Shown here: positions 1 through 64,000 of the stretch, one piece after another
Numbering within the stretch: position 1 is the stretch's first letter
How the letters are laid out: each line of letters begins with the position of its first letter
Assembly (NCBI RefSeq): GCF_021083185.1
Contig: NZ_JAIGQB010000002.1
Location: 310,001 to 374,000, forward strand
Length of the DNA: 64,000 bases
Source of the DNA: Nocardioides furvisabuli
GTDB taxonomy: Bacteria > Actinomycetota > Actinomycetes > Propionibacteriales > Nocardioidaceae
Direction: 5' to 3'
The notes under the pieces: model-generated
Told to the model about the DNA's origin: nothing
Seen by the model: the letters and a program-made list of their open reading frames with translations, nothing else
Database searches by the model: none
Program-made: the position numbers and the translations under genes

Positions 1-1
1 C

Positions 2-952
2 TCAGAAGTGGGTCCAGCCGGGGGGGCCGTCGTACGCCGCTCCGTCGACCGTCACGCCCTCGCCCTCACGCACGTCCCCTACGACCTGCCAGCCGCCGGG
101 CACCACCGCCGCGTCGGGGAAGGTCGCGAGGAGCGCGTGGTCGTCTCCCCCGCCGAGGATGAACTGCATCGGGTCCGCGCCCAGCGCAGCGCCGACCGCC
201 TGGAGGGGCTCGGGGATCACGAAGGCGTCGGTGCGTACGTCGATCGCCACGCCGCTCGCCTCGGCGAGGTGCCCGGCCTCGGCGACGAGTCCGTCGGAGA
301 TGTCGATGAGGGAGGTCGCGCCGGCCTCGGCGGCCTGCTTGCCCGCGGCGTACGGCGTCTCTGGGCGGCGGTAGGCCTCGACGAGCACCCGCGGCGACCG
401 GAACCCTCGCCCGAGGACGGCCAGGCCGCCCGCGGCCCAACCCTGGCGACCGACGAGCGCGAGGACGTCGCCCGGCTGCGCACCGGAGCGCAGCACGGGC
501 GCCTGGGTGCACTGTCCCAGCACGGTCACCGCGATCACCACTTGGTCGGCGCGGGTGAGGTCGCCGCCGACGACGGTGGCGCCGACGCTCGCGCACTCCT
601 CGGCGAAGCCCCGGGCGAAGTCGAGGGCCCACGCCACGGGCAGGTCCGCCGGGGCGGCGAGGCCGATCGTGAGGTGACGCGCGGTGCCGCCCATGGCGTT
701 GATGTCGGAGAGGTTCTGCGCCGCGGCGCGGTGGCCGACGTCGGAGGCGCTGGCCCAGTCACGGCGGAAGTGCCGGCCCTCGACGACCATGTCCGTCGAC
801 ACCACAACGTGGCCGTGCTTGATGCGCAGGACGGCGGCGTCGTCGCCGGGTCCGACGAGCACGTGCTCGTCGCCCTCGAAGATCTTCACGAGCTCGGAGA
901 TCAGGCCGAACTCACCTGCCTCGCCGAGGGTCGCGTCCGGAGTGAGGGCCAT
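2..952 (-). CDS. thiL: Thiamine-monophosphate kinase ThiL
   Basis: Phosphorylates thiamine monophosphate to the active cofactor thiamine diphosphate in the cytoplasm, using ATP. The 316-residue protein shows the ThiL/PurM-like signatures: GPGDDAAV near residue 34 (Mg-ATP aspartates), STDMVVEG near 52, NLSDINAMGG near 80, GGDLTRA near 130 and DISDGL around 210. Length fits the family (about 310-330). The start is the ATG giving MALTPDATL; an in-frame extension of 29 residues upstream has no family similarity and would run into the divergent gene. The stop codon lies at the left edge of the window, so the gene is complete. It is divergent from the small Lrp-domain gene. Confidence 0.93.
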   Translation of the reverse strand: MALTPDATLGEAGEFGLISELVKIFEGDEHVLVGPGDDAAVLRIKHGHVVVSTDMVVEGRHFRRDWASASDVGHRAAAQNLSDINAMGGTARHLTIGLAAPADLPVAWALDFARGFAEECASVGATVVGGDLTRADQVVIAVTVLGQCTQAPVLRSGAQPGDVLALVGRQGWAAGGLAVLGRGFRSPRVLVEAYRRPETPYAAGKQAAEAGATSLIDISDGLVAEAGHLAEASGVAIDVRTDAFVIPEPLQAVGAALGADPMQFILGGGDDHALLATFPDAAVVPGGWQVVGDVREGEGVTVDGAAYDGPPGWTHF

Positions 953-1068
953 GTCTCCATCCCACCAGACAGCACGGTGATCACAGTCACCCATCCCCTG
1001 TCGGCCCGCCCGCGCCGCGCGGTAGGTTGACCACGACACACCCGCTGAACGAGACCGAGGAGTCCACG

Positions 1069-1305
1069 ATGGTCGTCCAGGCCTACATCCTGATCCAGAC
1101 CGACGTCGGCAAGGCCGCCGAGGTGGCCAAGGCCATCGCGCAGGTCAGCGGCGTCACGCTTGCTGAGGACGTCACCGGTCCCTACGACGTGATCGTCCGC
1201 GCCGAGGCGAAGAACGTCGACGAGCTGGGCAGGCTGGTGGTGTCGAAGGTGCAGAACCTCGACGGCATCACCCGCACCCTGACCTGCCCGGTCGTCCACA
1301 TCTGA
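1069..1305 (+). CDS. Stand-alone Lrp/AsnC ligand-binding (RAM) domain protein
   Basis: A 78-residue protein consisting only of the dimeric alpha-beta barrel that forms the effector-binding half of Lrp/AsnC regulators. The AYILIQT start strand and the GPYDVIVRAEAKN segment are typical. No helix-turn-helix precedes it. Such stand-alone domains bind amino acids in relatives; the ligand here is unknown. The start is the ATG before VVQAYI, with GAGG seven bases upstream; a GTG or ATG further upstream would add residues lacking similarity. It sits between thiL and the DUF3515 gene, an order common in actinobacteria. Confidence 0.85.
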   Translation: MVVQAYILIQTDVGKAAEVAKAIAQVSGVTLAEDVTGPYDVIVRAEAKNVDELGRLVVSKVQNLDGITRTLTCPVVHI

Positions 1306-1325
1306 TCCCTCTCACCACGAACCAC

Positions 1326-1832
1326 GTGCACTCCCGCCGACGCCTCGGCCCTTCCACGGGCCGGGGCGTCGTCGCGTCCGCAGCCGTCTGCCTCGCCCTG
1401 GTCGCCTGCAGCCCCGGGACGGTCAGCATCGAGGAGCACGACCTCTCCGAGGCCGACCGGGCCGCGTGCGAGGCCCTCGTCGCAGACCTGCCCGACACCC
1501 TGGCCGGCGAGACGCGGACCGAGGTCGCACCCGACGGCGGGCCGGGCGCGGCCTGGGGCGATCCGGCGTACGTCCTCACGTGCGGTGTCCCGGAGCCCGA
1601 CGACTACGAGCCGACCGCCGAGTGCAGCGTCATCGCGGGCGTGGGGTGGTACGTCACCGAAGACCAGCTCACCGACCTGTCCGAGGACGCGACCCCGATC
1701 GCGCTGACCCGTACGCCCTACGTCGAGGTGCGGGTGCCTGCCGACTACCGCACCGAAGGCATCGACCGCGCCCTCGCCGAGCTGGCGCCGCTCCTGCAGG
1801 AGCACCTGGACGAGGGCGTGCCCTGCCTCTAG
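1326..1832 (+). CDS. DUF3515 family putative lipoprotein
   Basis: A 168-residue exported protein of unknown function. The N-terminus has arginines (RRRLGP), a short hydrophobic stretch and a lipobox-like LVACS near residue 27, so it is probably a lipoprotein of the cytoplasmic membrane. The rest matches the actinobacterial DUF3515 pattern: a conserved CEALVADLP segment after the signal, a central CGVPEP and a second half with WYVTEDQ and TPYVEV. The GTG start at 1326 has no good ribosome-binding site. The position between the Lrp-domain gene and ddl is conserved in actinobacteria. It ends 13 bases from the ddl stop, so the two transcription units converge. Confidence 0.75.
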   Translation: MHSRRRLGPSTGRGVVASAAVCLALVACSPGTVSIEEHDLSEADRAACEALVADLPDTLAGETRTEVAPDGGPGAAWGDPAYVLTCGVPEPDDYEPTAECSVIAGVGWYVTEDQLTDLSEDATPIALTRTPYVEVRVPADYRTEGIDRALAELAPLLQEHLDEGVPCL

Positions 1833-1845
1833 GGACGGCCGCCCG

Positions 1846-2979
1846 TCAGCGCAGGCCGGTGTCGCGGCGCAGCGCGAGCTGGACGAGCCGGTCGACGAGC
1901 TCGGGGTAGGACATCCCCGTCGACGCCCACAGCTGGGGGTACATCGACGTCGGCGTGAAGCCGGGCATCGTGTTGAGCTCGTTGATCACCAGCGAGCCGT
2001 CGGGCATCACGAAGAAGTCCACGCGGGCAAGGCCCTCGCACGACAGCGCCTCGAAGGCGCGCACGGCCATCGCCCGCAGCTCCTGCTCGGTCTCGGCGGG
2101 GAGCACCGCGGGGATGACGATCTCGGTGTGCTGGTCGGCGAGGTACTTGGCCTCGAAGTCGTAGAACTCGTGGTCGCCGCCCGTGCGGACCTCGCCGGGC
2201 CGCGACGTCTCCGGCGGACCCTCGAACGTGCCGAGCACGCCGCACTCCACCTCGCGACCGCCCTCCATCGACTGCTCGACGAGGACCTTCGGGTCGTGGC
2301 GGAAGGCCTCGTCAAACGCCGCCTCGACCTCGCCGGCGTCGTGGAGCTTGCTGATGCCCATGCTCGAACCGGCGCGCGCGGGCTTGGCGAAGGAAGGGAA
2401 TCCGAGGTCCTCGATCCGCGAGCGGCAGCCGACGGGGTCCTGCTCCCACTCCGAGCGGGTCACGACGATGCCGGGCGTCACCGGGAGGCCGGCGGACTGG
2501 AGCACGACCTTCATGAAGGCCTTGTCCATGCCGACCGCCGAGGCCAGCACACCCGAGCCGACGTAGCGCACGCCCGCCATCTCGAGCATTCCCTGCAGGG
2601 TGCCGTCCTCGCCCCAGGGACCGTGCAGCAGCGGGAAGACGACATCGACCTCACCGATGACCAACGGCACGCTGGCCGGCTCCGTGACCACGAGGTCGGT
2701 GCCGGTGGCGGCACCCATCAGCGCGACGGGCGAGCGCGCGCCGTCGACGGCGGGCAGGTCGCTGCCGCGGATCGCGAGCCGGCCCGGCTCGTCGACCTCG
2801 AGCACCCACCTCCCGTCGGCGGCGATGCCGACCGGGACCACGTCGTACGCCTCGCGGTCGATCGCTGCCAGCACGCTCCCCGCGGTGACGCACGAGATGC
2901 CGTGCTCGGAGGAGCGGCCGCCGAAGACGACGGCGACCCGGGGCTTGCGACCGGTCGTGTGCGAGGAGGTGTCGTTCAT
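1846..2979 (-). CDS. ddl: D-alanine--D-alanine ligase
   Basis: Joins two D-alanines for the peptidoglycan stem peptide; cytoplasmic ATP-grasp enzyme. The 377-residue sequence contains the N-terminal VVFGGRSSEHGISC loop, HGPWGEDGTLQG, the ATP-grasp segment FAKPARAGSSMGISK, VEQSMEGGREVECGVLG and the metal/substrate segment INELNTMPGFTPTSMYPQLW. The start is the ATG giving MNDTSSHTT; six further in-frame codons upstream are less plausible. It converges with the DUF3515 gene and is divergent from the trans-sulfuration gene 32 bases away. Confidence 0.95.
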   Translation of the reverse strand: MNDTSSHTTGRKPRVAVVFGGRSSEHGISCVTAGSVLAAIDREAYDVVPVGIAADGRWVLEVDEPGRLAIRGSDLPAVDGARSPVALMGAATGTDLVVTEPASVPLVIGEVDVVFPLLHGPWGEDGTLQGMLEMAGVRYVGSGVLASAVGMDKAFMKVVLQSAGLPVTPGIVVTRSEWEQDPVGCRSRIEDLGFPSFAKPARAGSSMGISKLHDAGEVEAAFDEAFRHDPKVLVEQSMEGGREVECGVLGTFEGPPETSRPGEVRTGGDHEFYDFEAKYLADQHTEIVIPAVLPAETEQELRAMAVRAFEALSCEGLARVDFFVMPDGSLVINELNTMPGFTPTSMYPQLWASTGMSYPELVDRLVQLALRRDTGLR

Positions 2980-3011
2980 CGACCCGACCCTATCCACCTA
3001 GGCTTGCCGCC

Positions 3012-4085
3012 ATGGCTCACGACCCGCAGCACAGGCCCGGCACCATCGCCGTCACGGCCGGGCGCCCCGAGAAGGCGCCGGACGCCCCGCTCAACACCCC
3101 GATCACCATGGCCGCGACCTACGTCGCGGGCGGCGAGGTGGAGTACGGCCGCTACGGCAACCCGACCTGGACCGCCCTCGAGGACGCGCTCGGCGCGCTC
3201 GAGGGTGGGCGCTGCCTGACCTTCGCCTCCGGCCTCGCGGCCGTGGCGACGGTGCTGGACCTCGTCGGCGCGGACGGCAAGGTCGTGGTGCCGCGGCACG
3301 CCTACACCGGAACGATCATGCAGCTCGGCGACCTGGAGTCGCGCGGGCGGCTTCACGCCGAGCTCGTCGACATCACCGACACCGAGGCCGTGGTCGCTGC
3401 CTGCGCAGACGCCGCACTCGTGTGGCTGGAGTCGCCCACCAACCCGGCGCTCGAGGTCGCGGACATCGCGACGATCACGGCCGCCGCCCACGAGGCCGGC
3501 GCCTACGTCGTGGTGGACAACACCTTCGCCACTCCCCTGCTCCAGCGCCCGCTCGAGCACGGCGTCGACCTCGTCGTGCACTCCGCGACCAAGTACCTCG
3601 CCGGCCACTCCGACGTGCAGATGGGCGCGATCGTCACCGGAGACGACGACCTCTGGACGGTGCTCAAGGGTCGCCGCGACCTCGTCGGCGCGATCCCGGG
3701 TCCGTTCGAGGCGTGGCTGACGCTGCGCGGCCTGCGCACCCTGCACCTGCGCGTCGAGCGCGCCCAGTCCAACGCCGAGGAGCTCGTACGCCGGCTCGGC
3801 GAGCACCCCGCGCTGTCGGAGGTCCGCTACCCGGGCTTCAGCGGCATCGTCAGCATCGTGCTCGCGCAGGGCGAGATGGCGGCCGACCTGCTCTGCCGCA
3901 AGACCCGCCTCTGGGTGCACGCGACCTCGCTCGGAGGGGTCGAGTCGACGCTCGAGCGCCGCCGGCGCTGGAAGGCCGAGGCCGCGACCATCCCCGAGGG
4001 GCTGGTGCGCCTGTCGGTCGGCGTCGAGGACGTCGAGGACCTCTGGGACGACCTGCGCGACGCGCTCGACGGGTGCGTCGGCTGA
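3012..4085 (+). CDS. Trans-sulfuration PLP enzyme (cystathionine gamma-synthase/lyase family)
   Basis: A 357-residue fold-type I PLP enzyme of the Cys/Met metabolism family. Visible features are the RYGNPTW segment near residue 50, the glycine-rich FASGLAAVATVL cofactor loop, the ESPTNP strand, VVDNTFATP, and the cofactor lysine in HSATKYLAGHSDV near residue 197. It acts on C-S bonds (synthesis or cleavage of cystathionine, or methionine cleavage); the sequence alone does not separate these activities. It is shorter than most members (380-400), mainly at the N-terminal side. It is monocistronic and ends at a strong stem-loop. Confidence 0.85.
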   Translation: MAHDPQHRPGTIAVTAGRPEKAPDAPLNTPITMAATYVAGGEVEYGRYGNPTWTALEDALGALEGGRCLTFASGLAAVATVLDLVGADGKVVVPRHAYTGTIMQLGDLESRGRLHAELVDITDTEAVVAACADAALVWLESPTNPALEVADIATITAAAHEAGAYVVVDNTFATPLLQRPLEHGVDLVVHSATKYLAGHSDVQMGAIVTGDDDLWTVLKGRRDLVGAIPGPFEAWLTLRGLRTLHLRVERAQSNAEELVRRLGEHPALSEVRYPGFSGIVSIVLAQGEMAADLLCRKTRLWVHATSLGGVESTLERRRRWKAEAATIPEGLVRLSVGVEDVEDLWDDLRDALDGCVG

Positions 4086-4098
4086 GGCCGACCGCCTG

Positions 4099-4142
4099 AC
4101 GTCATGGAAGTCGGCGGTTCGAACCGCCACTTCCCATGACGT
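4099..4142. terminator. Long stem-loop between convergent genes (probable bidirectional terminator)
   Basis: The arms 4099-4119 and 4122-4142 pair over about 20 bp with one single-base bulge in each arm, closing on a CG dinucleotide. There is no T-tract. It lies 13 bases after the trans-sulfuration stop and 47 bases before the gpsA stop, where a shared terminator is expected. The apex resembles a tRNA T-arm (GGTTCGAACC), but no D-arm or anticodon arm is present. Confidence 0.6.
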
Positions 4143-4189
4143 TGCGCGACAAGGTCCCGTAGGAGGTCTCGGTGGAGCTCCGTCGTGGC

Positions 4190-5191
4190 TCAGTGCAGCT
4201 CGGGCTTGGTGTCGCGCGCGATGAAGGAGTTCATCATGTCGAGCGCGGTCATCCGGCCGTCGACGACCGCGTCGACGGCCTGCGCGATCGGGGCGTCGAC
4301 GCCGACGCTGTCGGCCAGCGCGAGCAGCGACTTGCAGGACTTGGCGCCCTCGGCGACCTGTCGCGTGGAGGCGTAGATCTCCTCGGTCGTCATCCCCTGG
4401 CCGAGGCGCTCGCCGAAGGTGCGGTTGCGCGAGAGCGGCGAGGAGCAGGTGGCGACGAGGTCGCCGAGGCCCGCGAGGCCCATCAGGGTGAGCGGGTTGG
4501 CGCCCTGCGCGGTGGCGAGGCGGGCGGTCTCGGCGAGCCCGCGCGTGATGACAGAGGCCGTGGTGTTGTCGCCGAAGCCGAGACCGACGGCCATGCCGAC
4601 CGCGAGGCCGACGACGTTCTTGTAGGCACCGCCGATCTCGCACCCGAGCACGTCGACGGAGGTGTAGGGCCGCCACGACGGGCCGTGCGTGATCGCCTGC
4701 AGGTGCTTGGCGCGCTCCTCGTCGACGCAGGCGACGACCGACGCGGCCGGCTCACGGCGCGCGATCTCGCGGGCAAGGTTGGGTCCGCTGATCACCGCGA
4801 TCCGGTTGGCGGACGCGTCGGTGACCTCCTGGATCACCTCGCTCATCCGCATCAGGGTCCCGAGCTCGACCCCCTTCATCAAGGACACCAGCGTCGCCTT
4901 CTCGGGCAGGATCGGCGCCCACGCGGTCAGGTTCTCCCGCAGTGACTGCGACGGGACGGTCAGCACCACGACGTCGGCGTCTGCCGCGACCTCCTCGGGG
5001 TCGGTCGATGCGCGGATCGAGGGCGGCAGCTCGATGCCGGGCAGGTAGTCGGTGTTCTCGCGGCGCTCGTTGACCGCCTCGACCACCTCGTCGCGGCGCG
5101 CCCACAGGGACACGTCGTTGCCGGCGTCGGCGAGGACCAGCGAGAAGGCGGTGCCCCACGATCCGGCACTGAACACTGCGATCTTCGTCAT
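4190..5191 (-). CDS. gpsA: NAD(P)H-dependent glycerol-3-phosphate dehydrogenase
   Basis: Reduces dihydroxyacetone phosphate to sn-glycerol-3-phosphate for phospholipid synthesis. The 333-residue protein has an N-terminal nucleotide-binding loop [10 protein letters not shown] (the first glycine of the usual GxGxxG is serine), SLMKGVE near residue 120, [11 protein letters not shown], and the catalytic segment [15 protein letters not shown] near 190, followed by the C-terminal helical domain. The ATG at 5191 overlaps the plsC stop by four bases (ATGA), so the two lipid-precursor genes are translationally coupled. Confidence 0.95.
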
Positions 5192-5964
5192 CGGGTGCGC
5201 TTCCTCTTCGTCCGGTGGGGGTCGTACGGGTTGCCGGTCTCGCGTACGCCGCTGCGGCGCGGGTCGAACCGGTCGGTCGGGGGCGTCTCGCCGCGGAGGT
5301 CGGCCACGACGGCGGTGATCGCCGTCATGATCCGTTCGGTGGCCTGCGCCGTGGTCTCCGGCGTGTGCGGCGCGGCGACCAGGTCGTCGAGCGGCACGGG
5401 GTCGCCGGCCTTCATCACGATGTTCTTGCGCGGCACGAGGTGCGGGCGCTTGGTGTAGGGAGGCAGGACCTCGTGCGCGCCCCACTGGCCGACGGGGATC
5501 ACGGGACAGCCCGTCGCCAGCGCGATGCGTGCGGCGCCGGTCTTGCCCTTCATCGGCCACAGGTGTGGGTCGCGGGTCAGTGTCCCCTCGGGGTAGATGA
5601 CGATGCACTCGCCCTCGCCTATCGCACGCACCGCGGCGTCGTAGGCACCGACCGCGTTGCGGGTCAGTCGCTCGACGGGGATCTGCCCGGCCGCGGAGAG
5701 CAGGCCACCGAGGTACCTGTTCTGGAACAGACCCGACTTGGCGAGGTAACGCGGCACCCGTCCGTGGTCGTAGACGAAGTGCGCGGACAGCAGCGGGTCG
5801 ACGTGGGAGATGTGGTTGAGGGCGATGATGCACCCGCCGGTGGCGGGGATCTTCTCGCCGTCGATCCAGGTGCGCGACGTGGCGGTGAGCAGGGTCGGCT
5901 TGAGGATCGAGGCCGCGACGGTGATCGCCCAGCCGCGTGGGCGCTCCAGCTTCCTGACGCGCAC
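5188..5964 (-). CDS. 1-acyl-sn-glycerol-3-phosphate acyltransferase (PlsC family)
   Basis: Transfers an acyl chain to lysophosphatidate at the membrane, making phosphatidic acid. Family motifs are NHISHVDP (the catalytic NHxxxxD) near residue 50, the substrate arginine region around GQIPVER, and YPEGTLTRD near 125. The C-terminal 40 residues are basic and divergent. The GTG at 5964 is preferred because GGGAGG lies five bases before it; another GTG two codons upstream overlaps that site. The gene leads the plsC-gpsA operon and is divergent from cofC. Confidence 0.88.
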
Positions 5965-6085
5965 CGACACCTCCCGCTCCCACGGGCCTCGCCCGGACGC
6001 TCCCTGCGTCGCCAGCAGGCTACTCGGTCACCCGCCCTGCGGGACCCCAGCGGCACGCTGGTCCCGGGTGGCAGGATTCGCGGTG

Positions 6086-6760
6086 ATGACCAGCCCCCCG
6101 CCGACCGATGCCGACACGCCGCGCTGCGTGGTCGTCGTACCCGTCAAGCCGCCGGCGCACGGCAAGTCCCGTCTCGTGGGTCTCGACGACGAGCGACGCC
6201 GGCAGCTCGCCGAGGCATTCGCGCTCGACACCGTGCAGGCGGCCGTCGCGACGCCCGGCGTCGCGCGGGTGCTCGTGGTCACCGATGACTTCCGCCTGGC
6301 CGCGCCCATGCGGGCCCTCGGCGCCGAGGTGATGCCCGACGGGGCCAGCGAGGACCTCAACGAGACCCTCGTGCAGGCCGTCGCGGAGGTCGTACGCCGC
6401 TGGCCGGGCGCGGTGCCGGTCGCGCTGTGCGCCGACCTGCCGGGTCTGCGTTCCGCCGAGCTCGCCGCGGCGCTGGAGGACGTGGTGACGCAGGTCGATG
6501 CCGGTCACGCCGCCTTCGTCCGGGACCGGACCGGCACGGGCACCACGACGTACGCCGCTCCTGCCGCACAGTTCGCGCCGCAGTTCGGCATGGAGTCGGC
6601 GGCGCGCCACGCGGCGTCGGGTGCGGTCGAGGTCGGAGCCTCCGCGCGCAGCCTGCGGGCGGACGTCGACGACCTCCTCGACCTGGGTGCCGTCCTCGTC
6701 GGTGGCGTGGGACCGCACACCGCCCGGGCATGCGGAAGGCGGGCCACCCCACTGGGGTGA
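6086..6760 (+). CDS. cofC: 2-phospho-L-lactate / phosphoenolpyruvate guanylyltransferase (F420 biosynthesis)
   Basis: Activates 2-phospholactate or phosphoenolpyruvate with GTP, the first committed step to the deazaflavin cofactor F420; actinobacterial members are also called FbiD. The 224-residue sequence begins with VVVVPVKPPAHGKSRL, the nucleotide-binding signature, followed by DTVQAA, VVTDD and ALCADLPGL, all typical of CofC. The ATG at 6086 is preferred, with an in-frame GTG directly before it as an alternative. The stop codon lies inside the terminator stem-loop shared with hup. Confidence 0.88.
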   Translation: MTSPPPTDADTPRCVVVVPVKPPAHGKSRLVGLDDERRRQLAEAFALDTVQAAVATPGVARVLVVTDDFRLAAPMRALGAEVMPDGASEDLNETLVQAVAEVVRRWPGAVPVALCADLPGLRSAELAAALEDVVTQVDAGHAAFVRDRTGTGTTTYAAPAAQFAPQFGMESAARHAASGAVEVGASARSLRADVDDLLDLGAVLVGGVGPHTARACGRRATPLG

Positions 6761-6766
6761 CCCGCC
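6738..6766. terminator. Bidirectional terminator hairpin between cofC and hup
   Basis: Arms 6738-6750 and 6754-6766 pair over 13 bp with one mismatch and a three-base loop. The hairpin covers the cofC stop codon and lies 27 bases past the hup stop on the other strand. No long T-tract is present, as is common in high-GC actinobacteria. Confidence 0.7.
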
Positions 6767-6793
6767 TCGTCGCGGTCCGGGAGTGCTGGAGCC

Positions 6794-7489
6794 TCAGGAC
6801 TTCTTGGCGGTCTTCTTGGCCGCGGCCTTCTTGGCCGGGGTCGCCTTCTTGGCGGGGGCCTTCGTGGCCGTCGACGTGGCGGCCGCCTTCTTCGCCGGCG
6901 TGGCCTTCTTCGCCGCGGACGTCGAGGCCGTCGTCGTCTTCTTCGCCGGGGTCGTCTTCTTCGCCGTGGTGGCCTTGGACGCGGACGCCTTGGTGGCCGG
7001 GGCCTTCTTCGCAGCGGTCTTCTTGGCGGGGGTCGCCTTCTTCGCGGACGTCGTCTTGGCGGGCGCCTTCTTCGCGGACGTCTTCGTGGCCGGGGCGGCC
7101 TTCTTCGCCGGCGTCGACTTCCTGGTCGCGGCACCGGTGACGGCGGCAGCCGCCGCACGCACGCTGGCCGGGGGCTTGGGCATCGTCGCGGCCGTCAGCT
7201 TCGGCAGCTTCTTCGCGCCCGCGACGACGTCCTTGAGCTCCTTGCCCGCGGAGAACTTCGGCACGGCCTTCTTCTTCGACTTCATCCGCTCGCCCGTCTG
7301 CGGGTTGCGGACCCAGCGCGCGTTGCGCACGGCCTTCTCGAACGAGCCGAAGCCGGTGATGGCGACCTTCTCGCCCTTGGCCACCTCACGGGTGATGGTG
7401 TCGAGCACCGACTCCAGTGCGTGGGCCGCCTGCTTGCGGTTCCCCTCGTAACGCGCGGCGAGCGCGTCGATGAGCTCTGACTTGTTCAC
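6794..7489 (-). CDS. hup: HU-family nucleoid protein with lysine/alanine-rich tail
   Basis: A 231-residue histone-like protein. Residues 1-90 form a standard HU domain: NKSELIDALA, the GFGSFEKAVRNAR beta arm, and RNPQTGERM. The rest is a low-complexity tail built from PAKK, SAKK and TKxxA units, resembling actinobacterial HupB/Hlp and eukaryotic histone H1 tails. Such tails bind DNA and are acetylated in mycobacteria; that is family knowledge, not seen here. The start is the GTG before NKSEL, with GGGAAG upstream. A promoter is visible 59-87 bases upstream. Confidence 0.95.
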   Translation of the reverse strand: MNKSELIDALAARYEGNRKQAAHALESVLDTITREVAKGEKVAITGFGSFEKAVRNARWVRNPQTGERMKSKKKAVPKFSAGKELKDVVAGAKKLPKLTAATMPKPPASVRAAAAAVTGAATRKSTPAKKAAPATKTSAKKAPAKTTSAKKATPAKKTAAKKAPATKASASKATTAKKTTPAKKTTTASTSAAKKATPAKKAAATSTATKAPAKKATPAKKAAAKKTAKKS

Positions 7490-7547
7490 TAGCTTCCCTT
7501 CCCAATGAACCTGCGAAGCCGAGCTCGTGCTCGACCCTCTGCAAGGC

Positions 7548-7576
7548 ACGCTAGGCACATGGGAGGGTGAGGACAA
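7548..7576 (-). promoter_or_regulatory. Candidate hup promoter
   Basis: Read on the minus strand: TTGTCC at 7576-7571, a 17-base spacer, then TAGCGT at 7553-7548. These match actinobacterial vegetative promoters (TTGNCN, TANNNT) with ideal spacing. The predicted start of transcription near 7541 gives a leader of about 50 bases before the hup GTG. Confidence 0.55.
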
Positions 7577-7605
7577 TCACCATCGCCCTTGTTTGTGGGG
7601 CTTTT

Positions 7606-8205
7606 TCAGGCCGTGACGGGCTTCCAGCTCGGCCGGGACGCCTCGAAGTCGGCGATGTCGGTGTCGTGCCCGAGGGTGATGCCGATGTCGTCGAGTCCCT
7701 CCAGCAGGCGCCAGCGGGTGTAGTCGTCGATGTCGAAGGAGTCCTCGACGGCGTCCTCACCGGCGCCGGCCCGGACCGTACGGCTCTCCAGGTCGACGGT
7801 GACCTCGCCGCCCGGGTTGTCCTCGAGCCAGTCCCACAGGCGCTGCACGACCTTCTCGTCGACCTGCGCGGCGACCAGCCCGGCCTTGCCGGAGTTGCCG
7901 CGGAAGATGTCGGCGAAGCGCGAGGAGATGACGGCCCGGAAGCCGTAGTTCTGCAAGGCCCACACGGCATGCTCGCGCGAGCTGCCGGTGCCGAAGTCCG
8001 GACCCGCGACCAGCACCGACCCGCTGGCGTAGGCGGGGTCGTTGAGCACGAAGTCGGGATCTCCCCGCCACGCGGCGAACAGCCCGTCCTCGAACCCGGT
8101 GCGGGTCACGCGCTTGAGGTAGACCGCGGGGATGATCTGGTCGGTGTCGACGTTGCTGCGCTTCAGCGGGACGCCGACGCCGGTGTGGGTGGTGAACTTG
8201 TCCAT
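7606..8205 (-). CDS. leuD: 3-isopropylmalate dehydratase small subunit
   Basis: Small swivel subunit of isopropylmalate isomerase, which converts 2- to 3-isopropylmalate in leucine synthesis and, with CimA, citramalate to methylmalate on the isoleucine route. The 199-residue protein contains [14 protein letters not shown] near residue 18, the [13 protein letters not shown] loop near 70 and [14 protein letters not shown] near 95. It follows leuC by three bases in the same operon. Length fits the family. Confidence 0.95.
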
Positions 8206-8208
8206 GGG

Positions 8209-9615
8209 TCAGACCTCCTGGAGATCGGCGGGCGACGAGAGGGTGCCGCGCACGGCGGTGGCGGCGGCGACGGGCACGGACACCAGGTGCGTACGACCGC
8301 CCTTGCCCTGCCGCCCCTCGAAGTTGCGGTTCGACGTCGACGCGCTCCGCTCGCCCGGGGCGAGCTGGTCGGGGTTCATGCCCAGGCACATCGAGCAGCC
8401 TGCCCCGCGCCACTCCGCACCCGCGGCGAGGAAGACCTTGTCGAGTCCCTCGGCCTCGGCCTGAAGGCGGACGCGCACCGAGCCCGGCACCACGAGGAGG
8501 CGCGTGTCGTCGGCGACGTGGCGACCCTCGAGGATCGACGCCGCCAGGCGCAGGTCCTCGATGCGTCCGTTGGTGCAGGAGCCGACGAAGACGGTGTCGA
8601 CCTTGACCTCGCGCAGCGGCGTGCCGGCCTCCAGGCCCATGTAGTGCAGGGCCTTCTCGGTCGCGACCTTGTCGTTGGGCTCGCCGAAGTCGTCGGGGCT
8701 CGGGATGGTGGCGCCCAGCGGCGCACCCTGACCGGGGTTGGTGCCCCAGGTGACGAACGGCGTCATCGTGGACGCGTCGAGCTCGATCTCACGATCGAAC
8801 ACGGCGTCGTCGTCGGTGCGCAGGGTCTTCCAGTGCGCGACGGCAGCGTCCCAGTCGGCACCCTTCGGCGCCTCGGGCTTGCCCTCGATGTAGTCGAAGG
8901 TCGTCTGGTCGGGAGCGATCAGACCGGCCTTCGCGCCCCACTCGATCGACATGTTGCACACGGTCATCCGGCCCTCCATCGAGAGCTCCTCGATGGCCTG
9001 GCCGCGGTACTCCACGATGTAGCCCTGGCCCCCACCGGTGCCGGTGTGGGTGATGAGGGTGAGCACCATGTCCTTGGCGGTGACGCCCTCGGGCAGGCTG
9101 CCGTTGATCGTGACGGCCATCGTCTTCGGGCGGGCCTGGGTCAGCGTCTGGGTGGCGAGCACGTGCTCGACCTCGGAGGTGCCGATGCCGAAGGCGATCG
9201 CACCGAAGGCGCCGTGCGTGGAGGTGTGCGAGTCACCGCACACGATGGTCATCCCGGGCTGCGTCAGGCCGAGCTGCGGACCGACGACGTGCACGATGCC
9301 CTGCTCGACGTCGCCGAGCGGGTGGAGGCGGACGCCGAAGTCGGCACAGTTCTTGCGCAGCGTCTCGACCTGCGTGCGGCTCACGGGGTCGGCGATCGGC
9401 TTGTCCCAGTCGACCGTGGGGACGTTGTGGTCCTCGGTGGCCAGCGTCAGGTCGGGGCGGCGCACCGTGCGACTGGCGAGGCGCAGGCCGTCGAAGGCCT
9501 GCGGCGAAGTCACCTCGTGGAGGAGGTGGAGGTCGATGTAGAGCAGGTCGGGCTCTCCCGGGGCGCTCCGGACGACGTGCTCGTCCCAGACCTTCTCGGA
9601 CAGGGTCTTGCCCAT
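8209..9615 (-). CDS. leuC: 3-isopropylmalate dehydratase large subunit
   Basis: Large [4Fe-4S] subunit of isopropylmalate isomerase, 468 residues. Signatures are the N-terminal [12 protein letters not shown], the substrate segment [28 protein letters not shown], the cluster ligand in [13 protein letters not shown] near residue 350, and the [11 protein letters not shown] ligand pair near 410. The start is the ATG giving MGKTLSEKV, with GGAG nine bases upstream. It is divergent from ndgR, 80 bases away, and followed by leuD. Confidence 0.96.
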
Positions 9616-9660
9616 GACACAAACTCCTTCTGCTCCATTGCGGTAGGACGACGCTACATC

Positions 9661-9689
9661 TTGCATCCCACTCTCTGAGATGAGAATAT
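9661..9689 (+). promoter_or_regulatory. Candidate ndgR promoter, probably leaderless
   Basis: TTGCAT at 9661-9666, a 17-base spacer and GAATAT at 9684-9689 lie directly before the ndgR ATG at 9696. Transcription would start at or within a base or two of the start codon, so the mRNA would be leaderless. No ribosome-binding site is seen. The same 80-base region must hold the leuC promoter; a minus-strand TAGCGT near 9651 is a possible -10 without a good -35, which suits an activated promoter. Confidence 0.5.
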
Positions 9690-9695
9690 CGGCAT

Positions 9696-10418
9696 ATGGA
9701 CAACGGATCTGGTGTCGGCGTGCTGGACAAGGCCGCCCTCGTGCTCGCGGCCCTCGAGGCCGGACCGGCCACCCTGGCCGGGCTCGTCGCCGGCACCGGG
9801 CTGGCCCGCCCGACCGCCCACCGCCTCGCGGTCGCGCTCGAGCACCACCGCCTCGTCGCCCGCGACATGCAGGGCCGCTTCGTGCTCGGCCCCCGCCTCT
9901 CCGAGCTCTCCGCGGCCGCCGGCGAGGACCGCCTGCTGGCCGCCGCCGGCCCGGTCCTGGCGCGACTGCGCGACATCACCGGCGAGTCCGCCCAGCTCTG
10001 GCGCCGCCAGGGCGAGCACCGCGTCTGCGTCGCCGCCGCCGAGCGCCCCTCCGGCCTGCGCGACACCATCCCGGTCGGCTCGCAGCTGACGATGAACGCC
10101 GGCTCGGCCGCTCAGATACTGCTGGCCTGGGAGGACCCGGAGCGCATGCACCGCGGCCTCCAGAACGCCGCCTTCTCCGCCACCGCGCTCTCCGGCATCC
10201 GCCGCCGCGGCTGGTCGCAGTCGGTCGGCGAGCGTGAGCAGGGCGTCGCGTCGGTCTCCGCCCCGGTCCGCTCCCCCGGCGGCAAGGTCATCGCCGCGGT
10301 CTCGGTCTCCGGTCCGCTCGAGCGCCTCTCGCGCCAGCCCGGCCGCATGCACGCACCCGCGGTGCTCGCCGCCGCCGACCGCCTCTCGGAGTCCCTCCGC
10401 CGCGCCGCCGCCGAGTGA
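9696..10418 (+). CDS. ndgR: IclR-family regulator NdgR, divergent from leuCD
   Basis: A 240-residue DNA-binding regulator. Residues 10-65 form the IclR winged helix ([38 protein letters not shown]), followed by the effector-binding domain with [26 protein letters not shown] and [24 protein letters not shown]. In Streptomyces and Corynebacterium the homologue next to leuCD (NdgR/LtbR) controls leucine and other amino-acid genes. The identical position here supports that role. Regulation of leuCD is inferred. Confidence 0.88.
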
Positions 10419-10420
10419 CG

Positions 10421-10533
10421 ACCGGGCACTTCCTCGCGCTGAGGGACGCTGACCGGGCACTTCCTCGCGCTCGGTGTCGCCCTCAGCGCCAGGAAGTGCC
10501 CGGTGACCCGAATCCACCGCGAGGAAGTGCCCG
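10421..10533. repeat. Four-copy inverted-repeat cluster between convergent ndgR and ogt
   Basis: The 15-base core GGGCACTTCCTCGCG, with minor changes, occurs twice on the plus strand (within 10421-10445 and 10452-10471, period about 30) and twice inverted (10480-10504 and 10517-10533). Copies one and three plus their flanks pair over 25 bp with one mismatch. The cluster begins two bases after the ndgR stop and ends before the ogt stop, so it may serve as a double terminator, but the repetition exceeds what a terminator needs. Confidence 0.8.
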
Positions 10534-10545
10534 CTCGACCTAGAC

Positions 10546-11028
10546 CTAGAACAAGGCCTGCTGCTCCAGCTCGAGCAGCAGCTGCTTGCGCTCGAGCCCG
10601 CCGGCGTACCCGGTCAACGTGCCGTTGGCGCCGATGACCCGGTGGCACGGGACGACGATCGGGATCGGGTTGCGGCCGTTGGCCAGGCCGACGGCGCGCG
10701 AGGCGGCGTTGGTCATCCCGAGGCGGCCGGCGATCTCGCCGTAGGACGCCGTCTCGCCGTACGCGATGCGACCCAGCTGCTCCCACACCCGCTGCTGGAA
10801 GCCGGTGCCGATCGGCGCGAGCGGCAGGTCGAAGTCGGTGAGCCGGCGGTCGAAGTACGCCGCCAGCTGGCGCCTTGCCTCGACCAGCACGGGCTCGCGG
10901 TCGGAGCGGGCCCCGAGGGGGCGCCCGTCGGCGGGTGGGCGGAACGGCGAGAACTCAATCGCCACGATCGAGCCGTCGCGCTCGACGATGCGCAGGTCGC
11001 CGATGGGCGAGGGCAGCACGGTCCACAT
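10546..11028 (-). CDS. ogt: Methylated-DNA--protein-cysteine methyltransferase
   Basis: Suicide repair protein that moves alkyl groups from O6-alkylguanine to its own cysteine. The 160-residue sequence has the family helix-turn-helix (GETASYGEIAGRLGMTNAASRAVGLANGRNPIPI) and the active-site motif IVVPCHRVIG near residue 128, cysteine included. The ATG is one base past the stop of the ada/alkA gene, so the two form one operon of alkylation repair. Confidence 0.95.
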   Translation of the reverse strand: MWTVLPSPIGDLRIVERDGSIVAIEFSPFRPPADGRPLGARSDREPVLVEARRQLAAYFDRRLTDFDLPLAPIGTGFQQRVWEQLGRIAYGETASYGEIAGRLGMTNAASRAVGLANGRNPIPIVVPCHRVIGANGTLTGYAGGLERKQLLLELEQQALF

Positions 11029-11029
11029 G

Positions 11030-12556
11030 TCAGGTCTCCTTCGCCGGGCGGGGCGCCGCGGCCGGGTGGTTGTCAGGGGTCGGGGTGGGTGGCATGAGCG
11101 GGTTCCACAGGTGCATCAGGGCGTAGGAGCGCCACGGCCGCCAGGAGTGCGGGTCTGGCTCGGAGCCGCCGGCAGCCAGGCCCGAGAGCACCCGGCGCAC
11201 GGCGAGGTCGGTGGGCAGGAAGACGTCGGGGTGCCCGAGCGCCCGCATGGCGACGTAGTCAGCGGTCCACGGCCCGATGCCGGGCAGGGCGAGCAGCGCG
11301 CGGCGTACGTCGTCACGGTCGGGGCCGCGGTCCAGCACGACCTCGCCGCGCGCCAGGGCGCTCGCCAGCCCGACGAGCGCGCGACCGCGGGCCCGTGGCA
11401 TCGGCAGGGTCTCGGGATCGACGCCGGCCAGCGTGGCGGCGTCCGGGAACAGGTGGGTGAGGCCGGGGACGGGTGAGTCGACCGGATGGCCGTGCGCGGC
11501 CACGATGCGGCCGGCCACGGTGCGTGCGCCGGTGACGCTGACCTGCTGACCGATGACGGTGCGCACGGCGGTCTCGTCGCCGTCGACCTGGCCCGGGACC
11601 CGCAGTCCCGGCGTGGCGCGCACCAGCTCGCCGAGGACGGGGTCGGCGCCGAGGTGCGCGTCGACGGCCCCGGGGTCGCAGTCGGCGTCGAGCAGGCGGC
11701 GTACGCGCTCGCTGGCGGCGGCGGTGTCGCGCAGGTCGGCGAGCCAGAACTCGGCCTCCACGAAGCCGGTGCCCGCGGCGGGCGGCAGGTCCTCCAGACG
11801 CAGCCGGACCGTGCCGGGGCCGTGCGGGAGGTCGAGGGTGCGGGCGTAGCAGGCGGGCGCGGCCACCTCGACGCCCGGGACGAGGTGGTAGGCGAGGAAG
11901 TCGAGGAGCCGTCCGCCCGCGAAGGGCGTGCGCACGGCCAGCCGCATGGCCAGCGAGCCCGACGGCCGGCCGTCACGGGGCGAGCGTCGCCTCCCCCGCA
12001 ACAGGCTCGGCGAAGCGTCGTAGACCTCGCGCACGGTCTCGTTGAACTGACGGACGCTGGCGAAGCCGGCGGCGAAGGCCACGTCGGTGACGGCGAGGTC
12101 GGTGGTCTCCAGCAGGATCCGCGCGGTCTGCGCGCGACGGGCGCGGGCCAGGGCGAGCGGCGTGGCGCCCAGCTCCTGGGTGAGCAGCCGACCGAGGTGC
12201 CGCGGGGTGTAGCCGACGCGACGGGCCAGGCCGTCCACCCCCTCGCGGTCGACGAGCCCGTCGGCGATCAACCGCATGGCGCGGCCCGCGACGTCGGCGG
12301 CGACGTCCCACTCGGGGCTGCCGGGCGTGGCGTCGGGCAGGCAGCGCTTGCAGGCCCGGTAGCCCGCGGCGTGGGCGCTCGCGGCCGTGGCGTGGAAGGT
12401 GACGTTGGCGGGCGCCGGGGTGCGCGCCGGGCAGGAGGGCCGGCAGTAGATCCCCGTGGTGCGCACCGCTGTGTAGAAGACACCGTCGAAGCGCCGGTCC
12501 CGGCTCTGCACGGCGCGGTAGCACGCGTCGGTGTCGAGGTGTCCGGACGGCGTCAT
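11030..12556 (-). CDS. alkA: Ada/AraC/AlkA fusion: methyl-sensing regulator with 3-methyladenine DNA glycosylase
   Basis: A 508-residue three-domain protein. Residues 5-75 are the Ada zinc domain with two cysteine pairs (GIYCRPSCP and ACKRCLPD) and the methyl-accepting cysteine. Residues 90-185 are an AraC-type DNA-binding domain (VTDVAFAAGFASVRQFNETVREVY). The C-terminal half is an AlkA glycosylase with the helix-hairpin-helix LPGIGPWTADYVAMRALG and the catalytic aspartate in LPTDLAVRR. It should both sense methyl-phosphotriesters and excise alkylated bases. The ATG gives MTPSGHLD and lies in one arm of a perfect palindrome. ogt follows directly. Confidence 0.93.
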   Translation of the reverse strand: MTPSGHLDTDACYRAVQSRDRRFDGVFYTAVRTTGIYCRPSCPARTPAPANVTFHATAASAHAAGYRACKRCLPDATPGSPEWDVAADVAGRAMRLIADGLVDREGVDGLARRVGYTPRHLGRLLTQELGATPLALARARRAQTARILLETTDLAVTDVAFAAGFASVRQFNETVREVYDASPSLLRGRRRSPRDGRPSGSLAMRLAVRTPFAGGRLLDFLAYHLVPGVEVAAPACYARTLDLPHGPGTVRLRLEDLPPAAGTGFVEAEFWLADLRDTAAASERVRRLLDADCDPGAVDAHLGADPVLGELVRATPGLRVPGQVDGDETAVRTVIGQQVSVTGARTVAGRIVAAHGHPVDSPVPGLTHLFPDAATLAGVDPETLPMPRARGRALVGLASALARGEVVLDRGPDRDDVRRALLALPGIGPWTADYVAMRALGHPDVFLPTDLAVRRVLSGLAAGGSEPDPHSWRPWRSYALMHLWNPLMPPTPTPDNHPAAAPRPAKET

Positions 12557-12585
12557 GCCCCGAGTCTGACGACTCGGGGCATGAC
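12552..12585 (-). promoter_or_regulatory. Perfect 15-bp palindrome covering the alkA start codon
   Basis: Arms 12552-12566 and 12571-12585 are perfectly complementary with a four-base loop (TGAC on the plus strand). The alkA start codon (12554-12556) lies inside the arm that is 3' in the mRNA, and the bases just upstream that would bind the ribosome are also in the stem. It could be a DNA operator or an mRNA hairpin that hides the start. Confidence 0.7.
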
Positions 12586-12655
12586 ACACCAGCGGAAAAC
12601 GGACACGGGGGGAACGGCGCTCCTGGTGCCCGCGCCGGAGGAGGCCGATCAACAC

Positions 12656-12687
12656 CGAAGGGCCCGGTCTGATGACCGGGCCCTTCG
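12656..12687 (-). terminator. Terminator downstream of the tRNA genes
   Basis: A perfect 14-bp stem (12656-12669 with 12674-12687) with a TGAT loop lies 11 bases past the 3' end of tRNA-Glu on the minus strand. It would end the tRNA transcript before the alkA operon. The U-tract is weak. Confidence 0.75.
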
Positions 12688-12698
12688 TCCTGCGTTGG

Positions 12699-12771
12699 TA
12701 CCCCCGACCGGATTTGAACCGGCGTTACCGCCGTGAGAGGGCGACGTCCTAGGCCGCTAGACGACGGGGGC
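12699..12771 (-). tRNA. tRNA-Glu (anticodon CTC)
   Basis: The minus strand gives a full cloverleaf: acceptor GCCCCCG, D-arm, anticodon loop CTCTCAC with anticodon CTC, T-arm CCGGTTCAAATCCGG, and discriminator A. The next three bases read CCA, so the 3' end is encoded. It reads GAG codons. It lies 87 bases after tRNA-Gln on the same strand. Confidence 0.93.
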
Positions 12772-12858
12772 TTGCAGATGCCGCTCAGTGAGCGGCGGAG
12801 AGAACATTATCGAAGATGATGTCCTGCTCCAAATCCGGGGCCTTGCGGTCCGGATTCG

Positions 12859-12930
12859 CTGGGGTACTAGGACTCGAACCTAGAACAACTGGACCAGAAC
12901 CAGCCGTGTTGCCAATTACACCATACCCCA
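12859..12930 (-). tRNA. tRNA-Gln (anticodon CTG)
   Basis: The minus strand starts TGGGGTATGGTGTAATTGGC and folds into a cloverleaf with anticodon loop TTCTGGT (anticodon CTG), T-arm CTAGGTTCGAGTCCTAG, acceptor TACCCCA and discriminator G. CCA is not encoded (GCG follows the acceptor). It reads CAG codons. It is upstream of tRNA-Glu in the same direction. Confidence 0.93.
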
Positions 12931-13002
12931 TGGGGGTATCGATCCGATCGCTTGCGATCGTCCCGACCACCACGCAGTTCCTTGCGGAACCGATCCCGAA
13001 CG

Positions 13003-14004
13003 TTACACGCGCGGGGGCGAGCCTTCCAAAACGGGGTCCTCGACACGGGCGGGCGCTCCCCCGACCGGCGGCCCGACGTCGACCAGGCCCATCGCTTTCG
13101 CGACCCACGACGCGAGCCCGAGGTAGACCAGGGACTGGACCAGCGTGGACACGATCATCCACGGGCTCGCCGGACCGGTCGCGTTGAGCGCCTCGGTCAT
13201 GTCGCCGAACGCCAGCGCCATGCCGTAGGCCAAGAAGTTGTTGAGCACGTGCATCGCGATGGCCGCCTCCAGGCCACCGGTGCGGATCACGAGGATGCCC
13301 GCCACCACGCCGAAGGCGAACCGGTCGAAGAAGACCGGGGCGCTCTGCCCGACGCCGTGCGCGAGTGCGAAGAGCAGCGACGGGACGACCACCGCCAGCA
13401 CGAGCGACACCCGCCGCCACCGCAGCAGCGAGCCGAACGCCTGGGTGAGGTAGCCGCGGAAGACGTACTCCTCCCCCGCCGCCTGCAGCGGCGTCAGCAG
13501 GGCGATCACCAGCAGGAAGTCGCGGGTGGTGCTGGTGAAGTCGTTGAGCGCACCCACGGGTTCGGCGCCGTCCGCCACCGGCAGGAACAGCGCCACGCCC
13601 AGGCTGGCCACCAGGGCGAACACCGAGAGCGGCAGGCAGGCCAGCAGGAAGCGCCAGCGCAGCCGCGGCGCCACCGACGAGAGCCAGCGCGGCTTGAGCC
13701 GGTGGAAGAGCCACAGCACGAGCCAGCTGGACGCTATGGCCGAGCCGAGTAGGACGTTGAGCACCGCAAGGCCCATCGGCGTGACGCCCTGGGTGACGTC
13801 GAGCAGGGACCCGGCGTCCTCCACGCTGGTGCCGCCCGCGACCAGGGCCACCAGCGCGACCAGGCCGAGCACGGCCGGCACGATCCCGAAGACCATCACC
13901 AGGAGCACCGCAGACCCCACCAGGGAGCGCCACCAGCCGCGGCGGCCGACCCGGTGGAGCTCGTGGTAGCGCGGCCGGAAGTCGGGCGCGAGCTCAGTGG
14001 TCAT
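13003..14004 (-). CDS. CPBP-family intramembrane metalloprotease
   Basis: A 333-residue membrane protein with about eight hydrophobic segments. It carries the CPBP (CAAX-prenyl protease-like) motifs: EEYVFRG near residue 178, the FALAHG histidine near 215, and HVLNN near 255. In bacteria such proteases are linked to bacteriocin self-protection or surface-protein processing, but the substrate here is unknown. It starts seven bases after gltX stops, in the same operon. Confidence 0.85.
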   Translation of the reverse strand: MTTELAPDFRPRYHELHRVGRRGWWRSLVGSAVLLVMVFGIVPAVLGLVALVALVAGGTSVEDAGSLLDVTQGVTPMGLAVLNVLLGSAIASSWLVLWLFHRLKPRWLSSVAPRLRWRFLLACLPLSVFALVASLGVALFLPVADGAEPVGALNDFTSTTRDFLLVIALLTPLQAAGEEYVFRGYLTQAFGSLLRWRRVSLVLAVVVPSLLFALAHGVGQSAPVFFDRFAFGVVAGILVIRTGGLEAAIAMHVLNNFLAYGMALAFGDMTEALNATGPASPWMIVSTLVQSLVYLGLASWVAKAMGLVDVGPPVGGAPARVEDPVLEGSPPRV

Positions 14005-14011
14005 GGCGTCG

Positions 14012-15478
14012 TCATGCCAGCGCGGACGTCAGCCGCGACAGGCTGCGCTCGCGGCCGAGCAGCTCCATCGACTCGAACAGTGGCGGGCTGATGCGCTTGC
14101 CGGACACCGCCACTCGCACCGGCCCGAAAGCCACCCGGGGCTTGAGCTCCATGCCCTCGATCAGCGCCACCCGGAGCGACTCCTCGATGGCGGCGGTCGA
14201 CCACTCGTGCAGGCCCGAGAGGGCGTCGTACGCCGCCTGGACGACGCCGCGGCCGGTCTCGTCGAGCAGCTTGGCGACGTCGTCGGGGTCGCGCTCGAAG
14301 TCGGCCTCGTCGACGAAGAGGAAACCCAGCATGGGGGCGGCCTCGGTGAGCTTGTTGATGCGCTCGCCCACGAGCGGCATCGCCAGCTCCAGCATCTGCG
14401 CGTCGGCGTCGTTGACCGGGTCACCGACGACACCTGCCTCCTTGAGGAACGGCAGCACCCGGTGGGTGATGTCGTCGAGCGGCAGGAGCCGCATCTGGGC
14501 GGTGTTGATGGCCTCGGCCTTCTTGAGGTCGAAGCGCGCGGGGTTGGGGTTGACGTCGTTGATGTCGAACGCCTCGACCATCTCCGCCATGGAGAACACG
14601 TCGCGGTCACCCGAGATCGCCCAGCCGAGCAGCGCGAGGTAGTTGAGCAGGCCCTCGGGCAGGAAGCCCTGCTCGCGGTAGGCCAGCGCGTGCGCCTCGG
14701 GGTCGCGCTTGGAGAGCTTCTTGTTGCCCTGGCCCATGACGTAGGGCAGGTGGCCGTAGACGGGCACGGACCCGGCGACGCCGAGGGCGACCAGCGCCTC
14801 GAAGAGCGCCAGCTGGCGCGGGGTGCTGGAGAGCAGGTCCTCGCCGCGCAGGACGTGGGTGATCTCCATCAGCGCGTCGTCGACCGGGTTGACCAGGGTG
14901 TAGAGCGGGTCGCCGTTGGCGCGCGAGAGCGCGAAGTCGGGGACGTTCTCGGTCTCGAAGGTGATGTCGCCGCGGACCGCGTCGGTCCAGGTGATGGAGC
15001 CGTCGGGCATCCGGAACCGCACGATCGGCGCACGACCCTCCACCTCGAAGGCGGCCCGCTGCTCGGGCGAGAGCTCGCGGCAGAAGCCGTCGTAGCCCTG
15101 CATCTTCGAGCCCGACGCCTGCCGGCGGGCGGTGACCTCGTCATTGGTGCAGAAGCAGTCGTAGGAGTAGGACGAGTCGCGCAGCTGCGCCAGCACGTCG
15201 CGGTAGATGTCGCCGCGCTCGCTCTGCCTGTAGGGGCCGTGCGGCCCGCCGACCTCGATGCCCTCGTCCCAGTCGAGCCCGAGCCAGCGCCACAGCTCGA
15301 CGATGGCGTCGTACGACTCCTGGGTGCTGCGCTCCTTGTCGGTGTCCTCCATCCGGAAGACGATCGACCCGCCGTGGTGGCGCGCGAAGGCCCAGTTGAA
15401 CAGGGCGGTGCGCACCAGGCCGACGTGCGGCGACCCGGTGGGCGAGGGACAGAAGCGGACGCGGACGGGGCTCGTCAT
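14012..15478 (-). CDS. gltX: Glutamyl-tRNA synthetase
   Basis: Charges tRNA-Glu with glutamate (488 residues). It has the class I HIGH-like signature PSPTGSPHVGLVRTALFNW at residues 11-29, the GYDGFCR/CFCTND insertion typical of GluRS, and the KLSKR form of KMSKS near residue 252. The C-terminal anticodon-binding domain is present. A tRNA-Glu gene lies 2.3 kb further along the same strand. It is flanked by the FAH gene (6-base gap) and the CPBP gene in one operon. Confidence 0.95.
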   Translation of the reverse strand: MTSPVRVRFCPSPTGSPHVGLVRTALFNWAFARHHGGSIVFRMEDTDKERSTQESYDAIVELWRWLGLDWDEGIEVGGPHGPYRQSERGDIYRDVLAQLRDSSYSYDCFCTNDEVTARRQASGSKMQGYDGFCRELSPEQRAAFEVEGRAPIVRFRMPDGSITWTDAVRGDITFETENVPDFALSRANGDPLYTLVNPVDDALMEITHVLRGEDLLSSTPRQLALFEALVALGVAGSVPVYGHLPYVMGQGNKKLSKRDPEAHALAYREQGFLPEGLLNYLALLGWAISGDRDVFSMAEMVEAFDINDVNPNPARFDLKKAEAINTAQMRLLPLDDITHRVLPFLKEAGVVGDPVNDADAQMLELAMPLVGERINKLTEAAPMLGFLFVDEADFERDPDDVAKLLDETGRGVVQAAYDALSGLHEWSTAAIEESLRVALIEGMELKPRVAFGPVRVAVSGKRISPPLFESMELLGRERSLSRLTSALA

Positions 15479-15484
15479 GGGGTG

Positions 15485-16297
15485 TCAGTTCCTCTTGGAG
15501 ACGGTGTTGGTCAGGGCGCCGATGCCGGCGATCGAGATCTCGACCTCGTCACCGACCTGCATGGGGCCGACACCCTCGGGGGTGCCGGTGAGGATGACGT
15601 CTCCGGGCAGCAGCGTCATCACCGACGAGACGTGCGCGACCAGCGCGGGGACGTCGAAGATCATGTCGGCGGTCGTGCCGTCCTGGACCACGTCGCCGTT
15701 GAGGAAGGTCTGCACCGCACGGCCGTCGACGAAGTCCTGCGGGTCGAGGTCGGTCTCGATCCAGGGCCCCAGCGGGCAGAAGGAGTCGAAGCCCTTGGCG
15801 CGGGTGAACTGCCCGTCCGACTTCTGCAGGTCGCGTGCGGTCACGTCGTTGGCGATCGTGTAGCCGAAGATCACGTCGGTGGCCTGCTCGACCGGGACGT
15901 CGCGGCAGATGCGCCCGATGACGACGGCCAGCTCTCCCTCGTAGTGGAGGTCGCTGGTCTGGGGCGGGTACTGGATCGGGTCGCCGGGCCCGACGACGGT
16001 GGTGTTGGGCTTGAGGAACATCAGCGGCTCGGCCGGCACCTCCCCGCCCATCTCCGCGGCATGGGCGGCGTAGTTCCTGCCGATCCCGACCACCTTGCTG
16101 CGCGGGATGATCGGCGCGAGGAGGCGTACGTCGCTGAGCGCGTACTGCTCCTCGAGCACCTTGATCCCGACGTAGAGGGGGTCGCCGGCGAGGGCGACGA
16201 CGACGGAGTCCTCGGCAGGCTGGCCGAGCTCGTCAACCTCTCCCGTCACGACGCCGAACCGCGGCTCCTCGCCCGTGCTGAATCGACAGATGCGCAT
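15485..16297 (-). CDS. Fumarylacetoacetate hydrolase family protein
   Basis: A 270-residue enzyme of the FAH fold, with GIGRNYAAHAAEMG near residue 72, the metal-binding HYEGELAVVIG near 118 and ANDVTARDLQ near 148, plus DVILTGTPEGVGPM near the end. Members cleave acylpyruvates or decarboxylate oxaloacetate; no aromatic catabolic genes surround it, so the substrate cannot be named. It lies just upstream of gltX, an arrangement seen in many actinobacteria. Confidence 0.88.
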   Translation of the reverse strand: MRICRFSTGEEPRFGVVTGEVDELGQPAEDSVVVALAGDPLYVGIKVLEEQYALSDVRLLAPIIPRSKVVGIGRNYAAHAAEMGGEVPAEPLMFLKPNTTVVGPGDPIQYPPQTSDLHYEGELAVVIGRICRDVPVEQATDVIFGYTIANDVTARDLQKSDGQFTRAKGFDSFCPLGPWIETDLDPQDFVDGRAVQTFLNGDVVQDGTTADMIFDVPALVAHVSSVMTLLPGDVILTGTPEGVGPMQVGDEVEISIAGIGALTNTVSKRN

Positions 16298-16306
16298 GCA
16301 CCGAGC

Positions 16307-17674
16307 CTATCGAGCGGCCGCTCGCCGCAGCGCATCGAGACTGACGGCGACGTCCTCGTCCGTCGTCGACCAGTTGCTGACGCTGACCCGGAGCACCGCC
16401 CGGCCGCGCCACCGCGAACCCGTCGTCCATGCCGTCCCGTCAGCGAGCATCGCCTCGACGACCCCGCGCGTGTGGTCGTCGCCTCCGAAGCTCGCGCACA
16501 CCTGGGTGAAGTCGACGTCGTTGAGCACCTCGGCGCCGTCGATGGCGGCGATCCCGTCGGCGAAGGCCCGCGCGTGGGCGCAGAAGCCGTCGACGAGGTC
16601 GGCGACGCCATTGCGCCCCAGCGCCCGCAGCACCGCCCAGACGGGGAAGGCACGGCCGCGGCGACTGATCTCGGGGACCTTGTCGAGCGGCTCGCCGGCG
16701 ACGTCGTGGATGAGGTAGTCGCCGTGCATGCCCATCGCCGCCCGCAGCGCAGCACGGTCGCGGACGATCGCGAGGCCGCAGTCGTAGGGGACGTTGAGGG
16801 TCTTGTGGGCGTCGGTGGCCCACGAGTCGGCGTCCTCGAAGCCGGCGACGAGGTGGCGGCGGGCGGGCGACGCGGCGGCGAAGAGCCCGAAGGCGCCGTC
16901 GACGTGCACCCAGGCCCCCGCGTCGTGGGCGGCGGCGATGCAGGGTGCGAACGGGTCGAAGGCGCCGGAGTGCACGTTGCCGGCCTGGAGGCAGACGGTG
17001 GTCGGACGGCCGTCCCCGGCCTCGAGCGCCGCGGCGAGGGCCGCCGGCTCGATCCGACCCTGGTCGTCGGCGGCGACCGCCTCCGGGCTGCCGAGCCCGA
17101 GGTAGCGCAGCGCCAGGTCGATGGTGTCGTGCCGCTCCGCGCCCACCAGGACGCGTACGCCCGGGGAGTCGGCCAGTCCCTGCGTCGCCACGTCCCAGCC
17201 GTGCCGACGCAGCACCTCGTCACGGGCAGCGGCCAGGCAGGTGAAGTTGGCCATCGTCCCGCCGGTGACGAAGCCGACGGCGCCGCCCGGCGGGAGCCCG
17301 AGCAGGTCGAGCAGCCACGCCTCGGTGAGATCCTCGACGGCCGAGTGCGCCGGGGTGAGGACTCGCAGTCCGGTGTTCTGGTCCCAGGCGCTCACCAGCC
17401 AGTCGACCGCGAGGGCTGCGGGGTGCGTGCCGCCGATGACGAAGCCGAAGAACCGGCCGCCGGGCATGGCGGTCAGCCCCGGGTCGCAGGCCGCCGCGAG
17501 CTCGTCGACGACCGCGGCGATGTTCGTCGGGCCGGCGGGAAGCACCCGCTCGAGCCGCCCGGCCATCTCCTCGGACGTGAGCCGCGGCGGCACGGGGCGT
17601 GCGGCCAGCGAGTCGAGCCACTGCACGGCGAGGGCGTGGGCGCGGTCGAGGCCGGCACCGCGGTCGTTGTCCAT
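16307..17674 (-). CDS. PLP-dependent group II decarboxylase family protein
   Basis: A 455-residue fold-type I PLP enzyme resembling aromatic-L-amino-acid and glutamate decarboxylases. Visible are FFGFVIGGTHP near residue 75, FVTGGTMANFTCL (cofactor phosphate loop) near 130, the WVHVDGAFGLF aspartate, and the cofactor lysine in WATDAHKTLNVPYDCG near 290. The start is the ATG giving MDNDRGAG; a longer reading frame upstream overlaps the next promoter. It ends nine bases before the FAH gene and may be co-transcribed. The substrate is not evident. Confidence 0.85.
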   Translation of the reverse strand: MDNDRGAGLDRAHALAVQWLDSLAARPVPPRLTSEEMAGRLERVLPAGPTNIAAVVDELAAACDPGLTAMPGGRFFGFVIGGTHPAALAVDWLVSAWDQNTGLRVLTPAHSAVEDLTEAWLLDLLGLPPGGAVGFVTGGTMANFTCLAAARDEVLRRHGWDVATQGLADSPGVRVLVGAERHDTIDLALRYLGLGSPEAVAADDQGRIEPAALAAALEAGDGRPTTVCLQAGNVHSGAFDPFAPCIAAAHDAGAWVHVDGAFGLFAAASPARRHLVAGFEDADSWATDAHKTLNVPYDCGLAIVRDRAALRAAMGMHGDYLIHDVAGEPLDKVPEISRRGRAFPVWAVLRALGRNGVADLVDGFCAHARAFADGIAAIDGAEVLNDVDFTQVCASFGGDDHTRGVVEAMLADGTAWTTGSRWRGRAVLRVSVSNWSTTDEDVAVSLDALRRAAAR

Positions 17675-17720
17675 CTCGTCAGTGTCCGCCCGAGCGCCCT
17701 CACGCACTAGCCTCGGACTG

Positions 17721-18578
17721 GTGAAGGTGCTCCCCGCGGCCGAGTGGCGTCCCCTGGCCGACGCCCACGCCGCGCGCGTCGACGCGTTCGTCGAGCCGCA
17801 CCTCGCGCGGCGCTCGGAGCAGGTCACGCACCCGGTCCACGACTTCCTCTTCACCTACTACTCCCAGCGCCCGGCCCAGCTGCGCCGCTGGCACCCGGGC
17901 TTCGGTGTCGCACTCGAGGACGCCCCGGACCACGCCGGGCTCAAGGGCTACGGAGCCGATCCGGTCACGGTGACCGATGCGTACGTCCTCGCGCAGCGCC
18001 CGCTGCTCACCCAGCTGCACACCCTCCTGTCGGCGACCGCCGGGCGGGCCCCGCAGTTCGGCTGCTTCGGCCTGCACGAGTGGGCGATGGTGCACCGCGC
18101 AGCGGAGTACGGCACCCGCCACGACTGGCCGCTGCGGCTCGGCCCGGAGGGCACCGACGCCGTCGTGGAGTCGCACCGCATCGGGTGCTCGCACTTCGAC
18201 GCCTTCCGCTTCTTCACCCCCTCGGCGCGCGGGCTCAACACCCTCCAGCCCGGCCGCGACGACCGGCCGGCCTTCGAGCAGCCGGGCTGCCTCCACGCCG
18301 GGATGGACCTCTACAAGCACGCCTTCCGGCTCTCTCCGATGATCAGCAGCGACCTGGTGGCCGACTGCTTCGAGCTGGCCCGCGACATCCGGGTGCTCGA
18401 CATGCGCGCGGCGCCGTACGACCTCGCCGATCTCGGTCTCGAGCCGGTGCGGATCGAGACGGCCGAGGGCAAGGCGGCGTACGTCGAGGCGCAGCGCGGG
18501 TTCGCCGAGCGCGGGGCGCCGCTGCGGGCGCGGCTGCTCGAGGAGTGCGAGCGGCTGCTCCTGGCTCAGAACTCGTAG
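17721..18578 (+). CDS. Conserved actinobacterial protein (labelled 3-methyladenine DNA glycosylase in relatives)
   Basis: A 285-residue protein rich in histidine and aromatic residues: HPVHDFLFTYYSQRPAQLRRWHPGFG near residue 40, FGCFGLHEWAMVH near 115, HFDAFRFFTP near 155 and GCLHAGMDLYKHAFRL near 190. Close relatives in Streptomyces and Nocardioides are often labelled 3-methyladenine DNA glycosylase, but no helix-hairpin-helix or MPG motif is visible, so the label is doubtful. The conserved histidines suggest a metal site. The start is the GTG giving VKVLPAAEW. Its 3' end overlaps that of the sulfotransferase gene by 13 bases. Confidence 0.65.
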   Translation: MKVLPAAEWRPLADAHAARVDAFVEPHLARRSEQVTHPVHDFLFTYYSQRPAQLRRWHPGFGVALEDAPDHAGLKGYGADPVTVTDAYVLAQRPLLTQLHTLLSATAGRAPQFGCFGLHEWAMVHRAAEYGTRHDWPLRLGPEGTDAVVESHRIGCSHFDAFRFFTPSARGLNTLQPGRDDRPAFEQPGCLHAGMDLYKHAFRLSPMISSDLVADCFELARDIRVLDMRAAPYDLADLGLEPVRIETAEGKAAYVEAQRGFAERGAPLRARLLEECERLLLAQNS

Positions 18579-19207
18579 CCGAAGGCCTCGATCGTGTCGG
18601 CGAACACGTCGGCGACCCGCTGCCGGGAGGCGTCGGAGTAGAGCTCGCGGTAGTGCCCGGCGGGGCGGGCGTTGCCCTTCGCGCGCGGCAGGTCAGGCTC
18701 CCCCGGCAGGCCGAGACGGCCCCAGACCTCACCGAGCTCGGCGTCGAGGTTCTCATAGCGCAGGACCCGGTCGAGCACCATCTGGCCGCGGATGCGGTAG
18801 AGGCGACGGTTGTTGGCGAGCTGCTCGATCCAGATCTCCTGGACGTAGCTCTCGAAGTCCGGCAGCTCGGGGCGGTCCTTGTACTTCCAGAAGTAGAGCG
18901 AGACCACCGCGTCCCACGGGTTCCGCTCGATCGCGAAGGTGTAGTAGTCGTCGAAGGCCTGCGCCCCGACGAGGTCGCGGGTGGCCTTGGCGCCCATGTG
19001 GTTGTACGCCTTGCGCGGCAGCGGCGGCGACTCGAAGTTCTGCGGCGCGCGGCCCCCGGCTGCGGCGCGCAGGGCCTCGTCCTCGGGGCTGATCTCGGTG
19101 ATGATGTCGTCGGGCCCGCACACCTTCGACAACGCGATCTCCACGCTCGTGCCCGCGGTCTTGCGGGTCTTGAGGAAGATGAAGCGGTGCTGGTGGGACG
19201 CGATCAC
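18566..19207 (-). CDS. Sulfotransferase family protein
   Basis: A 213-residue protein with the two PAPS-binding signatures of sulfotransferases: the 5'-phosphosulfate loop FLKTRKTAGTSVE near residue 10 and the 3'-phosphate segment FAIERNPWDAVVSLYFW near 90. It probably transfers sulfate to a carbohydrate or small molecule; the acceptor is unknown. The GTG at 19207 places the loop at the usual distance from the N-terminus. It is divergent from the pentapeptide-repeat gene, 42 bases away. Confidence 0.82.
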   Translation of the reverse strand: MIASHQHRFIFLKTRKTAGTSVEIALSKVCGPDDIITEISPEDEALRAAAGGRAPQNFESPPLPRKAYNHMGAKATRDLVGAQAFDDYYTFAIERNPWDAVVSLYFWKYKDRPELPDFESYVQEIWIEQLANNRRLYRIRGQMVLDRVLRYENLDAELGEVWGRLGLPGEPDLPRAKGNARPAGHYRELYSDASRQRVADVFADTIEAFGYEF

Positions 19208-19249
19208 GGGCAGAACCCTATCCGTCCGACCGCGGATACGGTGGCTGCC

Positions 19250-19858
19250 GTGACCGACGCCCAGACAGCAACAGGCACCCACTTCCGTGGCGAGGACTGG
19301 TGGGGTGACGACCTCGGGGCCGCCAGGTTCGTCGAGTGCACCTTCACCGACGTCGACCTGTCGGAGGCCTCCACCTCCGGGGCGGTCTTCGAGCGGTGCA
19401 CCTTCCACGGCGGGCGCTTCAACGCCTCCACCCACACCGCCACCGCGTTCGTGGGCTGCGACTTCCGGCGTACGTCGTTCTTCGACGCCACGCTCGACGG
19501 CTGCAAACTGGTCGGCAGCACCTTCTCCGAGTGCACGCTGCGACCGCTCACCGTCGTCGGCGGCTCGTGGCTCGGGGTGACGATCCGCGGCACCAACCTC
19601 TCCCGGCTGGACCTCGGCGGGGTCGACCTGCGCGAGGCCGACCTCTCGATGTCGGACCTCACCCTCACCTCGCTGGCGCGGGCGCGGCTGGACCGCGCGC
19701 TGCTGCGGCAGTCCGTGCTGGACCGCACCGACCTGCGGGGCGCGAGCCTCGACGGCGTGGACCTCGCGTCCGCGGTGCTGAAACGGGCCCACCTCGACCT
19801 CGCGGGCGCGGTGCTGCTGGCCGAGCTCCACGGCGCGGACGTGGACACCTCCGCCTGA
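19250..19858 (+). CDS. Pentapeptide-repeat protein
   Basis: A 202-residue protein made almost wholly of A(D/N)LXX-type units, for example DLSEA, DLREADLSMSDL, RTDLRGASLDGVDLAS and HLDLAGAVLLAEL. It should form a right-handed quadrilateral beta-helix. Relatives such as MfpA and Qnr mimic DNA and protect gyrase from quinolones, but many others have no known role, and the early units here are irregular. The GTG at 19250 is chosen; another in-frame GTG lies nine bases upstream. Confidence 0.85.
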   Translation: MTDAQTATGTHFRGEDWWGDDLGAARFVECTFTDVDLSEASTSGAVFERCTFHGGRFNASTHTATAFVGCDFRRTSFFDATLDGCKLVGSTFSECTLRPLTVVGGSWLGVTIRGTNLSRLDLGGVDLREADLSMSDLTLTSLARARLDRALLRQSVLDRTDLRGASLDGVDLASAVLKRAHLDLAGAVLLAELHGADVDTSA

Positions 19859-19863
19859 CCGGT

Positions 19864-20415
19864 TCAGGCGAGGCGCGCCCGCAGGCCGTCGACGACCAGG
19901 TCGAGCCCGAGGTCGAAGTCGGGCAGCGACTCCAGCGAGCGCTCGACCGCGCCGAGGCGCACCGCCTGCCGCGCGGTCTGCTCCTCGAAGGCGTGGCCGA
20001 AGACGTAGTGGACGAGCGTCCGCGACGCGACGGCCACGAGCTCGTCGGGAACCTCGGCGTCGGCGAGGACCTCCTCCATCTCCGCGACCGGGGCGGTGGC
20101 GCCGAGCCCGAAGGCCCAGACGGTCGCCACGACGTCGGCGCCGTCGGTCACGGCGAGCATCGCGTGGCGCAGCTCGGCGCACACCTCGCGCAGCCGCTCG
20201 GGCCACGCCGCCGCCTGCCGCGGTCGGGCCCCGCGAGCAAGGATCTCGTCGGCGACCGCGGCGAGCAGGGCCTGCTTGCTGGCGAAGTGGTGGTAGATCG
20301 CGCTCGGCTGCACGCCGAGCTCGGCGCCGAGTCGGCGCATCGTCAGCGCCGAGAGGCCGTGGGTGTCGAGCAGGGTGACGGCGTGGGCGAGCACGTCGCT
20401 GCGGTGGTGGGCCAC
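19864..20415 (-). CDS. TetR-family repressor, BioQ-like, of the biotin uptake operon
   Basis: A 183-residue regulator. Residues 5-50 form a TetR helix-turn-helix (LSALTMRRLGAELGVQPSAIYHHFASKQALLAAV); the remainder resembles the all-helical TetR C-terminal domain. It starts with GTG and is divergent from bioYMN. The intergenic palindrome contains TGAAC-N3-GTTCA, close to the BioQ operator described in Corynebacterium (TGAAC-N3-GTTAC). Hence it probably represses bioYMN and itself. How biotin status is sensed is not visible. Confidence 0.82.
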   Translation of the reverse strand: MAHHRSDVLAHAVTLLDTHGLSALTMRRLGAELGVQPSAIYHHFASKQALLAAVADEILARGARPRQAAAWPERLREVCAELRHAMLAVTDGADVVATVWAFGLGATAPVAEMEEVLADAEVPDELVAVASRTLVHYVFGHAFEEQTARQAVRLGAVERSLESLPDFDLGLDLVVDGLRARLA

Positions 20416-20440
20416 GCACCCTCCCGGTCCTCGGACGACG

Positions 20441-20486
20441 TTGACGCTGGCTTCGCGACCACTCTAACCTGAACACCGTTCAGGTT
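20441..20486 (+). promoter_or_regulatory. bioYMN promoter with overlapping palindromic operator
   Basis: TTGACG at 20441-20446 and TAACCT at 20465-20470 (18-base spacer) form a promoter. A perfect palindrome with 9-bp arms and a three-base centre spans 20466-20486 and overlaps the -10 element. Binding of the divergent TetR protein there would block bioY transcription. Confidence 0.7.
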
Positions 20487-20512
20487 GCCCGCAGCGCTCA
20501 GCAAGGACCCCG

Positions 20513-21121
20513 ATGACTGCCACCACCCAGCCCGAGACCACCTCCGACACCACCGGCGGGTCCTCGTCGCCGACGCGCGACATCGCCCTGGTCGCCGCGT
20601 TCGCCGCGCTCATCAGCGCCAGCGCCTACGTCGGAGCGATCCCGGTCGGCAGCGCCGGCGTGCCGATCACCCTGCAGACCCTGACGGTGATGCTGGCCGG
20701 CTGCGTCCTGGGCCCGGTCCGCGGCTTCTCCGCCGTCACCCTCTACCTCGCGCTCGGCGCGGTCGGCCTGCCGGTCTTCGCCGAGCACTCCTCGGGCATC
20801 GGCGTCTTCACCGGTCCGAGCGGCGGATACCTGCTGTCGTTCCCGATCGCCGCGGCGCTGGGCGGGTTCCTGGTGGCGTACGTCGCCCGTGAGCGGCGCG
20901 TGCGCGCACTGGTCGTCTTCGCGTGCTCCATCGCCGCGAGCATCCTGGTCATCCACCCGCTCGGCATCCTGGGGATGATGCTGCACTTCGACGTCTCGTT
21001 CCTCGAGGCTGCCGCGTGGGACATGCCGTTCTGGCTCGGTGACGTGGTGAAGACGTCGCTCGTGGCGATGATCGCCGCCGAGGTGCACCGCGCCTTCCCG
21101 CAGCTGCTGCAGCGCGGCTGA
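20513..21121 (+). CDS. bioY: Biotin ECF transporter substrate-binding (S) component BioY
   Basis: A 202-residue membrane protein with about six hydrophobic segments. It carries the BioY signatures VPITLQTLTVMLAGCVLGP near residue 48, LYLALGAVGLPVFA near 80 and FTGPSGGYLLSFPIAA near 100. It captures biotin and works with BioM and BioN encoded downstream. AAGGA lies seven bases before the ATG. It begins the operon controlled by the palindromic operator. Confidence 0.95.
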   Translation: MTATTQPETTSDTTGGSSSPTRDIALVAAFAALISASAYVGAIPVGSAGVPITLQTLTVMLAGCVLGPVRGFSAVTLYLALGAVGLPVFAEHSSGIGVFTGPSGGYLLSFPIAAALGGFLVAYVARERRVRALVVFACSIAASILVIHPLGILGMMLHFDVSFLEAAAWDMPFWLGDVVKTSLVAMIAAEVHRAFPQLLQRG

Positions 21122-21127
21122 TCGTCC

Positions 21128-21826
21128 TTGCCCACGATCGAGCTCGACGAGGCCAGCGTCCGGGTCCCCCTGCCGGGTCGCGGCGAGCGCGAGGTGCTCG
21201 CGCCCACGACGCTGACGCTCACCGAGCGTCGGATCGGGGTGATCGGCGCCAACGGCTCGGGCAAGTCGACGCTCGCGCGCCTGCTCAACGGCCTGGTCCG
21301 CCCCACGTCGGGCCGAGTGAGCGTCGAGGGCCGTGACGTGGTGCGCGAGGGCGCGGCCGTGCGACGCCTGGTGGGCTTCTGCTTCACCGACCCGGCTGCC
21401 CAGCTGGTCATGCCGACGTGCGTGGAGGACATCGAGCTCTCGCTGCGCCGTCGCGTCGCCGACGGGACGACGCGGCGCGCGCGGGCGATGGAGGTCCTCG
21501 CCGCCAACGGCCTGGCCGACCACGCGCACGACTCGGTGCACTCGCTCTCGGGCGGCCAGCGCCAGCTGCTCGCCCTGGCCGGCGTGCTCGCGCTCGACCC
21601 CACCGTCGTCGTCGCCGACGAGCCGACGACGCTGCTCGACCGTGCCAACACCCGACGGGTCGGCGACACGCTCTTCGGCCTGGACCAGCAGCTCGTGCTC
21701 GTCACCCACGACCTGGACCTCGCGGCGCGGTGCGACCGGGTGCTGGTGGTCGACGCGGCGCGAGTGGTCGCCGACGGCTCGCCGTCCGACTCGATCGCGC
21801 ACTACACCGGCCTGGTCGACCGATGA
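21128..21826 (+). CDS. bioM: Biotin ECF transporter ATPase BioM
   Basis: A 232-residue ABC ATPase energising BioYN. It shows Walker A GANGSGKSTLARLLNG near residue 42, a Q-loop region in FTDPAAQLVM near 85, the signature LSGGQRQLLALAGVL near 140, Walker B VVVADEPTTLLD and the switch histidine in LVTHDLDLA. The TTG at 21128, six bases after bioY, is the only start that keeps the first strand intact; no good ribosome-binding site is seen, so coupling to bioY is likely. Confidence 0.92.
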   Translation: MPTIELDEASVRVPLPGRGEREVLAPTTLTLTERRIGVIGANGSGKSTLARLLNGLVRPTSGRVSVEGRDVVREGAAVRRLVGFCFTDPAAQLVMPTCVEDIELSLRRRVADGTTRRARAMEVLAANGLADHAHDSVHSLSGGQRQLLALAGVLALDPTVVVADEPTTLLDRANTRRVGDTLFGLDQQLVLVTHDLDLAARCDRVLVVDAARVVADGSPSDSIAHYTGLVDR

Positions 21827-21833
21827 GCGCCTC

Positions 21834-22445
21834 GTGACCGACCTGATGGCCGGGCTGCACCAGCCGGGCGACACCGTCCTGCACCGCCTCCCCGTGGGCG
21901 CCAAGGTCCTGGGCCTCGCGGGCCTGAGCCTGGCCATCGTCCTGGTGCGCGACGTCCGCGCCGCCCCGGCCTTCCTGGCCGTCACGCTCCTGCTCGCGGC
22001 GCTCGCCCGGGTGCCGGCGCGGTCGGTGTGGCGCGCGGCGCGCGGCGTGCTGCTGATCGCAGTGGTCGCCAGCCTCCTGCAGTGGTGGTGGTACGGCGGC
22101 GCGAAGGCGGCAGAGACCTTCCTCGACCTGCTCAGCCTGGGCCTGGCCGCGCTGGCGCTGACCGCCACCACCGAGGTCAACCAGATGGTCGACGCCCTCG
22201 CCCGGTGGGCGCGACCGCTGAGGGTGCTCGGGATCGACCCCGACCGCGTGGGACTGACCGTCGCGCTGACGATCGGGGCGCTGCCGGGCACGATCGCGAT
22301 CGCGCGGGAGACCCGTGACGCCGCGCGGGCCCGCGGCCTCGACCGCAACCCCCGGGCGTACCTCTCCCCCTTCGTCATCCGGGTCGTCGCCCGCGCCCAC
22401 GAGTCGGGCGACGCGCTGCACGCGCGCGGCATCGGCGACGACTGA
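21834..22445 (+). CDS. bioN: Biotin ECF transporter transmembrane (T) component BioN
   Basis: A 203-residue EcfT-like membrane protein with five hydrophobic segments. The two short coupling motifs that contact the ATPase are visible as ARETRDAARARGLDRNP near residue 160 and HARGIGD at the C-terminus. The GTG at 21834 follows the bioM stop by seven bases. The stop codon lies in the first copy of a 20-bp direct repeat. Confidence 0.9.
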   Translation: MTDLMAGLHQPGDTVLHRLPVGAKVLGLAGLSLAIVLVRDVRAAPAFLAVTLLLAALARVPARSVWRAARGVLLIAVVASLLQWWWYGGAKAAETFLDLLSLGLAALALTATTEVNQMVDALARWARPLRVLGIDPDRVGLTVALTIGALPGTIAIARETRDAARARGLDRNPRAYLSPFVIRVVARAHESGDALHARGIGDD

Positions 22446-22582
22446 GGCTCCTGTCCGCGCAGGTCCGGATGGATTTTCACTCGCAGGAGTGGATCTTCAT
22501 CCGGGGTCGAGCGCGGACGCCGGGATCCCGGCCGGAAGTTCCACTCGTACGCGCGGAAGTCCATCGGCGACGACTGAGGCTC
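22431..22582. repeat. Hairpin-rich segment flanked by 20-bp direct repeats
   Basis: ATCGGCGACGACTGAGGCTC occurs at 22431-22450 (containing the bioN stop) and again at 22563-22582 (next to the amidase stop), 132 bases apart. The 112 bases between hold nested inverted repeats: GTCCGCGC 22453-22460 with 22511-22518, CCGGATG 22465-22471 with 22498-22504, CACTC with GAGTG around 22480-22490, and a 12-bp palindrome at 22520-22531. No protein is apparent in it. Confidence 0.8.
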
Positions 22583-23975
22583 ACCATCCCGGCGGGCGCC
22601 TGTGCGCCCACGGCGCCGCGGCCTCGACCTGCGCGGAGACCGAGACCAGCAGCTCCTCCTCGGCTGGACGGGCCGCCAGCATGACCCCGACCGGGAGGCC
22701 GTCGTCGGTCCAGTGCAGCGGCAGTGAGACCGCCGGCATGCCGGTGACGTTCCACGCACTGGTCCACGGCGTGAAGGCCTTCTGCGCCTCGAAGTCACGC
22801 TCGGGATCGGCGTCGTCGCGCAGCGACCCCACCGGCACGGGCGGGCTCGCGAGGGTCGGCGTGAGGACGACGTCGTACGCCGCCAGCGCGGCGAGCGCCC
22901 CGGCGGCGTGCTGGCGCAGCCGGCCGATGGCCAGCCCGAACTCCGGGCCGCTGACGGCGTGACCGCGCGCGGAGAGCCAGCGGGTCAGCGGACGCAGCCG
23001 GTCCTCCCGTCCGGGCGGTGCGGCGGACAGGGCGGTCAGCACCGCCCAGCAGGTCTCGAAGTCGGCGACCGCGTCGTGCGGGATCGGCGCGGGGACGTCC
23101 TCGACGTCGTGGCCGAGGCGCTCGAGCAGGCGGGAGGCGTCCTCCCACGCGGCCACGGACGCGGGGTGCAGCTCGACGTCCGCGATGACGGGAGCCACGA
23201 AGCGGGCGACCCGCAGGCGGCCCGGCTCCCGGTCGCAGGCCTCGAGGAACGTGCCGCTCGGCGGTGGCGCCCAGAAGGGGTCACCGACCCGCCGTCCGGA
23301 CAGCACGTCGAGCAGCGCGGCGGCGTCGCGGACGGTGCGGGCGAGCGTGCCCGGCGTGGCGAGCCCGACCGGGTCGCCGTAGCGCGGCGCGCCGCTGACC
23401 CGTCCGCGCGACGGCTTGAGGCCGACCAGTCCGCAGCACGAGGCCGGGATCCGGATCGACCCGCCGCCGTCGGAGCCGGGAGCGACCGGCAGCAGGCCGG
23501 CGGCGACCGCGGCGGCGGCCCCGCCCGACGAGCCGCCGGCGGTGCGCGTGGTGTCCCACGGCGTGACCGACGCCGGCGCCACGTCGGGCTCGGTGTAGCA
23601 GGGCGACCCGAACTCCGGCGTGCTGGTCTTGCCCAGGCTCGGCAGCCCGGCGGCCTCGACCGTGAGCACCAGGTCGTCGGACGCCTCGGGCACGAAGTCG
23701 TCGTACGCCGCCGAGCCGAAGGTGGTGCGCACGCCCGCGGTGGGGTGCAGGTCCTTGATGCCGGTCGGGACGCCCCAGAGCGGACCTGCGTCCCCGGGGC
23801 GTCCTGCCGTCATCAGTCGGCGCGCGTGGTCGCGCGCCCGGTCGTGGGTGGTCGTGGTGAACGCACCAACGTGGTCGGCACGGCCGGCGTAGTGCTCCAC
23901 CAGCTCCAGCGGCGACACGTCACCGCCCCGCACGGCGTCGCCCAGCTCGAGCGCGGTCAGGTCGTGGAGGGGCAC
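22581..23975 (-). CDS. Amidase (amidase signature family)
   Basis: A 464-residue serine hydrolase. The Ser-cisSer-Lys triad can be placed: lysine in [10 protein letters not shown] near residue 73, cis-serine and neighbours in [16 protein letters not shown] near 147, and the nucleophilic serine in [13 protein letters not shown] near 172. Length fits amidase/6-aminohexanoate-cyclic-dimer-hydrolase types. Lack of gatB or gatC nearby argues against a GatA role. Substrate unknown. It ends beside the direct repeat and converges with bioYMN. Confidence 0.88.
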
Positions 23976-23984
23976 TCCACGAAC

Positions 23985-24647
23985 CTACTCGCGGCCGGCC
24001 TGGCGCAGCTCGCGCTTCATCGCCGCGATCTCGACCGCCTGGTCGGTGGCGATGTGGCTGGCGAGCTGGAAGACCTCGGACTCCTGGCCGCCCTCGCCGC
24101 CGGCGAGCAGCGACTCCACCATCACCACGGCACCCTCGTGGTGGCGGATCATCGCCTGGAGGAAGAGCCGGTCGAAGCGCTTGCCGCTGGCGGCCTCGAG
24201 CCGGTCGAGCTGGCGGGGCGAGAGCATCCCGGGCATGCCCGAGTGGTCGCCCGAGTGGTCTCCGTGCATCCCGGCGACGCCCTCCCCGCGGGTGGTGAGC
24301 CAGTCCTCCATCTGGTCGATCTCCTGGCCCTGGGAGGCCTCGATGCGCTCGGCGATGGTGGCCAGGTCGTCGCTGCTGGCCCGACCTGCGACGAGCGCGG
24401 TCATGGCGAGCGCCTGCTCGTGGTGCGGGATCATCTGCTGCACGAACGTCACGTCGGCCGCCGTGTGGATCGGGTCCTCGAGGCCCTCGACCTCGTCCGG
24501 CGCGAGCGTCGTGCCGGCCTCCCCCGGTGCGCCGAGCTGCACGACGGGCGGCGCCCCGTCGGGCTCCGCGGCCGGCTCGTCGGCGGAGCACGCGGCCGCG
24601 CCGAGGACGAGGACGGTGACGGCACCGAGGCGCACCAGGAAGGTCAT
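23985..24647 (-). CDS. DUF305 lipoprotein
   Basis: A 220-residue exported protein. The signal ends in a lipobox, LGAAACS at residues 15-21, so it should be anchored outside the membrane. It contains two ferritin-like helical units, each with the DUF305 histidine signature: FVQQMIPHHEQALAM near residue 68 and FLQAMIRHHEGAVVM near 163, separated by a His/Met/Asp-rich linker (GMHGDHSGDHSGMPGM) that could bind copper or another metal. Function unproven. GGAG lies seven bases before the ATG. It is divergent from the LVIVD gene. Confidence 0.88.
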   Translation of the reverse strand: MTFLVRLGAVTVLVLGAAACSADEPAAEPDGAPPVVQLGAPGEAGTTLAPDEVEGLEDPIHTAADVTFVQQMIPHHEQALAMTALVAGRASSDDLATIAERIEASQGQEIDQMEDWLTTRGEGVAGMHGDHSGDHSGMPGMLSPRQLDRLEAASGKRFDRLFLQAMIRHHEGAVVMVESLLAGGEGGQESEVFQLASHIATDQAVEIAAMKRELRQAGRE

Positions 24648-24801
24648 GCGTGGGCTCCGCTCCGTCGCTGGATGCGCCTAAAGTTTCTGGTGGTCGGCGC
24701 GGGTGTCTGGCTAGGTTGACCCACATAGTAGGTCGACCGGCGAGCGGGACAACCCGACCCGAGCACCACCGGCGCGACCGCCCGGCGAAAGGTCGCGCTC
24801 C

Positions 24802-26592
24802 ATGTCCCACCCCCGTCGCATCCGGAGTCCATGGCGAGTGATGGGAGCGGCGGTCCTCGCCGCGGCCCTCGTGCCCGCGGCGGCGTACGCCGCCGACGAC
24901 GACCCGCGCATCGGCCTCGCTCCGGGCTACTTCCCGTGGTCCGAGGCGAGCAGCAACATCGAGCTGCTCGACAACACCCCGCGCGTCGCGCCCTTCGACG
25001 GCGCCCCGGGCAACTTCGGCTTCGTGAACTCCGACCTCGCCTTCACCGGCGACCACGCGATCATGGGCAGCTTCAACGGCTTCCAGGTCTACGACGTCTC
25101 CGACCCGTCCGACCCGACGCTGAGCGGGTCCTACGTGTGCCCCGGCGGGCAGGGTGACGTGTCGGTCTACGGCGACCTGCTCTTCTTCTCGGTCGAGGAG
25201 ACCAGGGGCCGCATCGACTGCGGCACCCAGGGCGCCCCCGGCAGCGTCAACCCAGAGCGCTTCCGCGGCGTGCGCATCTTCGACATCTCCGACATCACCG
25301 CCCCGGTGCAGGTCGCCGCGGTCCAGACCTGCCGCGGCTCGCACACCCACACGCTGGTGAGCGACCCTGACGACGACGCCAACCTCTACGTCTACAACTC
25401 CGGCACCGCGGGCGTGCGCCCGGCCGCCGAGCTGGCCGGCTGCGAGTCGGCCAACACCAACACCACCGCCCCGGTGACCACCGGCAACCCGACCCCTTGG
25501 CGCATCGACGTCATCAAGGTCCCGCTCGCCTCGCCGCAGGACGCCGCGATCGTGAGCCAGCCCCGGATCTTCACCGACCCGGTGACCGGCGCCTACAACG
25601 GCCTCCTGAACACGCTGCCCGGCACCCGCCACCCCTCGGGCAGCAACTACTCGCCGCTGCCGAACACCAACACCTGCCATGACATCACCGCCTATCCCGC
25701 GCTTGGGCTCGCGGCCGGTGCGTGCCAGGGCAACGGCATCCTGCTCGACATCTCCGACCCGGTGAACCCGGTCCGTCTCGACGCGGTGGCCGACCCCAAC
25801 TTCTCCTACTGGCACTCCGCCACGCTCAACAACGACGGCACCAAGGTGATCTTCACCGACGAGTGGGGCGGCGGGACCAGCGCGCGCTGCCGCGAGACCG
25901 ACCGGCCCGAGTGGGGCGCGGACGCGATCTTCGACGTCGTGGACGGCAAGATGGAGTTCCGCAGCTACTACAAGCTGCCGGTGCCGCAGACCGTGCAGGA
26001 GAACTGCGTGGCCCACAACGCCTCGCTCGTGCCGGTGCCGGGTCGCGACATCCTCGTCCAGGCGTGGTACCAGGGCGGACTGTCGATGATCGACTTCTCC
26101 GACTCCGCCAACCCGGTCGAGATCGCGTCCTACGACCGTGGTCCGGTCAACACCCCGAGCGCGACCGGTGTGAACCTCGCTGGCTACTGGTCGACCTACT
26201 GGTACAACGGCAACGTCTTCGGCAGCGAGATCGCCCGCGGCTTCGACTCCTTCGGCCTGCTGCCGAGCGATGTGATGTCGGAGAACGAGATCGCCGCCGC
26301 CAGCGAGGTGCGGGTCGCGGAGTTCAACGCCCAGCACCAGACGCCGCTCACATGGGCGCCCAGCTTCAACGTGGCCGGCTCCTACTACGACCAGGCGGTC
26401 CGCTCGGGCGAGCTCGCCGGCGCGACGCTCGCCAAGGTGAGCAAGCACCTCGACAAGGCCGAGACGCTGGCCGACAAGGGCGAGAAGGCGTCGGCGAAGG
26501 ACCAGCTGGCCAACGCGATCAGGGTGCTCGGCACCTCGGGTGACCAGGGCGAGCTGCGCGAGGCGCTGGTCGCACTGCGCGCCAGCCTCTGA
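24802..26592 (+). CDS. Secreted LVIVD-repeat beta-propeller protein
   Basis: A 596-residue exported protein with a signal peptide (residues 1-30, cut after AYA). The body has repeated strands of the form F-x-VYDVSDPSDP, VRIFDISDITAPVQVA, ILLDISDPVNPVRL and MIDFSDSANPVEIA, the LVIVD repeats thought to form a beta-propeller. A charged helical region follows residue 550 (LAKVSKHLDKAETLADKGEKASAKDQL). Role unknown; an extracellular binding protein is likely. It is divergent from the DUF305 gene, a pairing also common in relatives. A strong terminator follows. Confidence 0.85.
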   Translation: MSHPRRIRSPWRVMGAAVLAAALVPAAAYAADDDPRIGLAPGYFPWSEASSNIELLDNTPRVAPFDGAPGNFGFVNSDLAFTGDHAIMGSFNGFQVYDVSDPSDPTLSGSYVCPGGQGDVSVYGDLLFFSVEETRGRIDCGTQGAPGSVNPERFRGVRIFDISDITAPVQVAAVQTCRGSHTHTLVSDPDDDANLYVYNSGTAGVRPAAELAGCESANTNTTAPVTTGNPTPWRIDVIKVPLASPQDAAIVSQPRIFTDPVTGAYNGLLNTLPGTRHPSGSNYSPLPNTNTCHDITAYPALGLAAGACQGNGILLDISDPVNPVRLDAVADPNFSYWHSATLNNDGTKVIFTDEWGGGTSARCRETDRPEWGADAIFDVVDGKMEFRSYYKLPVPQTVQENCVAHNASLVPVPGRDILVQAWYQGGLSMIDFSDSANPVEIASYDRGPVNTPSATGVNLAGYWSTYWYNGNVFGSEIARGFDSFGLLPSDVMSENEIAAASEVRVAEFNAQHQTPLTWAPSFNVAGSYYDQAVRSGELAGATLAKVSKHLDKAETLADKGEKASAKDQLANAIRVLGTSGDQGELREALVALRASL

Positions 26593-26605
26593 CCGGCCCC
26601 TGACG

Positions 26606-26641
26606 AGGAGCGGCGCCACTCCCCACGGTGGCGCCGCTCCT
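26606..26641. terminator. Bidirectional terminator between the LVIVD gene and cimA
   Basis: A perfect 14-bp stem (26606-26619 with 26628-26641) closes on an eight-base loop. It lies 13 bases after the LVIVD-protein stop and 23 bases past the cimA stop on the other strand. Confidence 0.8.
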
Positions 26642-26664
26642 GCCCGGGGACGGCCGCTCCGGGC

Positions 26665-28245
26665 TCAGCGGTGGTGGCGCCTCAGCCCGAACGTCAGCCC
26701 GTCGACGAGCGCGCCCCACGACGCCTCGATGACGTTGGCGCCGACGCCGACGGTCACCCACGACGACTCGCCGTCGGTGGTCTCGATGAGCACCCGCGTG
26801 ATCGCGTCCGTGCCGTGGCCCTGGTCGAGGATGCGCACCTTGTAGTCGATCAGCTCGAACTTGGCGACCTCGGGGAAGGCCTGCCCGATGGCCTCGCGCA
26901 GGGCGGCGTCGAGCGCGTTGACCGGGCCGTTGCCCTCCCCCGTGACGACGAACCTCACGCCCTCGGCGCGCAGCTTCACCGTTGCCTCGGAGATGGCCTC
27001 GCCGTCGGTGCGGGTCTCGGTGATCACGCGCCACGACTCGACGTCGAAGTACGACGGACGCGTCCCCTCGACCTCCTCGGCGAGCAGCAGCTCGAAGGAC
27101 GCGTCGGCGGCCTCGAAGGTGTGGCCGTGCTGCTCCATCTCCTTGACGCGTGCGGTGACGCGGGTGACGAGCTCGCGGTCGTCGGAGAGGTCGTAGCCGA
27201 GCTCGCGGCCCTTCAGCTCGATCGATGCGCGACCGGCCATGTCGGAGACGAGCAGGCGCATGTCGTTGCCGACGCCGACGGGGTCCATGTGCTGGTAGAG
27301 GTTCGGGTCGACCTTGATCGCGCTGGCGTGCAGCCCCGCCTTGTGCGCGAAGGCCGACGTGCCGACGTACGGCTGGCGCGAGGCGGGCGGGACGTTGGTG
27401 ACCTCGGCGACGGCGTGGGCGATGCGGGTCGCCTCGCGCAGCAGCCCGGGGGGCAGGACGCTGCGGTCCAGCTTGAGCTCGAGGTTGGCCACGACGGTGA
27501 CGAGGTCGGCGTTGCCGGTGCGCTCGCCGTAGCCGTTGATGCAGCCCTGCACGTGCGTGGCACCGGCCGCGACCGCGGCCAGCGAGTTGGCGACCGCGCA
27601 CCCGCTGTCGTTGTGGGCGTGGATGCCCACCCGCGCACCGGTCGACTCGATGACGTCGAGCACCACGTCGGAGACCCAGTCGGGCAGCATCCCGCCGTTG
27701 GTGTCGCAGAGCGCGACCACCTCGGCGCCGGCCTCGGCGGCGGTGCGCAGCACCTCGAGGGCGTACGCCCGGTTGCCGCGGTAGCCGTCGAAGAAGTGCT
27801 CGGCGTCGAGGAAGACCGTCTGCCCCTCCTCGCGCAGGTGGGTCACGGTGTCGCGCACCATCGCGAGGTTCTCCTCGAGCGTGGTGCGCAGCGCGAGCTC
27901 GACGTGGCGGTCGTGCGACTTGGCGACCAGGGTGACGACGCCCGCGCCGCTGTCGCGGAGGGCCGCGACCAGCGGGTCGTCGGCAGCGCGTACGCCGGCA
28001 CGGCGGGTCGCGCCGAAGGCGGCGAGCCGCGCGTGGCGCAGGTCCAGCTCGGCAGCAGCGCGGCGGAAGAACTCGGTGTCCTTGGGGTTGGCGCCCGGCC
28101 AGCCGCCCTCGATGTAGCCCACGCCGAGGTCGTCGAGCTGGCGAGCGATGCCCAGCTTGTCGGCGACCGAGAGGTTGAGGCCCTCCTGCTGGGCGCCGTC
28201 GCGCAGGGTGGTGTCGTAGACGTGGAACGCGCCGTGGAGGTCCAT
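26665..28245 (-). CDS. cimA: (R)-citramalate synthase
   Basis: Condenses pyruvate and acetyl-CoA to citramalate, giving 2-oxobutyrate for isoleucine without threonine deaminase. The 526-residue protein has the DRE-TIM barrel start VYDTTLRDGAQQEGLNLS near residue 9, the metal histidines in GIHAHNDSGCAVANS near 207, NGYGERTGNADL, and a C-terminal allosteric LeuA-dimer domain. The Glu-Gly-Gly-Trp-Pro-Gly segment and overall length match CimA (TIGR00977 type) rather than 2-isopropylmalate synthase. A terminator and short leader peptide lie between its promoter region and the ATG. Confidence 0.92.
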   Translation of the reverse strand: MDLHGAFHVYDTTLRDGAQQEGLNLSVADKLGIARQLDDLGVGYIEGGWPGANPKDTEFFRRAAAELDLRHARLAAFGATRRAGVRAADDPLVAALRDSGAGVVTLVAKSHDRHVELALRTTLEENLAMVRDTVTHLREEGQTVFLDAEHFFDGYRGNRAYALEVLRTAAEAGAEVVALCDTNGGMLPDWVSDVVLDVIESTGARVGIHAHNDSGCAVANSLAAVAAGATHVQGCINGYGERTGNADLVTVVANLELKLDRSVLPPGLLREATRIAHAVAEVTNVPPASRQPYVGTSAFAHKAGLHASAIKVDPNLYQHMDPVGVGNDMRLLVSDMAGRASIELKGRELGYDLSDDRELVTRVTARVKEMEQHGHTFEAADASFELLLAEEVEGTRPSYFDVESWRVITETRTDGEAISEATVKLRAEGVRFVVTGEGNGPVNALDAALREAIGQAFPEVAKFELIDYKVRILDQGHGTDAITRVLIETTDGESSWVTVGVGANVIEASWGALVDGLTFGLRRHHR

Positions 28246-28280
28246 CGGTCTTCTCTCGGTCGGGCTGTTGCGTGCTCGGG

Positions 28281-28312
28281 AAACAAAAAGACCTCCTGGG
28301 GTGCAGGAGGTC
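28281..28312 (-). terminator. Leader terminator (candidate attenuator) of cimA
   Basis: On the minus strand a perfect 8-bp stem (28312-28305 with 28297-28290) with a seven-base loop is followed by five U residues (28289-28285). It lies 36 bases upstream of the cimA ATG, before rather than after a gene, as expected of an attenuator. A second 9-bp hairpin (28314-28322 with 28329-28337) sits just upstream. Confidence 0.75.
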
Positions 28313-28336
28313 GGCGCGACGGGGTGTGCCGTCGCG

Positions 28337-28366
28337 CTAGGGAATGATGGTCGTGCTGGTGCTCAC
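28337..28366 (-). CDS. Candidate cimA leader peptide (MSTSTTIIP)
   Basis: GTG followed by Ser-Thr-Ser-Thr-Thr-Ile-Ile-Pro and TAG. Consecutive Thr-Thr-Ile-Ile codons fit control by isoleucine, the product that CimA feeds. The stop codon abuts the first hairpin of the leader, and the terminator follows 25 bases later. No clear ribosome-binding site precedes the GTG, which is the main weakness. Confidence 0.5.
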   Translation of the reverse strand: MSTSTTIIP

Positions 28367-28456
28367 CAGGGAATCGTGCCACCCGGGCGCCCCTGATGAG
28401 ACGCGCGTCTCGCGATGCGGTCCCGACGGCTGGGCCGGGACCGCACCGCGGAGATC

Positions 28457-29482
28457 TCAGCCGAGGGCGCGGAACTCTGTCCAGGCCATCTGCATGCGCG
28501 CCGCCTGGCCGGGGGTGAACTCGGTCATGCAGGAGTCCTGGGTGTAGTCCATGAAGTTGGTGATCGGGTCGGGCCCGCCGCCCTCGCAGGTGTCGCGGCC
28601 CTCCGGGCACCCGAACGCCGGGGACGCCTCCGGTGCGGTGTCGTCGACGAAGTCACCGTCGCCCTCGCACCCACCCTGGAACGTGTGGAACAGCTCGAGC
28701 CAGTGGCCGACCTCGTGCGTGGCGGTGTCGCCCTCGCCGTAGATGGTGTAGGCCGAGCTGTCGCCCGTGTCGCCGGGCACGGTCGGCAGGCTGCGGAAGT
28801 CGACCACGACACCGTCGCGGTACCGCGGCAGCGGGTTGCCCCCGGTGTGCTCGGCGTCGAAGTCGGACGGGAAGTAGGCCCAGCCCAGGAGCGACTGGCC
28901 GAGAGAGGCGGAGTAGATGTTGAGCGTCTCCGACGTGCTGTCGCCGTAGAGCGCCTTCTTCATCGCCACCTCCTTGCCACCGCCGCGGAAGTAGCGCGGC
29001 TCCGCACCGTTGGACGAGATCAGGTTGAACCACTGCGGCTCGAAGGTCCGCGTGATCCGCTCCAGCTCGAAGTCGAACCCGTGGGGTGTGTACGCCTCGT
29101 CGAGAACACGGATCTGCTCGGCGATGCGGGCCGCCGACAGGTTGCCGCCCTGCTGCCCGCGGTCCTTGGCGATGACGTGGAAGCGGACCGGGACCGTGAC
29201 CGTCTCGAAGTCCGCCGCTGCCGCAGCGGGATCGCCGCCGGCGTCGGCGGACGCGCTCGCCGCCCTCGACGCCTTGGCGAGCGGGTCCTTGCGGACCGTG
29301 TGCAGGTCGTCGCGCGGGATGGCCCCGGCCGGGGCCGCGGCGAGTCCTGCGTAGTCGATGCAGTCGGTGCCCTTGTCCTTCGCGGGCGCCGCCGCCACGG
29401 GGGTCGCGAGTGCGACGCCCACGGTCAGTGCGGTGATCGTCACGCCGAGACGACGGGCGTGGAGGGTGGTGCTGCGGAACAT
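28457..29482 (-). CDS. Secreted M43 (pappalysin-type) zinc metalloprotease
   Basis: A 341-residue secreted protease. A signal peptide covers residues 1-32 (LGVTITALTVGVALATPVAAA), followed by a propeptide-like stretch. The zinc site THEVGHWLELFHTF is near residue 235, giving the metzincin HExxHxxxxxH ligands, but with Glu where most metzincins have Gly. The Met-turn NFMDYTQDSCM is near 315, and paired cysteines lie between them. It probably degrades extracellular peptides. It is monocistronic; the leader of cimA lies beyond its 3' end. Confidence 0.87.
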   Translation of the reverse strand: MFRSTTLHARRLGVTITALTVGVALATPVAAAPAKDKGTDCIDYAGLAAAPAGAIPRDDLHTVRKDPLAKASRAASASADAGGDPAAAAADFETVTVPVRFHVIAKDRGQQGGNLSAARIAEQIRVLDEAYTPHGFDFELERITRTFEPQWFNLISSNGAEPRYFRGGGKEVAMKKALYGDSTSETLNIYSASLGQSLLGWAYFPSDFDAEHTGGNPLPRYRDGVVVDFRSLPTVPGDTGDSSAYTIYGEGDTATHEVGHWLELFHTFQGGCEGDGDFVDDTAPEASPAFGCPEGRDTCEGGGPDPITNFMDYTQDSCMTEFTPGQAARMQMAWTEFRALG

Positions 29483-29561
29483 CGGGACCCCTTCCAAGGC
29501 AGTAGGGGGGAACCTAACCCCGCGACGGGGTCCGGCAGAAGACCCTGCGGGAGACCTCCGG

Positions 29562-29930
29562 TCAGGCTGCGGGACCCGGGTCGGGCACAGCGGTGCGCAG
29601 GGCCGCCTGGACCTCGGCGTGCCGCACCAGGAAGGCCCGCTCGTCGAGCTTCTTGCGGCGCAGCCAGCCGGTGACCTCGTCGTTGCACTTGCTGGCGTTG
29701 CAGGACCGACACGCCGGCACGACGTTGGTGAGCGTGTAGCGCCCACCGCGCGAGATCGGGAGCACGCAGTCGCGCTGGAGCGGCCCGTCGGCGCTGCCGC
29801 AGTAGGCGCAGCCGCCCCACGCCTCCTGGAGCGCCTCCCACTGCTCGGCGCCCAGGTCGTGGACCACCCTGTCCATGCGCCGCTTGCGACGCCGGGCCGA
29901 TCGCACCTGCCGGCTGTTGCGCGCCGCCAC
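29562..29930 (-). CDS. HNH endonuclease-like protein
   Basis: A 122-residue basic protein. It has two zinc-binding cysteine pairs, CAYC near residue 44 and CRSCN near 75, and between them the histidine-less HNH core CVLPISRGGRYTLTNVVPAC, where serine takes the place of the usual first His. An arginine-rich N-terminus (SARRRKRR) could bind nucleic acid. The GTG start lies four bases after the kinase stop, so it is co-transcribed. Whether it is an active nuclease is uncertain. Confidence 0.72.
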   Translation of the reverse strand: MAARNSRQVRSARRRKRRMDRVVHDLGAEQWEALQEAWGGCAYCGSADGPLQRDCVLPISRGGRYTLTNVVPACRSCNASKCNDEVTGWLRRKKLDERAFLVRHAEVQAALRTAVPDPGPAA

Positions 29931-29934
29931 CGGC

Positions 29935-31650
29935 TCAGAGCCAGCCGGGGAGGCGTACGTCGCTGAGCGGGGCCGCGTCGTCCGGCGCCCACGACGTCCC
30001 CTGCGCCGAGGCAGCGGCACCGAGGCCGGAGGCGCCGGCGGCGACGAGGAGGGTGACCAGCAGCCACGGGACGCCCCGGCGGGCGAGCGGGTCGACGACC
30101 CGGTGGACGGGTGAGCGCAGCCGCTCCGAGCCCGGACCCCACCACAGGCCGACGGCGAAGAAGACGCCGATGGTGCCCAGCGAGGTCAGCATCGAGAGGG
30201 ACGCGGCGAAGCAGAGCAGGGCGATCGCGGCCGCGATGCCCAGGCTCCACAGGAAGAGCAGGAGGGTGCCGCCGACGCCGGCCACCACGTGCCACGGCGC
30301 GGCGAGCAGCAGCTGGATCCCGTCGTACCACTTGATCCCGCGGCGGCTGCGACGGTGGCCGACCGAGCTGGCCGCCATCGAGCCGCTGCGCAGCAGCCAG
30401 ACGCCGGCGAAGAGGACGGCGAGCGCGAGGTAGGGGGCGACGGTGATGCCGCCGGCGACGACCCCGCCGAGGGCCAGCAGGGTGCCGGAGCGGCGCAGCC
30501 GCTCGCCGGCCGGCGCGCGCTCGCGCACCGGCGGGCCGTAGTCGGTGACGTACTCGGTGGTGCCGTCGGGCAGCACGCGCGTCTGGCGGTGCGGGACCGT
30601 CCCGTCGTCACCCCAGCCGTGGGCCGGAAGGTCGTGGTGGGTGTCGTCGTCCTGCTCGTCCCACTCCTCCGACCAGTGCACCGGCTCGGACGCGGGTGCC
30701 TCTGGCTGTCGGGACGCGACGCCCGTGCCGACGAGGGTCGGGGCGGCGGCGTCCTCGTGGGCCAGCACGGCGTAGGGCAGCGTGACGGGGCTGGCGGCGA
30801 GGCGCTCGCGTGGCCGGTCGTCCTCGCCGAGGGCCTCGGGGTCGGCCAGGTCCTCGAGCCAGTCGCGGACCTCCTCCAGCGACGGGCGGTCCCGCGCGAC
30901 CGGGGCCAGCGCCTCCTCGACCAGCGGCAGCACCTGCGGGTCGAGGCCGGACAGGTCGTGCTCGCCGCGGCGCACGCGGTCCATGATCGCCACCGACGGC
31001 CCGCGGCCGAACGGCGCGCGGCCGGTGCCGGCGTAGGCCACCGTTGCGGCCCAGGCGTGCACGTCGGAGGCGGCAGAGGCGTCGTCGCCGTAGAGGATCT
31101 CCGGAGCGAGGTAGCCCGGCGTGCCGAGCAGCCAGCCGTTCATGGTGATGCGGGAGTCCTCGGCGACGCGGGCCAGCCCGAAGTCGATGAGGATCGGGGT
31201 GCGCCCCTCCATGATCACGTTGGACGGCTTGATGTCGCGGTGCAGGACGCCGACGGCGTGGACCGCCTCGACCGCCTCGGCCAAGCAGTCGGCGAACCAC
31301 AGGAGGTCGTCGCCGGAGAGCGCGCCCTCGTCCTGGACGTGGTCGTGCAGGGAGAGGCCGGGAACGTAGCGGGTGGCGACGTAGGGGATCTCGCCCCACG
31401 GGTCGGCGTCGACGATCTCGGCGATGCGGCGGCTGCGGACCCGGGTCAGCGAGCTGACCTCGCGGGCCAGCCGCCGGCGGGCCTCGTCGTCACCGACGAC
31501 GTGCGGGCGCAGCACCTTGATCGCGACCGGGCGCTCCCCCGGCTTCTGCCCGAGGTGCACCACGCCCATGCCGCCCTCGCCGAGGCGGGCACGCAGCGCG
31601 TAGCCGCCCACGGTCAGACCCGGCGGCGGCGCCTTCGGGGACGTCGTCAC
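29935..31650 (-). CDS. Membrane-anchored serine/threonine protein kinase
   Basis: A 571-residue protein. Residues 10-265 form a Hanks-type kinase: glycine loop RLGEGGMGVVH, catalytic lysine in VAIKVLRP, HRDIKPSNVIM, metal-binding DFGLAR and GTPGYLAPE. An acidic linker (HWSEEWDEQDDDTHHD) follows, then four or more hydrophobic helices. No PASTA domain is present. It probably senses a membrane or cytosolic cue; its targets are unknown. The GTG giving MTTSPKAPPP is preferred; another GTG lies two codons upstream. The HNH gene follows. Confidence 0.9.
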   Translation of the reverse strand: MTTSPKAPPPGLTVGGYALRARLGEGGMGVVHLGQKPGERPVAIKVLRPHVVGDDEARRRLAREVSSLTRVRSRRIAEIVDADPWGEIPYVATRYVPGLSLHDHVQDEGALSGDDLLWFADCLAEAVEAVHAVGVLHRDIKPSNVIMEGRTPILIDFGLARVAEDSRITMNGWLLGTPGYLAPEILYGDDASAASDVHAWAATVAYAGTGRAPFGRGPSVAIMDRVRRGEHDLSGLDPQVLPLVEEALAPVARDRPSLEEVRDWLEDLADPEALGEDDRPRERLAASPVTLPYAVLAHEDAAAPTLVGTGVASRQPEAPASEPVHWSEEWDEQDDDTHHDLPAHGWGDDGTVPHRQTRVLPDGTTEYVTDYGPPVRERAPAGERLRRSGTLLALGGVVAGGITVAPYLALAVLFAGVWLLRSGSMAASSVGHRRSRRGIKWYDGIQLLLAAPWHVVAGVGGTLLLFLWSLGIAAAIALLCFAASLSMLTSLGTIGVFFAVGLWWGPGSERLRSPVHRVVDPLARRGVPWLLVTLLVAAGASGLGAAASAQGTSWAPDDAAPLSDVRLPGWL

Positions 31651-31754
31651 GCACACGAGGATACGGCCGGAGGACCCCGATGCCCCCCATCCGGCACGCC
31701 GCTGGGCCGACCACTGTCGGGACCGCTGTCGGAGGTGCGCGCGAGGATGGGGTG

Positions 31755-32096
31755 GTGGACGACGTACGACGACGCCTGGGCGAGGAGCGCAGCACGACCC
31801 TCGCGCGGCTGGCGAGCCTGACCGCCGACCACGACGCCGTGGTCGCGGCGTCGCTGGACACCAATGCCGACGACGAGCACGACCCCGAGGGCGCCACCAT
31901 CGCCTTCGAGCGTTCGCAGATCGGATCCCTCGTCCGACAGGTGCGCCGCCACCTCACCGAGGTCGACGCCGCGCTCGCGCGGGTCGACGCGGGGACCTAC
32001 GGCGGGTGCGAGCGCTGCGGCGTGCCGATCGGCGCGCCCCGGCTCGAGGCGCTCCCGGCCGCGCGGCTCTGCATCCGGTGCGCGGCGGCCGGGTGA
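31755..32096 (+). CDS. TraR/DksA-type zinc-finger protein
   Basis: A 113-residue protein of the DksA/TraR family. An N-terminal coiled-coil (LGEERSTTLARLASLTADHDAVV) leads to DDEHDPEGATIAFERSQ, conserved in actinobacterial members, and a C-terminal zinc finger with CERCG and CIRC pairs. DksA proteins act in the secondary channel of RNA polymerase; the actinobacterial short forms are less studied. The GTG at 31755 has GAGGA seven bases upstream; an ATG 75 bases upstream would add unconserved residues. Confidence 0.87.
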   Translation: MDDVRRRLGEERSTTLARLASLTADHDAVVAASLDTNADDEHDPEGATIAFERSQIGSLVRQVRRHLTEVDAALARVDAGTYGGCERCGVPIGAPRLEALPAARLCIRCAAAG

Positions 32097-32137
32097 GCCG
32101 CCCCGCACCCGGCAGGTCGGCCCGGTAGCGTCCGCTG

Positions 32138-33877
32138 GTGCCCAGCTCCCGGCAGTCCCGCTCCAGGCGGTCCAGCGCCCGCCGATCCGGTGCGCGGCGC
32201 GGTGGCACCCGACGGCAGGAGCGGCCGCTGCCGGACGCCGGGCCGGGCGAGCGGCTGTGGGTGCTCGACGTCCCCTACGGGACCCAGGTCGACGGCGCCA
32301 CCTGGCACCCGGCCGTCCGGACCCACCTCTACGTCGGGCGCGCCCTGCCCGCGCACCTCGAGCCCTACGCCCCGGGGCCGTGGACGCTCGGCCGCTTCGT
32401 CGAGAACGCCCTGAACCCCGACCGTCCGGTGCCCGAACCCGAGCCGAGCGACGCGCTCGAGCCCCGCAGGATCCAGTTCGAGGCGGCCGACGCGATCGCC
32501 GAGCGCGCCGCCGCGGGCGGGCGGGGCTTCCTGCTCGCCGACGAGCCGGGCGTGGGCAAGACGATCTCCGCGGTCCTGGGGGCGACCGCGGTGGGCGACC
32601 TCCGCGGGGCGCGGCGGGTGCTCGTCGTGGCCGACCGGCCTGCGGCGATCACGATCGGCCACTGGTGCCGCACGATCACCGCGCTGGGCAGCGGCGGGCT
32701 GGAGTGGGTGGTGACCACGTGGGACCGGCTGGACAAGGTCGTGGACCACATCTGGGACGTGATCATCGCGGACGAGGCCCACGCCCTGCGGCGTACGACG
32801 ACGAAGCGGTGGAAGCTCTGGTCCCGGATCTCCGGGCACGGGACACCGCACGACCGGGCGCCGTTCGTCATCGCCACCACCGCGACACCCGGTCACACGC
32901 CGCTCGAGCTGCCCTACCTCGCCCCGGCGTACGCCCAGGTGCTGGGCGAGCCGGTGAAGGAGTGGACCTCCGCCACCCGGCCGGGCGAGGCGTTCGCCTC
33001 CGCGCTCGAACGCCACGGCATCGGGGTGGAGCGCGGGCGCTACGGCGCCACGTGGACCACTGACCCCGAGCGCCGCGCCGCAGACCTCACGCTCGTGCGC
33101 GGGTGGCTCGCCGAGGAGCGACCCCCGGCGATGCTGCACCGCGCGGCACCGTGGGGACCGGTGCCGATCTCCGGGATGCCGGTGACGCTCACGCCGTCCG
33201 AGCGCACGGCGTACGAGGCGGAGTGGGGCGAGTTCTGCCGCGAGATGGACATCGCCCGACGTGGCCGCAACGTCGCCGGGGGACGGGCCGCGCTGCTGCG
33301 GTTCCGGCAGAAGGCCGGGCTGTTGCGGGTCGACTCGACGGTCGCCTGGATCGCCCAGCAGGTCGAGGCGGAGCGCCAGGTGGCGTGCTCGGTCGAGTTC
33401 GTGGGGACCGCCGCCGACCCGATCGCCGACCGGCTGCGCGACTCCGGCATCGAGGTCGCCACGATCTACGGCCGCGACCGCTTCGACCCGGAGGCCGAAC
33501 GGCTCCGCTTCCAGACCGGCGAGGCGAAGGTCTGCGTCTTCACAGCGGTCGCCTCCATGAGCCTGCACGCCGGCGAGACCCTCGACGACGGACGCCGGGC
33601 GAGCACGGAGCCGCGGGTCGGCGTCTTCCACCAGGCCCGCTTCTCCGGCATCGCCGGCCGGCAGGTGACCGGCCGCACCCACCGCGACCACCAGGTCTCG
33701 CCGTGGCACATCGCCTATGCCGAGGGCACCGTCGAGGAGCAGGTCGGCAAGGTGATGGTGGAGCGGATCGCCGCGGCCTCCGACACCGTGGGCGGCGACA
33801 CGACCGGCCTCGCCGACGTCGCCCAGCTCCTCGGTGCCGACTGGTTGCCGGCCACGACCCTGACCGAGGACGCCTGA
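32138..33877 (+). CDS. SNF2-like DEAH-box helicase/ATPase
   Basis: A 579-residue protein. The first 30 residues are basic (SRRSSARRSGARRGG). Walker A is DEPGVGKTI near residue 135, motif II is IIADEAHALRR near 210, motif III IATTATPGH near 248, and motif VI IAGRQVTGRTHR near 515, consistent with an SNF2-type duplex-DNA translocase. An extra N-terminal domain (VPYGTQVDGATWHPAVRTHLYVG) is characteristic of helicases seen in actinobacteriophages and their hosts. No nuclease domain or methylase lies beside it. The GTG start lacks a clear ribosome-binding site. Confidence 0.8.
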   Translation: MPSSRQSRSRRSSARRSGARRGGTRRQERPLPDAGPGERLWVLDVPYGTQVDGATWHPAVRTHLYVGRALPAHLEPYAPGPWTLGRFVENALNPDRPVPEPEPSDALEPRRIQFEAADAIAERAAAGGRGFLLADEPGVGKTISAVLGATAVGDLRGARRVLVVADRPAAITIGHWCRTITALGSGGLEWVVTTWDRLDKVVDHIWDVIIADEAHALRRTTTKRWKLWSRISGHGTPHDRAPFVIATTATPGHTPLELPYLAPAYAQVLGEPVKEWTSATRPGEAFASALERHGIGVERGRYGATWTTDPERRAADLTLVRGWLAEERPPAMLHRAAPWGPVPISGMPVTLTPSERTAYEAEWGEFCREMDIARRGRNVAGGRAALLRFRQKAGLLRVDSTVAWIAQQVEAERQVACSVEFVGTAADPIADRLRDSGIEVATIYGRDRFDPEAERLRFQTGEAKVCVFTAVASMSLHAGETLDDGRRASTEPRVGVFHQARFSGIAGRQVTGRTHRDHQVSPWHIAYAEGTVEEQVGKVMVERIAAASDTVGGDTTGLADVAQLLGADWLPATTLTEDA

Positions 33878-33992
33878 CCCGGCCCCCGGCCCCCAGCGCG
33901 ACGGCGTACGCCCGGGCCATCCAGCGCTGATGGGTGCGCACGTCGCGACACCAGGCCGGAGGTGGATCGGCCGATCGGCCGGGTGGCGTCGG

Positions 33993-35066
33993 TCAGACCA
34001 CCCGGTGCATCCAGCCGAACGTGTCCTCGGTGCGGCCGAACTGCATGCCCACCAGCGCCTCGCGGATCCGCATCGTCAGCTCGGTGCTCGCCGGTGCGGG
34101 AGTCACGCCCTGCGGCGAGCGGAGCTCACCGACGGGGGTGACGACAGCCGCGGTGCCGCAGGCGAAGACCTCGGTGATCTCGCCCGAGGCGACCCCGTCA
34201 CGCCACTCGTCGAGGGAGAACTTCCGCTCCTCCACGGCGTGGCCCAGCTTGCCTGCGAGCTCGATGATCGAGGCGCGGGTGATGCCCTCGAGGATCGTGC
34301 CGGTCTCGGGGGTGACGACGTGGCCGTCGGCGTGGACGAAGAAGAGGTTCATCCCGCCGAGCTCCTCGATGTAGCGGAACTCCTGGTCGTCGAGGAACAC
34401 CACCTGGTCGCAGCCCTGCTCGATGGCCTCGCGCTGCGCTGCCAGCGACGCGGCGTAGTTGCCACCGGTCTTGGCCGCGCCCATGCCGCCGCGACCCGCG
34501 CGGGTGTAGGTCTCCGAGAGCCAGAGGTTGACCGGCTTGATGCCGCCCTTGAAGTAGGCGCCGGCGGGCGAGGCGATGACCATGAAGGTCACGTGCTGCG
34601 CGGGGCGCACCCCGAGGAAGGTCTCGGAGGCGAACATGAAGGGCCGCAGGTAGAGCGACTTCTCGCCCTCGCTGTCGGGCACCCATCGCTGGTCGGCCGC
34701 CACGAGCGCGTCGACGCACTCCACGAAGTCGTCGACGGGCAGCTCGGGGAAGGCCAGGCGCTGGGAGGAGCGCACCATCCGCGCGGCGTTCTGCTCGGGA
34801 CGGAAGGTCCAGATCGATCCGTCGTCGTGGCGGTAGGCCTTCATGCCCTCGAAGGTCTCCTGGGCGTAGTGCAGCACCGCGGTCGCGGGGTCCAGCGTCA
34901 GGGGGCCGTAGGGCGTGATGCGCGCGTCGTGCCAGCCCTGCTCCGGCGTCCACACACGCGTGAGCATGTGGTCGGTGAAGTGCTGGCCGAAGCCCGGGTT
35001 GGCGAGGATCTCGGCCAGGCGGGCCTCGTCGACGGGCGTGGTGGTCGCGGTGGTGCTGATCTGCAT
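33993..35066 (-). CDS. ilvE: Branched-chain amino-acid aminotransferase
   Basis: Last step of valine, leucine and isoleucine synthesis (357 residues, fold-type IV PLP enzyme). Signatures: HYAQETFEGMKAYR near residue 67, SLYLRPFMFAS, the cofactor lysine in MGAAKTGGNYAASL near 195, and EELGGMNLFFV. The start is the ATG giving MQISTTATT. It lies 14 bases after leuB in one operon and converges with the helicase gene. Confidence 0.95.
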   Translation of the reverse strand: MQISTTATTTPVDEARLAEILANPGFGQHFTDHMLTRVWTPEQGWHDARITPYGPLTLDPATAVLHYAQETFEGMKAYRHDDGSIWTFRPEQNAARMVRSSQRLAFPELPVDDFVECVDALVAADQRWVPDSEGEKSLYLRPFMFASETFLGVRPAQHVTFMVIASPAGAYFKGGIKPVNLWLSETYTRAGRGGMGAAKTGGNYAASLAAQREAIEQGCDQVVFLDDQEFRYIEELGGMNLFFVHADGHVVTPETGTILEGITRASIIELAGKLGHAVEERKFSLDEWRDGVASGEITEVFACGTAAVVTPVGELRSPQGVTPAPASTELTMRIREALVGMQFGRTEDTFGWMHRVV

Positions 35067-35080
35067 GGGGGCAAACCTAC

Positions 35081-36172
35081 TCAGAGTCGGGCGGTGATGG
35101 CGTCCCCGACCTCGCTCGTACGCCGGGTGGTGCCGGGCGCGCGTTTGGAGAGGTCGGCCAGGACGGCGGACTCGATCCGCGCCGCGGCCTCGGGGTGGCC
35201 GAGGTGGTCGAGCAGCAGCGCGCCGGAGAGGATGGCGGCGGTCGGGTCGGCCTTCTGCTGCCCGGCGATGTCGGGGGCCGAGCCGTGGACAGGCTCGAAC
35301 ATCGACGGGGCGGTCCGGTCCGGGTTGACGTTGCCTGAGGCAGCCAGGCCGATGCCACCGGTGATGGCGGCGGCGAGGTCGGTGACGATGTCGCCGAAGA
35401 GGTTGTCGGTGACGATCACGTCGAAGCGGGCGGGGTCGGTGACCATGAAGATCATCGCCGCGTCGATGTGGATGTAGTCGGTCTCCACGCCGGGGTGCTC
35501 CGCGGCGACCGACTGGAAGAGGCGCCACCACAGCGAGCCGGCGTTGGTCAGCACGTTGGTCTTGTGGACCAGGGTCACCTTCTTGCGCGGTCGCTTCTCG
35601 GCGCGGGCGAACGCGTCTCGGACCACCCGCTCGACGCCGTACGCGGTGTTGACCGAGACCTCGGTGGCGATCTCGGCCGGGGTGCCGACGCGCAGGGCAC
35701 CGCCGTTGCCCGTGTAGGGGCCCTCGGTGCCCTCGCGCACGACGACGAAGTCGATCTCGCCACGCCCGAGGACCGAGTCGGCCAGGGGTGAGGCCGAGCC
35801 CGGGAAGAGCCGTGACGGACGGAGGTTGACGTAGTGGTCGAGCTCGAAGCGCAGCTTGAGCAGCAGCCCGCGCTCGAGGATGCCGGGCGGCAGGTTCGGG
35901 TCGTTGGGCTTGCCGCCCACGGCTCCCAGCAGGATCGCGTCGTGCCCGCGGATCTCCGCGAGCACCGAGTCGGGCAGCACCTCGCCGGTGGCGAGGTAGC
36001 GCTCCGCGCCGAGGTCGTAGCGCGTGGACCCGAACGTCACCGGGGAGGCCGCCTCGAGGACCTTGAGGGCCTCGGCGGTCACCTCGGGGCCGATCCCGTC
36101 GCCGGGGATGACGGCGAGGGTCTGGCTCCGGGAGCTCTCGGTGTCGGACACGGTCTGCGGGGCGTCTGGCAT
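35081..36172 (-). CDS. leuB: 3-isopropylmalate dehydrogenase
   Basis: Oxidises 3-isopropylmalate to the leucine 2-oxoacid, and beta-methylmalate to 2-oxobutyrate on the citramalate route. The 363-residue protein has [15 protein letters not shown] near residue 22, [35 protein letters not shown], and [28 protein letters not shown]. The start is the ATG giving MPDAPQTV, ten bases after a small upstream gene. ilvE follows. Confidence 0.95.
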
Positions 36173-36182
36173 GCCGCGAACG

Positions 36183-36323
36183 TTAGTTGTCGTCCGGGCG
36201 CATGCCGCCGTTGTCTCGCAGGTCAAGCGCGGTCTGCACGGCGGCCGCGGTGTTCTCGAGGCTGCGGGGGTTCTCGGGGTCGTGGGCCGCCGGGCCCCAG
36301 GCGTCGGGATACAGGTCGTACAT
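36183..36323 (-). CDS. Small conserved-looking protein upstream of leuB
   Basis: A 46-residue protein starting [11 protein letters not shown] and rich in Pro, Asp and Asn ([16 protein letters not shown]). An AGGAG site lies eight bases before the ATG and the stop is ten bases before leuB, so it is very likely translated as the first gene of the leuB-ilvE operon. No runs of Leu, Val or Ile codons occur, so it is not a typical attenuator peptide. No membrane segment. Function unknown. Confidence 0.65.
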
Positions 36324-36679
36324 GGGTCTCACTCCTGAGTGTCGTGAGCCCGAAGCCACCGACACCGCGGCGGGTGAGGGAGCGGGGGTGCCGCGGGGAT
36401 CGCCCGGACATCCGGCTGCCGGCCGGCAGGAGGGCGGATCACGCGTGACTGGCGGACCCGCCGCAGAGGCGGCGGCTTCGAGCTCGACTGAGTCGAAGAA
36501 GGCCGGGCGGCGGAACCTCGTCAACGCCGAACACCGCGACGAGGTGGCCTTCTGTCAGGCCCCGCCGCGGCGAACGATAAGTACGAAGACGCTCCGCATG
36601 ATGGGACGACTGTACGACCGCCCAGCGGACGCGCGCATCCGCTTTCCGGGAACGTGTCAGATCGTGAGACTCCGGACCG
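36324..36679. other. Intergenic region without recognised gene
   Basis: About 360 bases between the small leuB-leading gene and the methyltransferase gene. Reading frames here have no recognisable protein features and no ribosome-binding sites. It must hold the leuB-operon promoter on the minus strand and the methyltransferase promoter on the plus strand, but no confident -35/-10 pair is visible. Confidence 0.5.
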
Positions 36680-36707
36680 GTCACCGAGACACCCGGCGAT
36701 CGGTGAC
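36680..36707. promoter_or_regulatory. Inverted repeat upstream of the methyltransferase gene
   Basis: GTCACCGA at 36680-36687 and TCGGTGAC at 36700-36707 are perfect 8-bp arms with a 12-base spacer, ending 15 bases before the ATG. The geometry suits a dimeric regulator at the promoter or an mRNA leader hairpin. Confidence 0.45.
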
Positions 36708-36722
36708 AGACTCGGCGACCTC

Positions 36723-37289
36723 ATGTCTGCTCCCCCTGATCTCCCCGACGTCGTCCAGCGCGCCTTCGACGTGTGCCGCCAGGCCGGCTACGTCGCCTTC
36801 TGCCGCAACGAGACCGGCCGGCTGCTGGCCACGCTCGCCGCGACGCGCGGCGGCACGATGGCCGAGTTCGGCACCGGCTGCGGCGTCGGCACCGCATGGC
36901 TGCGCAGCGGCGTACGCAACGGGGCGCGGATCCTGACCGCCGAGCTCGACGAGTCGTTGGCCGGCGCGGCGGCGAAGATCTTCGACGACGACGGATGCGT
37001 CGAGGTGCTCGCGGCCAACTGGAACGTGCTGCGCGACCGCGGGCCCTTCTCGCTGCTCTTCCTCGACTCCGGCTCCCCGTCGGAGGTGGGTGTGGAGTCG
37101 GTGATCGACCTCGTCGAGCCCGGCGGCATCGTCGTGCTCGACGACTTCGCTCCGTGCGAGTCGTGGCCGCCGATCACCTACGGCCGCGTCGACACGCTGC
37201 GCGAGCAGTGGCTCACCGACGACCGCTTCACCGCGGTCGAGGTGATGGTGGCCGCCGACGCCTCGGCCGTGATCGCGACGCGTCGCTGA
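36723..37289 (+). CDS. Putative SAM-dependent O-methyltransferase
   Basis: A 188-residue Rossmann-fold methyltransferase. The SAM loop AEFGTGCGVGTAWLRSG lies near residue 48, followed by an acidic residue in LTAELDESL, FLDSGSP and a late strand GIVVLDDFAP. This is the short type seen in actinobacteria and related to class I O-methyltransferases; the acceptor is unknown. The ATG giving MSAPPDLPD is preferred over a GTG 69 bases upstream. gamma-Glutamyltransferase follows after 29 bases. Confidence 0.78.
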   Translation: MSAPPDLPDVVQRAFDVCRQAGYVAFCRNETGRLLATLAATRGGTMAEFGTGCGVGTAWLRSGVRNGARILTAELDESLAGAAAKIFDDDGCVEVLAANWNVLRDRGPFSLLFLDSGSPSEVGVESVIDLVEPGGIVVLDDFAPCESWPPITYGRVDTLREQWLTDDRFTAVEVMVAADASAVIATRR

Positions 37290-37318
37290 CCCGTCGATGA
37301 CCGCACGATGACCGCCCC

Positions 37319-38848
37319 GTGACCGGACTGGCCGTCGCCGCTCCCAACCCCGCCGCGGCCGACGCCGCCGAGCAGGTCGCCCGGGCCGGGGGCTCCGCCG
37401 TGGACGCCGCGATCGCCGCCGCACTGGTCGCCATGGTCAACGAGGTCGGCCTCGTCTCCCTCAGCTCGGGCGGGTTCGTGGCCGTGCAGCCGGCGGCAGG
37501 AGCGGCGTACACCGTGGACGGGTGGGTCGACCGTCCCGGGATCGGACGCGCGCCCGACGCGGAGCCGTCACGCACCTGGGACGTGACGACGGCCTACGGC
37601 GGCGGGGTGACGATCACCATCGGACCGGGCTCGGTCGCCACGCACGGCTCGCTGGCGGCCTTCGGCGAGGCGCACGCCCGCGACGGACGGCTGCCGTGGC
37701 GTGAGCTCGTGGCACCGGCGCTCGACGTGGCGCGCGGCGGCTTCCGGCTAGGTGCGGCGTCGCGCTACTACCTCGACCACGTCCACGAGACCGTCTTCGG
37801 CTGGGACCGCGCCAGCCACGAGGCGCTGCACGACGAGGACGGCCGGGTGACCGCGGACCGGGTGGTGGTCGCGGACCTCGCCGGCACCCTCGAGCACGTT
37901 TCCGACGCCGGGCCCCGCGCCCTGCACGAGGGGGACCTGGCTGCGCTCCTGGCCGCGGACCTGCAGGCGCGCGGCGGGCTGCTCGGCGCGGCCGACCTGG
38001 CGGCGTACGCCCCGGTCGTGCGCGCGCCACTGACGACCCGCGTCGGAGGCTGGCGCCTCGCCACCACCCCTCCCCCGTCGGTGGGCGGAGTCGTGGTCGC
38101 CTCGATGCTGCGGCTCCTCGACGGACACCCGCTCGCCGGGTGGGACGACGCCGACGTGGCGCACCTCGTGCGGGTGCAGCGCGCGGTGCTGGGCCACCGG
38201 CGCGAGGTGCTCGAGACGGCGTCCGGCCTGGACGCGGCGTCGCGGGCGTGGCTGGACCGAGTCGACGCCGACCACCGCGCGGTGCTGGAGTCGGGGTCGA
38301 CCGCGCACGTGTCGGTCACCGACGCCGAGGGTGCCGCCTGCTCGATCACCGTGTCGTCGGGCTACGGCGCCGGGATGATCGCCGCCGGCACCGGCATCTG
38401 GCTCAACAACTGCCTCGGTGAGCAGGAGCTCAACCCGCCCGGTCGCACGGTGGCGCCCGGGGCGCGGCTGCTGTCGAACATGGCGCCCACCGTCGGTCGG
38501 CACGACGACGGCGCCACCCTGGCCATCGGCTCGCCGGGCGCGGACCGCATCACGACGGCCGTGGTGTCGGCCCTGGCGGGCTTCGTCAACGGAGACCTCG
38601 ACCTCGCGGCCGCCGTCGCGCACCCGCGCGTGCACGTCCACCGGGCCGGCCTGCCCGACGAGGAGGTGCGCGTCGAGCACGAGCCGTCGATGTACTACGG
38701 CGGGGTGGGAGCGGCGCTCACCGGCGCCGACGGGCACCTCGAGGCGGTCGCGGACCCGCGGCGCGACGGCGTGTCCCGGCTCATCAGCTCCTGGCACCCA
38801 CCGTCTCCGAGTCGAGCGGCCGGCAGCTCGACGCCACCATCCGTGTGA
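37319..38848 (+). CDS. Gamma-glutamyltransferase family protein
   Basis: A 509-residue Ntn-hydrolase precursor. The nucleophilic threonine that becomes the small-subunit N-terminus is in GSTAHVSVTDAEGAACSITVS near residue 325; GTGIWLNNCLGE and APGARLLSNMAPTV follow, as in GGT. It would hydrolyse gamma-glutamyl bonds such as those of glutathione-like thiols or other gamma-glutamyl peptides. No signal peptide is present, so it is probably cytoplasmic. It starts with GTG. Confidence 0.85.
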   Translation: MTGLAVAAPNPAAADAAEQVARAGGSAVDAAIAAALVAMVNEVGLVSLSSGGFVAVQPAAGAAYTVDGWVDRPGIGRAPDAEPSRTWDVTTAYGGGVTITIGPGSVATHGSLAAFGEAHARDGRLPWRELVAPALDVARGGFRLGAASRYYLDHVHETVFGWDRASHEALHDEDGRVTADRVVVADLAGTLEHVSDAGPRALHEGDLAALLAADLQARGGLLGAADLAAYAPVVRAPLTTRVGGWRLATTPPPSVGGVVVASMLRLLDGHPLAGWDDADVAHLVRVQRAVLGHRREVLETASGLDAASRAWLDRVDADHRAVLESGSTAHVSVTDAEGAACSITVSSGYGAGMIAAGTGIWLNNCLGEQELNPPGRTVAPGARLLSNMAPTVGRHDDGATLAIGSPGADRITTAVVSALAGFVNGDLDLAAAVAHPRVHVHRAGLPDEEVRVEHEPSMYYGGVGAALTGADGHLEAVADPRRDGVSRLISSWHPPSPSRAAGSSTPPSV

Positions 38849-38957
38849 TGTTTGTTACTCGTTCGGCAGATTTCTTGGACGTCCCGTTCCTAGGGTGTGG
38901 CTGCCCCGGCGGGCAGCACCGGCTGCCTGCTCCCGCGTCACGAAGGAATCCCTCGCC

Positions 38958-39566
38958 ATGAAGTCCCCCGGCCAGAAGACGACCCAGGCCCTCGCCGTCG
39001 TCGCCACCCCCCTCGCCCTCGTCGCGCTCGGCGCGTCCGTCTACCAGGCGTCGTACGCCGCCTTCACCGGCCAGACCCGCAACTCGGGCAACGAGTGGGC
39101 CACCGGCTCGGTGAAGCTCACCGACGACGACAACGGCGCCGCTCGCTTCCGCGTCGCCAACATGCTGCCGGGCGACACCCAGACCAGGTGCATCACCGTC
39201 ACCGCGGACGCCTCGGTCCCGAGCACCGTCAAGGGCTACGCCATCAACCCCGTCACGTCCACCGCGAAGCTCGAGGACCGCGTGAAGGTCACCATCGAGT
39301 CCGGCAACGGAGGCTCGTTCGCCGACTGCACGGGCTTCACCGCCGTGGGTGCGCCCCACGTCAGCGACGCCCCCCTGTCGAGCATCGCGCAGGTCAACAC
39401 CTTCGAGACCGGGTTCGGCGGCTGGGCGGTGCCCACCGGCGTCTCGTCCAAGACCTACCGGATGACCTGGAAGTTCGACACCACCGGCATGAGCCAGGCC
39501 CAGATCGACGCCATGCAGGGGGCCAAGACCGGCATCGACATGCAGTGGGAGATGCAGAGCAACTGA
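38958..39566 (+). CDS. TasA/camelysin-like secreted protein with SipW-type signal peptide
   Basis: A 202-residue exported protein. The signal spans residues 1-36 (ALAVVATPLALVALGASVYQ), with the SipW-dependent pattern SYAAFTGQTRNSGNEWATG at the mature N-terminus. The mature part is a beta-sandwich-like domain with Asn/Thr-rich strands and two cysteines. Relatives form surface fibres or biofilm matrix in Bacillus. AAGGA lies upstream. The next gene, 31 bases away, encodes a matching signal peptidase, which supports cleavage by that enzyme. Confidence 0.82.
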   Translation: MKSPGQKTTQALAVVATPLALVALGASVYQASYAAFTGQTRNSGNEWATGSVKLTDDDNGAARFRVANMLPGDTQTRCITVTADASVPSTVKGYAINPVTSTAKLEDRVKVTIESGNGGSFADCTGFTAVGAPHVSDAPLSSIAQVNTFETGFGGWAVPTGVSSKTYRMTWKFDTTGMSQAQIDAMQGAKTGIDMQWEMQSN

Positions 39567-39597
39567 CAGGCACTGCACCCGTTCCGATGACGTCTCC

Positions 39598-41088
39598 ATG
39601 ACCGCCACCTCCGTCCTCGACGCGGACCTCCGCCGTCCCGCCTCCACGCCCGGGCACACGTCGGAGGTCCGCGACTGGACCCGTCTCGCGGCGGTGCTGC
39701 TGGCCCGCATCTACCGGACCTTCGTCCTCGGGCTGGTGGTCGTCGCGACCGCTCCTGTCGCATTCGGGTGGGGGTCCTACGTCGTGCGCTCCGGGTCGAT
39801 GGAGCCCTCCATCGCGGTCGGCGACGTCGTCGTCGCCAAGCCCTGGACCGAGGACCAGCGCGTCCGGGTCGGGCGGGTCTTCGTCTACGACGCCCCGGCC
39901 GCGACCAGCCCGCACCTGATGGTCCACCGCATCGTCGAGCTCCGCGACGACGGCGACTACACCACCGCGGGCGACGCCAACGAGCTCACCGACGTCGCCC
40001 CGCTCCCGAGCAGGGACATCCGCGCGACCGCCGTGCTCCTGGTCCCCCACGTCGGCCTGCCGGTCACGTGGTTCCAGACCGGCCAGTGGCTCCGGCTCGC
40101 TGCGTGGCTGCTCCTGACGGCGGCAGCGTTCGCGCTCGCCACCCGGAGGCTCGAGGGCGAGCCGCCGCGGTGGCGGCTGCTCCGGCTCGTCCGCGACCGG
40201 TTCTCCCCGCGGCCGCCTCGTGGCGGGCCGTCCGGACCGGGCGGGACCGCGACCGGGCCACCGCCCAGAAACGGCGTACGTCGCTCGCGCACCCCGCTGC
40301 TGGCCGTGGCCTCGCTGGTCGTGGTCGGCACCCTCGCCTCGACCGCCGGCGCCGGCTTCACCGGGCACACCAGGAACAGCGGGTCGGCGTGGACGGCCGG
40401 CTTCTGGACCCAGCCCTACGTCACCGAGGTCCTGAACGACCAGCCGTTCGGCCTCTGGCTGCTCGACGAGACCAGCGGCCAGTACGCCTCGGACCGGTCG
40501 GGCAACGACCGCACCGGGCAGTACTACGGCCACCTCGCCCTCGGCACGCCCGGGGCGCTGCCGCGCAACCCCGGCACCGCGGTGTCCAACGCCGGCGGCC
40601 GCGTGGTCCTCGGCACGCAGCCCGTCGTCGCGCCGTCGGCGTACTCGATCGAGCTGTGGTTCCGCACGACCTCCACCTCGTCGAGCCACCTCGCCGGCTT
40701 CGAGGACGACCGGGACGACAACTGGCGTGGCGCGACCGCGGACCGGATCGTGACCATGACGCCGTCCGGGCACATCACCTTCGGCGCCTGGAAGAACGGG
40801 GGCCTTCCCCTCACCACTGCCGCGTCCTACAACGACGGCGCGTGGCACCACCTGGTCGTCACGAGCACCTCGTCGCGCTTCTCGACGGTCTACGTCGACG
40901 GGGTGCGCGTCGTCAGCGGGACGAGCTCCTACGTCGACACCTACCCGGGGTACTGGCGGGTGGGGCAGGGCAGCACGGGCAACCAGAACGGCTTCACCGC
41001 GTCGTTCACAGGCGACCTCGACAACGTCGCGATCTACCACTCCACGCTCTCCGCCTCGAGGGTCGCGGCGCACTGGGCGGCACGCTAG
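39598..41088 (+). CDS. SipW-like signal peptidase fused to a substrate-like segment and LamG domain
   Basis: A 496-residue protein with three parts. Residues 30-190 are a type I signal peptidase of the ER/SipW kind: one N-terminal helix, the catalytic serine in VVRSGSMEPSIAVGDVV near 66, and a histidine (LMVHRIVEL near 108) where the bacterial enzyme has lysine. A second helix and an Arg/Pro/Gly linker follow. Residues 235-265 form another hydrophobic segment ending STAGAGFTGHTRNSGSAWTAG, like the start of the adjacent TasA-type substrate. The rest is a LamG/concanavalin-like domain (YSIELWFRTTS, DGAWHHLVVT, VYVDGVRV). Confidence 0.85.
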   Translation: MTATSVLDADLRRPASTPGHTSEVRDWTRLAAVLLARIYRTFVLGLVVVATAPVAFGWGSYVVRSGSMEPSIAVGDVVVAKPWTEDQRVRVGRVFVYDAPAATSPHLMVHRIVELRDDGDYTTAGDANELTDVAPLPSRDIRATAVLLVPHVGLPVTWFQTGQWLRLAAWLLLTAAAFALATRRLEGEPPRWRLLRLVRDRFSPRPPRGGPSGPGGTATGPPPRNGVRRSRTPLLAVASLVVVGTLASTAGAGFTGHTRNSGSAWTAGFWTQPYVTEVLNDQPFGLWLLDETSGQYASDRSGNDRTGQYYGHLALGTPGALPRNPGTAVSNAGGRVVLGTQPVVAPSAYSIELWFRTTSTSSSHLAGFEDDRDDNWRGATADRIVTMTPSGHITFGAWKNGGLPLTTAASYNDGAWHHLVVTSTSSRFSTVYVDGVRVVSGTSSYVDTYPGYWRVGQGSTGNQNGFTASFTGDLDNVAIYHSTLSASRVAAHWAAR

Positions 41089-41091
41089 GCC

Positions 41092-41769
41092 TCAGTCCAG
41101 GTCGACGGTGAACCACGGCAGCATCAGCTGCGTGAGCGGGCCGATCGCGAGGGCGTAGGCGACGGTGCCGATCCCCAGCACGCCGCCGAGGAGCAGGCCG
41201 ATCACCACGACGGTGACCTCCAGCCCGGTGCGGACCAGCCGGAGCGACAGCCCGGTGCGGCGGGCGAGTCCGGTCATCAGGCCGTCACGGGGCCCGCGAC
41301 CCAGCTGGGCGCCGATGTAGAGGGCGCTCGCCAGGCCGCACAGCACCACACCGCCGACCATGAGCGCGAGGCGCGCCGTCATCGCGTCGGGCTGGACCAG
41401 CACCGCGAGCGTCGCGTCGGCGGAGAGGCCGACGACGAACGCGTTGCTGATGGTGCCCAGTCCGGGCACCTCGCGCAGCGGGATCCAGAGCACCAGCACC
41501 ACGAAGCTGAAGAGCACGACGGCCGTGCCCAGCGACATCGGCACGTGGCGCACGAAGCCGGAGTGCAGCACGTCCCACGGCGCGAGCCCGAGCGCACCGC
41601 GCACCATCATCGCGAGGGAGACGCCGTAGAGGAACAGCCCGACGTAGAGCTGGGGCAGGCGTCGCGCCAGGCGTCCGGCGCGCAGCTGCGCGAGCGGGCC
41701 GAGGTCGACCAGCCCGCCGCGAGGGGCGATCGCAGTGCCGGTGGGGACGTCGCAGGGCGTGGTGCTCAT
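41092..41769 (-). CDS. YczE/YitT-family membrane protein
   Basis: A 225-residue membrane protein with five or six hydrophobic segments. LYGVSLAMMVRGALGLAPWDVLHSGF near residue 45 and GAQLGRGPRDGLMTGLARRTG near 160 are typical of the YczE family. Function unproven; YczE of Bacillus is linked to surfactin production. The ATG giving MSTTPCDV is chosen. It is divergent from a MocR-type regulator, which in related bacteria (YczR) controls this gene. Confidence 0.82.
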   Translation of the reverse strand: MSTTPCDVPTGTAIAPRGGLVDLGPLAQLRAGRLARRLPQLYVGLFLYGVSLAMMVRGALGLAPWDVLHSGFVRHVPMSLGTAVVLFSFVVLVLWIPLREVPGLGTISNAFVVGLSADATLAVLVQPDAMTARLALMVGGVVLCGLASALYIGAQLGRGPRDGLMTGLARRTGLSLRLVRTGLEVTVVVIGLLLGGVLGIGTVAYALAIGPLTQLMLPWFTVDLD

Positions 41770-41773
41770 GCAT

Positions 41774-41817
41774 CCATGATGGTCGCGATTGGCCTTGTCC
41801 GACATAGCCAATCATGG
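41774..41817. promoter_or_regulatory. Nested inverted repeats between yczE and its MocR regulator
   Basis: GATTGGC (41787-41793) pairs with GCCAATC (41807-41813), and CCATGAT (41774-41780) with ATCATGG (41811-41817). They fill the 61-base gap between the two divergent genes and probably are binding sites of the MocR protein. Confidence 0.55.
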
Positions 41818-41830
41818 AACAGTGGCCTGC

Positions 41831-43291
41831 ATGAGCCCGGTGATCAGTGCCCAGCGCGTAGCCACTCTGACCGGCGACTTCCCTCGCTCACCCGCCTACC
41901 TCGGGCTCGCGGAGAGCCTTCGCGTGCTCATCGGCGACGGACGGATCGGGATCGGCGTACGCCTGCCGAGCGAGCGCGAGCTCACCGGCGTGCTCGACGT
42001 CTCCCGCACCACGGTCACGCGGGCCTACGAGGTGCTGCGCGAGGCGGGGTACGCCGAGGCGCGGCGTGGATCGGGGACCTTCACCACCGTGCCGGGCGGG
42101 CACCGCCGCGCCCACGACCGCTCGCTCCTGCCCGGGACCGGGGGCGAGGACGTCATCGACCTGAACTGTGCCGCGCACTCGGCGCCGCCGGGCCTGGTCG
42201 AGGCCTACCAGCGCGCGACCGAGGAGCTGCCGGCCTACCTCAGCGGCCCGGGCTACTTCCCGCTCGGGGTCCCGGCGCTGCAGGCGCGGATCGCGGCGGC
42301 GTACGACGCCCGCGGGCTGCCCACGGTGCCGGAGCAGGTCATGGTCACCGCCGGCGCGCTCGCCGCCGCGTCGATCGTCGCGCAGGCCAGCACCTCCCCC
42401 GGCGACCGGGTCGTGGTGGAGTCGCCGACCTACCCCAACGCGACCCAGGCCGTGCGCCACGCGGGCGCCCGGCTGGTCCCCGCGGCGGTCGACCCCGACG
42501 GCTGGGACCTCGACGCGCTCGCGGCGACGCTGCGGCAGTCGTCACCGCGCCTGGCCTACCTGATCCCCGACTTCCAGAACCCCACCGGGCACCTGATGTC
42601 GGAGGCGCAGCGCGAGGAGCTCGCCACCGCGCTGGCCCGCACCCGCACCGTGGTCGTCGCCGACGAGGCCCACCAGGCCCTGGCGCTCACGCCCGGGCTC
42701 GCGGCAGCGATGCCGCGGCCGCTGGCGGCGTACGCCGACGACGCGATCACCATCGGCAGCGCGAGCAAGTCCTTCTGGGGCGGGCTGCGGTTGGGCTGGG
42801 TGCGCGCGCCGCTCGCGGACATGGACCGCCTCATCCACGCGCGCATCGGCCTCGACCTCGGAGCCCCGGTCTTCGAGCAGCTCGTGCTGGCAGACCTGAT
42901 GGACCACGCCGACGAGGTGCTCCCCCGGCACCGCGAGCGCCTGGTGGCCGGGCGCGACGCGCTGGTGGCGGCCGTGCGCGAGCACCTGCCGGAGTGGCGC
43001 TTCCGGGTCCCGGACGGGGGGCTGGCGCTGTGGTGCGAGCTGCCCGAGGCGCTCGGCAGCGCCACCTCGGCCGAGGCCGAGCGGCGCGGCGTGGTGGTCG
43101 CCCCCGGGCCGGTCTTCGCCGTCGAGGGCGGCCTCGACCGCTACGTCCGGATCCCGTGGACCGCAACGCCGGAGACGCTCACCGAGGCCGTACGCCGACT
43201 CGCCGCCGCGTGGGAGCACGTGTCGACCACCACCCGGCCGGCGTCGAGCCGGTCGCGCCGGGCAGGTGCCGGCCGAGTGATGGTCGCGTAG
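41831..43291 (+). CDS. MocR-family regulator (GntR helix-turn-helix plus aminotransferase domain)
   Basis: A 486-residue regulator. Residues 20-85 are a GntR winged helix (RLPSERELTGVLDVSRTTVTRAYEVLREAGYAEARRGSG). Residues 110-470 are a fold-type I aminotransferase-like domain with PDFQNPTGHLMS near 255, VVADEAHQAL, and the PLP lysine in IGSASKSFWGGLRLGW near 318. It should bind PLP as effector. Divergence from yczE suggests it is YczR-like and regulates that gene. The ATG giving MSPVISAQR is chosen. Confidence 0.87.
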   Translation: MSPVISAQRVATLTGDFPRSPAYLGLAESLRVLIGDGRIGIGVRLPSERELTGVLDVSRTTVTRAYEVLREAGYAEARRGSGTFTTVPGGHRRAHDRSLLPGTGGEDVIDLNCAAHSAPPGLVEAYQRATEELPAYLSGPGYFPLGVPALQARIAAAYDARGLPTVPEQVMVTAGALAAASIVAQASTSPGDRVVVESPTYPNATQAVRHAGARLVPAAVDPDGWDLDALAATLRQSSPRLAYLIPDFQNPTGHLMSEAQREELATALARTRTVVVADEAHQALALTPGLAAAMPRPLAAYADDAITIGSASKSFWGGLRLGWVRAPLADMDRLIHARIGLDLGAPVFEQLVLADLMDHADEVLPRHRERLVAGRDALVAAVREHLPEWRFRVPDGGLALWCELPEALGSATSAEAERRGVVVAPGPVFAVEGGLDRYVRIPWTATPETLTEAVRRLAAAWEHVSTTTRPASSRSRRAGAGRVMVA

Positions 43292-43298
43292 GTCAGGC

Positions 43299-44894
43299 TC
43301 AGGTCAGGTCGACCGCGCGCACCGAGGCGGCCTGCATGGCCGTCTCGATCTCGGCGAGCGTCTCGGCCGGGATGGCCGAGTCGACGCTGAGGGCGACGAG
43401 GGCGGCGCCGCCCTTGTCCTGGCGCGAGACCTGCATGCCGGCGATGTTGACCGCGGCTGCGCCCAGGATCCCGCCGACGGTGCCGACCATGCCCGGACGG
43501 TCCTCGTAGGTGAGGAAGGCCAGGTGGGTGGTGGGCTCGATGTCGACGTCGAAGCCGTTGACCTCGACCAGGCGCTCCTTCTGCGCGAGACCCACGAGGG
43601 TGCCGCTCACGGAGACCTGGGTGCCGTCGGCGAGCGTGCCGCGCAGCGTGATCAGGTTGCGGTGGTCGGGGCTCTCCGACTCCGTCACCAGGCGCACCTC
43701 GGTGCCGCGCTCGGCGGCGAGGAGCGGCGCGTTGACGTAGGAGACCTGCTCCTCGACGATGTCGGCGAAGACGCCCTTGAGGGCGGCCAGCTCGAGCACC
43801 TTGACGTCGTACTCGGTGATCTCGCCGCGCACCTCCACGTCGAGCGCACTCGCGACCTCGCCGGCCAGCGCGGTGAAGACGCGGCCGAGCTTCTCGGTCA
43901 GCGGGATGCCGGGTCGTACGTCCTCGGCGATGACGCCCCCCTGGACGTTCACCGCGTCGGGCACGAGCTCGCCGCTGAGCGCGAGGCGCACCGAGCGAGC
44001 CACGGCGATGCCGGCCTTCTCCTGCGCCTCGTCGGTGGACGCACCGAGGTGGGGCGTCGCGACGACGTTCTCCAGCTCGAAGAGCGGGCTGTCGGTGCAC
44101 GGCTCGCTGGCGAAGACGTCGAGGCCGGCGGCGGCGATCTGTCCGGTCTTGAGTGCGTCGTAGAGGGCGGCCTCGTCGACGATGCCGCCGCGGGCGGCGT
44201 TGACCAGGACGAGGCTCTGCTTGGCGGCCGCGAGCTGCTCGGCCCCGATGAGACCGACCGTCTCGGGCGTCTTCGGCAGGTGCACGCTCATGAAGTCCGA
44301 CTCCGTGAGCAGCGTGTCGAGGTCGACGAGGCGTACGCCCATCTGCGCGGCGCGACCAGCCTGGACGTAGGGGTCGTAGGCGATGACCTTCATGCCGAAC
44401 GCGCTGAGGCGCTGGGCGACCAGGACGCCGATCCGGCCGAGGCCGACGATGCCGACGGTCTTCTCGTAGAGCTCGATGCCGGTGTACTTCGAGCGCTTCC
44501 ACTCGCCGTTCTTCAGCGCCGCGTGCGCGGGGCTGACGTGGCGGGCCGCGGCGAGCATCAGCGCGACGGCGAGCTCGGCGGCGCTGACGATGTTGGAGGT
44601 CGGCGCGTTGACCACCATCACGCCCGCCTGCGTGGAGGCCTTGACGTCGACGTTGTCGAGGCCCACGCCCGCGCGGGCGACGACCTTGAGCTTCGTCGCC
44701 GCAGCGAGCGCCTCGGCGTCGACCTTGGTCGCGGAGCGGACCAGGATCGCGTCCACGTCCGCGATCGCGGGGATCAGCTCGGAGCGGTCGGCGCCGTTGC
44801 AGTGGCGGATCTCGAAGTCGGGACCGAGCGCCTCGATGGTGGCGGGGCTCAGCTCTTCGGCGATGAGTACGACGGGCTTGGCGGGTGCGTTCAC
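43299..44894 (-). CDS. serA: D-3-phosphoglycerate dehydrogenase
   Basis: First step of serine synthesis. The 531-residue long form is typical of actinobacteria: substrate and NAD domains with VGIVGLGRIGVLVAQRL near residue 148, LVNAARGGIVDEAAL, and the catalytic histidine in ATPHLGASTDEAQ near 285, then an allosteric-substrate-binding domain and a C-terminal ACT domain (LTYEDRPGMVGTVGGIL near 460) for serine feedback. It starts with GTG, preceded by AGGA. Direct repeats lie 14-43 bases upstream. Confidence 0.95.
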   Translation of the reverse strand: MNAPAKPVVLIAEELSPATIEALGPDFEIRHCNGADRSELIPAIADVDAILVRSATKVDAEALAAATKLKVVARAGVGLDNVDVKASTQAGVMVVNAPTSNIVSAAELAVALMLAAARHVSPAHAALKNGEWKRSKYTGIELYEKTVGIVGLGRIGVLVAQRLSAFGMKVIAYDPYVQAGRAAQMGVRLVDLDTLLTESDFMSVHLPKTPETVGLIGAEQLAAAKQSLVLVNAARGGIVDEAALYDALKTGQIAAAGLDVFASEPCTDSPLFELENVVATPHLGASTDEAQEKAGIAVARSVRLALSGELVPDAVNVQGGVIAEDVRPGIPLTEKLGRVFTALAGEVASALDVEVRGEITEYDVKVLELAALKGVFADIVEEQVSYVNAPLLAAERGTEVRLVTESESPDHRNLITLRGTLADGTQVSVSGTLVGLAQKERLVEVNGFDVDIEPTTHLAFLTYEDRPGMVGTVGGILGAAAVNIAGMQVSRQDKGGAALVALSVDSAIPAETLAEIETAMQAASVRAVDLT

Positions 44895-44907
44895 AGCGGG
44901 TTCCTCA

Positions 44908-44937
44908 GTGGAAGATCACGGACGATCGTGGAAGATC
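44908..44937. promoter_or_regulatory. Direct repeat just upstream of serA
   Basis: GTGGAAGATC occurs exactly at 44908-44917 and 44928-44937, a period of 20 bp (about two helical turns). The pair lies in the serA 5' region immediately before its ribosome-binding site and could be a regulator site. Confidence 0.5.
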
Positions 44938-45073
44938 CGGGACTGCACGACGCTGTGCCGGGCCCACACTACCCGCGAGTCCGATGATGGCCGAACCCGT
45001 CCCACTCCTCAGGTCGCCGCCCCTGACACGTCGGTCCCATCGCGCTGTCGGGGGGCGCTCCTACGATGGCCGG

Positions 45074-45649
45074 ATGGGTGCGATGGACGACGCCGAGCGG
45101 CTCGAGCCGACCGCGGTCGAGCAGTGGAGCGCCTGGCTGCGCGAGCACCATGCGCAGCCGTCCGGCGTGTGGCTCGTGAGCCCTCGCCGGGCCGGCGACC
45201 GACCCTTCTCCTACGAGGCGGCCGTCGTCGAGGCCCTTCGCTTCGGCTGGGTCGACTCGACCGTGCGACCCGTCGACGAACGCCGCTCGATGCAGTGGTT
45301 CGCCCCGCGCCGCCCCGGCAGCATGTGGACCCGGATCAACAAGGGCCGGGTCGCGCGCCTGGAGGAGGCCGGTCTGATGGAGCCGGCCGGTGCTGCCGCG
45401 ATCGCGGCCGCCAAGGAGTCAGGCATGTGGACGCTGATGGACGCCGTCGAGGACTGCGTGGTGCCGGACGACTTGGCTGCGGCCTTCGAGCGACACCCGG
45501 GTTCGCGCGAGCACTGGGACTCGTGGTCGGCGTCCGCGCAGAAGATGATCCTGACGTGGATCGTGCTGGCCAGGCGGCCCGAGACCCGCGCAGCGCGCGT
45601 GGCCGCCACGGCCGAGAAGGCGGCCCGTGGGGAGAAGTCCCGCCCCTAG
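45074..45649 (+). CDS. YdeI/OmpD-associated family protein
   Basis: A 191-residue protein of the family often labelled bacteriocin-protection YdeI/OmpD-associated. The conserved core is visible as SGVWLVSPRRAGDRPFSYEAAVVEALRFGWVDS near residue 35, MQWFAPRRPGSMWTRINKGRVARLEEAGLM near 75, and the C-terminal SWSASAQKMILTWIVLARRPETRAARV. The cysteine or catalytic site, if any, is unknown, and the biochemical role is unproven. Two in-frame ATGs, nine bases apart, could start it. Confidence 0.8.
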   Translation: MGAMDDAERLEPTAVEQWSAWLREHHAQPSGVWLVSPRRAGDRPFSYEAAVVEALRFGWVDSTVRPVDERRSMQWFAPRRPGSMWTRINKGRVARLEEAGLMEPAGAAAIAAAKESGMWTLMDAVEDCVVPDDLAAAFERHPGSREHWDSWSASAQKMILTWIVLARRPETRAARVAATAEKAARGEKSRP

Positions 45650-45663
45650 GACCCGGCCGTGCC

Positions 45664-46380
45664 TCAGACGGGGCAGCCGTCGGGGCCACACTCCTCGGCG
45701 CCTTCGCCGCCGGTGGCGAGCACCTCGATCCGGGGGTGCGACTCCGACCACGCCCGCTCGAGCACCTGGGTGAACGTCTCCGTCGGCTGCGCCCCGGAGA
45801 CGCCGTACTTCTGGTCGACGACGAAGAACGGCACCCCGCCGGCGCCGTAGGCCTGCGCCTGCTCGATGTCGGCGTGCACGTCGGCCTCGAACTCACGGGA
45901 GGCCAGCACCTCGTCGACGCGCGCGGCGTCGAGTCCCGCGCCGACCGCGACCTCGCGCAGCACCGCGTGATCGGCGACGTTGCGTGCCTCGGTGAAGTAC
46001 GCCGCGAGCAGCGCCTCCTTGACCCGGCCCTGCAGCTCGTTGCCACCTGCGGCGTGACCGAGGTGGATCAGGCGGTGCGCGTCGACGGTGTTGAGGTGGA
46101 GGGTCTGCGAGAGCCGGTAGACCAACCGCTCCTCGGCCGCGACTGCCTCCACGCGGTCCTGCATCTGCTGCGCACCGGCGGCCGACTGACCGTACTTGCG
46201 GGCGATCATCGTCACCGCGCGCTCGGTCGGCTCGGTGGGTGCGCCGGGGTCGAGCTGGTAGGAGCGCCAGTGCACCTCCACCTCGTCGGCGTGGTCGAAC
46301 GCGGCCAGCGCGTTCTCGATGCGGCGCTTGCCGATGTAGCACCACGGGCAGACGACGTCGGACCAGATCTCGATCAACAC
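45664..46380 (-). CDS. DsbA/FrnE-family oxidoreductase
   Basis: A 238-residue cytoplasmic thioredoxin-fold protein. The active site CPWC is at residues 11-14 (SDVVCPWCYIGKRR) and the cis-proline loop is GGVPFFVVDQKYGVSGAQP near 185. This is the FrnE group of DsbA-like disulfide oxidoreductases. A second cysteine pair, CGPDGC, ends the protein. No signal peptide, so it acts in the cytosol. It starts with GTG. Confidence 0.88.
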   Translation of the reverse strand: MLIEIWSDVVCPWCYIGKRRIENALAAFDHADEVEVHWRSYQLDPGAPTEPTERAVTMIARKYGQSAAGAQQMQDRVEAVAAEERLVYRLSQTLHLNTVDAHRLIHLGHAAGGNELQGRVKEALLAAYFTEARNVADHAVLREVAVGAGLDAARVDEVLASREFEADVHADIEQAQAYGAGGVPFFVVDQKYGVSGAQPTETFTQVLERAWSESHPRIEVLATGGEGAEECGPDGCPV

Positions 46381-46432
46381 GTGTGCCTCAACACCGGCAT
46401 CGGACGAGCTGTTCCCGCGCGTGCTCGGGGTC

Positions 46433-46479
46433 GAGTCGCTGGGAGACTCAACCCGTATCCCGGGCGTGTCGCGCCCGGG
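46433..46479 (-). repeat. Tandem-hairpin element, copy 1 (also terminator of the permease gene)
   Basis: GAGTC (46433-46437) pairs with GACTC (46445-46449), then CCCGGGCG (46459-46466) pairs perfectly with CGCCCGGG (46472-46479). The first hairpin and its flank match a second copy near 59342 at 21 of 23 positions. It lies ten bases past the permease stop on the minus strand. Confidence 0.65.
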
Positions 46480-46488
46480 CAGCGGAGG

Positions 46489-47961
46489 TCAGGACTCCTG
46501 GCGCGCGACCGCGTGCCGCCGCAGGAGGTAGCCGCCGGCCAGGCCGATGACCAGGGAGAACAGGACGCCGAGGTTGGCGAACGCCCACGCGCCGTCGCGT
46601 CCGCCGAGGCCCAGCGGGCCGAGGAGGTAGCCCTGCCAGTTGTTCCACGAGGCGGCGTCGCTGAACGAGTTGATGACCAGGCCCCAACCGACGAGCGAGG
46701 CGAACGCCATCGTGGCGATCGAGGTCCAGTCGAAGGCGCCGTAGCGGCCGGAGGCGTCGAAGAGCGCCTCGTCGTCGTAGTCGCGACGGCGCAGGGCGAG
46801 GTCGGCGATCATGATCCCGGCCCACGCCGCGAGCGGGACGCCGAGGGTGATCAGGAAGCTCTGGAAGGGTCCGGCGAAGTCCTCGGCGATGAACACGACG
46901 TAGAACGTGCCGAGCGTCAGCAGCAGGCCGTCGACGGCCGCGGCCTGCGGGCGCGTGAGCCTCACTCCGAGCGAGAGCAGCGTGAGGCCCGAGGAGTAGA
47001 TGCCGAGCACGGCACCGCTGACCAGCGAGAGGACTGCGGCGAGCAGGAACGGGACGAGGAACCAGGTCGGGAGCAGGGTGGCCAGGGTGCCGATCGGGTC
47101 GTCCGCCACGCCGTCAAGGATCTCGGCCGAGGAACCCGCCAGGGCAAGCCCGAAGAGGACCAGCACCACCGGGGCGAGCGCGCCGCCGAACGTGTTCCAG
47201 GCGACGATCGACGGACCGGAGGCGGTGCGCTTCTGGTAGCGCGACCAGTCGGCCGCGATGTTGATCCAACCGAGGCCGAAGCCGGTCATCACCATCACGA
47301 GCGCGCCGATCACCGCCTGGGTGGAACCGGCCGGAACGGCCTGCACGGCCGACCAGTCGATGTCGTCGAGGGTGAGCGCCATGTAGAGCACGGTCACCGC
47401 CCCGGTGATCCACGTCAGCACCGACTGCATCCGCATGATGACGTGGTAGCCCGCGACGCTCGCGGCGACGATGAGCGCGGCGACCACCACTGCCGCCACG
47501 ATCTTGGTCCCGGTGCCGCCGCCCCACCCGAGACGCGTGAAGATCGTCGACGTCGCCAGGACCGCGAGGATGGCGAGGAAGGTCTCCCAACCGATCGAGA
47601 CCAGCCACGAGATCACGCCGGGCACCTTCTGGCCCTGCACGCCGAACGCCGCGCGGCTGAGGATCATCGTGGGTGCCGAGCCGCGCTTGCCGGCGATCGC
47701 GATGACGCCGCACAGGGCGAAGGACACGACGATCCCGACGACCGACACCAGCACGCCCTGCCAGAACGAGATCCCGAAGTAGAGGACGAACGAGGCGTAG
47801 CTCAGGCCGAAGACCGACACGTTGGCGGCGAACCACGGCCAGAACAGGTCGCGGGGCCGAGCGGTCCGCGCCGACTCCTCGATGATCTCGATCCCGGTGC
47901 TCTCCACGCCGAGACGGCGCGTCTGCTCCAGCCCCGAGCCGGTGGTCGCTGTGTCGCTCAT
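46489..47961 (-). CDS. NCS1-family cytosine/purine permease
   Basis: A 490-residue membrane transporter with twelve hydrophobic segments. The first helix region FWPWFAANVSVFGLSYASFVLYFGISFWQG and RAAFGVQGQKVPGVISWLVSIGWE near residue 105 match CodB-type permeases; WINIAADWSRY near 240 is the family motif. It imports a nucleobase or related heterocycle by cation symport; the substrate cannot be fixed. No deaminase or catabolic gene adjoins it. Confidence 0.87.
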   Translation of the reverse strand: MSDTATTGSGLEQTRRLGVESTGIEIIEESARTARPRDLFWPWFAANVSVFGLSYASFVLYFGISFWQGVLVSVVGIVVSFALCGVIAIAGKRGSAPTMILSRAAFGVQGQKVPGVISWLVSIGWETFLAILAVLATSTIFTRLGWGGGTGTKIVAAVVVAALIVAASVAGYHVIMRMQSVLTWITGAVTVLYMALTLDDIDWSAVQAVPAGSTQAVIGALVMVMTGFGLGWINIAADWSRYQKRTASGPSIVAWNTFGGALAPVVLVLFGLALAGSSAEILDGVADDPIGTLATLLPTWFLVPFLLAAVLSLVSGAVLGIYSSGLTLLSLGVRLTRPQAAAVDGLLLTLGTFYVVFIAEDFAGPFQSFLITLGVPLAAWAGIMIADLALRRRDYDDEALFDASGRYGAFDWTSIATMAFASLVGWGLVINSFSDAASWNNWQGYLLGPLGLGGRDGAWAFANLGVLFSLVIGLAGGYLLRRHAVARQES

Positions 47962-47988
47962 GGGTGAAGGGTAGGCCCGGAACGGCGA

Positions 47989-48028
47989 CGGCGCGCCGCG
48001 CAGGAGGTCGGTCCTGCCCGGCGCGCCG
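47989..48028 (-). terminator. Terminator of the ilvBNC operon
   Basis: A 10-bp perfect stem (47989-47998 with 48019-48028), one C-C mismatch, then a further 6 bp (48000-48005 with 48012-48017) and a six-base loop. It lies 25 bases past the ilvC stop on the minus strand. Confidence 0.8.
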
Positions 48029-48052
48029 TACGAGGTGTGCGCGGGTGTCGCG

Positions 48053-49156
<1,104 letters not shown>

Positions 49157-49711
49157 TCAGTGGGCGATCGTGATCGCGGAAACCGGGGCGGGGACGGTGA
49201 CGGTGCGCTGCGGGCGCTCGCTGATCGAGCGCGAGCCGCGACCGATCGCCACCATGCCGGACTGGACGAGCTCGCGGATGCCGAAGGGCTCCAGCACGCG
49301 CAGCAGGTCGGCCAGCTTGTCGGCGTTGCCGACGGCCTGCACGGTCACGGCGTCCGGCGCGACGTCGACCACCTTGGCGCGGAACAGCTGGACGGCGTCG
49401 AGGACCGCACCGCGCGTGGTGGCGTCGGCGCGGACCTTGACGAGCAGGAGCTCGCGGTTGACCGAGGCGGAGCCGTCGAGCTCGACGATCTTGATGACCT
49501 CGACGAGCTTGTTGAGCTGCTTGGTGACCTGCTCGAGCGGCGACTCCTCGACGTTGACCACGATGGTCATCCGCGAGATCTCCGGATGCTCGGTCGGGCC
49601 GACGGCGAGGCTGTCGATGTTGAAGCCGCGGCGCGAGAACAGCCCGGCGATGCGGGCCAGGACGCCGGGCTTGTTCTCGACCAGGACGGACAGGGTGTGC
49701 TTGCTGCTCAT
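49157..49711 (-). CDS. ilvN: Acetolactate synthase small (regulatory) subunit
   Basis: Regulatory subunit that gives valine feedback to IlvB. The 184-residue protein has the N-terminal ACT domain (HTLSVLVENKPGVLARIAGLFSRRGFNIDSLAVG) and the C-terminal segment RGAVLDAVQLFRAKVVDV. The ATG overlaps the ilvB stop (TGATG), so the two are coupled; a GTG one codon upstream is also possible. Confidence 0.95.
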   Translation of the reverse strand: MSSKHTLSVLVENKPGVLARIAGLFSRRGFNIDSLAVGPTEHPEISRMTIVVNVEESPLEQVTKQLNKLVEVIKIVELDGSASVNRELLLVKVRADATTRGAVLDAVQLFRAKVVDVAPDAVTVQAVGNADKLADLLRVLEPFGIRELVQSGMVAIGRGSRSISERPQRTVTVPAPVSAITIAH

Positions 49712-51468
49712 CACAGGTCATCCTCGTCGAACTGGGGCGCGAGGTCGCGCGCGTACTGGATCTCGTCGTTGCTGCTGCCGGCGGCGACCATCGGCCAGAC
49801 CATCGCGTCACGGTGGACACGGAAGTCGACCACGACCGGCTGGTCGTCGATCGCCATCGCCTTCTCGATGGTGGCGTCGACCTCCTCGGGCGACTCGCAC
49901 GCGAGGCCCACGCAGCCGTAGGCGTCGGCGAGCTTGACGAAGTCGGGGATCCGCTTGGAGTGCAGGTCGGTGTTGGAGTAGCGCTCGTTGTAGAACAGCG
50001 TCTGCCACTGGCGCACCATGCCGAGCGACTCGTTGTTGATGATCGCGACCTTGATGGGGATGTCGTTGATCGCGCAGGTGGCGAGCTCCTGGTTGGTCAT
50101 CTGGAAGCAGCCGTCACCGTCGATCGCCCACACCGTCGAGTCGGGCATGCCGACCTTGGCGCCCATCGCTGCCGGCACCGAGAAGCCCATCGTGCCGAGG
50201 CCACCGGAATTGAGCCACGTGTTGGGCCGCTCGTAGTCGATGAAGTGGGCCGCCCACATCTGGTGCTGGCCGACCCCCGAGGTGAAGATCGTCTCGGGAC
50301 CGGCGATCGCGCCGAGTCGCTCGATGACGTACTGCGGGGACAACGAGCCGTCGGCGGGGGCGTCGTAGCCGAGCGGGTAGCTCTTCTTCAGCCCGGCGAG
50401 GAACGCGATCCACGACTCGTAGTCACCGTCGGCGCCCTCGGCCTGGAGCAGGGCGACCAGCTGGGCGATCACCTCGCGGCAGTCACCGACGATCGGCACG
50501 TCGGCGTGACGGTTCTTGCCGATCTCGGCCGGGTCGATGTCGGCGTGGATGACCAGAGCGTTCGGGGCGAAGGAGTCGAGGTTGCCCGTCACCCGGTCGT
50601 CGAACCGCGCTCCGAGGCTGATGATGAGGTCGCTCTTCTGCAGGCCCGCGACGGCGGCCACCGTGCCGTGCATGCCGGGCATGCCGAGGTGCTGGGGGTT
50701 GCTGTCGGGGAAGGCACCGCGCGCCATCAACGTGGTGACGACCGGGATGCCGGTGAGCGCCGCCAGCTGGGCCAGCTCGCGCGACGCGCGGGCGCGGATC
50801 ACGCCGCCGCCGACGTAGAGCACCGGACGGCGCGCCTCGCGGATCAGGCGCACGGCCTCCTTGATCTGCTTGGCGTGGGGCGTGGTGACGGGCCGGTAGC
50901 CCGGCAGCTGCAGCTCGGTCGGCCAGGCGAACGTCGTCTGCGCCTGCAGCGCCGACTTCGCGACGTCGACCAGCACCGGGCCGGGGCGACCGGTCGAGGC
51001 GATGTGGAAGGCCTCGGCGATCGTGCGCGGGATGTCGGCGGGGTCGGTGACCAGGAAGTTGTGCTTGGTGATCGGCATCGTGATGCCACGGATGTCAGCC
51101 TCCTGGAAGGCGTCCGTGCCGATCATCGCGGCGCCGACCTGCCCGGTGACGGCCACCATCGGCACCGAGTCCATGTGCGCGTCCGCCAGCGGCGTCACCA
51201 GGTTCGTCGCGCCCGGTCCCGAGGTGGCCATGCAGACGCCGACGCGCCCGGTCGCCGAGGCGTACCCCTGCGCGGCGTGCCCGGCACCCTGCTCGTGGCG
51301 GACCAGGATGTGCCGGATCCGCGTGGAGTCCATCAGGGGGTCGTACGCCGGGAGGATCGCGCCGCCGGGGATGCCGAAGATGTCGGTCACACCGGCCGCC
51401 TCCAGGGACGTCACGAGGCTCTGCGCTCCCGTGACCGATCCGCTGACCTGTCCGCCCTGCTCCGTCAT
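49711..51468 (-). CDS. ilvB: Acetolactate synthase large subunit
   Basis: Thiamine-diphosphate enzyme starting branched-chain amino-acid synthesis. The 585-residue protein shows the catalytic glutamate region [16 protein letters not shown] near residue 55, [28 protein letters not shown] near 285, and the ThDP motif from [23 protein letters not shown] to [14 protein letters not shown] near 470. The start is the ATG giving MTEQGGQV, with GGAAGA upstream. A leader peptide and terminator precede it. ThiL at the left of the window makes its cofactor. Confidence 0.96.
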
Positions 51469-51518
51469 GGTTCTTCTTCCGTCGTGGTTCCGTCGTGTCC
51501 CGCCGTGCCCGGCCCAAC

Positions 51519-51551
51519 AAAAAACCCCTCGGCCCGGTGGGCGACGAGGGG
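51519..51551 (-). terminator. Attenuator terminator of ilvBNC
   Basis: On the minus strand CCCCTCG (51551-51545) pairs with CGAGGGG (51531-51525), then six U residues (51524-51519). It lies between the leader peptide and the ilvB ATG, the classical attenuator position. Confidence 0.88.
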
Positions 51552-51578
51552 TGACGCGTGTGCCTGCGGCCTGGGGCC

Positions 51579-51620
51579 TCAGCTCACGCGTCGCGTGCGT
51601 ACAAGAATCTCGGTGCGCAT
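51579..51620 (-). CDS. ilvB leader peptide ([13 protein letters not shown])
   Basis: A 13-codon peptide with consecutive Ile-Leu-Val codons. The same form, starting MRT-ILV, precedes ilvB in Streptomyces and other actinobacteria. Ribosome stalling at these codons when branched-chain amino acids are scarce would favour an antiterminator over the downstream terminator. Confidence 0.85.
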
Positions 51621-51671
51621 GCGACAACCGTCGTCGCCGGGGGCCTCCGGCGTCAAGCAAGTGTGACAGTC

Positions 51672-51706
51672 GTCCCAACATGTGGAACATGAGTCCCACG
51701 ATGTGG
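51672..51706. promoter_or_regulatory. Direct repeat upstream of the ilvB leader
   Basis: A 14-base unit, GTCCCAACATGTGG at 51672-51685 and GTCCCACGATGTGG at 51693-51706, repeats with 12 of 14 matches and a 21-bp period. It lies in the only promoter-bearing gap for ilvBNC and may bind a regulator in addition to attenuation. Confidence 0.5.
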
Positions 51707-51720
51707 CCAGTCGGTGTCCG

Positions 51721-52413
51721 TCAGCGGTCCAGCGGGGTGCAGATGCACGACCGGTTGCCGTCGGCGTCCTCGACCACCCAGAACGACGGGGCCGCAGCGT
51801 CGCTGACCAGCCGCCCGCCGGCGTCGAGCACGGCCTGCAGCCGCCGCTCCGCCTCGTCGTGCGGCACCCACACGTCGAGGTGCCAGCGCTGGTCGTGGTC
51901 CTGGGCGGGCAGCTCTGGCCCGGTCTCGTCCTTGCTCGTGGCGGGCTCCTGGAACCACAGCGTCGACACCTGGCCGCTGGGGTCGACGGGCTCGCCGTCG
52001 CGGACCTCCCCGCCGATGAGCGCGGCGTAGAAGGGCGCGAGCCGCGCGCCGTCCGCGGTGTCGAGGCCGGGCTCGACCTGGGTCAGCCCGGAGACGTCCG
52101 CCGTGGCGCCCAGCTCGGCGGCGAAGCCGCTGATCCGCCGGGCGAGGTCGACGTCGCGGCTGGTGATGCCGCCGACGTCGTGGCTGGACAGGGTGACGAT
52201 GACCTCGGGATAGGTCAACGAGACGTCGGGGTGGTGGTCGGCCTCGTCGGCGGCCACGCCGATCCGGTCGACCAGGGCCACGCCGGTGGCGAAGTCGCCG
52301 GTGCGGAAGCGCGCCCGGAGCCCGTTGAGCACCGTGCGCCAGTCGTCGAGGCCGGCTGCGAGGACGTCGTCGTGGGTCAGCCGTGCCTTCGGGTCAGCGG
52401 TCGGGTCGCTCAT
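51721..52413 (-). CDS. Pterin-4a-carbinolamine dehydratase fused to VOC/glyoxalase-like domain
   Basis: A 230-residue two-domain protein. Residues 10-100 are a 4a-hydroxytetrahydrobiopterin dehydratase (PCD/DCoH): ADEADHHPDVSLTYPEVIVTLSSHDVGGITSRDVDLARRI contains the HH-P-D and T-x-x-x-x-H-D elements. Residues 115-228 are a glyoxalase-like VOC domain (RLAPFYAALIGGEV, RWHLDVWVP, FWVVEDADGN). The metal or substrate of the second domain is unknown. The ATG giving MSDPTADPK is chosen. Confidence 0.83.
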   Translation of the reverse strand: MSDPTADPKARLTHDDVLAAGLDDWRTVLNGLRARFRTGDFATGVALVDRIGVAADEADHHPDVSLTYPEVIVTLSSHDVGGITSRDVDLARRISGFAAELGATADVSGLTQVEPGLDTADGARLAPFYAALIGGEVRDGEPVDPSGQVSTLWFQEPATSKDETGPELPAQDHDQRWHLDVWVPHDEAERRLQAVLDAGGRLVSDAAAPSFWVVEDADGNRSCICTPLDR

Positions 52414-52462
52414 GGGGCCGACCCTGCCACGGGCCACCGACAGCGGCCACCCCCTGCCGGGA

Positions 52463-53479
52463 TCAGGCCAGGGTCTGGCTGATCTCCTGGCGGTCACCGT
52501 CGACCACGACGCGCGCCAGGGCCCCGTTGACCAGCGGCAGGTGCGGCGGCACGTGTCCGATCTCGAGGTCCCAGACGATCGGCAGGTCGAGGCGGCCGAG
52601 CGCGTCCAGCACCGCCTCGCGCTGCGTCAGCTCGCGGTGGTCGGGGGCGTTCGTGCGCCCGACGAGGACGGCCGCCGCCCGGTCGAACCAGCCGGCCAGC
52701 CGCATGCCGTGCAGGTGGCGGCAGATGTCGACGGCGTCGCTCTCGCAGGCCTCGACGTAGACGATCGTCGGCTCGTCCAACGCCTCCGCCCAGCCCCTCA
52801 CGTCGCCGTACGGCGTTCCGGCGAGGTGGCCGATCGTCTCGATGCAGCCACCGATGAGCCTCCCCGACACGTCGAGGCTGCCGTCGCCCTCGACCTGCCA
52901 CGCCCCGCTCGACACGGGACGCCACTGCGTGGCCCGGACGTCCTCCTCGAAGCGCACCCAGGTCGCGACCAGGCCGGACCCGCTCTGGGTGAACGGGCCC
53001 TCGCCGCCGGCGAGGTCGAGCCAGTGCATCAGGCCGGCGGGTACCTCCACCGGCGTGTCCGCGAGGTTGTCGCCGTGCAGCGTGGCCCACCCGAGCCGCG
53101 TCGTGACCGGCAAGAGCAGCGTCGACATGTCCGAGTAGCCGACCAACCAGGTCGGCTCTGCCACCGCGAGGGCGTCCCAGTCGAGAAGGTCGACCAGGTC
53201 GATCGCGGTCTCGCCGCCCCACGGCGGGACGACGCACGCGATGTCGGGGTCGGCAAGCATCCGGGTGAGCTCGGCGGCGCGCTGCGCGGCGGGGGCGGAG
53301 GTGATGGCGGAGCCGTCCATGCACTCCCCCACCTCCACGTCGTAGCCGCGCCCGCGCAGCCAGTCGACGCAGAAGTCGATGCGGGCCGCACCCGCCCCCT
53401 CGACGCCGGCAGACGGCGACGTCACCCCGATGCGGTCACCGGGTCGTAGCGGGCGCGGGAAGCGGAGCGGACGGTCCAT
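52463..53479 (-). CDS. S66-family (LD-carboxypeptidase / MccF-like) peptidase
   Basis: A 338-residue serine peptidase. The Ser-Glu-His triad is visible: nucleophile in WLVGYSDMSTLL near residue 113, glutamate in IVYVEACES near 230 and histidine in LEIGHVPPHLPLVNG near 305. GDRIGVTSPSAG near the N-terminus is a family hallmark. S66 enzymes cut L,D bonds in peptidoglycan peptides or inactivate microcin C-like compounds (MccF); no microcin genes are nearby. The ATG giving MDRPLRFPR is chosen. Confidence 0.88.
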   Translation of the reverse strand: MDRPLRFPRPLRPGDRIGVTSPSAGVEGAGAARIDFCVDWLRGRGYDVEVGECMDGSAITSAPAAQRAAELTRMLADPDIACVVPPWGGETAIDLVDLLDWDALAVAEPTWLVGYSDMSTLLLPVTTRLGWATLHGDNLADTPVEVPAGLMHWLDLAGGEGPFTQSGSGLVATWVRFEEDVRATQWRPVSSGAWQVEGDGSLDVSGRLIGGCIETIGHLAGTPYGDVRGWAEALDEPTIVYVEACESDAVDICRHLHGMRLAGWFDRAAAVLVGRTNAPDHRELTQREAVLDALGRLDLPIVWDLEIGHVPPHLPLVNGALARVVVDGDRQEISQTLA

Positions 53480-53504
53480 TCCTCGAGTCTGACACCCTGT
53501 GTCC

Positions 53505-53948
53505 ATGGGTTTCGGTGACGTCGTGGGCCAGGCCATCCACTCCTCGAGCGCTGTGCCGCGCCTCTACGTCGCTGCGAGGAAGGCCGGCCTGGGGACCTCG
53601 GACACGTTCGAGGCGCTCCGCATCTCCCGTGACGCGATGACCAGCGCCGCCCAGCACGGGCGGGGCGTGCCCGGGCGCGCCAACGCGATGCGGCACTTCA
53701 TGTGGCAGGCCGTCCTGACGGCGCGCTTCGGCCTCGACGCGGCCCGCGCGATCGCGGCCGCGCAGGAGGCGGGCACGTCGAACCGCAGGGACTCGCGCGT
53801 CGACGTGCACAACAACGAGGTGGGCCAGGCCTACGGCGCCGAGCACGCCGCGGACCTACGGCCACTCACCCCCGGCGAGGCGATGGCGAGCCTGGTGCCG
53901 GTGGCGCTGGCGAAGTGGGAGGCCGACGAGCTGGTCTGGGTGCGGTAG
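53505..53948 (+). CDS. DUF6973-like protein
   Basis: A 147-residue protein of unknown function. The core NAMRHFMWQAVLTARFGLDAARAIAAAQEAG followed by RVDVHNNEVGQAYG has the conserved His, His-Asn-Asn and Gly positions of DUF6973, often found in phage-linked or toxin C-termini. No signal peptide. The ATG at 53505 is chosen; a GTG two codons upstream is possible. It is divergent from the S66 peptidase gene, 25 bases away, and ends adjacent to the dCMP deaminase stop. Confidence 0.6.
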   Translation: MGFGDVVGQAIHSSSAVPRLYVAARKAGLGTSDTFEALRISRDAMTSAAQHGRGVPGRANAMRHFMWQAVLTARFGLDAARAIAAAQEAGTSNRRDSRVDVHNNEVGQAYGAEHAADLRPLTPGEAMASLVPVALAKWEADELVWVR

Positions 53949-54389
53949 TCACCAGGACGTGAGGCCCTCGCGGTCGTGCTCGCCGTCGGGCCACACCGCG
54001 CGCACCACGCCCGCCGCTGCGAGCGCCTTGCGGCAGCCGGGGCACGGCGGGTCGGTGATGTAGGCGGTGGCGCCCTTGGTGTCGCGCGTGGCGAACAGCA
54101 GTGCGTTGACCTCGGCGTGGATGGCGATGCAGAAGCCGGGCGTTCCGGGCCGGTCGTAGTCACCGAGGCCGGGCACGTCGGCGTACCCCAGGCGTCCGCG
54201 CGGGCAGGCGCCCGCCAGGCAGTCGTCCTCGCCGGGCGCTGCGCCGTTGTAGCCGGTCGCGATGATGCGGTGCTCGATCGTCAGCACCGCGCCGACGCGG
54301 CGGCGCGTGCACTTCGCGCGCGCCGAGACGGCCGAGGCGATGCCGAGGAAGTAGTCGTCCCAGCCGGGGACCGCGGGGGGCTGACTCAC
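53949..54389 (-). CDS. dCMP/CMP deaminase-family protein
   Basis: A 146-residue zinc-dependent cytidine/deoxycytidylate deaminase. The zinc site is IAIHAEVNALL near residue 88 with PPCPGCRKALAAAG near 113. CTRRRVGAVLT and RIIATGYNGAAPGEDDC match dCMP deaminases, as does the GCP-type loop CLAGACPRG. It would supply dUMP for thymidylate. The GTG start overlaps the stop of the VOC gene (GTGA), and it closes the kynU operon. Confidence 0.87.
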   Translation of the reverse strand: MSQPPAVPGWDDYFLGIASAVSARAKCTRRRVGAVLTIEHRIIATGYNGAAPGEDDCLAGACPRGRLGYADVPGLGDYDRPGTPGFCIAIHAEVNALLFATRDTKGATAYITDPPCPGCRKALAAAGVVRAVWPDGEHDREGLTSW

Positions 54390-54802
54390 GGGAGGACAGA
54401 CTGCCCGATCTCGCCGGGGTTGTAGGCGACTTCCCAGCGGAAGCCGTCCGGGTCGGCGAAGTAGCCGGTGTAGCCGCCCCACTCGCGCTCCGCGGCCTCG
54501 CCCACCTCGCTCGCGCCGGCGACCCGCGCCTGCTCGAGCACCGTGTCGACGCCGCGGGCGGTCGCGAGGTTGTGGGCGAGCGTGATCGGGGGTACGCCGC
54601 CGCGCGCGGGCGGGTGCCCGATCTCGGCGGTGAAGCCGCGCTCGTCCCACAGGCTCAGCACGACCTTGTCCGCGACCCGGAACATGAGGACCTCGTCCGG
54701 CTCGTCGAGCTCGGGCTCCCACCCGAGGCCGTCGACGTAGAAGCGGCGCGAGGCGCCGAGGTCGGACACCGCGAGGGTGATGAAGCTGACGCGCTGGTCC
54801 AT
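54386..54802 (-). CDS. VOC-family protein (glyoxalase/bleomycin-resistance fold)
   Basis: A 138-residue single VOC domain pair: FITLAVSDLGASRRFYVDGLGWEPELDEPDEVLMFRV at the N-terminus and GGYTGYFADPDGFRWEVAYNP at the C-terminus. Function is unknown; members include dioxygenases, isomerases and drug-binding proteins. GGAGG lies six bases before the ATG. It is the third gene of the kynU-GNAT-VOC-deaminase operon. Confidence 0.87.
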   Translation of the reverse strand: MDQRVSFITLAVSDLGASRRFYVDGLGWEPELDEPDEVLMFRVADKVVLSLWDERGFTAEIGHPPARGGVPPITLAHNLATARGVDTVLEQARVAGASEVGEAAEREWGGYTGYFADPDGFRWEVAYNPGEIGQSVLP

Positions 54803-54803
54803 G

Positions 54804-55556
54804 TCAGTCCTCCGTCTTCTCGGGCGGGCGTGCGGCCAGGCGTGTGCGCTGGCGTCCCGCGTCGTCGAAGTTGCTGTCGTCGAGCCAGGCGTCGAGGGCC
54901 TTGCTGACCCGCGGCCACTCGAGGTCGGTGATCGAGAACCAGTCGGTGTCGCGGTTGCGGCCCTTGTAGACCACGGCGTTGCGGAAGCGACCCTCCCAGA
55001 TGAAGCCGAGCCGGATCGCAGCGCGACGCGACGGCCCGTTGAGGCTGTCGCACTTCCACTCGTAGCGCCGGTAGCCGAGGTCGTCGAAGGCGTGGCGCAT
55101 CAGCAGTGCCATCACCTCCGTGGCCGCGCGGCTGCGCTGGAGCTGGCGACCGAAGGCGATGCCGCCCACCTCGATCGAGCCCATCGCGGGTTCGATGCGC
55201 ATGAGCGAGCAGAACCCCACGGCACGGTCGGTCTCGGCGGCCACGATGGCGAAGGTGACCTGGCCAGCCTCACGGGTGGCGTCGAGCAGCCGCGCCAGCT
55301 CGTCGCGGTCGCGGGGGCGCTCCCAGAACAGGTACGTCCAGATGGGGTCGTCGTCGGAGCGGCACAGGGCCGCGAACAGGTCGTCGACGTGCTGCGGGCC
55401 GACCGGCTCGAGGCGTACGCCCCCGCCCTCGAGGACCGCGTCCCTTGCGGGGACCCTCGCCGGGGTCCAGTCGACAGGACGGCCGATGCGCTGGCCGTGG
55501 TCGTTGGTGTTCCGGGTCCGGGTCGCGGAGAGCCGCACTCCTACGGGCTGGCTCAT
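54804..55556 (-). CDS. GNAT-family N-acetyltransferase (RimJ/RimL type)
   Basis: A 250-residue acetyltransferase. The GNAT core runs from VRLEPVGPQHVDDLFAAL near residue 47 to IEVGGIAFGRQLQRSRAATEVMALLMRHAFDDLGYRRYEWKCDSLNGPSRRAAIRLGF (acetyl-CoA loop and final helix). The N-terminal 40 residues, with RLSATRTRNTNDHGQRIG, are extra. Substrate unknown. Its ATG overlaps the kynU stop by four bases. Confidence 0.87.
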   Translation of the reverse strand: MSQPVGVRLSATRTRNTNDHGQRIGRPVDWTPARVPARDAVLEGGGVRLEPVGPQHVDDLFAALCRSDDDPIWTYLFWERPRDRDELARLLDATREAGQVTFAIVAAETDRAVGFCSLMRIEPAMGSIEVGGIAFGRQLQRSRAATEVMALLMRHAFDDLGYRRYEWKCDSLNGPSRRAAIRLGFIWEGRFRNAVVYKGRNRDTDWFSITDLEWPRVSKALDAWLDDSNFDDAGRQRTRLAARPPEKTED

Positions 55557-56758
55557 CGCATGGCCTCCGCAACAGCGGCGATGCCGCGCTCGACCTCGTC
55601 GAACGACGTGGACAGCGGGGACAGCCCGATCCGCAGGCCGCCGGGATCCCGGTAGTCGGGGATCACGTCGCGCTGCCACAGGCGTGCGGTGACCTCGCGC
55701 ATCCGGTCGTGGTGGAGCGTGACGTGCCCGCCGCGCCGGGCGGGGTCGCGCGGCGATGCGAGGGTGACCTCGGGCAGCGCCGCGTCGGCGAGCTCGACGG
55801 CGTACGACGTCAGCGCGACGGACTTGGCACGGATCGCCTCGATCCCGGCCTGCTCGACGAGCTCGAGCATCGCCTGCATCGCGACCATGCCGAGGATCGG
55901 GGGCGTGCCGGAGATGAACCGCCGGATGCCGGCGGCCGGTGTGTAGCCCGGACCCATCAGGAACGGGTCGGCGTGGCCCATCCAGCCCTGGATCGGCTGC
56001 GTGAGCTCGTCCTGGAGCCGCTCGGCGACGTAGCCGAAGGCGGGCGACCCGGGACCACCGTTGAGGTACTTGTAGCTGCAGCCGACCGCGAGGTCGACGT
56101 CCCAGGCGTCGAGCTCGACCTCGACGGCGCCGGCCGAGTGGCACAGGTCCCAGAGCACCAGCGCGCCCGCGTCGTGGGCGATCCGGGTCAGCTCGGGCGC
56201 GTCGGCCAGCCACGCCGACCGGTAGGCCACGTGGTTGAGCACGACGAGTGCCGTGCGCTCCCCCACGACCTCGCGCAGCTGCTCGGGCGTCACACCGGCG
56301 GAGGTGTCGACCTCGATCCAGCGCAGGGACAGCCCGCGCTCGGCGGCGATCCCCTCGGCGACGTAGCGGTCGGTCGGGAAGTTGTCGGTGTCGATGACGA
56401 TCTCGGTGCGGTCCGGGTCGGTGCGGGCGACGTGGTCGACCGCGGCCCGCATCAGCTTGTAGAGCCAGACGGTGGTCGAGTCGCCGGCCGCCGTCTGGCC
56501 AGCGGCAGCGCCCAGGCAGATGCGGGCCAGGTCGTCCCCGAGGGTCGTCGGGAGGTCCATCCAGCGCTCGTCCCAGCCACGGATGAGGCGCCCGCCCCAC
56601 TCCTGCTCGACGAACGTGCCGAGTCGCCCGGCCGTCGCCGCGACGGGCCGTCCGAGCGAGTTGCCGTCGAAGTAGACGAGGTCGGAGGCTGCGCCGACGA
56701 AGCGCTCGCGGAAGTGTGCCAGCGGGTCGGCGGCGTCGAGGTCGGTTGCGGTGCTCAC
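55553..56758 (-). CDS. kynU: Kynureninase
   Basis: PLP enzyme that splits kynurenine to anthranilate and alanine. The 401-residue protein has YFDGNSLGRPV near residue 30, ERWMDLPTTLGDDLARI, STTVWLYKLMRAA near 95, VLWDLCHSAGAVEVELDAWDVDLAVGCSYKYLNGGPGSPAF near 210 (with the cofactor lysine) and the GGHVTLHH segment. The GTG giving MSTATDL is chosen; an upstream TTG is possible. No tryptophan dioxygenase or formamidase gene is in the window, so its pathway is open. Confidence 0.92.
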   Translation of the reverse strand: MSTATDLDAADPLAHFRERFVGAASDLVYFDGNSLGRPVAATAGRLGTFVEQEWGGRLIRGWDERWMDLPTTLGDDLARICLGAAAGQTAAGDSTTVWLYKLMRAAVDHVARTDPDRTEIVIDTDNFPTDRYVAEGIAAERGLSLRWIEVDTSAGVTPEQLREVVGERTALVVLNHVAYRSAWLADAPELTRIAHDAGALVLWDLCHSAGAVEVELDAWDVDLAVGCSYKYLNGGPGSPAFGYVAERLQDELTQPIQGWMGHADPFLMGPGYTPAAGIRRFISGTPPILGMVAMQAMLELVEQAGIEAIRAKSVALTSYAVELADAALPEVTLASPRDPARRGGHVTLHHDRMREVTARLWQRDVIPDYRDPGGLRIGLSPLSTSFDEVERGIAAVAEAMR

Positions 56759-56813
56759 GCTCCGCAACCTATCCGTCGTCGCGGCGACGTCCGTCCCCGA
56801 CGTCCAGCCCGCG

Positions 56814-58505
56814 TCAGTAGCAGACCGCGCCGTGGGCCGCGGACTGCACGACCTTGCGGTACTTGCCGAGCACGCCGCGGGTGTACTTCGGCGGCAGCGG
56901 CTCCCAGCCCTCGGCGCGACGGGCCAGCTCGGCCTCGTCGACGTGGACGTCGAGGGACATGTTGGCCACGTCGAGCGTGATCTGGTCGCCGTCGACGAGG
57001 AACGCGATCGGCCCGCCGTCGCTCGCCTCGGGGGCGATGTGCCCCACGCAGAGTCCGGTCGTGCCTCCGGAGAAGCGCCCGTCGGTGATCAGCAGGACGT
57101 CCTTGCCGAGGCCGGCGCCCTTGATCGCGCCGGTGATGGCGAGCATCTCGCGCATGCCCGGGCCGCCCTTGGGGCCCTCGTAGCGGATGACCACGACGTC
57201 GCCGGCCTCGATCTGGCCCTCGGTGAGGGCGTCGAGGGCCTTGCGCTCGCCGTCGAAGACACGCGCGGTGCCGGTGAAGGTCGAGTCGTCGAAGCCGGCG
57301 CTCTTGACCACCGCGCCGTCGGGAGCGAGCGAGCCCTTGAGGATGGTCAGGCCGCCGGTCGCGTGGATCGGGCGCTCGAGCTGGCGCAGGATCTCGCCGT
57401 CGAGGGGCTTCGGGTCGAGGTCGGCGAGGTTCTCCGCCATCGTCTTGCCGGTGCAGGTGAGCACGTCGCCGTGCAGGTGGCCGGCATCGAGCAGGGCGCG
57501 CAGCAGCACCGGGATGCCGCCGACGCGGTCGAAGTCGGTCCACACGAAGCGACCGAACGGCTTCATGTCGGCCAGGTGCGGGACGTTCTTGCCGATGCGG
57601 GTGAAGTCGTCGAGCGTCAGGTCCACCTCGGCCTCGCGGGCGATCGCCAGCAGGTGGAGGACGGCGTTGGTGGAGCCGCCGAGCGCCATCGCCATCGCGA
57701 TCGCGTTCTCGAAGGCTGGCTTGGTCATGATCTGGCGCGCGGTGATGCCCTGGCGCAACATCTCCACGACGGCCTCGCCGGACTTGTGCGCGAACCCGTC
57801 GCGGCGGCGGTCCACCGCCGGCGGCGAGGAGCTGCCGGGGAGGCTCATCCCGAGCGCCTCGGCGACGCTGGCCATCGTGTTGGCCGTGTAGGCACCACCG
57901 CAGGCGCCCTCGCCGGGGCAGATCGCGCGCTCGATCTCGTCGACCTTCTCGCGGGTGATCTTGCCGGCCAGGCAGGCGCCCACCGCCTCGAAGGCGTCGA
58001 TGATCGTGACGTCCTTGCCGTCGACCTGCCCCGGCATGATCGTGCCGGCGTAGAGGAAGACGCTGGCCAGGTCGAGACGGGCAGCCGCCATCAGCATGCC
58101 GGGCAGCGACTTGTCGCACCCGGCGAGCAGGACCGACCCGTCGAGCCGCTCGGCCATCATCACCGTCTCCACCGAGTCCGCGATCACCTCGCGGCTCACC
58201 AGGGAGAAGTGCATGCCCTCGTGGCCCATGGAGATGCCGTCGGAGACCGAGATGGTGCCGAACTCCAACGGGTAGCCGCCGGCCGCGTGCACGCCGTTCT
58301 TCACCGCCTTGGCCAACCGGTCGAGCGACAGGTTGCAGGGCGTGATCTCGTTCCAGCTCGACGCGACACCGATCTGCGGCTTCTCCCAGTCGTCGTCACC
58401 CATGCCCACGGCGCGGAGCATGCCTCGTGCCGCGGTCGCCTCGAGACCGTCCGTCACGGCGCGGCTGCGGGGCTTGATGTCGGGTCCGTCGGCGGCATGG
58501 GTCAT
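56814..58505 (-). CDS. ilvD: Dihydroxy-acid dehydratase
   Basis: Iron-sulfur enzyme of valine and isoleucine synthesis (563 residues). Cluster and metal ligands are visible in [12 protein letters not shown] near residue 50, [19 protein letters not shown] near 127 and [14 protein letters not shown] near 197; [21 protein letters not shown] near 470 is the family signature. It ends with AAHGAVCY. It is not in the ilvBNC operon and has no visible attenuator. Confidence 0.96.
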
Positions 58506-58559
58506 GCCGTCAGGCTAGTGCGCCCCTCCCCGCGAGTGGAGCAGCGTCTCAACGTGTGC

Positions 58560-59168
58560 TCATGCCGCCGACGCCCTGCGACCCCAGACCACTCGCCTGG
58601 CCTCTCGCTGCTCGTCGAGGTGCTCGGCCTCGGCCGCCAGCTGTCGCAGCGACGGGTGATCGACAGGCGTGCCCCGGACCATGCGCTCGAGCCGACGGTC
58701 GTGGGCGCAGGTGCGGAACCTGACCATCGGGTCCTTCGCCGTCCGCGACCGGTCGATCCAGTCGTAGTGGCTGCTCGAGGTCGACGGCACCCCGGACGGC
58801 ACCCACCAGCCGGTCACCCGCAGGTCGGTGTGAGCGGGAAACCGGTTGCCGCCGTGCTGTCGGGCGCCGTCGTCGCGCATCGGCCCGACCTCCTCGCCGG
58901 TCTCGGCACTCTGGACCCTCGGCACCAGACCGGCCAGCCTCAGCAGCGCGTGCAACACACTCGCCCTCGGGCTGGTGCGCCCGGTCTCCCACCGCGCCAC
59001 GACCGACTGGGACACGTCGATCCGCGCCGCCAGCCCCCGCTGCGACACGTCCAGGATCCGCCTGATCCGGCGTACGAGACCGGGGATGCCCCCGTCGAAC
59101 GGCCCCATCTCGAGCCACTCGAGCTCTTCCTTCGTCGCGAACTGCGTGACGGTCCCCGTCATTTCCAT
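58560..59168 (-). CDS. XRE-family helix-turn-helix regulator
   Basis: A 202-residue DNA-binding protein. The helix-turn-helix lies near residues 35-75 (RRIRRILDVSQRGLAARIDVSQSVVARWETGRTSP). The C-terminal half, with TGWWVPSGVPST and HYDWIDRSRTAKDPMVRFR, matches no domain known to me. The ATG giving MEMTGTVTQF is chosen. It is 54 bases upstream of ilvD on the same strand; whether they are linked is unclear. Confidence 0.82.
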   Translation of the reverse strand: MEMTGTVTQFATKEELEWLEMGPFDGGIPGLVRRIRRILDVSQRGLAARIDVSQSVVARWETGRTSPRASVLHALLRLAGLVPRVQSAETGEEVGPMRDDGARQHGGNRFPAHTDLRVTGWWVPSGVPSTSSSHYDWIDRSRTAKDPMVRFRTCAHDRRLERMVRGTPVDHPSLRQLAAEAEHLDEQREARRVVWGRRASAA

Positions 59169-59337
59169 GGCTGCCCCTGATTGGTCGGATGTGTCGTTCC
59201 CTCCATCCCAGCGAGGTGTGGCGACAACGGCGCACCCGTCATCCACAGACTGCCCCACCCGCGCGTGGCAGGGTCGCGCTGTGGACGATTCCCGGCTACC
59301 GGCTGGGCGCCCGAGCGGCACAGCGCCGCGCACTGCC

Positions 59338-59376
59338 GGTTGAGTCTCTGGGCGACTCAACCCGGAGTGTCCGGGT
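59338..59376 (-). repeat. Tandem-hairpin element, copy 2
   Basis: GGTTGAGTC (59338-59346) pairs perfectly with GACTCAACC (59354-59362); directly after, ACCCGGA (59360-59366) pairs with TCCGGGT (59370-59376). The first hairpin matches the element at 46433 in sequence and layout. It lies 48 bases past the SRPBCC stop on the minus strand and may terminate that transcript. Confidence 0.7.
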
Positions 59377-59423
59377 GGGTGGTCCGACGGGGGCCGGTCC
59401 GGCCCGGAGGCAGCGGGGGTGGA

Positions 59424-59879
59424 TCAGGCTCGCTCGGCTTCGGCCTTCAGGGAGGCCAGGCCCCGTTCGAAGTCCCGGCCGATGGCCTTGTCGAAGAAGA
59501 GCCTGCCCATCAGGCCCATGACGGGGTTGCGGGTGCCGGTCATCGTCCACGTCACGTCGGTGGCCTCGCCGGCCGGCTCCAGGCGGAACGTGGTGACGTT
59601 CGTGGCCTTGAAGGGCTTGAGGAACTCGAGGTCGACCACGACGGAGGTGGGGGTCGAGCCGGTGATGCGCATCTCGCCCTCGCCCGCCTTGCGATTGCCC
59701 GACCACCGGTACGTCGATCCAACTCCGCTCGCGGGGCCGGTGTAGTGGCGCAGCAGGTCGGGGTCGACGTTCTCCCACGGCGACCACTTCGTCCACTCGC
59801 GGAAGTCATCGATCAGGGCGTGGACCGTCGCCGGGGCGGCGTGGACGCGAGTGCTGCGGGAGAGGGAGAAGTCGGACAT
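59424..59879 (-). CDS. SRPBCC-family (polyketide cyclase-like) protein
   Basis: A 151-residue START/Bet v 1-like protein: STRVHAAPATVHALIDDFREWTKWSPWENVDPD at the N-terminus, a central beta-sheet with EMRITGSTPTSVVVDLEF, and a C-terminal helix FDKAIGRDFERGLASLKAEAE. It likely binds a hydrophobic ligand in the cytosol. GAGGA lies seven bases before the ATG. It is eight bases after the BNR-repeat gene and co-transcribed. Confidence 0.87.
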   Translation of the reverse strand: MSDFSLSRSTRVHAAPATVHALIDDFREWTKWSPWENVDPDLLRHYTGPASGVGSTYRWSGNRKAGEGEMRITGSTPTSVVVDLEFLKPFKATNVTTFRLEPAGEATDVTWTMTGTRNPVMGLMGRLFFDKAIGRDFERGLASLKAEAERA

Positions 59880-59887
59880 GTCGGTCC

Positions 59888-60991
59888 TCACACGATCCGG
59901 GCGGCGCGGACCACCATGACGTCCGGCAGGTCCTTGTGGATCTCGCGCCACGTGGCGCCCTCGTCCGGCGACGCCCACACGCCACCGTTGCGTCCGCCGA
60001 AGTAGAGCCCGGCCTGCTCGTGGTCGTCGGTGCACATCGCGTCGCGCATGACGGCGGCGTAGTAGCCGTCCGGGAGGACCCCCTCACCCAGCGGCGCCCA
60101 AGAGGCACCCGCGTCCGTGGTCCGGTAGACGCGCGCCCTGCCGTCCACCGGCCAGCGTGCCTCGGCGCCGGTGATCGGGAAGTTGTACGCCGTGTCGGCG
60201 CGGTGGGGATGCGCCACGATCGCGAAGCCGAACTCGGTGGGCAGTCCGGGGGCGATGTCCTGCCAGGAGGCACCACCGTCGTCGGAGCGGTAGACGCCGC
60301 CGTGGTTCTGCAGGTAGAGCCGCTCGGGGTCGACGGCGTCGCGGGCGACCTTGTGGACGCACTGACCGAACTCCGGGTAGTTGCGCTCGCCGGGAAAGAA
60401 CTCCGCCTTCACGCCGGCGTTGGACGCGAACCACGTCGCACCCCCGTCGGAGGTGGCGTAGACCCCGCCCGTGGACAGAGCGGCCAGCACCCGGTCGGGA
60501 TCCTTCGGGTGGGGCAGGATCGTGTGGAAGGCCTGGCCGCCGAAGCCTTCGTTCCACTCCTCGCGGTGCGGGTGGTCCCACAGGCCGCGCACGAGGGAGA
60601 AGGTCTCCCCACGGTCCTCGGACCGGAAGACCGCTCCGGGCTCGGTTCCGGCCCACACCACCTGGTCGCCGCCGTCCGTGGACAAGCCGGGCTGGAGCTG
60701 CCAGACCCGCGCGAGGGTCGCGCCGGTGTCCTCGGGAAAGCGAACCGCACCGTTCGGGGTCTCGTCCCAGGAAGCACCGAGGTCGTCCGAGCGCCACACC
60801 TGCGGGCCGAGCCAGCTCGACGACGCCCCAGCCAGCAGTCGTGGCGTCGCGCCGCGTGTGTCGACCATGACGGAGTAGACCTCCTCCATCGGGAAGTGCG
60901 GACCGCTCCACTCCCACGACGTGCGCGCCTCGTCTGAGGTGCCGAGCCACATGCCCTTGCGGGTCCCGACCATGAGCAACGTGCGCGACAT
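59888..60991 (-). CDS. BNR/Asp-box beta-propeller protein
   Basis: A 367-residue cytoplasmic-looking protein with six Asp-box units: RSDDLGASW, RSEDRGETF, TSDGGATW, RSDDGGASW, TTDAGASW and SPDEGATW, so it should fold as a sialidase-like beta-propeller. The catalytic residues of sialidases are not evident and no signal peptide is present. Function unknown. GGAGG lies six bases before the ATG. It is divergent from a PadR regulator. Confidence 0.85.
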   Translation of the reverse strand: MSRTLLMVGTRKGMWLGTSDEARTSWEWSGPHFPMEEVYSVMVDTRGATPRLLAGASSSWLGPQVWRSDDLGASWDETPNGAVRFPEDTGATLARVWQLQPGLSTDGGDQVVWAGTEPGAVFRSEDRGETFSLVRGLWDHPHREEWNEGFGGQAFHTILPHPKDPDRVLAALSTGGVYATSDGGATWFASNAGVKAEFFPGERNYPEFGQCVHKVARDAVDPERLYLQNHGGVYRSDDGGASWQDIAPGLPTEFGFAIVAHPHRADTAYNFPITGAEARWPVDGRARVYRTTDAGASWAPLGEGVLPDGYYAAVMRDAMCTDDHEQAGLYFGGRNGGVWASPDEGATWREIHKDLPDVMVVRAARIV

Positions 60992-61013
60992 CCCCGACCT
61001 CCATGAGTGACTA

Positions 61014-61026
61014 TTCCGATTAGGAA
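61014..61026. promoter_or_regulatory. Candidate PadR operator
   Basis: TTCC-N5-GGAA inverted repeat in the 53-base gap between the divergent BNR and padR genes, flanked by AGTG and CACT. It is short, so only suggestive. Confidence 0.35.
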
Positions 61027-61044
61027 CACTACTCTTGACCGACG

Positions 61045-61626
61045 ATGAGTCAAGACATCCCGGTCACCGGATACGCGATCCTCGGCCTCCTCACCTTCGG
61101 CGACGAGCTGACGGGGTACGAGATCAAGCAGCGCGCCGATGTCACGCTCCGCTTCTACTGGGTCTCCCCCGCGATGAGCCAGATCTACACCGAGCTCCGA
61201 CGGCTCAGCGACCACGGCCTCGTCACGGCCGACGTACGCACCGACGGCGGGCGGGAGGTGACGACGTACGCGATCACCGGTGCGGGCCAGGCCGCGCTGC
61301 GCGAGTGGATGGACACCACCCCGGCCGGCTTCCCCGTGCTCAAGCACCCAGTGCTGCTCCGCCTGCTCGTCGGCCACGTGACCGAGCCCGAGCGGACCCG
61401 ACAGATGCTGCACGAGTACGTCGCCGAGCTGGACCGGGCGCTCGTGGACCTCGCGCAGGTGCGTGAGAGCCTGCGCGGGGCAGACGAGCCGGGCCAGCCC
61501 TTCAGGTTCCCGTCACTGGTCGCCGAGTGGGGACTGGACTACTTCGACGCCGAACGCCGGCACACCCACCGCGCCCTGGCGAGCCTCGACGAGACCGGCG
61601 CCGGGGACACCGAGGCGACTGCCTAG
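61045..61626 (+). CDS. PadR-family transcriptional regulator
   Basis: A 193-residue regulator. Residues 5-85 form the PadR winged helix (GYAILGLLTFGDELTGYEIKQRAD, SQIYTELRRLSDHGLVTADV, TYAITGAGQAALREWM). The rest is the helical C-terminal domain (PadR_C type) for dimer formation. It is divergent from the BNR-SRPBCC pair and likely regulates it and itself. Confidence 0.87.
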   Translation: MSQDIPVTGYAILGLLTFGDELTGYEIKQRADVTLRFYWVSPAMSQIYTELRRLSDHGLVTADVRTDGGREVTTYAITGAGQAALREWMDTTPAGFPVLKHPVLLRLLVGHVTEPERTRQMLHEYVAELDRALVDLAQVRESLRGADEPGQPFRFPSLVAEWGLDYFDAERRHTHRALASLDETGAGDTEATA

Positions 61627-61635
61627 GCTGGCGGG

Positions 61636-62547
61636 GTGACGACCCGACCGAGCTCCGCCCTGCTCGGCCCGGTGGGGCTGGTGCTGGTCGGCATCCTCTC
61701 GGTCCAGCTCGGTGCCGCCATCGCCAAGGGCCTGTTCGGAGAGATCTCCCCGACCGCGATGGTGTGGCTGCGCCTGGTCACCAGCGCCCTTGTCCTCGCC
61801 GCCGTCGCCCGGCCGCGGCTGTCGGGTCGGACCCGGCAGGACTGGGTCGTGGTGCTCGGCTTCGGCGCCAGCCTGGCGACGATGAACTGGGCGATCTACC
61901 AGTCCTTCGCGCGGATCCCGCTCGGCATCGCCGTCACGATCGAGTTCATCGGCCCCCTGACGCTGGCCGTCCTCTTCTCGCGACGGGCCCGGGACGTCGC
62001 CTGGGTGGTCCTCGCCGGTCTGGGCGTCGCCCTGCTCGGCTTCCAGCGCACCGACCTGGACCTGGTCGGGGTGGCGTACGCCCTTCTCGCCGGCGTCGCG
62101 TGGGCGGCCTACATCCTGCTCAGCGCCAGCACCGGCCGGCGGTGGGCCGGGTTCGACGGCCTGGCGGTCGCGAGCATCGTCGCAGCGACCGCGATGACGG
62201 TACCGGCGCTGCTCAGCGCGGGCGCCGGCCTCTGGGACGCCCGCGTCCTGCTGATCGGCGCCGTCGTGGGCCTGCTGAGCTCGGTGATCCCCTACAGCTG
62301 CGAGCTCGTCGCGCTGCGCAGCCTGCGGCCGGCCGTGTTCGGGATCCTGATGAGCCTGGAGCCGGCTGCGGCGGCGCTGGCAGCGATCGTCGTGCTGGAG
62401 GAACACCTCACCCCGGTCCAGTGGCTCGCCATCGCCTGCGTGGTGGCCGCGTCCATCGGGGCGACCCGTTCGGGAGCCTCGCCGGGCGAGCCGCCGGGGG
62501 CGACGGACGAGGACCGTTCGGCGGCGCACGGCACAATCGCCACATGA
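61636..62547 (+). CDS. EamA/RhtA-type transporter
   Basis: A 303-residue membrane protein with ten hydrophobic segments in two EamA repeats. GAAIAKGLFGEISPTAMVWLRL near residue 26, FARIPLGIAVTIEFIGPLTLAV near 90 and LEPAAAALAAIVVLEEHLTPVQWLAI near 245 are typical of RhtA-like exporters of amino acids. It starts with GTG nine bases after padR. Its stop overlaps the next start by four bases. Confidence 0.88.
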   Translation: MTTRPSSALLGPVGLVLVGILSVQLGAAIAKGLFGEISPTAMVWLRLVTSALVLAAVARPRLSGRTRQDWVVVLGFGASLATMNWAIYQSFARIPLGIAVTIEFIGPLTLAVLFSRRARDVAWVVLAGLGVALLGFQRTDLDLVGVAYALLAGVAWAAYILLSASTGRRWAGFDGLAVASIVAATAMTVPALLSAGAGLWDARVLLIGAVVGLLSSVIPYSCELVALRSLRPAVFGILMSLEPAAAALAAIVVLEEHLTPVQWLAIACVVAASIGATRSGASPGEPPGATDEDRSAAHGTIAT

Positions 62548-63677
62548 GATCGCGACTGGCCCTGTGCTCGCTGACGCTGGCCGCCGTCGCCGCGACCGGC
62601 TGCTCCGGCACCACGCAGGAGCCGATCCCGCGAGTCACCCAGCCCGCGGACCTGCCCAGCCAGCCAACCCCGACCGAGCAGCCCGAGGGCGATGGCGGTG
62701 GACGCAACGGCCCGCCGCGTGCCGAGGGCACGCTCGTGGACCTGCTCGAGGTGCCGTGGGGAGTCGACTTCCTGCCCGACGGAGCGGCGGTCGTGACCGA
62801 GAGGATGACCGGTCGGGTCCTGCGCGTCACCGCCGACGGCGGCCTGGGCCGTCTGGGCGCGATCGGTGCCATCGTCCCGCAGGGCGAGGCCGGGCTGCTC
62901 GGCGTCGCGGTCTCCCCGGACTTCGAGCAGGACCGCTCGCTCTTCTTCTACCTCACGACCGGCACCGACAACCGGGTCGTGCGCGCCGAGCTCGACGGGT
63001 CGTCGCTCGGCACGCCGACGGTCGTCCTCGACGGCATCCCGGCCGGCTTCATCCACGACGGCGGCCGCATCGCCTTCGGCCCCGACGGCCACCTCTACGT
63101 CACCACGGGCGAGACGGGCGACCCCGCGCTGGCCCAGGAGCCCGACAGCCTGGCCGGCAAGATCCTCCGCATCACCCCCGACGGCGAGCCCGCTCCGGGC
63201 AACCCCGACCCCGACTCCCCCGTCTACTCCCTCGGCCACCGCAACGTGCAGGGTCTGGCGTGGGACGACGAGGGGCGGCTGTGGGCCTCGGAGTTCGGCG
63301 ACTCGACCTGGGACGAGCTCAACCTCGTCGAGAAGGGCGGCAACTACGGCTGGCCCGAGGTCGAGGGCAAGGGCGACGACGACCGCTTCGTCGACCCGCA
63401 GGTCGTCTGGCCCGTCGAGGACGCCTCCCCCAGCGGGTTGGCGTACGCCGACGGGCACCTGTGGATGGCCGGGCTCCGTGGGCAGCGGCTGTGGCGCATC
63501 GCCGTCTCGCCCCGTGGCCGGGCGTCGGACCCGACCGCCTTCTTCACCGAGGACTACGGTCGCCTGCGCACCGTCGTCACCGCACCCGACGGCCTGCTGT
63601 GGGTCACCACCTCCAACCGGGACGGGCGCGGCGAGCCCACGCCCGCGGACGACCGGATCATCGTCGTCCGCCCCTGA
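62544..63677 (+). CDS. PQQ-dependent sugar dehydrogenase-like lipoprotein
   Basis: A 377-residue exported protein with a lipobox (AATGCSG near residue 20) and a Pro/Thr linker. The propeller resembles soluble glucose/aldose dehydrogenase: VPWGVDFLPDGAAVVTER, QGEAGLLGVAVSPDF, IHDGGRIAFGPDGHLYVTTGE near residue 175, YSLGHRNVQGLAWD near 230 and WDELNLVEKGGNYGWP. It would oxidise sugars outside the membrane if PQQ is available; no pqq genes are seen here. It overlaps the EamA gene (ATGA). Confidence 0.87.
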   Translation: MRSRLALCSLTLAAVAATGCSGTTQEPIPRVTQPADLPSQPTPTEQPEGDGGGRNGPPRAEGTLVDLLEVPWGVDFLPDGAAVVTERMTGRVLRVTADGGLGRLGAIGAIVPQGEAGLLGVAVSPDFEQDRSLFFYLTTGTDNRVVRAELDGSSLGTPTVVLDGIPAGFIHDGGRIAFGPDGHLYVTTGETGDPALAQEPDSLAGKILRITPDGEPAPGNPDPDSPVYSLGHRNVQGLAWDDEGRLWASEFGDSTWDELNLVEKGGNYGWPEVEGKGDDDRFVDPQVVWPVEDASPSGLAYADGHLWMAGLRGQRLWRIAVSPRGRASDPTAFFTEDYGRLRTVVTAPDGLLWVTTSNRDGRGEPTPADDRIIVVRP

Positions 63678-63690
63678 GCGGAGGCCGCGC

Positions 63691-64000
63691 TCAGCCGGGG
63701 CGTACGACCGCGCGTCGAGCCGCGCGGCGCAGGGTGGTCAGGATCGCCGGTCCGAGCACGACGATCGCGATCCCGGTCGTGATCGCGCGGCCGGTGTCCC
63801 AGCCGCCGGTCGAGGTCAGCAGCGTGTAGACGAGGAACCGGTGGGTGTTCTCGAGCACCGGTGCGCCCGCGACGTAGGCCAGCGAGCCCTCGTGGCCGGG
63901 CACCACGATGCCCAGCGTGAACGGCCAGGAGCTGAGGTTCATCAGCAGGCCGTACACGTAGGAGGCCACGACCGCGTAGGCCACCAGCACGGCGATCTCC
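63691..64000 (-). CDS. ECF transporter S component, C-terminal part (cut by the window edge)
   Basis: The reading frame is open to the right edge; about 103 C-terminal residues are present and the start lies beyond 64000. It contains hydrophobic segments AVLVAYAVVASYVYGLLMNL and FLVYTLLTSTGG with GAPVLENTHR between them, then GRAITTGIAIVVLGPAILTTLRRAARRA. This ending resembles actinobacterial ECF-type substrate-binding membrane components. The substrate is unknown. It converges with the sugar dehydrogenase gene. Confidence 0.6.
   Translation of the reverse strand, partial: EIAVLVAYAVVASYVYGLLMNLSSWPFTLGIVVPGHEGSLAYVAGAPVLENTHRFLVYTLLTSTGGWDTGRAITTGIAIVVLGPAILTTLRRAARRAVVRPG

Follow-up and report, generated by a model that had tools for sequence, protein, structure and literature searches.

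Does the region in front of cimA in Nocardioides furvisabuli hold an attenuator that responds to isoleucine, and how would such an attenuator switch? CimA feeds isoleucine synthesis, and a first-pass annotation of this DNA had marked the cimA leader as a candidate isoleucine attenuator. Here, we examined the leader within the window (the whole stretch of 64,000 nucleotides that was analysed) and in a wider set of genomes. The proposal gains support from the joint conservation of codons and terminator, and we consider it very likely that the cimA leader is a ribosome-mediated transcription attenuator with a predicted response to isoleucine.

Anatomy of the leader upstream of cimA

The features of this locus lie on the minus strand. 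The candidate regulated gene, cimA (26665 to 28245, with its ATG at 28245), is identified as a citramalate synthase gene by NCBIfam TIGR00977, which it matches at 643 bits (cut-off 450); the gene 5′ of the leader encodes a metallopeptidase (Pfam Peptidase_M43) on the same strand as cimA. The leader ORF (28337 to 28366) encodes the annotated nine-codon peptide MSTSTTIIP and reads, from 28366 to 28337, GTG AGC ACC AGC ACG ACC ATC ATT CCC TAG, so that its start codon is GTG and not ATG. The putative regulatory codons are the pair Ile-Ile (ATC ATT, 28343 to 28348), assigned by the conservation of isoleucine and by ATT bias. The hairpin annotated as touching the stop codon is present as well: P1 (28314 to 28337), with 9 bp, has the sequence GCGCGACGG-CACACC-CCGUCGCGC from 28337 to 28314, and its first G is the G of the UAG stop. 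On the basis of folding, covariation and ribosome masking, we propose P1 as sensor and antiterminator in one. A spacer of 1 nt (C) leads to hairpin T (28290 to 28312), the predicted stem of an intrinsic terminator, for which folding, a terminator scan and covariation speak; it has the sequence GACCUCCUG-CACCC-CAGGAGGUC from 28312 to 28290 and is followed by the U-tract UUUUU (28285 to 28289), seen in the sequence and in the terminator scan. The five U residues of the annotated terminator are confirmed, and its stem length is corrected from 8 to 9 bp.

The fold of the 121-nt leader has a z of −5.3 against 200 dinucleotide shuffles, none of which (0/200) folds as well, and a 501-nt region holds one terminator-like site compared with 0.1 expected. 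At gathering score, Rfam 15 reports two tRNAs only in the window, with no family match for the leader and no T-box; a permissive local search yielded five hits, all far under the gathering scores.

Conservation, codons and covariation of the leader

We found a strong cimA match in 110 of the 118 Nocardioides genomes searched and assembled a Nocardioides set of 108 cimA upstream regions, leaving out one match without its N-terminus, one gene split over two contigs and one second copy. The leader element is present in 103 of these 108 regions (97 by script and 6 by eye) and absent from five (L146, L157, L163, L165 and L187); two leaders, L030 and L159, look decayed. By eye, three of the regions without a leader (L146, L157 and L187) have an ATG 9 to 10 nt past a −10-like sequence, as if cimA were nearly leaderless there. 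The parsing script required GCGC at both P1 ends and a P1-T spacer of 0 to 3 nt, and made no demand for isoleucine; it picked the wrong 5′ arm in L010 and L017, which were dropped from later counts. In the named genome collection, the script found the element in 32 of 80 cimA loci, an additional Nocardioides and two MAGs of the Nocardioidaceae among them; the carriers also include Nonomuraea, Planotetraspora, Amycolatopsis, Lentzea, Kutzneria, Cellulomonas, Demequina and Motilibacter. The 48 script-negative loci include some from outside the phylum, some in which another gene immediately precedes cimA and some truncated at the end of a contig. Leader-like ORFs with isoleucine codons and hairpins before cimA, which the script missed, were seen by eye in one Acidimicrobiaceae (L100) and two Nitriliruptoria-type (L081 and L082) genomes. 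The 95 leaders from the genus search and the 32 others make up the 127 parsed leaders used below.

Aligning the cimA upstream regions, as the first-pass annotation had suggested, shows that the codons are conserved and that P1 and T covary. Counted from the codon at the P1 base, codon −2 is isoleucine in 127/127 leaders and codon −3 in 118/127, codons and terminator being retained jointly; codon −1 varies freely, with R, S, A, T and P among its residues. The Thr-Thr-Ile-Ile signal that had been proposed is therefore reduced to Ile-Ile, the threonine codons being not conserved. At the P1 base, 94/95 Nocardioides leaders but 16/32 others have the stop TAG; in the rest, the ORF enters P1, and the distance from isoleucine to P1 is kept even there.

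Codon −2 is spelled ATT in 89/95 Nocardioides leaders, and at least one ATT occurs in 90/95 of them and in 30/32 others. In the coding sequence of genes found by homology, by comparison, ATT makes up 1 of 477 isoleucine codons (30 cimA genes) and 3 of 1106 (30 ilvB genes). An earlier background from genes called by high GC3 (ATT 1/478 in cimA and 3/865 in ilvB) agrees with these counts; calling genes by GC3 favours low ATT, and the codon background therefore rests on the homology-found genes. A similar pattern exists in 30 Nocardioides ilvB leaders, where valine is GTA in 30 and leucine CTT in 17, against 4 GTA among 1470 valine codons and 5 CTT among 1163 leucine codons in 30 ilvB genes. Because the sequences are related, we give no probability for this codon bias. 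Synonymous codon choice has been argued to set attenuator sensitivity (PMC1183508). ATT, a nearly unused codon, is retained at the sensing position; as AUU, it may be read by wobble and hence slowly.

In 120/127 leaders, the sequence TGnCAnnnT lies 6 to 10 nt 5′ of an in-frame start codon, at a distance of 6 nt (60 leaders), 7 nt (54), 8 nt (1) or 10 nt (5), and it is missing from 7/127. In the window, this −10-like motif, TGGCACGAT (minus strand, 28381 to 28373), ends 6 nt before the GTG; its promoter activity is presumed from the motif, and a plain sigma-70 consensus scan detected no promoter-like site at the cimA leader. Since the motif stands 6 nt before the GTG, a spacing consistent with leaderless transcription from a presumed start site, the cimA leader mRNA is probably leaderless. 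A leaderless ORF needs no ribosome-binding site, which is the likely reason for the absence of such a site remarked upon in the first-pass annotation. Leaderless mRNAs account for 17% of the transcripts described for S. lividans (PMC8079986).

Covariation was analysed in 69 non-redundant leaders of the 127. Across P1 and T, standard pairs occupy 95.5% of cells, pairs changed on both sides number 13/19 overall (6/10 in P1 and 7/9 in T), and there are 128 compensatory two-sided cells compared with 21.2 in shuffles; sliding the structure by 1 to 3 columns makes the covariation collapse. The four invariant P1-base pairs are invariant by selection, because the script demanded GCGC at the P1 ends. 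When P1 and T are placed independently, they lie 1 to 3 nt apart or share 2 nt in 125/127 leaders, and in 90 class-level matches with perfect-helix placement (see below) the spacing is −1 to +1 in 71 and different in 14, with no P1 in 5. Predicted folds of E. coli leaders, in which T was placed roughly, have 2 to 8 unpaired nt before T. Close packing of two hairpins is by itself not diagnostic, as it also exists in E. coli leaders, where overlapping pairing explains it.

Terminator pairing, ribosome position and the proposed switch

Classical attenuators have an antiterminator overlapping the terminator. The first-pass annotation had noticed no obvious antiterminator at this locus, and none is detectable in the class either, pairing of the T 5′ arm being at chance level. 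Our test took the strongest pairing that the T 5′ arm can make anywhere in the leader RNA upstream of it, P1 included, and compared it with that in shuffled upstream RNA. In 126 of the 127 leaders (one gave no T), the mean z is −0.01 and the median 0.36, and 2/126 reach 0.6 of T's own arm strength. By contrast, five E. coli K-12 attenuators stand out as a group, with z values of −4.6 (thr), −2.2 (his), −1.8 (trp), −1.75 (leu) and −1.0 (ilv), a mean of −2.3, and pairing at 0.42 to 0.92 of T's own arm strength. With the loop limit relaxed, none of the 30 Nocardioides ilvB leaders, the source genome's leuS leader and the 90 class-level leaders reaches 0.6. The separation of E. coli from cimA leaders came after a change of the T-placement rule: a first control with cruder arms, which located T poorly in part of the E. 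coli set, failed to tell the groups apart (z 0.1, −1.8, −2.8, 1.2 and −0.8), and this cruder version agreed for the cimA 5′ arms (T versus upstream RNA). For the T 3′ arm, the pairing z falls below −2 in about 10% of cimA leaders. An antiterminator overlapping T, sought with 5′ and 3′ arms by duplex energy, was rejected as a candidate, as it was not found above chance in cimA leaders. At the modest power of the test, an antiterminator sharing T seems to be truly missing, and attenuation without alternative pairing is supported by this null result and its modest positive control.

The effect of a ribosome was modelled by masking in silico, with the edge of the footprint 12 to 15 nt from the first base of the P-site. 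P1 retains 9 or 8 bp when the A site holds the first isoleucine codon and 8 or 5 bp when it holds the second; at the stop, no more than 4 scattered pairs are left. T, by contrast, is predicted wherever the ribosome stands and whether or not P1 is present; the ilvB leader of the window gave an alike result. Ribosome position thus decides P1, not T, and because T forms at all positions, base pairing alone shows no switch, so that the switch rests on a proposed steric step. Higher cimA expression under starvation would require P1 to interfere with T; since P1 and T share no bases here and upstream pairing is at chance, we propose a steric block.

According to this proposal, transcription would begin at or next to the GTG, and a ribosome would load on the 5′ end. 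With ample charged tRNA-Ile, the ribosome would reach the UAG and cover the P1 5′ arm, and T would fold with P1 blocked, terminating transcription before cimA. With isoleucine short, it would stall with an isoleucine codon in the A site and its leading edge near the P1 base; P1 would fold, and read-through would follow. Once folded 0 to 2 nt from T, P1 may prevent T's lowest pairs from closing in the RNA exit channel, where they could close only if the base of P1 were drawn into the channel too. Steric exclusion of T by P1 remains tentative, and we put its chance somewhat below even. Formation of a terminator hairpin has been reported to be prevented when the exit channel is filled by a protein (PMC6624301). 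Support for induction by stalling comes from the M. tuberculosis ilvB1 leader (known here by description), where changing the LVVI codons to AAAA is reported to abolish induction (PMC13236596). Against our reading stand codon substitutions in the ilvB leader of S. coelicolor, which are cited as having no effect, and the antiterminators described for Streptomyces leuS leaders (both in PMC1262725).

Of the other explanations, the strongest retains the attenuator and takes P1 as a pause or protector hairpin keeping ribosome and polymerase in step, T being disturbed by the stalled ribosome or by coupling. P1 and T do coexist in predicted folds, and the first hairpin of classical systems is a pause or protector hairpin (general knowledge, and PMC1183508). 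However, the edge of a stalled ribosome near the P1 base would be about 24 nt before T and should therefore not reach it, and the closeness of P1 to T, kept in 125/127 leaders and to within 1 nt in 71/85 class-level matches with both helices placed, is not obviously needed by a pause hairpin; we consider this explanation unlikely. A degree less probable still is a classical attenuator whose antiterminator overlaps T and was missed, being a pseudoknot, protein-assisted, long-range or too weak. The modest power of our test on single leaders leaves room for it, as do the T 3′ arm values below −2 and the antiterminators described for Streptomyces leuS (PMC1262725), yet the five E. coli leaders stand out as a group where 126 cimA, 30 ilvB and 90 class-level leaders do not.

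Two further explanations were considered. A protein might bind the P1-T RNA and control termination, with translation of the ORF irrelevant, and a protein has indeed been proposed for the leuA LEU element (PMC1262725); but the identity of the codons tracks the downstream gene, and synonymous ATT is held against genome bias, which makes this quite improbable. We give hardly any credence to the idea that T ends another transcript, namely that of the upstream M43 protease gene, with the short ORF arising by chance. The protease does lie upstream on the same strand, with no consensus promoter found between, but a −10-like motif stands in between, as in 120/127 leaders, and the isoleucine codons are conserved in frame. 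Moreover, of 61 other loci, only 5 have an M43 homologue upstream, and in 19 the nearest gene called upstream is encoded on the opposite strand (same strand 38, none called 4; calls by base composition); on this survey, T as the protease terminator was rejected.

Related leaders and comparison with known systems

Related elements precede other branched-chain amino acid genes in actinobacteria. The covariance model R1 matches 136/197 genomes of the class (71/90 genera) and 41/149 genomes of a phylum sample (35/119 genera) that shares some class genomes. We examined 90 class-level matches, of which 30 were among the matches listed and 60 were chosen with a preference for genomes with several. 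A branched-chain gene lies downstream in 88/90 of these loci: cimA in 63, ilvB in 17, ilvA in 4, leuS in 3 and leuA in 1, with a small ORF in the other 2; the ilvA and leuS names rest on truncated-protein matches under curated cut-offs and on mutual similarity. In 28 loci of the phylum sample (five of them in the class), the downstream gene is ilvB in 17, cimA in 6, leuA in 1 and unmatched to the five queries in 4, and some of these ilvB genes are 350 to 600 nt downstream of the element.

The codons follow the gene. Among model codons 1 to 5, isoleucine is present in 63/63 cimA leaders (61 with ATT) and 4/4 ilvA leaders, leucine in 3/3 leuS leaders and in the one leuA leader, and the 17 ilvB leaders contain valine in 16, isoleucine in 14 and leucine in 14. 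Some loci were also inspected individually. The ilvA-type loci (L296, L297, L299 and L320) have threonine ammonia-lyase-like genes, come from one family of genomes and carry isoleucine at the cimA position. The elements of L262 and L278 have isoleucine codons and precede the small ORFs, that of L278 with a weak ACT-domain match (E 0.0036, under the cut-off). By eye, the four unmatched phylum loci comprise two isopropylmalate-dehydrogenase-type genes, one prephenate-dehydratase-like gene and one that was uncalled; L344, L356 and L343, with isopropylmalate-dehydrogenase-type or prephenate-dehydratase-looking genes, show Val/Ile and Val/Leu/Ile codons.

The window itself contains a second leader of the same design, before ilvB (minus strand, 51620 to 51518 as a whole). 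Its ORF (51579 to 51620) has the rare codons ATT CTT GTA, and its P1 (51592 to 51553) and T (51552 to 51524), with a spacer of 0 nt, and the U-tract complete the layout (51518 to 51592). This contiguous P1-T layout occurs in 30/30 of the Nocardioides ilvB loci that we examined, drawn from 39 matches across 38 genomes, with spacers of 0 to 3 nt allowed. The leuS gene of the same genome (L359, C32:84791-87223) has a leader encoding MHQYLLLPRPR and, by eye, the P1-T layout with a spacer of 0 nt. The ilvB leader of the window matches R1 at E 0.018, and a second model, R2, built from class matches, finds only the cimA leader at a useful E-value in the source genome; as the ilvB and leuS leaders have no significant model match, kinship within the source genome is one of layout. 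A weak R1 match at 4227 to 4297 (E 0.52) was taken as chance.

These observations raise the possibility, which we rate as less likely than not, of a class of attenuators spread across the phylum whose switching needs no alternative pairing. In it, a codon-gated hairpin abutting the terminator would exclude it sterically inside RNA polymerase, and the leader codons would be exchanged to suit the gene, with Ile in front of cimA and ilvA, Ile/Leu/Val in front of ilvB, and Leu in front of leuS and leuA. If this is true, the overlapping antiterminator would be absent by design in the class, and a hairpin between the edge of the stalled ribosome and the foot of the terminator would take its place. 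Several actinobacterial branched-chain leaders were described in 2005 as missing attenuator parts (PMC1262725), and what was missing would become a testable rule. In the same source, the genes reported to be preceded by leaders or elements are trp, trpS, cys, ilvB, leuS and leuA; T-boxes precede ileS, and other pathways show no conserved structures. PMC8079986 lists eight S. lividans leaders, of which none belongs to cimA; the word citramalate is absent from its main text. The first-pass annotation knew of no attenuator for citramalate synthase, and we likewise found no attenuator or leader for cimA in the open-licence literature searched.

The cimA leader resembles the classical trp and his attenuators in its leader ORF with in-frame end-product codons (the isoleucines at −2 and −3) and in the intrinsic terminator before the gene, with its 9 bp, UUUUU and covariation in 69 leaders. 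It differs in that it has no detectable helix using the terminator 5′ arm; the E. coli trp, his, thr, leu and ilv leaders show such upstream pairing as a group, whereas the cimA leader shows none and appears leaderless. Closer relatives may be the actinobacterial ilvB (ilvL) leaders, such as that of S. lividans (MRTRILVLGKRVG) and the LVVI uORF of M. tuberculosis ilvB1, with branched-chain codons, one or more hairpins and a U-tract terminator (PMC8079986, PMC13236596 and PMC1262725). The S. lividans ilvB leader is leaderless, as presumed for the cimA leader. Compared with these ilvB leaders, the gene here is cimA, the conserved codons are isoleucine, and the stop is often at the P1 base. By its published description, M. 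tuberculosis ilvB1 has a mutually exclusive anti-terminator and terminator, whereas the Nocardioides and class-level ilvB leaders show no upstream pairing of T.

With ilvB- and leuS-type leaders, the cimA leader shares a hairpin at the codons or the stop that is followed at once by a U-tract terminator. The leuS leader attenuators of Streptomyces have leucine codons, a hairpin and a terminator, and the source genome's leuS has the same layout by eye; however, antiterminator and terminator hairpins are described for Streptomyces leuS (PMC1262725), whereas we found no upstream pairing of T in the source genome's leuS. The LEU element is a leuA pseudoknot in which the leucine codons pair with the leuA SD (PMC1262725), and the cimA leader differs from it in having isoleucine codons and a terminator and in preceding cimA. 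For the proposed steric step, the likeness is with phage P7, where a protein plugging the RNA exit channel stops the terminator hairpin (PMC6624301): the obstacle of the phage is a protein, whereas that proposed for cimA would be an RNA hairpin of the same transcript.
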